36,098 bases of DNA from an uncultured Flavobacteriales bacterium (lineage in GTDB: Bacteria > Bacteroidota > Bacteroidia > Flavobacteriales_D > Sanyastnellaceae). The DNA lies in assembly GCA_937881575.1 (NCBI GenBank), contig CALGEI010000135.1, positions 1-36,098 of the forward strand. The letters run 5' to 3'. Under the pieces are notes generated by a model that ran no database searches, was not told the DNA's origin, and saw only the letters and a list, made by a program, of their open reading frames with translations. Position numbers and translations under genes: made by a program. Numbering within the stretch: the first letter of the stretch is position 1; the number at the start of each line of letters is the position of its first letter. Positions 1 to 36,098 of the stretch are shown here, in pieces.

Positions 1-65
1 CGTATTTTGTGTCAGCCCTAAGGCTTCTTCAATTGCTTCGTTTTATCAAAGTGGAGGACAAATAG
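1..65. other. Unassigned left edge
   Basis: No complete gene is visible. On the minus strand, codons 42-1 are open and read NEAIEEALGLTQNT, which superficially resembles a helix-turn-helix segment, but an in-frame TAA lies directly upstream at 45-43 and no start codon is present. It could be the edge of a downstream gene or chance. Confidence 0.3.
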
Positions 66-212
66 CTACTTGCGCAGCTCTTGGATCAATCGATCCATTC
101 GATTTATTTCCGGGGTCAACCACCTTTCAAACAACAAACTTTCCTTCGAAAGCGGGCGCAAATGTACGTGTAACTTTGCTGGATAACCCAACCGAAATCC
201 ACTTTTTTTCAA
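66..212 (-). CDS. Possible small protein or −1 frame extension of the SCO gene (unrecognised)
   Basis: This is an open frame of 48 codons that begins with a TTG whose bases overlap the TGA stop of the SCO gene (TTGA overlap). No ATG is available. The predicted peptide is basic and amphipathic, with a plausible protein-like C-terminus (…PEINRMDRLIQELRK). I do not recognise a family. The same TTGA arrangement joins two other genes in this window (start at 27982), which makes the start less odd than it looks. An alternative is that the frame is entered by −1 slippage on an A8 run near the end of the SCO gene (minus strand, 222-215), or that the run carries a homopolymer error. The frame could also be open by chance. 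Confidence 0.22.
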   Translation of the reverse strand: MKKSGFRLGYPAKLHVHLRPLSKESLLFERWLTPEINRMDRLIQELRK

Positions 213-880
213 TCTTTTTTTTCAATCAACCAGAGTGCATCTTCAATCAACTGATTCACAGACTTCAAGTCTGTGCCATCGTAAAAGCCTCTGAGTCTTC
301 CTTGGCGGTCAACCAAGACAATGTTCTCGGTGTGTATGAAATCTTGCCAACCTCCATCCCCTCCTTGACTCTCATCATAGCAGACAAAATAACTTTGTCG
401 CGCGAGGTTGTAAATGTGCTTTTTCGGCCCTGTTAAGAACCACCAGTGGGCAGAATCTGCCTCATACCGATTGGCATATTCCCTTAATACAGACACGCTA
501 TCAGCCTCAGGGGTGACACTGTGACTCATGAGCATCCAATCGTCTTGATGACTCAAAGCTTCTTGAACAAGCTTCATATTCGAAGTCATAATGGGACATA
601 GCGTGGCGCAGCGAGTGAAAAAGAAGTCCACTACACGGATTCTTCCTTCCACATCAACCTCCGTGACAGTATCTCCTAAATGGTTCATCAACTCAAAAGG
701 CAGAACCTCGTGTCTTTTACCTTCCCACTGATTCGGATCAACCAATGCTGGGTTGAGGTCCGAAGGCTGGATAATCGGAAGGGCCTTTTCTGGAATCAGG
801 ATCCAGTAGCCCACTCCTACAGCCAGAGTAAAGATGATGGCGAGTCCAAACCAATTCCGTGCATGCCGGTGTCCATTCAT
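209..880 (-). CDS. SCO1/SenC family copper/redox protein
   Basis: SCO proteins have a thioredoxin fold and deliver copper to, or reduce, the CuA site of cytochrome c oxidase; they sit anchored on the outer face of the inner membrane. The 223-aa product has one N-terminal membrane anchor (about residues 10-28), then the thioredoxin-like domain with the copper-binding CATLC motif (Cys91, Cys95) and the distal conserved histidine in FIHTENIVLVD (His183). All three ligands are present. I chose the ATG at 880 because it forms a 4-bp ATGA overlap with the upstream amidohydrolase stop; an in-frame ATG 16 codons earlier would overlap that gene further. No cytochrome oxidase genes are in the window, so the target enzyme is encoded elsewhere. 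The gene ends in an A8 run just before its stop. Confidence 0.9.
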   Translation of the reverse strand: MNGHRHARNWFGLAIIFTLAVGVGYWILIPEKALPIIQPSDLNPALVDPNQWEGKRHEVLPFELMNHLGDTVTEVDVEGRIRVVDFFFTRCATLCPIMTSNMKLVQEALSHQDDWMLMSHSVTPEADSVSVLREYANRYEADSAHWWFLTGPKKHIYNLARQSYFVCYDESQGGDGGWQDFIHTENIVLVDRQGRLRGFYDGTDLKSVNQLIEDALWLIEKKD

Positions 881-2574
881 CGCTGTTCGTTCAAATAAAC
901 CCACTCCCCACCAATGCACGTACCCCATATTCTGGTTGATAGCATGTCTTTGGAATCAATCGTTAGCCAATTGCGGTCCATCCAAGTGAAATCCGCCAAT
1001 TTGCCCGCTTCTATCGTACCCAAGGACTCCTCTTGGAATTGCGTCAAGGCAACCCATTGGGTCATACCCCGCAACGCCTGAATCGGCGTCAGAGCATTTT
1101 CCATTTGAAAGCCCCCCTCGGGATAACCATCGGCATCCTTTCTAGCCGTTGCCGAATGCATCGTTTTTCGGGGGTCAACATCTTCTACGGGGAAATCCGT
1201 TCCCAAGGCCACCATGCCCAACTGCTCCAGCAACTCCTTATAAGCGTAAGCCCTCCGTATCCGATTGCGCCCCAAGCGCTCCCCCGCCCAATACATATCA
1301 CTGGTGGCATGCGTCGGCTGGATTGAGGGGATCACGTGATTCGCCCCAAATTGAGTCATGTCCTTTTTCGACACAACCTGAGCATGTTCAATGCGCCATC
1401 GTCGATCATTCGCACCTTCTAAAACCTGCCCATAACAGTCCAACACGACGCGTACGGCCGAATCCCCAATACAATGAGTTGCTGCTTGGAGACCATTATT
1501 ATGCAGCAGATTCAGATTCTCCTTGAACCAGGCAACATCCTGTGTGCTCAGTCCATGCCAGCCTGCCAAGTCGCTATAAGGGTCCAAAAGCATGGCGCCT
1601 CTTGACCCAAGCGCTCCATCCATGTAGAATTTCACGGAAGACACGGATATGTAGTCGGTCGCGATTGGACCATTTGCAATGAGCCAAGCGATGTCCTCGT
1701 CGGTACCACTGACCATGGCGTTGATGCGAAGCTTGAGCAGTCCTTGCTCCTCCAAGTCGAGCAAACGCTCAATCTCCCGCGCTGACAATCCGGCGTCCGT
1801 AATCTGAGTCAATCCGTTTTCGAACATCGTAGCCTGCGCCGCCAACAATGAATTGGTCCGAAGTAAAGAGTCATGCGGAGGCAGGAATCGCAACACATCA
1901 TAGGCCATCTCATCGATGAGCACTCCCGTTGGCTCATTGTTGTCATCGCACAGCACCAATCCGCCACCGTAATCCATACCACACAGCACACCAACTCGAC
2001 GAAGCGCTTCTCCATTGATTATTACCGCATGTCCGTCAATGCGTTCCAAGTAGACAGGTACATCTGGAAACAACGAGTCGAGCATCGTCCGGTTAGGCCA
2101 ATCTGTGACTTCCCAGTCGTTCTGATCCCAGCCTCTTCCCCGAACCCACTCTGACGTGCTCGATTGAGCGTGCTCAACAACACGCTCCACTGTCTCTTCC
2201 CAAGAATCGGCTCCTACCAAATTGGCCTCCAAAAGGCCATCGGCGTATCCTACCAAGTGGGCATGGGCGTCCATGAGGCCCGGAGTCAACACGCCGCCAC
2301 GCAAATCTACTTGAAGCGGAGCGCGATATTTATTCAGGATCTGACGCTCTGGTCCCACTTCTAGAATCTTTCCATCCTTGACAGCCAAAGCCTGAGCCGT
2401 GGTGTTTTCCGAGTCCAATGTTAAAATCGTTCCATTGTGCACAATACAATCTGCATCCAACGATTTAAAACCGCATCCCGAAATCAACAAGATGCAGACC
2501 GTCAAACCGGATAATAGCACAAGATGACTCCATGGCGTTGTGATGCTCATAATGCAAGTGGCTTTGAATTTCAT
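877..2574 (-). CDS. YtcJ-like amidohydrolase, predicted lipoprotein
   Basis: This belongs to the amidohydrolase_3 group of metal-dependent TIM-barrel hydrolases (YtcJ-like), whose substrates are mostly unknown. The N-terminus is a lipoprotein signal with lipobox ISGC (lipidated Cys34), which places it in the cell envelope. The metal-binding HAH motif lies in GLMDAHAHL (His104, His106). Further family blocks are RVEHAQ-like RIEHAQVV and the late GTDFPVED aspartate motif. The full length of 565 aa is normal for the family. The ATG at 2574 overlaps the upstream SDR stop by 4 bp (ATGA); a second ATG nine codons in would give a more compact signal peptide. It lies mid-operon, between an SDR oxidoreductase and SCO. 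The substrate cannot be named from sequence. Confidence 0.88.
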   Translation of the reverse strand: MKFKATCIMSITTPWSHLVLLSGLTVCILLISGCGFKSLDADCIVHNGTILTLDSENTTAQALAVKDGKILEVGPERQILNKYRAPLQVDLRGGVLTPGLMDAHAHLVGYADGLLEANLVGADSWEETVERVVEHAQSSTSEWVRGRGWDQNDWEVTDWPNRTMLDSLFPDVPVYLERIDGHAVIINGEALRRVGVLCGMDYGGGLVLCDDNNEPTGVLIDEMAYDVLRFLPPHDSLLRTNSLLAAQATMFENGLTQITDAGLSAREIERLLDLEEQGLLKLRINAMVSGTDEDIAWLIANGPIATDYISVSSVKFYMDGALGSRGAMLLDPYSDLAGWHGLSTQDVAWFKENLNLLHNNGLQAATHCIGDSAVRVVLDCYGQVLEGANDRRWRIEHAQVVSKKDMTQFGANHVIPSIQPTHATSDMYWAGERLGRNRIRRAYAYKELLEQLGMVALGTDFPVEDVDPRKTMHSATARKDADGYPEGGFQMENALTPIQALRGMTQWVALTQFQEESLGTIEAGKLADFTWMDRNWLTIDSKDMLSTRIWGTCIGGEWVYLNEQR

Positions 2575-3341
2575 GAATTGGTTCTTTTCACATGGTGAAC
2601 CGAAGCCTGCGCTGCCGGCATTATGAGGAGATCTTGGATGCTCACATGAGGAGGTCGGCTCACGATAAACAGGACGGCTTCAGCCACATCCATAGCAGAC
2701 AAAGGTTCAAATCCGTTGTAAACCGCCGCCGCTTTCTGCTCATCTCCTTTGTAACGCACGAGACTGAATTCAGTATCCGCCGCACCCGGTGCCACTTGAG
2801 CCACCTGAATACCACGTGGAAGAAGATCCATGCGCATGGCTTTGGTCAATCCATCAACCGCAAATTTCGTGGCATTGTATACCGCTCCTCCAGGGTAGGC
2901 CTGCTTGCCCGCAACAGACCCCATGTTAATAATACGAGCTCCAGATGACATTCGCGGCGACAATTCCCGGGTAACATGCAGGAGCCCTTTAACATTGGTA
3001 TCAATCATCCGGTTCCAATCCTCATAGGCACCCTCATCAATCGCCCCTGTACCAACGGCCAGGCCAGCGTTGTTGATCAACACCTGCGGGACCTGGTCAT
3101 CCGGAATTGCCCGCAATGCTTTCTTCGTCGCTTCTTCATTGCAAACATCAAACGTCAGGCATTTCAACACACACGCACCGAGGGACTCCTGCACGGCTTG
3201 AAGCCTTTCTTTTCGACGCCCACAAAGGATCAAGTTATATCCAGATGATGCGGCGAGTTGCGCAATGGCTTCTCCAAATCCTGAGGTTGCACCTGTTATT
3301 AACATGATGCAACCGCTATTTTGCAGTTCGTTGTTTTTCAT
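2571..3341 (-). CDS. SDR family NAD(P)-dependent oxidoreductase (YdfG-like)
   Basis: This is a classical short-chain dehydrogenase of about 256 aa with a Rossmann fold. Visible motifs are the cofactor loop TGATSGFGEA, the NNAG motif, the catalytic serine in NMGSVAG and the YNATK active site (YxxxK). The CGRRKERL segment after beta-2 contains arginines that usually favour NADP(H). The closest recognisable group is YdfG-like 3-hydroxy-acid/serine dehydrogenases, but the substrate is not certain. I chose the ATG at 3341, preceded by AAAGAG; an ATG at 3305 directly before ITGATSG is equally plausible, and the longer frame back to 3395 is unlikely because it runs through the promoter. It is the first gene of the three-gene operon leading into the amidohydrolase and SCO. 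Confidence 0.88.
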   Translation of the reverse strand: MKNNELQNSGCIMLITGATSGFGEAIAQLAASSGYNLILCGRRKERLQAVQESLGACVLKCLTFDVCNEEATKKALRAIPDDQVPQVLINNAGLAVGTGAIDEGAYEDWNRMIDTNVKGLLHVTRELSPRMSSGARIINMGSVAGKQAYPGGAVYNATKFAVDGLTKAMRMDLLPRGIQVAQVAPGAADTEFSLVRYKGDEQKAAAVYNGFEPLSAMDVAEAVLFIVSRPPHVSIQDLLIMPAAQASVHHVKRTNS

Positions 3342-3355
3342 TTCTCTTTGTCGCT

Positions 3356-3363
3356 CAAAGGTA
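3356..3363 (-). promoter_or_regulatory. TAnnTTTG -7 element for the SDR operon
   Basis: The minus strand reads TACCTTTG, matching the Bacteroidota -7 consensus TAnnTTTG. It lies about 15 bases before the ATG at 3341, implying a very short leader. No good -33 TTTG is present at 18-21 bases upstream, so this is a partial match. Confidence 0.4.
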
Positions 3364-3386
3364 CATTCACAAAAATCCTCTCTTAT

Positions 3387-4295
3387 ATGAAACACATTTA
3401 CATGACTGGAGTTGCATTGTTTGCCATGCTCTTCACTTTCAATGAAGCATCAAGCCAAGCCATTACCCATTCCATTGCTGAAATTCAAGGTGAGTTGTTC
3501 AGTTCTCCTCTACTTGGACAATCGGTCACTACTACAGGAATCGTTTCCGCGAACAATGTCACATCCTCAACATCCGGCGTGATCGGGTACTTCGTTCAAG
3601 ATGGCTCAGGCCCTTGGAATGGCGTATTCGTTTTTGATAACACACAGGCTCCCAATGTTGGTGATGAAATCGTCATTGAAGCTGAAGTTCAAGAATACTT
3701 TGATGTGACGGAATTGGGGAATGTCAGCTATTTCCAGGTGATCTCATCGGGCAACGACGTTCCTGCGCCATCCGTTGTGACAACGGGTGAATTGGCCTCG
3801 AGCGAAGCCTACGAAGGTTGTTTCGTCCAGATCATCAATGCCATTTGCACCAATCCCGACGCGGATTATGGCGAGGCATTCTTTGACGATGGCAGCGGTG
3901 AACTCAAAACAAACGATTACATGTACCTCCCCGCGGACGGCTGGATCCAAGGTGAGACTTACAGCATCGCTGGATGCATGCACTATACCTTTGAGGAATA
4001 CAAACTTGAAGTGCGCTCTGAAGCGGACGTAACCGTGGGTCAAGTCAATGGAGTCGCTCACCATGGTTTGCAATTCCTCAAGACTTACCCGAATCCTACT
4101 TCGGACATTGTTCGATTGGGAACGGACGAAATCGGAGCCTTGACCGTGGTGGACATGACGGGGCGTTTGGTTTTGCAACTCAACACCCTTGAGGCGTATG
4201 CAACCATCAACTTGAGCGCATTGCCAACAGGATGCTACATCATCTCCTTGGAGACAGCATCTGCGCAATACCAGTCAACGATTCAAAAACTCTGA
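3387..4295 (+). CDS. Secreted OB-fold protein with type IX secretion sorting domain
   Basis: The predicted 302-aa product starts with a Sec signal peptide ending near NEASSQ. The middle part resembles the YhcR/ExeM-type OB-fold region found at the front of secreted extracellular nucleases (GQSVTTTGIVSA, GYFVQDGSGPWNGVFVFD, GDEIVIEAEVQEY), followed by a second OB-like segment (AFFDDGSGELK). The last ~75 residues form a typical Por/T9SS type A sorting domain (LKTYPNPTSDIVRL, VVDMTGRLV, LPTGCYIISL), so the protein should be exported and attached to the cell surface. No nuclease catalytic domain is present, so this is an OB-only version. The ATG at 3387 was chosen because the signal peptide begins there. 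It diverges from the SDR operon and ends at a strong terminator. The ligand is unknown. Confidence 0.8.
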   Translation: MKHIYMTGVALFAMLFTFNEASSQAITHSIAEIQGELFSSPLLGQSVTTTGIVSANNVTSSTSGVIGYFVQDGSGPWNGVFVFDNTQAPNVGDEIVIEAEVQEYFDVTELGNVSYFQVISSGNDVPAPSVVTTGELASSEAYEGCFVQIINAICTNPDADYGEAFFDDGSGELKTNDYMYLPADGWIQGETYSIAGCMHYTFEEYKLEVRSEADVTVGQVNGVAHHGLQFLKTYPNPTSDIVRLGTDEIGALTVVDMTGRLVLQLNTLEAYATINLSALPTGCYIISLETASAQYQSTIQKL

Positions 4296-4314
4296 ACGGG
4301 CTCATCCTGAAATG

Positions 4315-4349
4315 AAAAGAGCGGCGCAAAAGCGCCGCTCTTTTTTTTT
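4315..4349 (+). terminator. Intrinsic terminator
   Basis: A GC-rich stem (AGAGCGGCGC / GCGCCGCTCT, loop AAAA) is followed directly by a run of nine T. It sits about 20 bases after the OB-fold gene. On the opposite strand the stem is followed by only four T, so it may also weakly end the minus-strand methyltransferase transcript arriving from the right. Confidence 0.92.
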
Positions 4350-4405
4350 GTCTTATTTGCCCTAATTGAATGATCAATCCAACCCACTAGCGCACTTGGC
4401 AACGC

Positions 4406-5824
4406 CTAGCCCTCTGCGTTTTTAGAGTCTTCTGAGTTCTTTGTTACCTCGACCACCAAATCTGGATCGACCTCTGCCTCAGGCGCTTTCTCCGCCGCAA
4501 TAACGGGAGCGTCCGCAATCAACGCTGGAGTTGCAGCAGAGACTTCCTGCTCGACATCGGCTATCACCTCTTCTTCTGCGGGCACCACAATCGGGTTTGA
4601 CTCCGGCGTGACAGCTGCCGTTTTTTTCTCCTGACTTCCTTCATAAAGTTCAAAACCCACCCAGCGGCACTCCAATGGACCGTTGTACATCGTTTCACGA
4701 GAGCTGTGTTTCAATCCAACACGCTTCAACGCATCAAAGTCTGAGGAGATAATCCAGGCGCTGAATCCAGCCCAATGCGATTTCAATCGATCCCCAATCG
4801 ATGCATACATGGCGTCCAAGTCTTCTACCTGCATCCGCTCTCCATAGGGTGGATTGATTACAACAATGCCCGAATCAGTTCGCGGGATCAATTTGAAAAA
4901 ATCAGAACGTCCCAACTCCGCCCGACCATCCAATTCCATATTGGACAACGCAGCACGTGTCTGAGACACCGCCCCATAGTCCTTATCTGATGTGTAAATG
5001 ATGGACTCCTTCAACTGCCTTTCCTTTTTCAAGTCATCCCGAACATCCCACCACACTTCTTCATCAAAGCCTCTCCAGTCCATGAAGGCAAACTTGCGTC
5101 GATGCCATTGAATGGGATAGCCATCCGCCCAGAGAGCGGCTTCTACAGTAAATGTTCCCGACCCGCACATGGGGTCATACAAAGGCACTCCTGGCTTCCA
5201 GCCAGCTTTGGCCAATAATCCTGCGGCGAGCACCTCACTCAGCGGGGCTTTTGCCCCAGTAGGTCGATAACCACGCTTCGCTAATGGCCGACCGGAGGCA
5301 TCGAGGGAAATCGTAATTTGATTCTGATTGATATGCAGGTGAATGCGAACGTCCGGATTTTCCCGATCTACATTGGGCCGAATCCCAGATGACGTTCTGA
5401 AATGATCCACTATGGCATCTTTCAATCGAAGCGTTGCAAATTGGGAATGCGTGAAGTACTCTGAATGCGATGTGACATCGATGGCAAACGTAGCCGTCGA
5501 ATTCATCACCGAGCCCCACTCCCATTTGGTCGCCTCTTCATACAAGGCATCGGTATTGTCTGCTTCAAACCACAAAACAGGGCGCAGAACCCGAATCGCA
5601 AATCGTGTGCAAAGACAAACTCTGAACAATGTCGGCATGTCAGCACCGAATTCAACACCACGACGTACGACGACCAAATCAGTCGCCCCGAGCTCAATGA
5701 GCTCATCCTTGAGCAGCCGTTCCATTCCCGCCAAAGTCTTGGCGAAATAAACAGGCAAACCGTTCGATGCCGCTTCTCGCTGACCATCAGTCTTGCTTGA
5801 TTCTTGTCTTTCTTGATTCATCAT
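4406..5824 (-). CDS. THUMP-domain class I SAM-dependent RNA methyltransferase (RlmL-type)
   Basis: The product (472 aa) resembles the N-terminal half of E. coli RlmL and the YpsC family, which methylate a guanine N2 in 23S rRNA. The order is an N-terminal ferredoxin-like/THUMP region (from VYFAKTLAGMERLLKDEL to about residue 165), then the Rossmann methyltransferase domain with the SAM loop DPMCGSGTFTVEAAL and the catalytic NPPYGER motif typical of N-methyltransferases acting on bases. The last ~80 residues are a low-complexity acidic Ala/Pro/Glu/Val tail that is not part of the enzyme fold. The start overlaps the stop of the YciH-like gene (ATGATGA), with AAAGGTGG as ribosome-binding sequence; a second ATG follows immediately. 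The exact target base is inferred from family. Confidence 0.85.
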   Translation of the reverse strand: MMNQERQESSKTDGQREAASNGLPVYFAKTLAGMERLLKDELIELGATDLVVVRRGVEFGADMPTLFRVCLCTRFAIRVLRPVLWFEADNTDALYEEATKWEWGSVMNSTATFAIDVTSHSEYFTHSQFATLRLKDAIVDHFRTSSGIRPNVDRENPDVRIHLHINQNQITISLDASGRPLAKRGYRPTGAKAPLSEVLAAGLLAKAGWKPGVPLYDPMCGSGTFTVEAALWADGYPIQWHRRKFAFMDWRGFDEEVWWDVRDDLKKERQLKESIIYTSDKDYGAVSQTRAALSNMELDGRAELGRSDFFKLIPRTDSGIVVINPPYGERMQVEDLDAMYASIGDRLKSHWAGFSAWIISSDFDALKRVGLKHSSRETMYNGPLECRWVGFELYEGSQEKKTAAVTPESNPIVVPAEEEVIADVEQEVSAATPALIADAPVIAAEKAPEAEVDPDLVVEVTKNSEDSKNAEG

Positions 5825-6186
5825 CCACCTTTCCTTTTAACGCGAAATCCTTGTTTTTCCAGAGACAAATGAACACGATCACGGTGATCACCTTGGATGA
5901 GAACACATCCTTCTTTCACAGCCCCTCCAACGCCACACTCCATTTTTAGTTGCTTTCCCAAAAGGAGCAAGTCCATAACGGAACCTTGGAACCCTTCGAC
6001 CAAAGTCACCGGCTTGCCGGCACGTTGTTTTCGATTCAAACTCACATACAATGTCTGCGCAGTCGCTTCCAATGTCGTTTGCTCCTCCTCTTCAACAGGC
6101 TCCGGTTTCCAACTCAAATTTGTAGAAAACACCATGCCATCTTCATTCGAGCGATTCGCCCTCGATGGTTTCTTGTTTTTACTCAT
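5821..6186 (-). CDS. YciH/SUI1-like translation initiation factor
   Basis: The 121-aa protein carries a C-terminal SUI1/eIF1-like domain, recognisable in KPVTLVEGFQG, LGKQLKMECGVGGAVKEGCVLIQGD and the basic end KQGFRVKRKGG. Bacterial YciH proteins resemble eIF1 and are thought to influence initiation fidelity on 30S subunits. The first ~45 residues are basic then acidic, and probably disordered. It overlaps the following rRNA methyltransferase by 4 bp, so the two translation-related genes are probably cotranscribed. A TAACTTTG -7 element lies only nine bases upstream of the ATG, which suggests a nearly leaderless transcript. Confidence 0.9.
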   Translation of the reverse strand: MSKNKKPSRANRSNEDGMVFSTNLSWKPEPVEEEEQTTLEATAQTLYVSLNRKQRAGKPVTLVEGFQGSVMDLLLLGKQLKMECGVGGAVKEGCVLIQGDHRDRVHLSLEKQGFRVKRKGG

Positions 6187-6194
6187 CTCACGGG

Positions 6195-6202
6195 CAAAGT
6201 TA
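6195..6202 (-). promoter_or_regulatory. TAnnTTTG -7 element before the YciH-like gene
   Basis: The minus strand reads TAACTTTG, a full match to the Bacteroidota -7 consensus, ending nine bases before the ATG at 6186. The -33 region has no clear TTTG at the usual distance. Transcription would start almost at the start codon. Confidence 0.5.
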
Positions 6203-6277
6203 CTCTTCTGCGTTCAGCAAGTGATATCATTCGGAAAATTCAATAAAAAGTTGTATTTTCAACCTATGTGTATCAAC

Positions 6278-6955
6278 ATGAAATCTGCCTTTCTGACCCT
6301 GATCCTAGCCGGGATGATGAGCTCAGTGAATTACGGGACAGCGCAAGGAGGATGTACCTCAGTCGACTTAGATTACATCTGTCAATTCACTGAATACGTG
6401 CAAGGAGTTGCTACAGATTGCGGCGTTAATTGTTTAAGTGAAGGCGAAGAATGCCTCGTTGCGTGCATGGAAGAAGAGCTAGACTTGACAAGCCCATGCA
6501 TCGATTGCTTCGGAGAACAAGTGACCTGCATTGTTACCAACTGTTACTTCCCGTGCGCTTTTGGAACCGACGAAGCCTGCGCCGAATGCGCACTGGCCAA
6601 TTGCGAAGCCGGATTCAATGAATGTGCAGGAATTGTTGACAGTGACAACGACGGCTCGACCAATTTGTGCGACTGCAATGACAACAACCCGTCAATTTAT
6701 CCCGGTGCTCCAGGCACGAACAATGGCAATGACAATGACTGCAACGGGTTGATCTCACCTCAAGAATGGGCCACATGCCAAGCTGATTTGAATGAAGACA
6801 ACATCATTGGAACAGCTGACTTGCTGCTCTTCCTCGGTGCATTTGACTGCAATCAAAATTGCTTTGAACCTGCGGACATGAACGATGACGGATTGGTTGG
6901 AGCCTCTGACTTGCTGATTTTGCTTTCTGAATTCGGGCTTTTCTGCTCACCTTGA
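6278..6955 (+). CDS. Secreted cysteine-rich protein with MopE-like metal-binding motif and dockerin-like calcium loops
   Basis: The 225-aa product begins with a Sec signal peptide (MKSAFLTLILAGMMSS…GTAQ). A cysteine-rich block follows, with 15 cysteines within about 95 residues, probably disulfide-bonded. Then comes a segment with the DCNDNNPSIYPGAPGTNNGN and DNDCNG pattern of the MopE-type putative metal-binding motif (Pfam Cu-binding_MopE). The C-terminus has two paired dockerin/EF-hand-like calcium loops (DLNEDNIIGTADLL and DMNDDGLVGASDLL), each followed by a small hydrophobic helix. No T9SS sorting domain is visible. The total is 22 cysteines. The start could also be the ATG at 6266, four codons upstream. 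The function is unknown; a surface or extracellular metal-binding role is inferred from the motifs only. Confidence 0.72.
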   Translation: MKSAFLTLILAGMMSSVNYGTAQGGCTSVDLDYICQFTEYVQGVATDCGVNCLSEGEECLVACMEEELDLTSPCIDCFGEQVTCIVTNCYFPCAFGTDEACAECALANCEAGFNECAGIVDSDNDGSTNLCDCNDNNPSIYPGAPGTNNGNDNDCNGLISPQEWATCQADLNEDNIIGTADLLLFLGAFDCNQNCFEPADMNDDGLVGASDLLILLSEFGLFCSP

Positions 6956-7015
6956 CATCTCCGTTCCATGGCAAACTTCTTTCTCAAGCGATCGCAATCT
7001 TTCTGATTGACTCCG

Positions 7016-7663
7016 ATGATTCATGACTTAAGCGATGACGTACTGGAGTACGCCGAGCAACACAGCACCGAAGAATGGGAGGTTCTGAGATCTTTGAGAC
7101 GATCTACGTGGCAACATGTCCTGACACCGCAAATGCTCAGCGACTCGATACAAGGTCGGTTCCTAGCGAATATTAGCCGCATGATGACCCCCCTTTCCAT
7201 CCTGGAATTGGGGACCTACACAGGCTATTCAACGCTTTGTTTAGCCGCCGGTTTGCAACCTGGAGGAAGCATAGACACCATCGAACCCAATGATGAGCTC
7301 AATCGCATCCAAGATGAATTCTGGAAAGCTTCCGAGCTAGCGAGTCTCATACGGCGTCACAATGGCGAGGCACTTGAGGTGCTTCCAAAATTATCTGGAC
7401 CCTACGATTTGGTATGGATTGACGCCGACAAAGCACGAACAGAGCAATATGTGGAAGAGGCACTCAAACGTGTTCGCGTTGGCGGCTGGATTTTAGTAGA
7501 CAACGTTTTATGGTGGGGCAAAGTGCTCGATAAGAGAAAAGCGGAGGACCCCATTGCAGCCATGCTCGAATCGCTGACAGCCAAATGGGCCAGAGATTCG
7601 CGCATGCGCACAACGCTCCTCCCCCTTCGAGATGGCATCTTGATGATCGAGAAGCTTCCTTGA
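7016..7663 (+). CDS. Class I SAM-dependent O-methyltransferase (COMT-like, Methyltransf_3)
   Basis: This 215-aa protein matches the caffeoyl-CoA/catechol O-methyltransferase-like family common in bacteria. Motif I is LELGTYTGYSTLCLA, motif II is IDTIEPND, and the catalytic/metal region is YDLVWIDADKARTEQYVE followed by GGWILVDNVLWWGKV. The aspartates and asparagine that bind the divalent metal in the family (WIDADK, VDNVLW) are present. The methyl acceptor cannot be predicted. I chose the ATG at 7016; a TTG three codons earlier (7007) is the alternative. It lies 60 bases after the cysteine-rich secreted protein and is convergent with sucC, with only 11 bases between them. Confidence 0.88.
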   Translation: MIHDLSDDVLEYAEQHSTEEWEVLRSLRRSTWQHVLTPQMLSDSIQGRFLANISRMMTPLSILELGTYTGYSTLCLAAGLQPGGSIDTIEPNDELNRIQDEFWKASELASLIRRHNGEALEVLPKLSGPYDLVWIDADKARTEQYVEEALKRVRVGGWILVDNVLWWGKVLDKRKAEDPIAAMLESLTAKWARDSRMRTTLLPLRDGILMIEKLP

Positions 7664-7674
7664 AGTTCGTCGGC

Positions 7675-8886
7675 TCAGGCCAACACGTCCGCTACGGCAT
7701 CCGCCGCCTCTTGCAATAAAATCACAGAACGCACTTCCAATCCTGAATCGTCGATGAGCTTTTTGGCTTCCTCGGCATTCGTCCCTTGCAATCGCACGAT
7801 GATGGGAATATTGATGTTTCCCATGTTCCGGTAAGCATCAACAACACCCTGCGCTACACGATCACATCGAACAATGCCTCCAAAAATATTCACCAAAATG
7901 GCCTTGACCGAGGGGTCTTTCAAAATAATACGGAAAGCTGTTTCCACCCGCGCAGCATCGGCAGTGCCCCCGACATCCAAGAAGTTAGCTGGCTCGCCTC
8001 CGCTCAATTTGATGATGTCCATGGTCGCCATGGCAAGCCCAGCTCCATTCACCATGCATCCGACATTGCCATCCAAGTTTACAAAATTCAAACCGGCCGC
8101 ATCCGCTTCTACCTCCGTCGCATCTTCCTCTGATGTATCCCGCATGGCAGCGTAATCGGAATGACGGTACAGCGCGTTCTCATCCAAAGAAACTTTGGCA
8201 TCAACCGCAATGACCGTATCCGTGGACGTCTTGAGCACAGGATTGATTTCAAACATGGTGGCATCACAACCGACATAGGCGCGATACAAGGCCGCCACAA
8301 ACTTGGTCATTTCCTTGAAGGCCTTTCCGCTCAGACCTAAATTGAATGCGATTCGACGCGCTTGAAACCCTTGTAAACCGACGGCGGGATCAATCGACTC
8401 CTTAAAAATCAATTCGGGTGTTTCTTCCGCTACCGCTTCGATGTCCATACCGCCCTGAGGGCTGTACATGATGATGTTGCATGCGTTGGCACGATCCAAC
8501 AATACACTCATATAAATTTCGCTCGGATCGCTGTCGCCTGGCCCATAGACATCTTCTGCAATCAACACTTTATTCACTTGTTTTCCCGTGGCATCCGTCT
8601 GGGCCGTCACCAAATAACCTCCGAGGATCCCCTTGGCTTTGTCTTTGACTTGATCCAAACCCTTGGCTAGTACTACGCCATGAGAACCGGTTTCAGTCAC
8701 CGTTCCTTTTCCTCTGCCTCCCGCATGGATTTGCGCCTTGACGACGAACCAGCTCGTGCCCGTTTCTTCCGCCAATTTCAAAGCCACCTCATGTGCTTTT
8801 TCCGGATTGTCCGCGACGTAACCGTTTTGAATGGCCACGCCAAAACTCTTCAAAATGGACTTGCCTTGGTACTCGTGAATGTTCAT
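7675..8886 (-). CDS. sucC: Succinate–CoA ligase (ADP-forming) subunit beta
   Basis: SucC is the ATP-grasp subunit of succinyl-CoA synthetase in the TCA cycle. It pairs with SucD, which carries the phosphohistidine. The 403-aa length and the start MNIHEYQGKSILKSFGV are characteristic. ATP-grasp hallmarks include WFVVKAQIHAGGRGKGTV near residue 50, EINPVLKT near residue 220, GNVGCMVNGAGLAMATMD, and the C-terminal flavodoxin-like block ILVNIFGGIVRCD. No sucD is adjacent on either side, so the two subunits are encoded apart. It diverges from the lolD-like gene across a 74-base intergenic region that carries a TAACTTTG element. Confidence 0.97.
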   Translation of the reverse strand: MNIHEYQGKSILKSFGVAIQNGYVADNPEKAHEVALKLAEETGTSWFVVKAQIHAGGRGKGTVTETGSHGVVLAKGLDQVKDKAKGILGGYLVTAQTDATGKQVNKVLIAEDVYGPGDSDPSEIYMSVLLDRANACNIIMYSPQGGMDIEAVAEETPELIFKESIDPAVGLQGFQARRIAFNLGLSGKAFKEMTKFVAALYRAYVGCDATMFEINPVLKTSTDTVIAVDAKVSLDENALYRHSDYAAMRDTSEEDATEVEADAAGLNFVNLDGNVGCMVNGAGLAMATMDIIKLSGGEPANFLDVGGTADAARVETAFRIILKDPSVKAILVNIFGGIVRCDRVAQGVVDAYRNMGNINIPIIVRLQGTNAEEAKKLIDDSGLEVRSVILLQEAADAVADVLA

Positions 8887-8916
8887 ACTGCTTTCTTTTT
8901 AATCCGATTTGCCGCG

Positions 8917-8924
8917 CAAAGTTA
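8917..8924 (-). promoter_or_regulatory. TAnnTTTG -7 element for sucC
   Basis: The minus strand reads TAACTTTG followed by GCGCGGC, about 30 bases before the sucC ATG. It fully matches the -7 consensus, but no TTTG -33 box is seen at 18-21 bases upstream. Confidence 0.5.
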
Positions 8925-8960
8925 AGGAACGTACCCCGGGATTGTGCGTAGTTTGCAACC

Positions 8961-9626
8961 ATGAATCAGTTGATGATCGAAGCCAAGGGAATTCGCAAAC
9001 AATTTGGAGACCTGCATGTGCTCAAAAATATTGATTTGAATATTCGAGCCCAAGAAATCACATCCATCGTCGGCGCTTCTGGTGCCGGTAAAACAACGCT
9101 CTTGCAAATTTTAGGGACGCTTGACAAACCGGATGCTGGCGAACTGATCATTGGAGGAAAAAACATCGGCGGATTGAAAGGCCGAAATCTATCCAACTTT
9201 CGGAACTCGAACATTGGGTTCATCTTTCAATTTCACCGGTTGTTGCCTGAATTCTCAGCGGTGGAAAATGTATTGATGCCAGCATGGGTTGCTGGAAAAG
9301 ATGACCAAATCACCAAAGATCGTGCGGCGGGCTTGTTGCGGGATTTAGGATTGGGAGACCGACTCTCTCATCGGCCCGCACAACTCAGTGGCGGCGAACA
9401 GCAGCGGGTCGCTGCAGCTCGTTCGCTCATGAACAGTCCTGCCGTCGTTCTCGCAGACGAGCCCACGGGAAACTTGGATTCTGGCAATGCCGACTCCCTG
9501 TTCGATTTGTTCTTAGAATTGCGAGACCGCGAAGGCCAAACATTTGTCGTCGTAACCCACAATGAATCATTGGCAGCACGGGGTGACCGCACGGTGATCA
9601 TGACCGATGGCGTGATCAGTCCTTGA
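8961..9626 (+). CDS. ABC transporter ATP-binding protein, LolD-type
   Basis: This is a 221-aa ABC ATPase of the LolD/MacB/FtsE group. Walker A is GASGAGKTT (residues 38-46), the Q-loop is FIFQFHRLLPEFSAVENV, the signature is LSGGEQQRVAAARSL, Walker B is AVVLADEPTGNLDSG, and the H-loop is VVVTHNESLA. The Q-loop sequence and short length are typical of LolD, which powers extraction of lipoproteins from the inner membrane with LolC/E. No permease gene is adjacent, which is also common in Bacteroidota; the LolD role is therefore inferred. A second ATG lies four codons in. The gene ends about 60 bases before the MarR gene, and the MarR operator lies between them. Confidence 0.88.
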   Translation: MNQLMIEAKGIRKQFGDLHVLKNIDLNIRAQEITSIVGASGAGKTTLLQILGTLDKPDAGELIIGGKNIGGLKGRNLSNFRNSNIGFIFQFHRLLPEFSAVENVLMPAWVAGKDDQITKDRAAGLLRDLGLGDRLSHRPAQLSGGEQQRVAAARSLMNSPAVVLADEPTGNLDSGNADSLFDLFLELRDREGQTFVVVTHNESLAARGDRTVIMTDGVISP

Positions 9627-9650
9627 GAATGGGAACACGCAAGAAAATAC

Positions 9651-9662
9651 TATGCGTGCATA
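9651..9662. promoter_or_regulatory. Candidate MarR operator, distal half (site A)
   Basis: The sequence TATGCGTGCATA is an inverted repeat of TATGC/GCATA around two central bases. It nearly repeats site B (9681-9694), with centres 31 bp apart, three helical turns, placing both on the same face of the DNA. Confidence 0.5.
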
Positions 9663-9680
9663 AAATAAACCCGCCTATTC

Positions 9681-9694
9681 CTATGCATGCATAG
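9681..9694. promoter_or_regulatory. Candidate MarR operator, proximal half (site B)
   Basis: CTATGCATGCATAG is a perfect 14-bp palindrome that covers the first possible MarR start codon (9687) and ends just before the second (9696). MarR proteins bind such palindromes as dimers and usually repress their own operon. Together with site A this suggests autoregulation of the beta-oxidation operon. Confidence 0.55.
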
Positions 9695-10196
9695 TATGTT
9701 TTCATATCTTAGGCAGGTGAAACCTCAAGACACCCTGGACTTTCATTTGCGGTGGGCCTGGACCAAGTTGTCTAGGCTTTACAATGCAGAAGCGGAACGA
9801 AGAGGCATTCCCTTTTCCTACGTCTTCATTTTATTGCATACCGAACGCCAGGGCACTCCATCTACCAAGCTTGGGCCCAAAATGGGCATGGAATCAACCA
9901 GCCTATCTCGAACACTCAAAGGAATGGAGTCCATGGGATGGATCGAGCGCAGGAAAGACTCCAATGATCAAAGGTGCATGCGGGTTTTCTTGACTTCCAG
10001 TGGCGTTTCTGCTCGACGTCAGGCTAGAGATTTGGTCGTAACGGTCAATGATCGACTTCGTGAATTGATGGGGACCGAAGCAGTGGACCGCCTCTTGATT
10101 GAAATGAAACGACTGAATGAAATTTTGGACGAACCCGGGGCTCTCATGTCAAGCCTGGATTCTAGTTCATCATCCTCTACACCAACTTACGAATGA
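9687..10196 (+). CDS. MarR family transcriptional regulator
   Basis: The 169-aa protein is a winged-helix MarR regulator. The recognition region is visible in TKLGPKMGMESTSLSRTLKGMESMGWIERRKDSNDQR, ending in the DxR wing, with flanking dimerisation helices. It is followed by a serine-rich tail (SSLDSSSSSSTPTYE). Its stop overlaps the start of the fused beta-oxidation gene by 4 bp (ATGA), so it is the first gene of the operon it probably controls. In related Bacteroidota operons a MarR protein precedes the same three enzymes; acyl-CoA as inducer is an inference from this context. Translation may start at 9687 or at the ATG at 9696, and palindrome site B overlaps both. Confidence 0.87.
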   Translation: MHSMFSYLRQVKPQDTLDFHLRWAWTKLSRLYNAEAERRGIPFSYVFILLHTERQGTPSTKLGPKMGMESTSLSRTLKGMESMGWIERRKDSNDQRCMRVFLTSSGVSARRQARDLVVTVNDRLRELMGTEAVDRLLIEMKRLNEILDEPGALMSSLDSSSSSSTPTYE

Positions 10197-12577
10197 CACA
10201 ACCTTCCATTCCTTTTCATCGCATTCAACGCGTAGCAGTGTTAGGCTCGGGCGTTATGGGATCGCGCATTGCCTGCCACCTCGCGCAAACTGGCTCGAGC
10301 GTATTGCTCATGGACCTCCCGTCTGACAGTGGCCCGCGAGATGCCATTGCAGCAGGACATTTAAAGGCCGCTCTAAAGTCAAAGCCCTCGCCTCTTTATA
10401 GCAAGCGATTTGCAGACCGCATTGAAACCGGTAATTTCGATGATGATTTGCCGCGTATCGCTGAGTGCGATTGGATCATTGAGGTGATTGTCGAGCGATT
10501 GGACATCAAGCAACAGTTGTTTGAGCGGGTTGAGAAATTCCGCAAACCAGGTTCTCTGGTGACATCCAACACCTCTGGCATTCCCATTGCCCAATTGAGC
10601 GAAGGACGGTCCGAAGATTTTCAAAAGCACTTCTGCGGGACGCACTTTTTCAATCCTCCGCGGTATTTGCCGTTACTCGAAATTATTCCTGGGCCCCTCA
10701 CGGATCCGGAGGTCTTGTCCTTCTTTACGGGCTATGGTGAGCGCATTTTGGGGAAACAGGTTGTTCTCTGCAAGGACACACCGGCATTCATCGCCAACCG
10801 TGTCGGGGTATTTGCTATTCAAGCCTTATTCCATGCTGTTGAAGAAATGGGTCTGAGTGTTGAAGCTGTCGACAAATTGACGGGACCCGCAATGGGCCGA
10901 CCTAAAAGCGCCACGTTCCGCACCTGTGATGTGGTGGGGCTCGACACCTTGATTCATGTTGCCAACGGCGTTGCCAGCAATTGCCCAGATGATGAGCGCA
11001 AAAATGTATTTGCCATTCCATCCTATGTGCAACACTTGGTGGACACTGGAGCGCTGGGAGCGAAGTCAGGAGCTGGCTTTTACAAGAAAACCGTCGGTAC
11101 CGATGGGAAAAAGGAAATCCTGGTTTTGGATTTAAAAACCTTGGAGTATCGCTCTCAAATAAAACCCCAATACGCCACGCTCGAAGCGGCCAAGAAAGTT
11201 GACGCGTTGCCCGAGCGCACGAAGTTGCTCTTTGAAGGCACGGACGTAGCCGGAGAGTTTTACCGACGGATTTTTTCTGATGTCTTTGCATATGTGTCCA
11301 ATCGGGTGCCGGAAATTTCCAACGACCCCTATCGAATCGACGATGCGCTACGCGCAGGTTTCGGTTGGGAGCTCGGAGCTTTTGAAAGCTGGGACGCCAT
11401 TGGAGTTGAAAACGGCTTGCAATGCATCCGCGATCGTGGATTGGATGTTGCGCCGTGGATTCAGGAAATGCTCGATGCCGGACACACCACGTTCTACCGC
11501 AACCGCGATGGAATCCGGGAGTGTTGGAATCCCGCAACGAAAGCCTACGAACCATTGGAAGGACAAGAAGGGCGCATTGCCTTGGCTTGGCTTCCTGAGT
11601 CCTCTACCGTTTGGTCCAATAGCGGCACGACGATTCAAGACCTAGGAGACGGAATCCTCAATGTGGCCTTCCATACCAAGATGAATGCCATCGGTTCTGA
11701 AATCATTGAGGGCATTAACAAAGCCATCGATCTCGCCGAGTCGGATTCAAAATGGCGCGGCGTGGTGATTTCCAATGATGGGGCTCAATTTTCGGCTGGA
11801 GCCAATGTGGGCATGATCTTCATGCTTGCTGTGGAACAAGAATGGGACGACTTGAATCACGCGGTTCAAGTATTTCAAAATACGGCCATGCGCCTACGAT
11901 ATAGTGGAATCCCAGTCATCACAGCACCGCACCAATTGGCTTTAGGCGGCGGATGCGAATTGTGCATGCACTCCGACAAAGTGGTGGCGCACGCTGAGAC
12001 CTATATGGGACTCGTCGAGTTTGGTGTTGGCCTCATCCCGGGGGGAGGAGGAACCAAAGAGTTTGTGTTGCGACTGCACGATGAAATGCACGAAGGGGAC
12101 ATGCGGATCAACCGATTGCGCGATCGTTTCCTCACCATTGGTCAAGCCAAAGTTTCGACCTCTGCATACGAAGCCTTCGAACACGGTTATCTGCGCGAAG
12201 GAATCGATGAAGTCGTCGTCAATCGCCGAGATCAATTGGCTCGAGCAAAACGGGCAGCGCTGGAATTGGCCGATGCCGGCTATACGCAACCCATCGAACG
12301 CAAGGACATTGTCGTATCCGGACAAGAAGGTCTGGGCATCGTTTATGTCGGAGCACACAGCATGATGAGTGGAAACTACATGTCCGAACACGATCAAGTC
12401 ATCAGTGAAAAACTGGGCTACGTACTGTGCGGCGGTGATCTCAGTGAACGACAAGCCGTTTCCGAGCGCTATCTCTTGGACCTGGAACGCAAAGCATTTG
12501 TTGAACTCTGCATGCAGCGCAAATCATTGGAGCGCATGCAAAGCCTGATTCAAAAAGGCAAAATCCTCAGAAACTAA
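10193..12577 (+). CDS. 3-hydroxyacyl-CoA dehydrogenase / enoyl-CoA hydratase fusion (FadN-like)
   Basis: This 794-aa bifunctional enzyme carries out the hydration and NAD-dependent oxidation steps of fatty-acid beta-oxidation. The dehydrogenase comes first: Rossmann motif VAVLGSGVMGSRIACHL near residue 15, NTSGIPIAQL, and the C-terminal helical domain (FCGTHFFNPPRYLPLLEI, AFIANRVG). The crotonase domain follows at about residues 480-700 (FSAGANVGMIFML for the oxyanion loop; GLIPGGGGTKEFVLR). The order dehydrogenase-then-hydratase matches Bacillus FadN, not E. coli FadB. It is followed after three bases by the thiolase, its presumed partner. Confidence 0.94.
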   Translation: MTQPSIPFHRIQRVAVLGSGVMGSRIACHLAQTGSSVLLMDLPSDSGPRDAIAAGHLKAALKSKPSPLYSKRFADRIETGNFDDDLPRIAECDWIIEVIVERLDIKQQLFERVEKFRKPGSLVTSNTSGIPIAQLSEGRSEDFQKHFCGTHFFNPPRYLPLLEIIPGPLTDPEVLSFFTGYGERILGKQVVLCKDTPAFIANRVGVFAIQALFHAVEEMGLSVEAVDKLTGPAMGRPKSATFRTCDVVGLDTLIHVANGVASNCPDDERKNVFAIPSYVQHLVDTGALGAKSGAGFYKKTVGTDGKKEILVLDLKTLEYRSQIKPQYATLEAAKKVDALPERTKLLFEGTDVAGEFYRRIFSDVFAYVSNRVPEISNDPYRIDDALRAGFGWELGAFESWDAIGVENGLQCIRDRGLDVAPWIQEMLDAGHTTFYRNRDGIRECWNPATKAYEPLEGQEGRIALAWLPESSTVWSNSGTTIQDLGDGILNVAFHTKMNAIGSEIIEGINKAIDLAESDSKWRGVVISNDGAQFSAGANVGMIFMLAVEQEWDDLNHAVQVFQNTAMRLRYSGIPVITAPHQLALGGGCELCMHSDKVVAHAETYMGLVEFGVGLIPGGGGTKEFVLRLHDEMHEGDMRINRLRDRFLTIGQAKVSTSAYEAFEHGYLREGIDEVVVNRRDQLARAKRAALELADAGYTQPIERKDIVVSGQEGLGIVYVGAHSMMSGNYMSEHDQVISEKLGYVLCGGDLSERQAVSERYLLDLERKAFVELCMQRKSLERMQSLIQKGKILRN

Positions 12578-12580
12578 ACC

Positions 12581-13759
12581 ATGGACGCATACATCATAGG
12601 CGGTTACCGCTCAGCAGTAGGACGCTCAGGTCGGGGAGCATTTCGATTTGTTCGACCCGACGACATCGGCGAGCAAGTCGTACGGAAGTTGTTGTCTGAC
12701 TTTCCTCAATTGGACAAGGAACGCATCGACGACGTCATCGTCGGCAATGCCACACCCGAGGCTGAGCAAGGCCTCAACATCGGACGCATGATTTCATTGA
12801 TGGGACTGGACACTGCCAAGGTGCCCGGCATGACCGTCAATCGCTATTGCGCTTCTGGATTGGAAACCATCGCCATCGCCTCGGCAAAAATTCAGGCCGG
12901 CATGGCCGATTGCATCCTTGCCGGAGGGATCGAAACCATGTCGCCCATTCCCTTTGGAGGGTGGCGCATTGTTCCCAATGCCCGCGTGGCCAAGAAGAAT
13001 CCCGATTGGTATTGGGGCATGGGACTGACAGCTGAAGCCGTCGCCAAGGAGTACGGGATTTCTCGTGAAGAGCAAGATGCCTTTGCATTGGAAAGTCATT
13101 TGAGAGCCGCCGCCGCAATCGATGGGGGAAAATTCGCCCCCGGCATTGCTCCCATTTCTGTCAACGAAGTCTACCTCGACGAAAGCGAACGGCGGCAAGA
13201 AAGAAATTACATCGTCGATACCGACGAAGGTGTTCGACGCGACTCCTCTGCTGAAGGCCTCGCTCGCTTGCGGCCCGTATTTGCACAAGGAGGCTCGGTG
13301 ACCGCAGGAAACAGTTCACAGACTTCTGACGGAGCTGCTTTTGTTCTCGTCGTGAGTGAGCGCATGCTCAAAGAACTCAATGTTGAGCCGATCGCCCGTT
13401 TGGCAAGCTATCACGTCAGCGGTTTGGAACCGCGTATCATGGGCGTTGGTCCGATTCACGCCATTCCAGAAGCTTTAAAAAAGGCGGGACTATCCAAGAA
13501 TGACCTGGGTGCCATCGAGTTGAACGAGGCGTTTGGATCTCAATCGGTCGCGGTATTGCGCACCTTGGATTTGGATCCAACCAAAGTCAATCCCAATGGA
13601 GGAGCCATCGCACTGGGACATCCGCTAGGATGCACTGGAGCCAAGTTGAGCGTTCAGCTCTTCAATGAATTGCGGCATCGCGATGAAAAATACGGCATGG
13701 TCACCATGTGCGTTGGAACAGGACAAGGAGCAGCCGGTGTATTTGAACTTTTGAATTAA
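12581..13759 (+). CDS. Acetyl-CoA C-acyltransferase (thiolase, FadA-like)
   Basis: Thiolase cleaves 3-ketoacyl-CoA with CoA to give acetyl-CoA and a shortened acyl-CoA, the last step of the cycle. The 392-aa length is standard. The nucleophilic cysteine is Cys90 in VNRYCASGLETI. The catalytic His347 lies in GGAIALGHPLGCTGAKL, and the second cysteine is Cys377 in MCVGTGQGAAG. The NEAFGSQ motif is also present. It begins three bases after the FadN-like stop and ends six bases before the acyl-CoA dehydrogenase, which has AAAGGA as ribosome-binding sequence. Confidence 0.95.
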   Translation: MDAYIIGGYRSAVGRSGRGAFRFVRPDDIGEQVVRKLLSDFPQLDKERIDDVIVGNATPEAEQGLNIGRMISLMGLDTAKVPGMTVNRYCASGLETIAIASAKIQAGMADCILAGGIETMSPIPFGGWRIVPNARVAKKNPDWYWGMGLTAEAVAKEYGISREEQDAFALESHLRAAAAIDGGKFAPGIAPISVNEVYLDESERRQERNYIVDTDEGVRRDSSAEGLARLRPVFAQGGSVTAGNSSQTSDGAAFVLVVSERMLKELNVEPIARLASYHVSGLEPRIMGVGPIHAIPEALKKAGLSKNDLGAIELNEAFGSQSVAVLRTLDLDPTKVNPNGGAIALGHPLGCTGAKLSVQLFNELRHRDEKYGMVTMCVGTGQGAAGVFELLN

Positions 13760-13765
13760 AGGATC

Positions 13766-15556
13766 ATGTCTGAGAAAAATCAAGCCATACGAGGAGGCGA
13801 ATTCCTCATCCGAGAAACCCTCGCTGCTGACATCTTCATTCCAGAAGAGTGGACCGAAGAGCAGCTCATGATGAAGCAGATGACACTCGACTTTGTCGAG
13901 CAACGCATCATTCCCAATCTCGAGCGCATCGAAGTGCAAGAGGAAGGCCTGGTTCCTTCCCTGATGGAAGAAGCGGGAGCCTTGGGCCTCATTGGCAGTT
14001 CTGTACCTGAAGAGTATGGAGGGCTTGGGCTTGACTTCAAAACCACCATGCTCATTACCGAAGCCATCGGTGGAGCACACTCCTTTAGCGTTAGCTTCAG
14101 TGCACACACGGGCATTGGCACCTTACCCATCTTGTATTATGGCAACGAAGCGCAAAAGCAAAAGTGGATCCCAGGGTTGGCCTCCGGTCAATTGAAAGGC
14201 TGCTATTGCCTCACCGAGCCCAGCGCAGGGTCAGATGCCAACAGCGGAAAGACCAAGGCCAAACTCAGCGAGGACGGCAAGCACTATATCATCAACGGAC
14301 AGAAGATGTGGATCACCAATGGGGGATTCGCGGATGTCATGATTGTATTCGCCAAAATCGATGACGACGAAAACCTCACGGCCTTCATCATAGACGGACA
14401 TGCCGAAGGGATTTCGAAAAATCCCGAGGAAAAGAAGATGGGAATTAAGGGGTCTTCTACCCGCCAAATCTTTTTCAATGACGTCCATGTACCGGTCGAG
14501 AACCTGCTCTACAAACGCGAAAAGGGATTCAAGATTGCAGTCAACATCCTCAACATCGGACGAATCAAATTGGGCGGCGCCGTTTTGGGCGCTTCGAAAG
14601 ATGCTCTCTCGCATACCATCCAGTATGCCAACGAACGCGAGCAATTTGGCCGACCCATCTCGAAGTATGGCGCCATCCGATACAAATTGGCAGAGGCCGC
14701 GATCCGCATTTATTCAGGCGAATCCGCCAACTACCGAGCGACACAGAACATTGATGATGCCATTGCAGCGTTGAAGGCTGGAGGCATGGAGCATGGAGAG
14801 GCCACGCTGAAGGGCATTGCCGATTTCGCTCCTGAATGCGCCATGATCAAGGTACTCGCTTCTGAAGTATTGGACTACGCGGTGGACGAAGCCGTGCAGG
14901 TGTTTGGCGGCATGGGGTACAGCGCTGAAACACGGGCTGAATTGGCCTATCGCGACGCGCGGATCAACCGGATTTTCGAAGGAACCAACGAGATCAACCG
15001 GATGTTGACCGTGGACATGCTGTTAAAGAAAGCCATGAAAGGCGATCTCGACCTTACGACTCCAGCGATGGCGATCGTTAGTGAACTCACCGGCATCCCA
15101 GAAATGACAACGCCTCCTTCCGATGTTTTTGAGGCGCACCTCGGTTATGTCCGAAACTTGAAGAAGGCCATCCTGATGGTCGCTGGTGCTGCAGCACAAA
15201 AACTGATGCTGACTTTGGCCAAAGAGCAAGAGATTCTCATGAACATCGCGGACATGACCATCTGGGCTTATACCGTTGAATCAACGGTCTTGAGGGTTCA
15301 AAAGCTGTCCCATATGCGCGGTGGAGAAGACGCCGTTGCCATTCAAAAGGCCATCATGCGTGTTTACACCTATGAGGCGAGTGAATGGATCCACAGCGCT
15401 GGGAAAGAAGCCTTGCTCGGGTTTGCTGAAGGCGATGAATTGAAGATGATGCTCATGGGAATGAAGCGTTTTTGTAAGACAGAAGACTTCAATACGAAAG
15501 AAGCCCGTCAAACCATTGCGCAACATCTAATTGCCAAGGGGCAATACGATCTCTGA
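13766..15556 (+). CDS. Acyl-CoA dehydrogenase with extended C-terminus
   Basis: This FAD enzyme performs the first, alpha-beta dehydrogenation step of beta-oxidation. The core covers about residues 30-430: CYCLTEPSAGSDANSG and MWITNGGFADV are the FAD/substrate signatures, VFGGMGYSAE is the late signature, and RIFEGTNEINR holds the probable catalytic base Glu405. At 596 aa it is about 200 residues longer than the short/medium-chain enzymes. The extra C-terminal helical region resembles that of Bacillus FadE and VLCAD-type enzymes, which associate with membranes or act on long chains. It is the last gene of the MarR–FadN–FadA operon. No clear terminator follows. Confidence 0.94.
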   Translation: MSEKNQAIRGGEFLIRETLAADIFIPEEWTEEQLMMKQMTLDFVEQRIIPNLERIEVQEEGLVPSLMEEAGALGLIGSSVPEEYGGLGLDFKTTMLITEAIGGAHSFSVSFSAHTGIGTLPILYYGNEAQKQKWIPGLASGQLKGCYCLTEPSAGSDANSGKTKAKLSEDGKHYIINGQKMWITNGGFADVMIVFAKIDDDENLTAFIIDGHAEGISKNPEEKKMGIKGSSTRQIFFNDVHVPVENLLYKREKGFKIAVNILNIGRIKLGGAVLGASKDALSHTIQYANEREQFGRPISKYGAIRYKLAEAAIRIYSGESANYRATQNIDDAIAALKAGGMEHGEATLKGIADFAPECAMIKVLASEVLDYAVDEAVQVFGGMGYSAETRAELAYRDARINRIFEGTNEINRMLTVDMLLKKAMKGDLDLTTPAMAIVSELTGIPEMTTPPSDVFEAHLGYVRNLKKAILMVAGAAAQKLMLTLAKEQEILMNIADMTIWAYTVESTVLRVQKLSHMRGGEDAVAIQKAIMRVYTYEASEWIHSAGKEALLGFAEGDELKMMLMGMKRFCKTEDFNTKEARQTIAQHLIAKGQYDL

Positions 15557-15637
15557 TTGTTGAATCATCGAATTTGTTGGACTGCATTTTGTTGAAATCA
15601 TTGTAGCCTATTCTCCGCTGTCGTTGACTGAAGACAG

Positions 15638-15645
15638 TAGCTTTG
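15638..15645 (+). promoter_or_regulatory. TAnnTTTG -7 element for the M42 peptidase
   Basis: TAGCTTTG ends only four bases before the ATG at 15650, so transcription would start at or near the start codon. No matching -33 TTTG is present at the normal spacing. Confidence 0.5.
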
Positions 15646-15649
15646 CGGC

Positions 15650-16738
15650 ATGGCTACTAAAAAAATCATCACCAAGAATTCAGAAAAATTCTTGGAAGCG
15701 TACTTGAACAACGCAAGTCCTACCGGCTTCGAAAGCAGCGGGCAGCAAATGTGGCTCGATTACATTCGTCCGTACATCGATGAGCACATCGTAGATACGT
15801 ATGGAACTGTCGTTGGCGTCATCAATCCAGAGGCTGAATACAAGGTGGTGATTGAAGCGCATGCTGATGAAATCAGCTATTTCGTGCATTACATCACGAA
15901 TGACGGATACATCTATCTCAAGCGCAATGGCGGCAGTGACCACCAAATTGCACCATCGAAGCGGGTCGACATTCACACGCCTAAAGGCATTGTAAAAGGA
16001 GTCTTTGGATGGCCTGCCATACACACACGAAGTGCAGGCAAAGAAGAAGCTCCCAGCATGAAAAACATCTTTTTGGATGTGGGTGCAAAGGATAAGAAGG
16101 AAGTGGAGAAGATGGGCATCCATGTCGGATGTGTCGTGACGTACGAAGACACCTTCATGGTCCTCAACAAGGACTGGTATGTCGGGCGAGCTTTGGACAA
16201 CCGTGCGGGTGGATTTATGATTGCAGAGGTGGCGCGATTGCTTCACGAAGAGGGCACCAAGTTGCCTTTCGGATTGTACATCACCAATTCTGTCCAAGAA
16301 GAAATTGGTCTGCGTGGGGCGCAAATGATTGCCGAACGCATCCAACCGGATGTGGCCATCGTAACAGACGTGACGCATTGCACGCACACGCCGATGATGA
16401 ACAAAATTGAGAATGGCGATGTTGCCGCTGGCAAAGGACCTGGGGTAACCTACGGACCGGCTGTTCAAAACAACCTCTTGCAGCGCATCATCGACACTTC
16501 AGAAGCTGAGAAAATTCCATTGCAGCGCATGGCGGCCAGTCGCTTTACAGGCACGGATACCGATGCGTTTGCCTACTCCAATAAAGGAGTCGCCAGCGCG
16601 TTGATCAGCTTACCTCTGCGCTACATGCACACGACAGTCGAAATGGTGCACAAAGCCGATGTGGAGCACTGCATTCAGTTGATTCTTGCCACATTGAAGA
16701 ACATTCAGCCCGGCGAAGACTTCAAGTACATCCAGTAA
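15650..16738 (+). CDS. M42 family metallopeptidase (glutamyl/deblocking aminopeptidase-like)
   Basis: M42 peptidases are cytosolic, dodecameric di-metal aminopeptidases that trim peptides. The 362-aa product shows the expected ligands: His71 in EAHADEISYFVHYI, bridging Asp183 in GRALDNRAGG, the catalytic pair Glu217-Glu218 in VQEEIGLRGA, Asp240 in IVTDVTHCTHTP, and His327 in LRYMHTTVEM. The usual GH motif at the first ligand is EAH here, as in many Bacteroidota members. It lies 93 bases after the beta-oxidation operon with its own -7 element, and is convergent with the receiver gene, eight bases apart. Confidence 0.93.
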   Translation: MATKKIITKNSEKFLEAYLNNASPTGFESSGQQMWLDYIRPYIDEHIVDTYGTVVGVINPEAEYKVVIEAHADEISYFVHYITNDGYIYLKRNGGSDHQIAPSKRVDIHTPKGIVKGVFGWPAIHTRSAGKEEAPSMKNIFLDVGAKDKKEVEKMGIHVGCVVTYEDTFMVLNKDWYVGRALDNRAGGFMIAEVARLLHEEGTKLPFGLYITNSVQEEIGLRGAQMIAERIQPDVAIVTDVTHCTHTPMMNKIENGDVAAGKGPGVTYGPAVQNNLLQRIIDTSEAEKIPLQRMAASRFTGTDTDAFAYSNKGVASALISLPLRYMHTTVEMVHKADVEHCIQLILATLKNIQPGEDFKYIQ

Positions 16739-16746
16739 GTCTCTAC

Positions 16747-17283
16747 TCAGGATTGAAGGAGCCGATCAATTTGATTCGCTAAGTTGGCAATCTCAACTTG
16801 CTGCTCTGCGGTGGCGATAGAACCTCCTGACATCAGTTGCTGAATGCGTCGGGCCAATACGCGCGCCTCGTCCATCTTCGTAATTAGCTGCTGGCCTTCG
16901 CTTGCCATCAACTTACGTTGATGGTACAACCCCGCAGCTTCTTCAACGAGCGACTTCAGCTCCGCCTCATTCCACGGTTTGGAAATGTACTTGTAAATCT
17001 GCCCCTTGTTGATGGCGTCAATGACTGCATCGATGTCAGCATGCCCAGTAAGCAGCATTCGAATCGGGTCTGGGTTGTCCGGCATAATCAACTCAAAAAA
17101 CTCCACTCCGCTGAGCGAAGGCATTTTTTGATCCGAGATGATGACCTCAATGGGCTGCTCCCGCAAGATTCGGACAGCCTCAGTAGGCTCTGTTGTGACG
17201 TGCACCTGAAAGTCTCGACGGAACGCCGCGCGGAATGCCGTTAAGTTGTGCGACTCATCGTCGAGATAAAGTACATTGATCAT
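16747..17283 (-). CDS. Single-domain response regulator with C-terminal coiled helix
   Basis: The first ~120 residues form a CheY-like receiver: acidic pair Asp8-Asp9, phospho-acceptor Asp51 in IISDQKMPSLSG, Thr79 in LLTGH and Lys102 in YISKPW. This receiver subtype (SDQKMP, LTGH, YKYISKPW) is the one usually joined to HD-GYP or kinase outputs. Here it is followed only by ~55 residues of heptad-like helix with no DNA-binding or enzymatic domain. Its start overlaps the histidine-kinase stop by 4 bp, so the two are very probably cognate. The output must occur through a protein partner or as a phosphate sink. Confidence 0.9.
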   Translation of the reverse strand: MINVLYLDDESHNLTAFRAAFRRDFQVHVTTEPTEAVRILREQPIEVIISDQKMPSLSGVEFFELIMPDNPDPIRMLLTGHADIDAVIDAINKGQIYKYISKPWNEAELKSLVEEAAGLYHQRKLMASEGQQLITKMDEARVLARRIQQLMSGGSIATAEQQVEIANLANQIDRLLQS

Positions 17284-19439
17284 ATCGGAAATCGAATAAT
17301 AAATTCAGTGCCCAAGCCCACCTTGGACTGCACATCCACTTCAGCATTGTGATCCCGAAGGATGCCCATGACAATGCTCAAGCCCAAACCTGTTCCTTCA
17401 CCCACTGGTTTTGTTGTGAAAAACGGATCAAATATTTGCGCCTTCACAGCATCCTCCATGCCCGCACCATTGTCCTTGATCCGCACTTCAATCCAGGATT
17501 GGCCAATGCTCTCCACGCGCAGCGTAGACACCACGACTTCACGCTCTTCGAGCGTCAAGTTTGTGGCCTCGGTCGCTTGTGCTGCATTGGTAATGATGTT
17601 CATGAACACCTGATTGAGACGGCCCGGCTGGCACGAAAACTGAGGCAGGTCGCTCGCTAACTCAGACCGCACCTGCGACTGACTGCGCAGATTGCTACGC
17701 AGTACTACGAGTGTGGAGTTCATCAACTCGTTGATGTCCGCCTGGATAAAATTATCCCCGTCCATCCGACTGAAAATTCTCAAACCACGAACAATTTCAG
17801 AGGTTCGATTCGCACCATCTTCAATACCATTCAACAACTCCTCGATTTCTTGCTGAGTGAAGTCAATGTCGAGTTGGCCCAGCAGCGCGTGAATATCTTG
17901 AATGCGTGCGGCGATATTCGGATCGTCCACAGGCAAAGACTTCACAGCCTCAACGATGGCATTCAAATCTTCGAAATCGCGACGCAACGATTGAGCACTC
18001 GAACTGACAAAATTGATGGGATTGTTCAATTCATGCGCTATGCCCGCCGTCAACTGTCCTATTGAAGCGAGCTTTTCACTCTGAATCAACTGTTGCTGAG
18101 CCGACTGCAGCTCATTCAACGTCCCTTGCATCGTCGCATTGATCTCTTCCAATTCCGACGTTCGCTTCGTTACGCGTTCTTCCAAAACGACATTTTGATC
18201 GCGAACAATTTTCTCATTCACTTGTGCCAATTCAAGCTGCTCCTCTCGCGCTTTAGCACCATCCTTCTTCAGTTGATTGATCCGGCTCGCCAGAGCCAAT
18301 GACAAAAGGATGACCTCAAAAGCACTGCCGAGAGGCAAGGCAAAAAAGGTCCACTGATTGTAAGGAATTAAGCCCGTGTCTTTCAGAACAAAAACGATCA
18401 CAGCAGCGATGAATACAGAAAATGCAATGAGGAAATACCGCGCAGGCGCATATCCCTTTCGCATGGTGACAATCGCTCCTGGAATGAGAAAGAATATCGC
18501 TCCTGCGCAAAAATCGATGACGCGATAACTCCAGACTAACAAACCGAAAAGAGCCAAGACAAAGGCGACCAAGTATAACACGAAATAAACATTCAACAAC
18601 TTGTTCAGCCAAGGCACATAATGGCTCAAACGTAAAAAATTCTGAGCAAAAACGATGGTCGTCAATCCACTGAAAACTCCAAAAAAATGGGTGAGTCGCA
18701 AATTGAGCCAAGGCCAATTTTCAGCACCAAATACAGGAGCGTATCCATTCAGCACCAACTGTGTGCCACCGATCATCAGAATGTAGATGCTGTATTCCAG
18801 ATAGCTGCGATCACCAACACTCAGGAAGAGGAATAGATTGTAAAGGAGCATCACCAAGATCACTCCGAAGTAAGCGGCAAACAGGACGTCCCGCTCATGC
18901 GCCCCACGCAGCACCTCCCGCGGCCCTGTGATGCGCATGGGTATCAGTAAAGGCTTTGAAGACTGCAATCGAAACAGGGCTTGCATTTCACCACATTCTA
19001 CAAGCGGAATGGGAAAAGAAGGATAGGTTCCAATCCGCGAATCAATGGGCGTTTCATGAAAGACTCCGCGTTCGTAGGTCGCAATCATTTCACCGTCGCA
19101 TATCATGTAACAGATCAACTCATCAATGCCGGCGTTTTGGATTTCAATGAGTTGCCCATTTTCGGTTCGCGGGTCCACTTTGAGACGCAGCCATTGCGTG
19201 TTATTGGACAATCCCAAATTGGGCACCACTTCCAAGCGAGGTTCCCATTGATCCGAATTCACCAAATCAGTAACTTGAATCAAGGCTGGAGCTCCTTCTT
19301 GAGTCAGAGACTCTAAACGCTTTCCAATGTAGCCCTGGCCCGTTAACGAAGTGGACCAAACAAAGAGGCCGAGGAGCACAAGAAGACCACGGCTATTCCG
19401 CCCAGTGACCCACCCTAAATCCCTCAGTTCGCGCATCAA
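17280..19439 (-). CDS. 7TMR-DISM receptor histidine kinase
   Basis: The 719-aa membrane kinase has an N-terminal signal peptide and a periplasmic 7TMR-DISMED2-like beta-sandwich domain (about residues 36-175). Seven transmembrane helices follow (about 187-390, 7TMR-DISM_7TM), then a coiled coil, a HisKA-type dimerisation domain with phospho-accepting His469 in TAGIAHELNNPINF, and an HATPase_c domain with NQVFMNIITNAAQA, KDNGAGM and GTGLGLSIVMGI. The extracellular ligand of this receptor class is often unknown. It overlaps the receiver gene downstream and the GNAT-like gene upstream, each by 4 bp, which ties the sensor to putative biosynthetic genes. Confidence 0.93.
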   Translation of the reverse strand: MMRELRDLGWVTGRNSRGLLVLLGLFVWSTSLTGQGYIGKRLESLTQEGAPALIQVTDLVNSDQWEPRLEVVPNLGLSNNTQWLRLKVDPRTENGQLIEIQNAGIDELICYMICDGEMIATYERGVFHETPIDSRIGTYPSFPIPLVECGEMQALFRLQSSKPLLIPMRITGPREVLRGAHERDVLFAAYFGVILVMLLYNLFLFLSVGDRSYLEYSIYILMIGGTQLVLNGYAPVFGAENWPWLNLRLTHFFGVFSGLTTIVFAQNFLRLSHYVPWLNKLLNVYFVLYLVAFVLALFGLLVWSYRVIDFCAGAIFFLIPGAIVTMRKGYAPARYFLIAFSVFIAAVIVFVLKDTGLIPYNQWTFFALPLGSAFEVILLSLALASRINQLKKDGAKAREEQLELAQVNEKIVRDQNVVLEERVTKRTSELEEINATMQGTLNELQSAQQQLIQSEKLASIGQLTAGIAHELNNPINFVSSSAQSLRRDFEDLNAIVEAVKSLPVDDPNIAARIQDIHALLGQLDIDFTQQEIEELLNGIEDGANRTSEIVRGLRIFSRMDGDNFIQADINELMNSTLVVLRSNLRSQSQVRSELASDLPQFSCQPGRLNQVFMNIITNAAQATEATNLTLEEREVVVSTLRVESIGQSWIEVRIKDNGAGMEDAVKAQIFDPFFTTKPVGEGTGLGLSIVMGILRDHNAEVDVQSKVGLGTEFIIRFPI

Positions 19440-20197
19440 ACTTCAATTTTGAATCGCAATTTCAATTCGCCCTTAGGACCTTGAACTCGATAGACCATGC
19501 CCTCTGGATCCTGCCAGATGCCTTCCAACATTTGACGAACCTCAGGCTGAGCAATCTCCAATTGTTCCGGAAAGGTATACCGCGCAATGGTCGCTCGAAG
19601 TTTCGGTGTCGGATACGTGAAATAACCTTCATTGCCAATGCCTTCCTCTGTCAAAAAACCCAATGGAGCTTGCATCCGACGTGTTACGGGAGATGTCAAA
19701 GCAAACAAATGGCGACCACTGACCATCGTCAATGTTGCCATGGCCGCTTTGATCAGAAAGGTCGCCTCAACGCCCATTCCTGCCAATTCGATGCTGTTCC
19801 ACATTCCTCCCAATTCATAAGCTCCCTCCTCAACGAAGGGCGCCATGAAAGCAACCAAATTGGAATCCTGGTCGCCAATGGCCTGCATCAACGGCATGGA
19901 TTCCACAGACTCCGCCAAGTGCATACGTGCTCCTCCCAGGATTCGTTCTTCCAATCCATCCACTCCGGCACCACTGGCGATGGCCGCCACTACCAGTACA
20001 TTGGGATTGCCAATCCAATCCCGATTGAAAGTGGCCAGTTTCTGAATTCCATACGCCACCAAAACAGCCTGATGACCATCCACGAGAGCGTGGCATCGTT
20101 CAGGATATTCATCTGCACGAAATACGCGCACTTCAGCTTGAGCAATCCGCTCCGCCTGGTGCGCTCGATCAATTGACGGATTCAGTGAGCTGCTCAT
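19436..20197 (-). CDS. GNAT-like putative acyltransferase (FeeM/autoinducer-synthase-like?)
   Basis: No family assignment is certain. The 253-aa product shows features of a GNAT fold: ILGGARMHLAES resembles the beta-4/beta-5 region, AYELGGMWNSIELAGMGVEAT the acyl-CoA-binding strand and loop, and a helix, then a strand and RRMQAPLGFL, resembles the typical sP…GF end of GNAT domains. The wide spacing recalls N-acyl amino acid synthases of the FeeM type and LuxI-like enzymes, but this is inference. The frame could extend to 20290, but the ATG at 20197 avoids a long overlap; even so it overlaps the ThiF-like gene by 29 bases. Its stop overlaps the kinase start by 4 bp. Confidence 0.5.
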   Translation of the reverse strand: MSSSLNPSIDRAHQAERIAQAEVRVFRADEYPERCHALVDGHQAVLVAYGIQKLATFNRDWIGNPNVLVVAAIASGAGVDGLEERILGGARMHLAESVESMPLMQAIGDQDSNLVAFMAPFVEEGAYELGGMWNSIELAGMGVEATFLIKAAMATLTMVSGRHLFALTSPVTRRMQAPLGFLTEEGIGNEGYFTYPTPKLRATIARYTFPEQLEIAQPEVRQMLEGIWQDPEGMVYRVQGPKGELKLRFKIEV

Positions 20198-21254
20198 CCA
20201 ATGCGAGGTATAATCGGGCATCCGGCATGGATTCACCCAGTAAAATTTTACGAGTTGCTTGCGCAGCAAAAGCTCCGCCTGATGCGACATCAGAATACAA
20301 TTGAGGCCAGCCTACCAGAGTTTGTCCCACTTCTTGTAAACTGGAAACGCCACGTTCAGAAGCTTGAGCTAAGTCGACGAATAAATCCAAATGAGCCGGC
20401 TCCCACCCTGGAGCGTTCAACAACTGCCCCATGGTTTCTTCATCAATCCGTCCATGCAGGTATCCCGCAGGAATCGATTCGGGCATATCATAGCGTTCAA
20501 CATCGAGCATGCCGCGATCGGAAGTCTCCATGATGACCGGTAGTCTCCGTTCTTTTGCTTCCTTTCGAATGCGCGCCTTTGCTGACACCTCGTCACAGGC
20601 GTCACAAACGATATCCAAACCGTCCAAAAATTCAGACGACTCTTCCTCTATGAAGCCATTCAAGTGCAATTCCACTGGGAAAAACGGATCAATTTCAGCG
20701 ATTTCCCTCGCTGTGACGACGCCTTTCGGCATGCCCAACGAAAAAATACCCGTCCGAATCCGATTCATGTTGGAAAGCTGCAACGTATCGAAATCTGCCA
20801 AGCGGAGTTTACCGCAAGACCGTTCCATTGCCAAGGCCAAGGCGTAAGAGCTCCCTACGGACAGGCCTACGATGCCCACCGTTTTTTGATTCAGCACCGC
20901 CTGCTCTTCGCGGGTGATCCGATTCCGGTTGCGATTGGTTCGCAACTCGATAAAAGCCTCCCGATCAAGCACATGCACCATTGTTTGGCGCCAAGGATAC
21001 CAAACCCAAATTCCACATTGCTCCCAATCTCGGCCGTGAATGTATGCTTCAACTTCACCGGCCAGTGCCGCTGGGTTCTGCTTCAAACTGGGCTTCCGTG
21101 TGACGAGCAGTTCCATCAACTGATCTTCCAGCGTATCGCATACTTCGCGAACTTCCCCTGAAGCCCTCAATTCATCCCATCGCAATCGATCTGGGGACTG
21201 AGACAACTCCAACAATTCAGGAGTCCACGATGAAAGGGGATATGTTGCGTGCAA
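20169..21254 (-). CDS. ThiF/E1-like adenylyltransferase, Rv1355c-family-like, lacking the nitroreductase half
   Basis: ThiF/MoeB/E1 enzymes adenylate a carboxylate, often the end of a ubiquitin-like protein. In this 361-aa protein an N-terminal ~115-residue region (GIWVWYPWRQTMVHVLDREAF, ELRTNRNRNRIT) precedes the Rossmann adenylation domain: GIVGLSVGSSYALALAME for nucleotide binding, ADFDTLQLSNMNRIRTG for the D…N-x-NR motif, and DIVCDACDE. This arrangement matches my recollection of the first half of Bacteroidota and mycobacterial Rv1355c-family proteins, which continue into a nitroreductase-like domain that is absent here. There is no ATG; TTG at 21254 is the best start, since an in-frame stop lies six codons upstream. 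It is the first gene of the operon, and a palindrome lies just upstream. No ubiquitin-like substrate gene is nearby. Confidence 0.82.
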   Translation of the reverse strand: MHATYPLSSWTPELLELSQSPDRLRWDELRASGEVREVCDTLEDQLMELLVTRKPSLKQNPAALAGEVEAYIHGRDWEQCGIWVWYPWRQTMVHVLDREAFIELRTNRNRNRITREEQAVLNQKTVGIVGLSVGSSYALALAMERSCGKLRLADFDTLQLSNMNRIRTGIFSLGMPKGVVTAREIAEIDPFFPVELHLNGFIEEESSEFLDGLDIVCDACDEVSAKARIRKEAKERRLPVIMETSDRGMLDVERYDMPESIPAGYLHGRIDEETMGQLLNAPGWEPAHLDLFVDLAQASERGVSSLQEVGQTLVGWPQLYSDVASGGAFAAQATRKILLGESMPDARLYLALDEQLTESVN

Positions 21255-21264
21255 GGGCGAGGCG

Positions 21265-21276
21265 TTGAACGTTCAA
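21265..21276. promoter_or_regulatory. 12-bp perfect palindrome upstream of the ThiF-like operon
   Basis: TTGAACGTTCAA is a perfect palindrome ten bases before the TTG start of the ThiF-like gene, in the region shared with the divergent gene at 21397. It could be an operator for a dimeric regulator. Only one copy was noticed. Confidence 0.3.
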
Positions 21277-21396
21277 GGTCTTAGGAATAATGGCTGCTCA
21301 CACAGGGAATAGAGGATGTTTTAAACAAACCATTTTTGGGAAACCTGCAACTTTTTGATCAAGTCATCGTAAGGAAGAGCCTGATATAATTTAAGA

Positions 21397-21819
21397 ATGA
21401 CACCCTTCCAATCCACTCCATCGATTTGGATCGCTTACCGGAGCCTAGATGAAACCAACTCCCTCATAGAACGAATGGAGTCGTTTGCTCAAGGTCGGAA
21501 GTTGCAAAATATCTCTGAAGACATTCTGAAATTTGCCGAGGAGGTTCATCGCATTCCCATGATTTGGTTGCTGGTCGATCAAACCTTGAGTTCGGATGAG
21601 GCCTTGATTTCTGCAGCCGTGGAGGCTCAAAAGTGCAACGAATTCTTTCGCTGTGCTGTGACTGGAGCTCAATCACCTGATTCTTGGCCAAGTTGCACCA
21701 TCCACTTGAACGCCAATTCACTTTCTACCGAAGTCTTGGACCGGTTGCGAAACGAATCCCACGCTTTGCGCATCGTCAACAGTCGCTTGCGCCACATGCG
21801 ACGTCTGCAAAATCGTTGA
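21397..21819 (+). CDS. Hypothetical protein
   Basis: A 140-aa protein I do not recognise. It has no signal peptide or membrane segment. It appears to be a soluble alpha/beta protein with a C-terminal basic helix (RLRHMRRLQNR). It diverges from the ThiF-like operon across 142 bases that contain the palindrome and an AT-rich TATAAT directly before its ATG. Its TGA abuts the TAA of the convergent DUF4924 gene with no intervening base. Sequence composition is like its neighbours and the frame dominates this interval, so I take it as a real gene. Confidence 0.68.
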   Translation: MTPFQSTPSIWIAYRSLDETNSLIERMESFAQGRKLQNISEDILKFAEEVHRIPMIWLLVDQTLSSDEALISAAVEAQKCNEFFRCAVTGAQSPDSWPSCTIHLNANSLSTEVLDRLRNESHALRIVNSRLRHMRRLQNR

Positions 21820-22338
21820 TTACCTGCCTTCGTAGACACGAATGTGACCCCGCGCTAGAGCATTGGCCATTTGACGAATTGCCACCATCGCAGCCTCTGT
21901 TTCAACAGACACTGTTTCCTTTTTCATTCTCAGCACCAACCACCCGTACAAAGCAGTCAGCATTTGTTCCGTCGGGTGCATCATACTGTCAGCTCCATTG
22001 TTCTTTTCCTGCAATTCAGTTAGAAACGGTCGTGCATTCTCAAAGGCTTTGACATAATTCTGATCCTCCATCGGACCGGTGATCAAGTCGTGCAAGAGCG
22101 CCAATTCCGTTAAGGTTTCCATGGCATGTCCTACATGCCCTGCTTTCTGAAGATTCTCACGACTCATATCTTGAGCAAGCTGCAAGAGCCACTCTAAATC
22201 CGGCCCGTCATGGCCATCAAAGAGTGACCGAATGACGCCCGCATCGAAACCTGCTGCACGAGCCAAATCCTCCATTTGCCAGACGAATAGCAGGTACTCG
22301 ACAATATGTGACTCGCGCTTTTCTAATGCTGTATTCAT
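21820..22338 (-). CDS. DUF4924 family protein
   Basis: This 172-aa all-helical cytosolic protein matches the Bacteroidota-specific DUF4924 family: the N-terminal IVEYLLFVWQMEDLARA motif, a central LTELALLHDLI segment and the C-terminal WLVLRMKKE…ETEAAMVAIRQMANALAR region are as I remember them. The function is unknown. Its ATG overlaps the stop of the OmpH-like gene by 4 bp, so it is the last gene of a three-gene operon. Confidence 0.82.
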   Translation of the reverse strand: MNTALEKRESHIVEYLLFVWQMEDLARAAGFDAGVIRSLFDGHDGPDLEWLLQLAQDMSRENLQKAGHVGHAMETLTELALLHDLITGPMEDQNYVKAFENARPFLTELQEKNNGADSMMHPTEQMLTALYGWLVLRMKKETVSVETEAAMVAIRQMANALARGHIRVYEGR

Positions 22339-22943
22339 GGTGTTTCCAAAGCTTTGGAGTCATTCGTTTCCAACCGGCTGTTGATGAAATTCAACAAAGG
22401 TTGCGTAACATCCCATCCGCCTGATCCATACAACACTCCCTCACCTGATTGCCCCCAATTCAGCACCATATCAATGTTGCTTTCAATGGCAAAGGCCCTC
22501 ACCTCATCCGTCAATCTTCTGGTCACCTCTGCTTGCAAGTCCACCTCCATAGCCGCCAAAGCATTCGTTCCCGCTTGTTGCATTCCCACCAATTGAGACT
22601 CAATTTCTCCCAACCGCTGTTGGACCATCTGGATTTCCTCGGCTGTGGCTGCACCCGAATTCGCAAAAGCAATCAGCTCTTGCACCTCAGCTTGCAAGGA
22701 ACTGCTGTCCAATTCAATCGCAGATTGGGCATCTTGAACCGCCTTGAACAATTTCTGCTCTTGCGAAGCGATGAATGCATAACCCGTCTGAATGGAATCA
22801 CCGTGCACAAAAGCAATGACGGGCGTTTTACCTGACTGAAGTTCTGGAGAAAGAGCCTCCGTCGGATTTCTCACAACAATGTAGGTGAGACCAATGCACC
22901 AGAGGGCTAAAGCCACCAACAACGCTCCTACCAAACGATTCAT
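22335..22943 (-). CDS. OmpH/Skp family periplasmic chaperone-like protein
   Basis: The 202-aa protein has an N-terminal signal or membrane anchor (LVGALLVALALWCIGLTYIVV). A short beta strand (PVIAFVHGDSIQTGY) leads into a long coiled coil (about residues 60-145), and a closing beta segment follows (IDMVLNWGQSGEGVLYGSGGWDVT). This is the Skp/OmpH layout, in which trimers hold outer-membrane proteins in their tentacles. It lies between a small conserved gene and DUF4924, overlapping both by 4 bp. It is apparently a stand-alone paralogue, not linked to bamA. Confidence 0.85.
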   Translation of the reverse strand: MNRLVGALLVALALWCIGLTYIVVRNPTEALSPELQSGKTPVIAFVHGDSIQTGYAFIASQEQKLFKAVQDAQSAIELDSSSLQAEVQELIAFANSGAATAEEIQMVQQRLGEIESQLVGMQQAGTNALAAMEVDLQAEVTRRLTDEVRAFAIESNIDMVLNWGQSGEGVLYGSGGWDVTQPLLNFINSRLETNDSKALETP

Positions 22944-23146
22944 TTGCTTGACCTATTTAGATTTTGATGCGCATCCCGCATATTCACGAAACGCAGCAGC
23001 GCCGATTCGGCAAGTGCCGCTCCCATGGCCTGAATCTCTTCTAAGCCACTCACTTCCTCATGACCAATCTTGAATACTTGTTCAAATCGATCCAGTTCAA
23101 AACGCAATTGGTATTTATCATTCCAACTCGATACGGTGATGCGCAT
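22940..23146 (-). CDS. Small conserved Bacteroidota protein (unknown function)
   Basis: A 68-aa protein starting MRITVSSWNDKYQLRFELDR, a pattern I recognise from small uncharacterised Bacteroidota proteins (…FSWNxKYxIKFExxxxEQxxKI…). No catalytic motif is visible. It appears to be an alpha/beta protein with a C-terminal helix around ALAESALLRFVNMRDAH. I chose the ATG at 23146 because homologues begin at this point; an ATG at 23179 would add 11 residues. Its stop overlaps the OmpH-like start by 4 bp, and it heads the three-gene operon. Confidence 0.68.
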   Translation of the reverse strand: MRITVSSWNDKYQLRFELDRFEQVFKIGHEEVSGLEEIQAMGAALAESALLRFVNMRDAHQNLNRSSK

Positions 23147-23217
23147 CAGTGGATGAGGGATTTGAGCTAGTGTTCGCATGGTTGGGAAATGCGCTGCGAA
23201 GATAGAACTTAGGGGGC

Positions 23218-24165
23218 ATGTCGAAACCGAGTGATCCCCGTGTTAATTTTTCTCGTTTTATGGTGCAATGCAACCATGCCGCTGTCAGAGAATTGGCGTG
23301 GGTAATCGGCAGCGAACCCCTGCTCTTCGCCACCTCAGAAGCTCAGCTTCTGTCACCTGATTTTTTTCAAAACGCATGGCAAGAACGGCTGGATTGGCTT
23401 CGCGAACTCGACCGTTCCCCCATGCAGTTAGCAGGCCTCCATGCTCACCTCGAATCGGGTTCCAATCGACTGGGAAAACGCTTTGAACGGTTGATTGGAT
23501 TCTGGTTCGAACACCATCCGAACTGGACCATCCAACAATCGAATTGGGTCATTTCTGATACGGAGAGGACCCTGGGAGAGTTTGATTTGATTGCGAAGAA
23601 TCACCAAACCGAAGAGCAATGGCACTTTGAATTGGCGTGTAAGTTTTATTTAAGCACACGACATTCCAACAAATGGTGCGATTGGAAAGGCACCAATGTG
23701 CAGGACGATTTAGAGAAAAAAATGAAGAAATTGGGACAGCAGCTCCAGTTGAGTGATCACCCCGCCGCTCAGGGATTGTTGTTGTCTCATGACATTCAAA
23801 TTCATCGCCGGGCAACGTGGTTGAAGGGTTGGTTTTTTCATCACTTCCGTGACTTAAACCGTCCCATTCACCCCCTATTGGCGCACCGGCATTGCAACGT
23901 TGGCTGGTGGTGCACACAAAGTGAATGGAAACAGTGGATGAGCCCATCTTCCGGCGATTGGCTGGAATTATCCTCTTTAGAATGGCTGCAACCCGTCCAT
24001 ACCATCCAACATGCACCGGTCAAGTCAACCGAACTCATCGAACGATGGAACAACCGCGCTTTTGAACGCCATCAGATGCTCGCTCAAGTCATCCCAATGG
24101 ACGGAAAGTTCAAAGAGGTTAGCCGAGGATTTGTCGTTCACGACGAATGGCCTGCCCTTTCCTGA
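23218..24165 (+). CDS. DUF1853 family protein (possible PD-(D/E)XK nuclease fold)
   Basis: The 315-aa product matches DUF1853: LGKRFERLIGFWFEHHPNW, TLGEFDLIAKNHQTEEQWHFELACKFYL and WVLKGWFF-like segments. The middle block places Glu90, Asp123, Glu138 and Lys142 in an arrangement like the PD-(D/E)XK nuclease core, with a wider Glu–Lys spacing. No transmembrane region or signal is present. The function is unknown. It diverges from the small-protein/OmpH/DUF4924 operon, and the start is ATG at 23218 after a purine-rich AGGGGGC. It is followed after about 100 bases by the outer-membrane receptor, probably independently transcribed. Confidence 0.8.
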   Translation: MSKPSDPRVNFSRFMVQCNHAAVRELAWVIGSEPLLFATSEAQLLSPDFFQNAWQERLDWLRELDRSPMQLAGLHAHLESGSNRLGKRFERLIGFWFEHHPNWTIQQSNWVISDTERTLGEFDLIAKNHQTEEQWHFELACKFYLSTRHSNKWCDWKGTNVQDDLEKKMKKLGQQLQLSDHPAAQGLLLSHDIQIHRRATWLKGWFFHHFRDLNRPIHPLLAHRHCNVGWWCTQSEWKQWMSPSSGDWLELSSLEWLQPVHTIQHAPVKSTELIERWNNRAFERHQMLAQVIPMDGKFKEVSRGFVVHDEWPALS

Positions 24166-24265
24166 AGCGATGAACTAATTTCACGGCGAATCGAACATGC
24201 CTACTCGGTTCAAGTTAAACTTCTTCAGACTCTTTACGTCTCCATCCTATGCAACTTGCTGCCAC

Positions 24266-26764
24266 ATGAAATTCCGGCTACCATTTCGCTTCTTTGCCAC
24301 AATCGGGACGCTGCTCCTTGGGCAAATGGTCCTTTTTGCTCAACGGCCAGACGGTACTTCCGCTCCTTCGATTGGCGAAGTGCGAGGCCAAGTGACCGAC
24401 GATTTGACCGATCAACGCATTCCGTATGCAGCCATATCGCTGCTGAGTCTGCGCGACAGCTCAATCGTCTCAGGTCAACTTGCTGATGAGTCCGGAAATT
24501 TTGATTTGCGCGCGATTCCGATCGGCCGGTACCAATTGCAAGTCAACTTCATGGGATTTGACACCTGGAGGTCTGATCCTTTTGCGCTCTCTCCCCGCTC
24601 TTCGACCCAAAAGAACATGGGCACCATCCGCTTGCAATCCAGGATCAACAACCTCGAGGCAGCAGTGGTCATGGAAGAGGCCAGCACGTTGGAGATGCTG
24701 ATTGACCGTCGAGTTTTCAATGTTGGGAACGATCTATCTGCTGCCGGCGGAACAGCCAGTGAACTTCTGGTCAATGTGCCATCCGTAGCCGTTGACATCG
24801 ACGGCAACATTTCATTGCGGGGATCTTCGAATGTTCAAATCCTCATTGATGGCCGGCCCTCCGGATTGACGGGTGCCTCTGAAAATGCCTTCTTAGAGCA
24901 AATTCCGGCCAGTGCCATCGATCGGGTAGAAGTGATTACCAATCCTTCCGCGAAATATGATCCAGATGGCATGGCAGGCATTCTGAACATCATACTGAAA
25001 AAGAACAAACTCAAAGGTTTCCATGGACAAGTGCAGGCAACTCCGGGAACCGGCGACAATTACAACGGTAGCATCTCCTTGAACTTCAAGAACGACCGCT
25101 ACAGTTTATTTAGCAGCGCAAGTTGGAACCAGCGGGATCAGTTTAAGAGGGCTGAAACTTATCGGCGATTCCTTTCAGGCGATAGTACATCCGAATTGAA
25201 TCAGATCACCGATGGCAATCGCTTGCGGCAAAGTCTTAGTGGGGAAATTGGAGGGGAGTGGAGTCCGTCTTCTTCAGAAGTCATCGCGCTGAGCATCAAT
25301 TTCAGTGGAAATGACTCGGAAGAATTCGAGACCATCGACAACCGCGAAGAATGGGATACGAGCGAGCCGCTGTCTACACGACGAACGAATTCAGGCACTA
25401 CATTCGGGAACGGTCAAGACGTTGATGCCAGCTACAGAAAGGAGTTGAACAACAACCCATCCCATTTCTTTCGCGCCTTGGTCCGACGATCACGCTCCAC
25501 TTCGGATGATGAGAATTACATCGTCGAGTCCATTCTCGCTATGGACGGTTTGTCCATCTTGGACACCAATATCCAGCACACCTCGCGCGTGCGAACAGTG
25601 GCGCAAGTGGACTACGAGCAACCGCTGGCCCGTGAGGGGAAATGGGAATGGGGATTGAAATCGAATGTGAGCACCACGACGGATGACTATGTCTACCTGT
25701 CTCCTGACAGCTCAGTCTGGGAAAACGGCCTGTACGTCCCTATCAACCCTGTCAGAACCGGATACGCGTTTGAATACCGCGAAGAAGTGCATGCTGTGTA
25801 TTCCACATACGGCCTGAAATTGGGGGTGTGGGGATTCCAAAGTGGAGTGCGCCTAGAACAGGTCTTTACCTCGGCGACAGTAACAGGCGCCTCTCCCTTT
25901 CAAAACAATTACTTCTCCATCTACCCTTCTTTGAATTTATCGAGGCAGAGAAGCGACGAAGTCAGCTGGATCGCGAGCTACAGTAGGCGAGTCAACCGAC
26001 CACGAGGACGTCAAGTCTCCCCTTTTATCGATGATAGCAACAACCGAAACATTCGAACGGGGAATCCAGAACTCCGACCCGAATACACGCACTCAATGGA
26101 GTTTGGGCACCAATGGTCGAAAGGCCGACAATCCATCACCACATCCCTTTTTGTCAAGTACACCGAGGATGTCATTCGTCGTTTCTCCACCGTCGACGCA
26201 GAGGGAATTGCGACCTCGTCTTACTTAAATTTAGACTCAAGAAGAGATGAAGGTCTTGAAGTGATCGCGATGAAGCCACTCGGGCGGGGCGGCTCTGTTC
26301 GATTGACCGGCAGCGTTTATCACCTTGCCAACAATGTAGGGGAAGTAGAAAACGCCTCAGACAATGAAGGGTGGTCCTATTCTGCCAATCTTTTTGCCAA
26401 CAAATCATTCGGTTCCGATGGCAAGTGGAAATGGCAAGTAAACGGAATGCATCGCGGACCTTCGGTTACGGCGCAAGGACAGTTCAATGGTTTCTCTTTT
26501 ATGGATGCCTCGGTACAGCGAAAACTACTGGATGGCGACTTAACATTTACCTTGAAGGTGAGCGACGTCTTCAACACGCGGCAGTGGTCCTACAGTTCAG
26601 AGCTCCCCACGCTTTATCGCGAGAGCACGCACAAACGAGAATCACAAAATCTATTTTTCACAGCTTCTTGGAACTTGGGGAAACTCGATACCAGCAAGGG
26701 GCGCCCAGGCCGAGACTCAAACCGTGGCCAACCCTCAGGAGGGATGGATGAAGGTGATTTCTAA
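24266..26764 (+). CDS. Outer-membrane beta-barrel receptor (TonB-dependent-receptor-like)
   Basis: The 832-aa product has a signal peptide (KFRLPFRFFATIGTLLLGQM… FAQ). A carboxypeptidase-regulatory-like beta-sandwich follows (VRGQVTDDLTDQRIPYAAISLL to about residue 110), then a plug domain (ELLVNVPSVAVDIDGNISLRG, VQILIDGRPSGL, IDRVEVITNPSAKYDPDG), then a long barrel. This matches the 'outer membrane beta-barrel family' (OMP_b-brl_3) common in Bacteroidota, related to TonB receptors. The C-terminus is glycine/arginine-rich, not the usual aromatic end. An earlier ATG (24197) exists, but the signal peptide fits 24266. The ligand is unknown; no SusD-like partner is adjacent. The 3' end overlaps the convergent FemAB-like gene by 30 bases. 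Confidence 0.88.
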   Translation: MKFRLPFRFFATIGTLLLGQMVLFAQRPDGTSAPSIGEVRGQVTDDLTDQRIPYAAISLLSLRDSSIVSGQLADESGNFDLRAIPIGRYQLQVNFMGFDTWRSDPFALSPRSSTQKNMGTIRLQSRINNLEAAVVMEEASTLEMLIDRRVFNVGNDLSAAGGTASELLVNVPSVAVDIDGNISLRGSSNVQILIDGRPSGLTGASENAFLEQIPASAIDRVEVITNPSAKYDPDGMAGILNIILKKNKLKGFHGQVQATPGTGDNYNGSISLNFKNDRYSLFSSASWNQRDQFKRAETYRRFLSGDSTSELNQITDGNRLRQSLSGEIGGEWSPSSSEVIALSINFSGNDSEEFETIDNREEWDTSEPLSTRRTNSGTTFGNGQDVDASYRKELNNNPSHFFRALVRRSRSTSDDENYIVESILAMDGLSILDTNIQHTSRVRTVAQVDYEQPLAREGKWEWGLKSNVSTTTDDYVYLSPDSSVWENGLYVPINPVRTGYAFEYREEVHAVYSTYGLKLGVWGFQSGVRLEQVFTSATVTGASPFQNNYFSIYPSLNLSRQRSDEVSWIASYSRRVNRPRGRQVSPFIDDSNNRNIRTGNPELRPEYTHSMEFGHQWSKGRQSITTSLFVKYTEDVIRRFSTVDAEGIATSSYLNLDSRRDEGLEVIAMKPLGRGGSVRLTGSVYHLANNVGEVENASDNEGWSYSANLFANKSFGSDGKWKWQVNGMHRGPSVTAQGQFNGFSFMDASVQRKLLDGDLTFTLKVSDVFNTRQWSYSSELPTLYRESTHKRESQNLFFTASWNLGKLDTSKGRPGRDSNRGQPSGGMDEGDF

Positions 26765-27982
26765 GTGCCGATTGAGTGGGTATGTCTTCTCTTTCCAGGG
26801 CCGCTTGAGCTCACGATGAACGGGCTTGTACCCCGTTGTAAAGGCATGAACGATGGCATGTGCTAGAGGGTTCCTGAATTTCACATCACATTGCAACCGT
26901 CTGGGCAAAGCTCCAATAGAGGATTTGACATCCAATGCGGTACGCCCCATGCGCACCTCTTTAGAACCTGCGGCGATCCCCAATTCTACGAATTCAAGCA
27001 ACATGCGCTGGTAAATGGCATGTGACTTCGTTAACTCTGGCTTGAAACCAACAAAGAAAGCCTCTGTGGCTTCTGGGGTGGTGTAGGCACATTGAAAACC
27101 AACCTGCTCTCCACCCAAAGAGTACACTGTGACAACGAAGGCTTCTCCCCAGATTTTTTTTGAGGCCACCAACTCATCCAAATGCAGCGATCCCAATCGA
27201 AAACCTGAACGTTCAAAAACCAAACGATAGAGCTCGATCAATGATGAGCCATCCGCTTCAAGTTGTTCCAAGGACCAGCGTTTTAACTGGAAATCTTGGG
27301 ACAATGTTTGGATGTGTTTGAATTTGGTGCGTGATTTTTTCACAAGCGAAGGCAGGCAATCTTCGAGACACCCCCATTGAGGATCAAGATGCACCACCAT
27401 TTCCGGATCGAACTCCATGGGAGTCCAGCCCCTAAACAGTGGCGATTTTGAACTTTCCGCTGCGATGACCTGATCCTTGACCATGACAACACGTGGAATC
27501 GCATTCCCCCAATTGCTCGGCGAACAAAACATGGTCTTCTCTAGACATAACTTCTGCTGCTTCTTGCTAACGCCCAATGCAAAACGAAAAGCATGATCAC
27601 CGCTTCCCAGGGTTGTACCAATGACTCTCACAGAAAATTGCCAGCGACCTGACTTCCCATGAAGTAAGCGACTAACCGTGTCGAAAACCCAAGATTTACT
27701 CTCGATGTGCCCTGCCAAATTCACGCTCTCTGCTTCGGCATCTTCCACCACGGCCAAACCCTTTAAAACACCTTCTTTGCGCCAAATTAACGCAGCGACA
27801 TTTCTCGTTTTCACCTTTAACAAGGACCGCATCATGCGAGAATCTAGGAAAATGGACGGACGAGTGGACGCCGCAATCAATTGATCCCACGCATCCCAAG
27901 GCACAGCATCCAATGCTAACTCATTCCAATACCAAGAGGCCGTCCATCCGGATCCTACAGCTTGATCGAAAGATGAAATCAA
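26735..27982 (-). CDS. FemAB/GNAT-like acyltransferase
   Basis: The ~415-aa product belongs to the large GNAT/FemAB-like group. The C-terminal half carries features of this fold: WGEAFVVTVYSLGGEQVGF (strand for substrate/CoA), AFFVGFKPELTKSHAIYQRMLLEFVELGI, and MGRTALDVKSSIGALP, which I recognise from Bacteroidota proteins annotated as GNAT or peptidoglycan-bridge-like. The N-terminal half is a degenerate copy of the same fold. No ATG is at hand; I place the start at the TTG at 27982, giving a TTGA overlap with the YfhO stop. An ATG at 28072 would require a 94-base overlap. The substrate is unknown. The position after yfhO suggests envelope or glycan modification. Confidence 0.68.
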   Translation of the reverse strand: MISSFDQAVGSGWTASWYWNELALDAVPWDAWDQLIAASTRPSIFLDSRMMRSLLKVKTRNVAALIWRKEGVLKGLAVVEDAEAESVNLAGHIESKSWVFDTVSRLLHGKSGRWQFSVRVIGTTLGSGDHAFRFALGVSKKQQKLCLEKTMFCSPSNWGNAIPRVVMVKDQVIAAESSKSPLFRGWTPMEFDPEMVVHLDPQWGCLEDCLPSLVKKSRTKFKHIQTLSQDFQLKRWSLEQLEADGSSLIELYRLVFERSGFRLGSLHLDELVASKKIWGEAFVVTVYSLGGEQVGFQCAYTTPEATEAFFVGFKPELTKSHAIYQRMLLEFVELGIAAGSKEVRMGRTALDVKSSIGALPRRLQCDVKFRNPLAHAIVHAFTTGYKPVHRELKRPWKEKTYPLNRHLEITFIHPS

Positions 27983-30540
27983 TGCGTCATCGTATCCGTT
28001 GAAACTTTCCTTCCCCGCCAAAACCCAAACCCTACAAACAAAAGCAAAAGTCCATTCCAGAGCGCACTCCATCCCGCTGTACTCGACTTTTCATAGTACC
28101 AACGCACATTGTGAGTACCGGCCGGAACACGCAGGCCACGCAACACATAATTCACGCGAATCGGCTCTGTTAACTCTCCATCGATTTCCGCCTTCCAACC
28201 GGCTGGATACCATATTTCTGAAAAGACGACGAGCCCATCACGATCTAAGTTGACCTCGTAATCAAGAAGATCCGGCTCATACGAGCTCAATTCGACCACC
28301 CCTCGGGCACCAGACACCAACCCCTCCATCAACGGTTCGAATTCACTATGAATTATGACATCTTTTGGATCTCGCATAGCAGCCACTGCCTCCAATTCTT
28401 CATCTGGCGATTTGGCAAACCCCCAATCGTCGGCTACCCAAGCCACTCCATTTGGATCAGGCAAAACCATTGGAGCAGAATTGTCATCGATCAGAATATA
28501 CTTGGTGTTCAACATCCTGAGCGTCACCAGCTCCCTCAATCCATCCGTGACCTGCCCTCCCTTGTTCAAGACATCAGCAAAACGATACAACTCTTGGGCC
28601 AAGACACGTTCATAATAATCCGAATAACGTCTGAGTTTCGCTCCATGATAGCCACCAACACTCTGAAAAAAGTAAGACGTCTTGGCCTCATTGAATGGAG
28701 AGCCCCATTGAAGCACCCGGTAATGATCTAAAAACCGCAACGCACCAAATTCCGCAATCACGGATAAGCGTTCTTTATCCATTCGATTCAATCGGACTTC
28801 ACCCAAACCAGCCTCATAATCCCTCAGCAATTGCTCAGCATCCTCCTTCATTTCAGGATGTCGTGGACGTTCCAGCTCCAATACCGCCATCATCGCCGGT
28901 GTTGGCGAAAACGGGAACTTTGCATCCACTTTTTTGACCCAGTTTATGAACTGTCCCCCTTGAGTCTTTGCCTCATTTGAATAACGGCGATCGACCGTCC
29001 ACTGATCCCCAAAACTCAAAACAGCAAGTGCTACTAAAGCCCATGAAGTTCTCAGCCATCCTTTCAGCCAAGCCGCGACCAACAATCCAGAGACGAACCA
29101 CAATGCCAATGTTCTCAGAATGTCAGCCCGGAATATCTCAACACGCAAATCAATTGCCTGACTCAATCCCAATTGCTCTACAGCCACATCAGGTCGTATG
29201 AACGATTGGAAATCAAAGAATGACTCGGGGAAAGCGAAAAAGCACCCAAACAACCCCATGAGCCCCAAAAAACCACCAGCCCAGCGTCGAATCGATTTGA
29301 CGCGATCTTCTGCCGATGAATGAACGAGTGCGATCAACTCCTTCAATCCCAATGCCACTCCAATGATAACGGAAACCTGCACCAACACAAGCATCATTTT
29401 CGTGTCACGGAATTTGCTGTAGAATGGGACGTACTCGAGAAAGAAGCCCATCAAGGCTGAAGGTGCACGTCTAGATAAAAACACCGCTAAAACAGCAACC
29501 AACAGAAGTGGCCATTTCAATCGGTCCCGACCAGCGAACAGGAAAAGCACAAAAAACAAGCAGGCCACAGCGCCGAAATAAAAAGGGGCCGCAGAAAACG
29601 CCTGTTCTCCCCAATACAACGGATTGTTTCCTCCTTTAAAGTCAGGGCACATCATGGCCCACCACTCCCCTGACGCCATGCTGTATTCTAACACATAGTC
29701 TGTTTCCAACCCTCCTTCTACCACCTCGCTGTCAACCTGCAAAACCTGATCGCCTCGCGTCGTGTATTTCGAATATTCCTTCGTTTCAAGCAAACCATTC
29801 GCACTCGGTAAGACCCCCACTATTCCAGCCACCGAAAGCCAGGCGATCGTTTTGAAAATTCGATTCCAATCTCTGGACTCTCGAACCAAACCAACAACCT
29901 CTGTCAGGCCCACAGCGACCATCAAAAACAACAAATAGTAAACCATTTGAGGATGTCCTGCTGAAACGACCAACGTTGTGAAAATCGCAGCCAATGCGGC
30001 ACCTTGCCAAAGGTTCCGACGAAAAGCCCACAGTACACCCGCCATAACACCGGGCAAAAACGCTATGGTGCGCACCTTCGAATTGTGGCCTGCGCCTAAA
30101 TACATGATGTTGATGGTCGATAAGCCAAAAGCCACCGCGCAAATAAGTGAAACCATTGGGGTCGCCCCCAATGCAATGGCAAGCAGATAGGCCGCAAGCA
30201 TGGCTATAAAAAGGGACGCACTGGGCGATGCATTAAAGACTCTACCAACCAAAACATTCAATCTTCGCGAAAGGGACAATCTGTCCGGCGCCTTGGAAAT
30301 CTGATCTGTGGGCATTCCAGCAAACATGGCCCCGGTCCAACCACACCTCTTTTCTGTCAATCCTCTAAAATCATTTATTTCTTTCGACATCCCCTTGTGC
30401 TGCTCGATATCCCCTTGCCTCAAATCAAATCCATCAAATGATTTGGCATAAAACCCACTAGCAACAGTTGCCAGAAGCAACAGGGCGCCTAAGTGAGGGC
30501 CCATTCTTTTCAGCAACGAACGAAAAAACATCGAATTCAT
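27979..30540 (-). CDS. YfhO family multi-pass membrane protein
   Basis: The 853-aa product is a large inner-membrane protein of the YfhO family (GT-C-like fold; in Gram-positives linked to glycosylation of lipoteichoic acid). About a dozen hydrophobic helices cover the first ~520 residues, with conserved segments such as GHPQMVYYLLFLMVAVGL and SMASGEWWAMMCPDFKGGNN. A soluble periplasmic region follows (ARPQ-like LRMLNTKYILIDD; ELSSYEPDLLDYEVNLD; VFSEIWYPAGWKAEID), and one helix closes the C-terminus. The family is common in Bacteroidota, where its glycan substrate is unknown. It comes 51 bases after DUF4834 and overlaps the FemAB-like gene by 4 bp. Confidence 0.9.
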   Translation of the reverse strand: MNSMFFRSLLKRMGPHLGALLLLATVASGFYAKSFDGFDLRQGDIEQHKGMSKEINDFRGLTEKRCGWTGAMFAGMPTDQISKAPDRLSLSRRLNVLVGRVFNASPSASLFIAMLAAYLLAIALGATPMVSLICAVAFGLSTINIMYLGAGHNSKVRTIAFLPGVMAGVLWAFRRNLWQGAALAAIFTTLVVSAGHPQMVYYLLFLMVAVGLTEVVGLVRESRDWNRIFKTIAWLSVAGIVGVLPSANGLLETKEYSKYTTRGDQVLQVDSEVVEGGLETDYVLEYSMASGEWWAMMCPDFKGGNNPLYWGEQAFSAAPFYFGAVACLFFVLFLFAGRDRLKWPLLLVAVLAVFLSRRAPSALMGFFLEYVPFYSKFRDTKMMLVLVQVSVIIGVALGLKELIALVHSSAEDRVKSIRRWAGGFLGLMGLFGCFFAFPESFFDFQSFIRPDVAVEQLGLSQAIDLRVEIFRADILRTLALWFVSGLLVAAWLKGWLRTSWALVALAVLSFGDQWTVDRRYSNEAKTQGGQFINWVKKVDAKFPFSPTPAMMAVLELERPRHPEMKEDAEQLLRDYEAGLGEVRLNRMDKERLSVIAEFGALRFLDHYRVLQWGSPFNEAKTSYFFQSVGGYHGAKLRRYSDYYERVLAQELYRFADVLNKGGQVTDGLRELVTLRMLNTKYILIDDNSAPMVLPDPNGVAWVADDWGFAKSPDEELEAVAAMRDPKDVIIHSEFEPLMEGLVSGARGVVELSSYEPDLLDYEVNLDRDGLVVFSEIWYPAGWKAEIDGELTEPIRVNYVLRGLRVPAGTHNVRWYYEKSSTAGWSALWNGLLLLFVGFGFWRGRKVSTDTMTH

Positions 30541-30591
30541 GAACGTAGGGTTGATGTATGGAGCAAATTACAAATCAAACGACGAGGTGTC

Positions 30592-30804
30592 CTATTCATC
30601 ATCCTTCAACTCCTCAAAATCCACATAATCTCCAAGTTTTTGATCTTTGGGAGCACGTTGTTTATTTGGGCTCGAAGTTGGAGAACCTTTATTCTCCTTG
30701 CCCGTTGAGCGATTTGACCACCTGCGGGCAAACCGGTCCAACCAGCGAAAGACGAACCAAACAAGAAGGATGGTCCCAATTGTACGAATCAATCCTGGAA
30801 TCAT
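30592..30804 (-). CDS. DUF4834 family small membrane protein
   Basis: A 70-aa protein with one N-terminal transmembrane helix (LIRTIGTILLVWFVFRWLDRFARR), a basic disordered linker and the conserved acidic end LGDYVDFEELKDDE. This layout matches the Bacteroidota DUF4834 family. It begins two bases after the carB stop and precedes yfhO, an order I have seen in Flavobacteriia. The function is unknown; a membrane-associated adaptor is possible. Confidence 0.78.
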   Translation of the reverse strand: MIPGLIRTIGTILLVWFVFRWLDRFARRWSNRSTGKENKGSPTSSPNKQRAPKDQKLGDYVDFEELKDDE

Positions 30805-30806
30805 GC

Positions 30807-33623
30807 TTACTTGCTCAAGTATAGGTTGCGTTCACTGTAGACCTTGCGGAAGAACGGATCTTTCAAGTTCGGAATGAAACGAATCCCCTCACCCGTTGAC
30901 TTCATTTCTGGGCCCAACTCCTTGTTCACCTCCGGGAACTTCTCATACGAGAACACCGGGATTTTGACCGCGTAACCTTCCAATTTTGGTTGATGCGGCA
31001 AGTCCTTCAACTTGGCCGCCTTCAACATCACCTTGGTTGCGTGATTCACATAAGGTTCTCCGTAGGCTTTCGCGATGAATGGAACCGTGCGAGACGCCCT
31101 TGGATTCGCCTCAATGATGAACACCTCATCGTCCTTGACCGCGAATTGAATGTTGATCAAACCAACCGTTTCAAGGGCCAAAGCTATCCGCTGGGTATAC
31201 TCTTCAATCTGCGTAATGATCAAGTCCCCTAAATTGTATGGAGGAAGGACGGCATAGCTATCACCTGAGTGAATTCCGGCCGGCTCAATGTGTTGCATGA
31301 TACCGACAATGCGGACCTCATCCCCATCGCAGATCGCATCAGCCTCGCACTCAATGGCTCCATCAAGGTAATGATCCAATAGAACTTTGTTGTCCGGCAT
31401 GTCCCGGAAAATCTCAATCACATGCCGTTCTAACTCCTCTTCATTGATGACAATTTTCATCCGCTGTCCACCTAGGACATAACTCGGACGGACCAAAAGA
31501 GGGAACCCAAGCGTCTTGCTCAATTCACTGGCTTGTTCGGTGGTTTCCACCACACCAAACTCAGGATAGGGCACGCCTAGATCGCGAAGCAAAGAGGAGA
31601 ATGAACCCCGATCCTCCGCTAAATCCAGAGCGCGGTAACTCGTCCCGAGGATTGGAATCCCGAAGCGTTCCAACTTCTCTGCCAATTTCAATGCGGTCTG
31701 CCCGCCCAATTGAACAATGACACCTTCCGGCTTCTCATGCAAGATGATGTCGTAGATGTGCTCCCAAAAAACAGGTTCGAAATACAGCTTGTCCGCCGTA
31801 TCAAAATCCGTTGAAACCGTCTCCGGATTGCAATTGATCATGATGGTTTCGTAACCGCATTCTTTCGCAGCCAACACGCCGTGAACGCAGCAATAATCAA
31901 ATTCAATCCCCTGCCCAATGCGGTTCGGACCACTTCCTAGCACCACGATTTTCTTTCGGTCGCTGCTAATACTCTCATTCTCGTCTTCAAACGTGGAATA
32001 ATAGTATGGCGTTTTCGCCGGGAATTCAGCGGCGCAGGTATCCACCAATTTATAGGTACGCTTGATCCCACGCTCCATTCTGAGCTCATGGACCTCTGAT
32101 TCAAGACAGTCAAACAAATGAGCAATTTGACGATCGGCGTAGCCCTTTTGCTTGGCCTCCCGAAGTAAAACAGTCGGAATCGTCTTCAAATTGAACGCAC
32201 CCAAAACATCCTCCAAATGCACCAGTTCCTCGATCTGCCGCAAGAACCAAGGGTCAATCCGCGTAATCTCATGGATTTTCCGAATCGAAATCCCCAGTTT
32301 CATGGCATCATACAAGTGAAACAAGCGATTCCAGCTAGCATGCTTTAGGCTGCGCAAAATGGCATCCTGATCCCGCAATTCCTTTCCATCACACCCCAAT
32401 CCATTGCGCCCAATTTCAAGGGACTGCGCCGCTTTCTGCAACGCCTCTTGGAAGGAGCGACCAATGGCCATGACCTCGCCGACCGACTTCATCTGCAGTC
32501 CCAGCTCCCTATTGGCCCCCTTGAATTTATCGAAATTCCAGCGCGGGACCTTCACCACGACATAATCGAGCGTTGGCTCGAACATCGCATTGGTCGTTCC
32601 CGTAATCGGGTTGGCCAATTCATCCAAGTGGTAACCAATGGCCAATTTCGCTGCAATCTTGGCAATCGGATACCCTGTAGCCTTGGAAGCCAAAGCCGAA
32701 GAGCGGCTTACACGCGGATTGATTTCAATGGCGATAATGTCTTCTTTATCATCTGCAGACACGGCAAATTGCACATTGCAACCTCCGGCAAAATCACCGA
32801 TAGAACGCATCATATGAATCGCCATATCCCGCATCCGCTGGAAGGTCGTATCGCTCAAGGTCATCGCCGGAGCGACGGTAATGCTATCTCCAGTGTGAAT
32901 TCCCATTGGATCGAAGTTTTCGATCGAACAGATGATGGTCACATTGTCATTGGAATCCCGAAGGAGCTCCAGCTCGTACTCCTTCCACCCCATGACCGCC
33001 TTATCGATCATGACCTCATGAATAGGGCTCAAATGCAGGCCTCGTGTCAATGCCGCATCAAACTCATCCGGATTGTAAATGATGCTTGCTCCACTCCCTC
33101 CTAGTGTATAGGATGGACGGATGCACAAGGGGAAACCGAATTTCTGCGCAGCTTCTTTGCCTTCCAAAAAACTCTTGGCCGTGGCCTGAGGTGCCATGGG
33201 AATGCCCAATTCCTCCATCAGCAATCGGAATCGTTCGCGGTTTTCTGTGATCTCAATCGCGGCAATGTCCACCCCTATCATTTGCACACCATATTCTTCC
33301 CACAACCCCATCTCATCGCATTGAATACAAAGATTGAGGGCTGTTTGTCCGCCCATCGTCGGCAACACAGAATCAATCGAGTGCTTCTTTAGAATCTTCT
33401 CAATGGAAGCTGGCTCGAGCGGCTCGAGGTAAACGTGATCGGCTACCACTGGATCTGTCATGATCGTCGCTGGATTGGAATTGATCAGAATCACTTCAAT
33501 CCCTTCGTCGCGAAGTGACCGTGAAGCCTGCGACCCCGCGTAATCAAACTCACACGCTTGTCCTATGACAATCGGTCCACTGCCTATGAGCAGAACCGAT
33601 TTGATACTTTTGTCTTTGGGCAT
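30807..33623 (-). CDS. carB: Carbamoyl-phosphate synthase large subunit, no MGS domain
   Basis: CarB forms carbamoyl phosphate from bicarbonate, ATP and ammonia supplied by CarA, feeding arginine and pyrimidine synthesis. Two tandem ATP-grasp units are visible: the first starts at SVLLIGSGPIVIGQACEFDY, with RPSYTLGGSG and EINPRVSRSSALASK; the second at VLGSGPNRIGQGIEFDYCC, with RPSYVLGGQRM and EANPRASRTVPF. The protein is 938 aa and ends at DPFFRKVYSERNLYLSK, just where E. coli CarB (1073 aa) enters its allosteric MGS-like domain, so UMP/ornithine control of that kind is not expected. The start at 33623 (MPKDKSIKSVLLIGSG) was chosen over an upstream frame running through the promoter. carA is not in the window. 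Confidence 0.97.
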   Translation of the reverse strand: MPKDKSIKSVLLIGSGPIVIGQACEFDYAGSQASRSLRDEGIEVILINSNPATIMTDPVVADHVYLEPLEPASIEKILKKHSIDSVLPTMGGQTALNLCIQCDEMGLWEEYGVQMIGVDIAAIEITENRERFRLLMEELGIPMAPQATAKSFLEGKEAAQKFGFPLCIRPSYTLGGSGASIIYNPDEFDAALTRGLHLSPIHEVMIDKAVMGWKEYELELLRDSNDNVTIICSIENFDPMGIHTGDSITVAPAMTLSDTTFQRMRDMAIHMMRSIGDFAGGCNVQFAVSADDKEDIIAIEINPRVSRSSALASKATGYPIAKIAAKLAIGYHLDELANPITGTTNAMFEPTLDYVVVKVPRWNFDKFKGANRELGLQMKSVGEVMAIGRSFQEALQKAAQSLEIGRNGLGCDGKELRDQDAILRSLKHASWNRLFHLYDAMKLGISIRKIHEITRIDPWFLRQIEELVHLEDVLGAFNLKTIPTVLLREAKQKGYADRQIAHLFDCLESEVHELRMERGIKRTYKLVDTCAAEFPAKTPYYYSTFEDENESISSDRKKIVVLGSGPNRIGQGIEFDYCCVHGVLAAKECGYETIMINCNPETVSTDFDTADKLYFEPVFWEHIYDIILHEKPEGVIVQLGGQTALKLAEKLERFGIPILGTSYRALDLAEDRGSFSSLLRDLGVPYPEFGVVETTEQASELSKTLGFPLLVRPSYVLGGQRMKIVINEEELERHVIEIFRDMPDNKVLLDHYLDGAIECEADAICDGDEVRIVGIMQHIEPAGIHSGDSYAVLPPYNLGDLIITQIEEYTQRIALALETVGLINIQFAVKDDEVFIIEANPRASRTVPFIAKAYGEPYVNHATKVMLKAAKLKDLPHQPKLEGYAVKIPVFSYEKFPEVNKELGPEMKSTGEGIRFIPNLKDPFFRKVYSERNLYLSK

Positions 33624-33695
33624 TTTTTTTTTATCCGACCACCACCTGCTCAAAAAAGCGCAGCAGCAGCCGGGACAAAACGGAAATTCCGTGCG

Positions 33696-33725
33696 CAAAA
33701 TTAGGGCGTTAAATCGAACTTCAAA
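33696..33725 (-). promoter_or_regulatory. Bacteroidota-type promoter for carB
   Basis: The minus strand reads TTTG at 33725-33722, an 18-base spacer, then TAATTTTG at 33703-33696. This is a near-ideal match to the Bacteroidota TTTG–N19–TAnnTTTG consensus. It lies about 70 bases before the carB ATG and is the best full promoter in the window. Confidence 0.7.
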
Positions 33726-33799
33726 AGGCAGGGAAAGGTCAATTTCAACGAGCTATTCACAATGCGAGTCATTCATTCAAAACAGACGAACTTTCGACC

Positions 33800-34708
33800 A
33801 TGGAATTCGCAGCAGGAAATGAGCGTTCTGATCGAAAAACATGGAGCAATCTGGGGTGGACATTGGAATACGCTGTTGACTTGATCACCAATTCAGAAAG
33901 CGGTGAATCGCATGGGCTAGTTCCTAACACAATGCGGCCTGTATTCGCGCTGCATGGATTCGCCAGGCCTCTCGAGGATTTTATTCCGGTGACTCAGGTT
34001 TGGCCTGAAAACAGCGCCTTCATTTCTGTGCATTTACCACACCATGGGAGAAGCAAACCGGATGGCCCTTCGGTGAATTCAGAAACAGCCATTCAACCGA
34101 AAGACTTGCTTCAACTATTGGTTGAAATCGCTAGAAAAGAAGGCTTCAGAACAGACAGCCTGGACCTTTTGGGATATAGCATTGGCGGACGCATTGCCCT
34201 CTCTTTGATCACGCTCGATCCCAAAAGATGGAATCGCGTAGCGCTTCTCGCACCGGATGGACTTAAACAATCTCCATTCTATGGGGTGACGGTGCATACA
34301 CGTCTAGGGAAAACAATTTGGTTTGCCATTGATCGAAATAGCGAATACGTTTTGAGATGGAGTCAACGGCTCGTTGAATGGAAGTTGATGCCATCTCACC
34401 TGCATTCCTTCATCGCATTTCACCTGTCTTCCCATGAAATGCGCATGATGGTTTGGAACGGTTGGCGAGCCCATCGAAAATGCTGGCCTTCTCACCGCGC
34501 CATCGCCGACGCATTCCGATCCACCGATGGATCGATTGATCTTTTCTTTGGAAGCCACGATCGGATTATTCCCGTTCAAAACGGGCGTCGACTGCAAAAA
34601 ATGACCCGATCGCTTCCACACATCTGTTTTCATTCGATTCCATCTGGGCATGGGATGCTGCGAAAAGAGTCCATTCAAATGATCATTCAACGTATCTTTA
34701 AGACATGA
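33800..34708 (+). CDS. Alpha/beta hydrolase
   Basis: The 302-aa protein has the alpha/beta-hydrolase triad: nucleophile Ser127 in LLGYSIGGRIALS, acid Asp254 in FFGSHDRIIP and His284 in PSGHGML. The early FALHGF motif gives the oxyanion hole. No signal peptide is present, so the enzyme is probably cytosolic. Its stop overlaps the GGGP synthase start by 4 bp, which suggests a role in related lipid metabolism, such as hydrolysis or transfer of an ester; this is inference. It is divergent from carB and has no clear -7 element of its own. Confidence 0.85.
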   Translation: MEFAAGNERSDRKTWSNLGWTLEYAVDLITNSESGESHGLVPNTMRPVFALHGFARPLEDFIPVTQVWPENSAFISVHLPHHGRSKPDGPSVNSETAIQPKDLLQLLVEIARKEGFRTDSLDLLGYSIGGRIALSLITLDPKRWNRVALLAPDGLKQSPFYGVTVHTRLGKTIWFAIDRNSEYVLRWSQRLVEWKLMPSHLHSFIAFHLSSHEMRMMVWNGWRAHRKCWPSHRAIADAFRSTDGSIDLFFGSHDRIIPVQNGRRLQKMTRSLPHICFHSIPSGHGMLRKESIQMIIQRIFKT

Positions 34709-35472
34709 CGTGGCTCGAACAATTGCAATCTGACTCTCAAAACGGTGCAAAGCGCTTGGCCGCGTTGCTCGATCCGGATGACCTTCCTACCGGTCGAGCT
34801 TGGCACGCGTTAATTGACCGCATCGAGGCGTCCCCTGTTACCGACATTTTTATCGGTGGTAGTTTGCTCATTCGCAACAACGTGAGTGATATGATGCTAT
34901 CCATTCGAGAACGCTTTTCGGGGAGCATCACCATTTTCCCAGGATCACCAGACCAAGTGGTGCCCGGTGCCGATGCCGTTTTGTTTCTGTCCGTCATCTC
35001 GGGACGAAATCCGGATTTACTCATTGGACGACATGTCGAATCTGCCATGCGCATTCGCCGCATGCGGATCGAAACGGTTGCAACCGGTTACCTCCTCATT
35101 GGTGATGGCCCCTTGACAACGGCAGCCTATATGAGTCAGTCCATGCCCATTCCATCTGGAAAACCGGAGATTGCAGCGGCAACAGCAGTAGCGGGGGAAA
35201 TGCTCGGCCTGCAAGCCTTGTTTTTGGATGCCGGAAGTGGTGCCAACCAACCCGTTCCATTGCGTTCCATTGCCGCCGTCCGAAGCCACACTCAGACTCC
35301 ATTGATCATCGGGGGAGGTCTCAATGATGCGCCGAGCATCGAAGCCGCTTGGCAAGCAGGAGCCGACCTTGTGGTAATTGGATCTGCCATCGAAAACCGA
35401 CCTGAAGACCTCAGCTGGCTGCCCAACCCGCTCGCCCACCAGTACAAAGGCGCAACGGATTCTTGGAGATGA
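34705..35472 (+). CDS. Geranylgeranylglyceryl-phosphate synthase (PcrB/GGGPS family)
   Basis: GGGPS joins geranylgeranyl diphosphate to sn-glycerol-1-phosphate, the first step of ether-lipid formation in archaea, and is also found in Bacteroidota. The 255-aa TIM barrel shows AALLDPDDLP, DIFIGGSLLI, ITIFPGSPDQV, ADAVLFLSVISGRNPDLLIG, TVATGYLLIGDG, ALFLDAGSGA, LIIGGGLN and ADLVVIGSAIE, the phosphate-binding set of the family. Length and motifs match the group found in Bacteroidota. It is the second gene of a pair with the alpha/beta hydrolase. The presence of the enzyme does not show that ether lipids are made. Confidence 0.92.
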   Translation: MTWLEQLQSDSQNGAKRLAALLDPDDLPTGRAWHALIDRIEASPVTDIFIGGSLLIRNNVSDMMLSIRERFSGSITIFPGSPDQVVPGADAVLFLSVISGRNPDLLIGRHVESAMRIRRMRIETVATGYLLIGDGPLTTAAYMSQSMPIPSGKPEIAAATAVAGEMLGLQALFLDAGSGANQPVPLRSIAAVRSHTQTPLIIGGGLNDAPSIEAAWQAGADLVVIGSAIENRPEDLSWLPNPLAHQYKGATDSWR

Positions 35473-35480
35473 CTTCGACC

Positions 35481-35500
35481 GTCTCTTTTTAAAAGGAGAC
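35481..35500. terminator. Possible bidirectional hairpin between convergent genes
   Basis: GTCTC and GAGAC flank an AT-rich TTTTTAAAAG centre, forming a small inverted repeat between the GGGPS and receptor stops. It overlaps the last codons of the minus-strand receptor gene and lacks a strong T-tract, so the call is weak. Confidence 0.3.
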
Positions 35501-36098
35501 TTCTATTGAAAACATCCCATTTCGCCCTGCCTGAGGGTACACATAGTTCTCCGTCGTCACAGCATCGACTCCGCCATACAAGTAACTGTAGGTCCATCCG
35601 TTTGCACTGTAAGTCCTATTCAGCGCATTGCGCAAGAACACGTTCAAGGTAAGTTGTGTGCCCGTGGGACGCTCCCAAGACCACTGAAGACGCAGGTCAT
35701 TCACAGCATACGCCTCGAGCGATCGACTGTCGTTGGAGGTATTGTCCAAATATTGCTTCCCCACATAACGTGCCGCCCATTCCAATGTCGCACGGGTGCG
35801 ACCCGCTGACGTAGAACGGTCCCAAAAGCGATACGCAGCAACACTCGAGGCCGTCAAATTCGGTGAATATCCGATGTCGGTCATTCCATGGTCTATTGCC
35901 ACCACCGGTGCAAATCCCTCAGCGTAATCATACAGCGTCTCTGTGAATGACCCGATGCGATTGATAGAACCAGTGGCCGTCCCTTGCCATGAAACGCCCT
36001 CTTTCGGATGCCAAGCGGACATCCATTCCAATCCAGCACGATGACTTCGGTCGACATTTTGCTGAATCGGACTCCCTGTATCGTTCAACGCTCCGGTC
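35489..36098 (-). CDS. TonB-dependent receptor, C-terminal part (gene continues past the window)
   Basis: About 203 residues of a beta-barrel are visible and the frame is open to the right edge, so the N-terminal plug lies outside the window. The strands alternate in the pattern of a TonB-dependent receptor barrel (NVDRSHRAGLEW, GTATGSINRIGSFTET, TRATLEWAARYVGKQYLDNT, YAVNDLRLQWSW, LTLNVFLRNALNRTYSANGW). The C-terminus ends in Phe (GMFSIEVSF), the expected outer-membrane insertion signal. The TTG at 36088 is internal and not a real start. The substrate cannot be told from this part. It is convergent with the GGGPS gene. Confidence 0.9.
   Translation of the reverse strand, partial: TGALNDTGSPIQQNVDRSHRAGLEWMSAWHPKEGVSWQGTATGSINRIGSFTETLYDYAEGFAPVVAIDHGMTDIGYSPNLTASSVAAYRFWDRSTSAGRTRATLEWAARYVGKQYLDNTSNDSRSLEAYAVNDLRLQWSWERPTGTQLTLNVFLRNALNRTYSANGWTYSYLYGGVDAVTTENYVYPQAGRNGMFSIEVSF

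What the first reader, a model, noticed from the sequence alone, without database searches (positions are those of the whole stretch)
16747..21254. Four-gene ThiF-like / GNAT-like / 7TMR-DISM kinase / receiver operon: possible signal synthesis and sensing cassette
Seen: four minus-strand genes in one unit with 4-, 4- and 29-base overlaps. The first two look biosynthetic (an adenylyltransferase and a GNAT-like acyltransferase), and the last two are a seven-helix receptor kinase with an extracellular domain and a stand-alone receiver. Known: ThiF-type enzymes activate carboxylates; FeeM and LuxI-type GNATs make acylated signals; 7TMR-DISM kinases sense ligands that are mostly unknown. Inferred: the first two proteins could make a small acyl or amide molecule that the kinase senses, a quorum-type loop not described to my knowledge.
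Basis: partly seen in the sequence, partly recalled or inferred. Interest (0 to 1): 0.72.

Follow-up and report, generated by a model that had tools for sequence, protein, structure and literature searches.

The report
Acyl-oxazolone synthesis genes with sensor kinase
Four neighbouring bacterial genes look like a maker of a small fatty amino-acid molecule coupled to a membrane sensor, a set kept together across many Bacteroidota and possibly a new way for these bacteria to signal to each other.

Summary
The GNAT-like protein folds like FeeM and acyl-homoserine-lactone synthases (pLDDT 91.8; FeeM first, Z 16.1). The ThiF protein is the N-terminal half of the Rv1355c/TrzS family. The flavin oxidase domain of many relatives is missing here. 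In 345 sampled Bacteroidota genomes the acyltransferase occurs in 12 and sits beside a 7TMR-DISM kinase in 12 of 12. In the window's family 51 of 61 genomes have ThiF-GNAT-kinase in this order; five of the other ten look contig-broken. In a second family the ThiF gene is sometimes replaced by a methyltransferase, an FAD oxidase or nothing, while the kinase is present in 44 of 44 cassettes read. Many relatives add a receiver-kinase and lone receivers, the domain set of the Ralstonia phcBSRQ quorum operon. That the kinase binds the product is inferred, not shown; it may only control synthesis. New variant of a known kind.

The parts
20169..21254 (-). ThiF-like cyclase gene (361 aa, TTG start), N-terminal half of the Rv1355c/TrzS family; predicted ATP-dependent closure of an N-acyl amino acid to a 5-oxazolone; no flavin oxidase domain here
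   Evidence: PF00899 63 bits; NF005901 377 bits, E 1.6e-112, residues 8-358 to model 9-341 of 722, below its cut-off of 476; R105, R108, D154, D156, N162, R165, K177, D221 identical in 81 of 81 aligned rows
19436..20197 (-). FeeM/LuxI-type GNAT gene (253 aa), predicted amino-acid N-acyltransferase
   Evidence: AlphaFold model pLDDT 91.8, pTM 0.89; FeeM 2g0b best Foldseek hit E 4.7e-8, VIA Z 16.1, 2.9 A over 183 residues; homologue L078 matches Pfam FeeM 27.8 bits against cut-off 27
17280..19439 (-). 7TMR-DISM sensor histidine kinase (719 aa from TTG; 718 aa from ATG 19436)
   Evidence: PF07696, PF07695, PF00512, PF02518; H-box HELNNP at 469, G-box GTGLGL at 682; H-box in 89 of 89 such kinase ORFs over 600 aa in loci L043-L142
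16747..17283 (-). stand-alone receiver protein (178 aa); aligns to the N-terminal part of the 362-aa receiver-kinase of relatives, kinase half missing
   Evidence: PF00072 68.8 bits; alignment

Best explanation
A chemical signalling cassette. Step 1: the GNAT-like enzyme joins an acyl group (from acyl-CoA or acyl-carrier protein) to an amino acid. Step 2: the ThiF-like enzyme adenylates the carboxylate with ATP and closes the ring to an N-acyl 5-oxazolone; in this lineage it is probably not desaturated, because the flavin oxidase domain is missing. Steps 1 and 2 are inferred from homology to TyzA/TyzB and TrzA/TrzS, whose reactions were shown in print. Step 3: the neutral, lipid-like product, or the N-acyl amino acid itself, reaches the outer face of the inner membrane or neighbouring cells and is bound by the 7TMR-DISMED2/7TM part of the kinase. 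Step 4: the kinase phosphorylates the receiver protein encoded after it, which has no DNA-binding domain and acts through protein contacts or a phosphorelay. Steps 3 and 4 are inferred from strict linkage, from presence of the kinase whichever tailoring enzyme is there, and from the domain set shared with the phcBSRQ quorum operon.
For: Fold: FeeM, LasI, RpaI and BjaI are among the best matches. Homology to the oxazolone pathway: NF005901, 41% identity to a Rhodococcus Rv1355c-family protein; the GNAT profile gives 29 bits with the putative TrzA homologue beside that gene. Published chemistry. Linkage: 51 of 61 family genomes in order ThiF-GNAT-HK; phylum sample, acyltransferase in 12 of 345 genomes, 12 of 12 beside a 7TMR-DISM kinase; GTDB scan, best 80 loci, 73 with the kinase, 4 cut by contig ends, 3 without; second family, 44 of 44 cassettes read. 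Tailoring enzyme varies with the kinase present. Receiver-kinase in 37 and divergent lone receiver in 36 of 40 second-family regions; a further small receiver directly behind the receiver or receiver-kinase in 40 of 89 loci; phcBSRQ domain set. Acyl-tryptophan intermediates of TrzAS were found mainly in culture supernatant.
Against: No ligand, export or density evidence. 7TMR-DISM sensors of this type also occur without the acyltransferase: 57 of 345 genomes have a sensor match at E<=1e-30 (a lower bound, as at most 5 candidates per genome were scored) and 12 have the acyltransferase. Three of 80 loci have ThiF without a 7TMR kinase (Brevibacillus, Xanthomonadaceae, Saprospiraceae), and in the four Actinomycetota plasmid loci read no kinase is annotated next to the ThiF gene. 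The kinase could instead control production in answer to another cue. Oxazolones are hydrolysed by acid and attacked by alcohols, and tryptazolones were more abundant inside cells, which does not favour a diffusible signal. The window GNAT reaches no Pfam family, and a plain Pseudomonas acyltransferase (1xeb, Z 15.3 over 146 residues) ties with FeeM within one Z unit.
Confidence: 0.55

Rival explanations
1. The kinase is the regulator of the pathway, not the receptor of its product: it senses an outside cue (envelope stress, sugars, antibiotics) and switches on synthesis of an oxazolone or N-acyl amino acid that serves as antibiotic, membrane lipid or stress metabolite.
For: Same operon; the tryptazolone paper says that subinhibitory antibiotics induced oxazolones in several proteobacteria and that N-acyl tyrosines of Stieleria are antimicrobial; 7TMR-DISM sensors also occur without the acyltransferase.
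Against: No DNA-binding domain in the operon's receiver or in the receiver-kinases and lone receivers of relatives that were scanned; one kinase type keeps its place next to the acyltransferase whichever tailoring enzyme is present.
Confidence: 0.28
2. Ubiquitin-like or protein-modifying pair: the ThiF-like protein activates a protein C-terminus and the GNAT acetylates a protein, as in the E1-like enzymes of CBASS-type defence.
For: E1-E2 models of PADLOC match the ThiF domain partly, best 35 bits; MoeB and TcdA are the nearest solved sequences.
Against: The match to the Rv1355c family over nearly the whole protein is far stronger (377 bits); the acyltransferase fold is FeeM/LuxI-like; the five flanking ORFs scanned show no E2, ubiquitin-like or nucleotidyltransferase domain.
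Confidence: 0.07
3. The linkage is only inherited synteny without a working link between enzymes and kinase.
For: Within the window's own family the flanking genes (DUF4924, M42 peptidase) are also conserved.
Against: DUF4924 and M42 were found near the cassette only in Flavobacteriales-type loci, while the gene families shared most widely between loci are the cassette's own; two gene orders exist, ThiF-GNAT-HK 44 and GNAT-ThiF-HK 29 of 73; the kinase is present with every tailoring type.
Confidence: 0.05

Closest known systems
TrzA/TrzS (Rv1356c/Rv1355c) tryptazolone pathway, PMC12856293
   Same: ThiF-like cyclase of the same NCBIfam family beside a FeeM-like N-acyltransferase; 27 of the 80 best Bacteroidota-rich GTDB ThiF ORFs carry an oxidase-type C-terminal domain like TrzS
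   Different: Window ThiF lacks the oxidase half; a 7TMR-DISM kinase and receiver follow in the operon; the paper has no hit for 'histidine kinase' and names c-di-GMP genes as neighbours
TyzA/TyzB/TyzC tyrazolone pathway, PMC10404671, and OxzAB of P. rubra (de Rond 2021, not held; known through the two JBC papers)
   Same: Same two chemical steps by a FeeM-like acyltransferase and a ThiF homologue
   Different: Oxidase present as a separate gene (Tyz); no kinase in the cluster as described
phcBSRQ quorum operon of Ralstonia (PMC8578825, passages)
   Same: Signal-making enzyme, sensor kinase, receiver-kinase without DNA-binding domain, lone receiver; many relatives of the window have this domain set, the small receiver often directly behind the receiver-kinase
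   Different: PhcB is a methyltransferase making methyl 3-hydroxymyristate; here an N-acyltransferase with ThiF; the sensor is 7TMR-DISM; the window's receiver has lost the kinase half and no small receiver follows it; sequence kinship to PhcS/PhcR/PhcQ not tested
LuxI-type acyl-homoserine lactone synthases (LasI, BjaI, RpaI)
   Same: Same fold, Z 15.2-15.6
   Different: Sequence identity 8-15%; no LuxR-type receptor in the operon; homoserine lactone as product is not suggested

Membership tests
Rv1355c/TrzS family (NF005901) | ThiF-like cyclase domain over the N-terminal half | tested here: met
   377 bits, E 1.6e-112, residues 8-358; 41% identity to a Rhodococcus member
Rv1355c/TrzS family (NF005901) | whole-protein score over the curated cut-off 476, and C-terminal flavin oxidase domain | tested here: not met
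   377 of 476 bits; the ORF ends after the ThiF domain; three nitroreductases elsewhere in the genome match the relatives' oxidase domain at 6.3 bits or less
Rv1355c/TrzS family (NF005901) | cyclisation of N-acyl amino acid | not testable with these tools
   needs assay
FeeM-type N-acyl amino acid synthases | FeeM fold | tested here: met
   FeeM first in Foldseek and Z 16.1, 2.9 A over 183; LasI 15.6, 1xeb 15.3, RpaI and BjaI 15.2 are tied with it
FeeM-type N-acyl amino acid synthases | Pfam PF21926 match | tested here: inconclusive
   no match for the window protein; homologue L078 just over cut-off (27.8 of 27), and L078 scores 44-46 bits with window-family profiles that do not contain it
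FeeM-type N-acyl amino acid synthases | N-acylation of an amino acid | not testable with these tools
   needs assay
7TMR-DISM sensor kinases | 7TMR-DISM_7TM with DISMED2 and intact HisKA/HATPase_c | tested here: met
   H- and G-boxes
Phc-type quorum operons | receiver-kinase without DNA-binding domain plus lone receiver | tested here: inconclusive
   window has only a receiver of 178 aa; second-family relatives have receiver-kinase in 37 and divergent lone receiver in 36 of 40
Phc-type quorum operons | signal made by a PhcB-type methyltransferase | tested here: not met
   window has GNAT and ThiF; methyltransferases occur in 6 of 44 second-family cassettes, kinship to PhcB not tested
Phc-type quorum operons | kinase binds the operon's own product | not testable with these tools
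   needs binding or phosphorylation assay
CBASS E1-E2 systems | E1-E2 fusion with a nucleotidyltransferase | tested here: not met
   partial E1 match only, 35 bits; no E2 domain in the protein, no nucleotidyltransferase among the flanking ORFs scanned

The most novel reading that the evidence does not exclude
A previously unrecognised family of chemical communication systems in Bacteroidota: a FeeM-type N-acyltransferase makes the core signal, an exchangeable tailoring enzyme (ThiF cyclase with or without flavin oxidase, carboxyl methyltransferase, soluble methyltransferase, FAD oxidase, or none) caps or alters it, and a dedicated 7TMR-DISM kinase with a receiver-kinase relay reads it. It would give acyl-oxazolones a function and 7TMR-DISM kinases a new ligand class.
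Probability: 0.5. Interest if true: 0.88.

Novelty: new variant of a known kind. Interest (0 to 1): 0.78.

Why it matters
The 2025 tryptazolone paper calls the physiological role of oxazolones a major unresolved question and suggests, without a receptor, that they resemble cell-cell signals. A candidate receptor encoded beside the synthase, conserved in many Bacteroidota, makes that question directly testable in harmless laboratory-grown species. It would also supply a candidate acyl-type signal system for Bacteroidota and a ligand class for 7TMR-DISM kinases.

Tried and rejected
Ideas dropped. (1) The ThiF-GNAT pair as the fixed unit: ThiF is replaceable and only GNAT plus kinase is constant in the second family. 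(2) A hidden flavin oxidase elsewhere in the window's genome: three short nitroreductases, none close to the relatives' oxidase domain (6.3 bits or less); only places with a PF00881 match at E<=0.01 were checked, not the whole genome with that domain. (3) ThiF family common in Pseudomonadota: 12 of 249 genomes matched at 1e-20, but 11 of them at 73-91 bits over the central ThiF motif only, so I count 1 of 249, the centre genome itself. (4) Defence role: only weak E1-E2 matches. (5) A decayed methyltransferase in the gap of L252: no trace by tblastn. (6) A further conserved neighbour such as a transporter: none among the 28 largest clusters that one search printed; several of those clusters I took for shadow ORFs from their position and strand, without testing. 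One of them I first took wrongly for a shadow ORF: it is a small receiver gene and is now in the report. (7) Not used: viral-collection scans, Rfam, the second structure job, supplements of papers.

Literature limits: the library holds only open-licence PMC papers. Searches for a link between oxazolone or FeeM-type enzymes and 7TMR-DISM or histidine kinases: 25 of 344 papers listed; 20 of 635; 5 of 5; 11 of 11; 8 of 29; for the oxazolone papers themselves: 25 of 116; 5 of 5; 15 of 841, mostly unrelated words. No title or abstract start in these listings describes this cassette; apart from four papers (PMC10404671, PMC12856293, PMC8578825, PMC12479983) I opened none. de Rond 2021 (OxzAB) is not held, so what it says on neighbours is unknown to me.
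Full report
What is there. One detail: the kinase can start at TTG 19439 (4-base overlap) or at the next codon, ATG 19436 (1-base TGATG overlap). Pfam finds ThiF in the first; nothing in the second; DISMED2, 7TM, HisKA and HATPase_c in the third; a receiver in the fourth. NCBIfam adds that the ThiF protein matches the N-terminal half of the Rv1355c family (NF005901, 377 bits against a cut-off of 476). The genome is probably of Flavobacteriales: a same-genus genome, G024, has the cassette on a contig of the same length (97184) as a record titled 'uncultured Flavobacteriales bacterium' (L044).

The acyltransferase. From 51 sequences (window plus 50 relatives from GTDB contigs) AlphaFold gave a model of mean pLDDT 91.8 and pTM 0.89. 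[quoted passage not shown]). VIA-align gives FeeM Z 16.1 (2.9 A over 183 residues), LasI 15.6 (184), a plain Pseudomonas acyltransferase 1xeb 15.3 (146), RpaI and BjaI 15.2 (189). These are tied, so the model says 'GNAT, and over its longest alignments FeeM/LuxI-type', not FeeM in particular. By sequence the bridge is a Xanthomonadaceae homologue (L078): it scores 44-46 bits with window-family profiles that do not contain it (156 bits with one that does) and 27.8 bits with Pfam FeeM (cut-off 27). The ORF beside an Rv1355c-family gene on a Rhodococcus plasmid, which I take for a TrzA homologue from its position, scores 29 bits.

The cyclase. Identity to the best Rhodococcus Rv1355c-family protein is 41%. 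Residues of the ThiF/MoeB adenylation motif (roles recalled, not from a call) are identical in 81 of 81 aligned rows, among them D154, D156, R165, K177 and D221. Which of them corresponds to D217 of M. smegmatis TrzS was not established. In print, TyzA N-acylates tyrosine or phenylalanine and the ThiF homologue TyzB closes the ring with ATP (PMC10404671: abstract, two sections and passages seen); TrzA and TrzS do the same with tryptophan, cyclisation before flavin-dependent desaturation (PMC12856293: abstract, three sections and passages seen). Of the 80 best GTDB ThiF ORFs, 27 carry a C-terminal part like that of Dyadobacter L069, which scores 92 bits with the C-terminal half of the Rhodococcus protein though it is just under the Pfam nitroreductase cut-off (21.1 of 23.5). 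The window's ThiF ends before that part, and three nitroreductases found elsewhere in its genome do not resemble it. I therefore expect a saturated oxazolone here.

Conservation in the window's family. The acyltransferase is found in 52 of 61 genomes (E<=1e-3), ThiF in 54 of 61 (E<=1e-20), the sensor in 55 of 61 (E<=1e-10). In 51 of 61 all three lie together on one strand, always ThiF-GNAT-HK. The other ten: five are consistent with contig breaks (G013, G021, G026, G044, G045); four have none of the three at these thresholds (G018, G019, G033, G052); G007 has two sensor matches, and the one whose surroundings were read has no cassette gene near.

Conservation in the phylum. Of 345 sampled genomes 11 have the ThiF family (E<=1e-20), 12 the acyltransferase (E<=1e-10) and 57 a sensor match (E<=1e-30). 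At most 5, 8 and 5 first-look candidates per genome were scored in these calls, so the counts, above all the last, are lower bounds. All 12 acyltransferases lie beside a 7TMR-DISM kinase: the window, G005, nine, and G185. The ten highest sensor matches belong to cassettes, and all 12 cassettes are among the top 23 of the 79 listed; the rest are sensors without a matching acyltransferase, of which the surroundings of four were read. The profile was built from cassette sensors, which favours this ranking. Two of the 345 genomes belong to the window's family.

Conservation in GTDB. GNAT is beside or fused to ThiF in 78 of 80 (some partial at contig ends, L114 in pieces). The kinase follows in 73: 69 by script plus L059, L067, L070 and L079, where the kinase overlaps the preceding ORF and the script's distance rule missed it. 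Four loci stop at contig ends (L060, L077, L084, L091). Three lack a 7TMR kinase: L066 Brevibacillus (a PAS kinase lies 1.9 kb away), L078 Xanthomonadaceae, L099 Saprospiraceae, where ThiF and GNAT are one ORF. Two orders occur, ThiF-GNAT-HK (44) and GNAT-ThiF-HK (25 by script plus those four, 29). A receiver follows the kinase in 68 of 73 (64 by script plus the four); four stop at the contig end and in L098 it lies 0.9 kb further on. These loci were ranked by similarity to the window's ThiF, so they are not an unbiased sample.

The tailoring enzyme changes, the kinase stays. G185 has GNAT, then an isoprenylcysteine-carboxyl-methyltransferase-like gene (PF04140, 70.6 bits), then kinase and receiver-kinase, and no ThiF. 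In its family (Chitinophagaceae, judging by the title of L117, identical over 12421 bases to L289) 46 of 147 genomes have the acyltransferase. I read the surroundings in 44 of these 46; G680 and G752 are fragments at contig ends. All 44 have the 7TMR-DISM kinase in the unit. Tailoring genes: ThiF with or without oxidase 28; ICMT-type methyltransferase 4; soluble methyltransferase 2; FAD oxidase 1; none 8; unknown 1 at a contig end (L261). The 16 genomes without ThiF in the unit show no such ThiF elsewhere: best matches 58.5 bits or less, against 274 or more for uncut cassette proteins; two of the 16 are only 69% and 80% complete. On a quick tree of 76 acyltransferases (window, 33 loci chosen by me, the second-family regions and L195) the ThiF label needs 3 changes (shuffled mean 13.9, 0 of 500 as low); ICMT and 'none' rows are scattered within one clade that also holds ThiF rows. 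The tree is a short search with SH-aLRT only, its outgroup is on a very long branch, and the branches of that clade are mostly not starred. [quoted passage not shown]).

The relay. Of 40 second-family regions, 37 have a receiver-HisKA-HATPase protein and 36 a lone receiver of about 155 aa, usually divergent. A further small receiver of about 130-150 aa lies directly behind the receiver or receiver-kinase in 40 of 89 loci L043-L131, and in five Sphingobacterium loci directly before the GNAT gene; in the second family 20 of 40 regions have it at over 100 bits. Pfam Response_reg is over cut-off in seven of seven that were scanned with this in view and in L206. The window has no such gene; its own receiver (17.7 bits) is the only match. 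The window's receiver aligns with the first part of the receiver-kinase and ends where the kinase half begins. The phcBSRQ operon has the same kinds of parts in the same order, enzyme, kinase, receiver-kinase, lone receiver (PMC8578825, passages). That is a likeness of design; kinship was not tested.

Verdict. The synthesis half is a new member of a known pathway; the coupling to a dedicated sensor kinase, kept whichever tailoring enzyme is present, is the new thing. I put 0.55 on product sensing and 0.28 on the kinase merely controlling production. No paper describing the cassette appeared in the listings, most of them capped, in a library of open-licence papers only.

Noticed in passing
L099:6409-8307: Saprospiraceae MAG: ThiF and GNAT fused in one 632-aa ORF, without a 7TMR kinase match in the 15-kb locus.
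   Followed up: partly
L066:7058-9071: Brevibacillus borstelensis ThiF (44% identity) overlapped by an upstream 283-aa ORF with no Pfam match and no match to the acyltransferase profile; ABC transporter, PAS kinase and gyrase genes nearby.
   Followed up: partly
L148:5914-7712: Streptomyces plasmid: ThiF family gene (41% identity) overlapping by 4 bases a GNAT gene that does not match the acyltransferase profile; maybe an independent pairing.
   Followed up: no
L114:7941-10014: Cytophagales MAG cassette in which ThiF (292 aa) and GNAT (two pieces) look broken while kinase and receiver are full length; sequencing error or decay.
   Followed up: no
L105:4081-5637: A receiver-PglZ (PorX-like) gene lies about 2.3 kb upstream of the cassette in Algoriphagus; eight further loci show a weak receiver match at a like place, not scanned.
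   Followed up: no
L260:8296-10260: Two acyltransferase genes in tandem between ThiF-oxidase and kinase.
   Followed up: no
L195:9845-10162: A thioredoxin gene of 105 aa (PF00085, 108.6 bits) lies behind the divergent lone receiver; ORFs of the same length lie at the same place in several other second-family loci, not scanned.
   Followed up: partly
window 21397-21819: A 140-aa plus-strand ORF without family match, conserved divergent from the ThiF gene in the window's genus and one near genus among the loci read.
   Followed up: no
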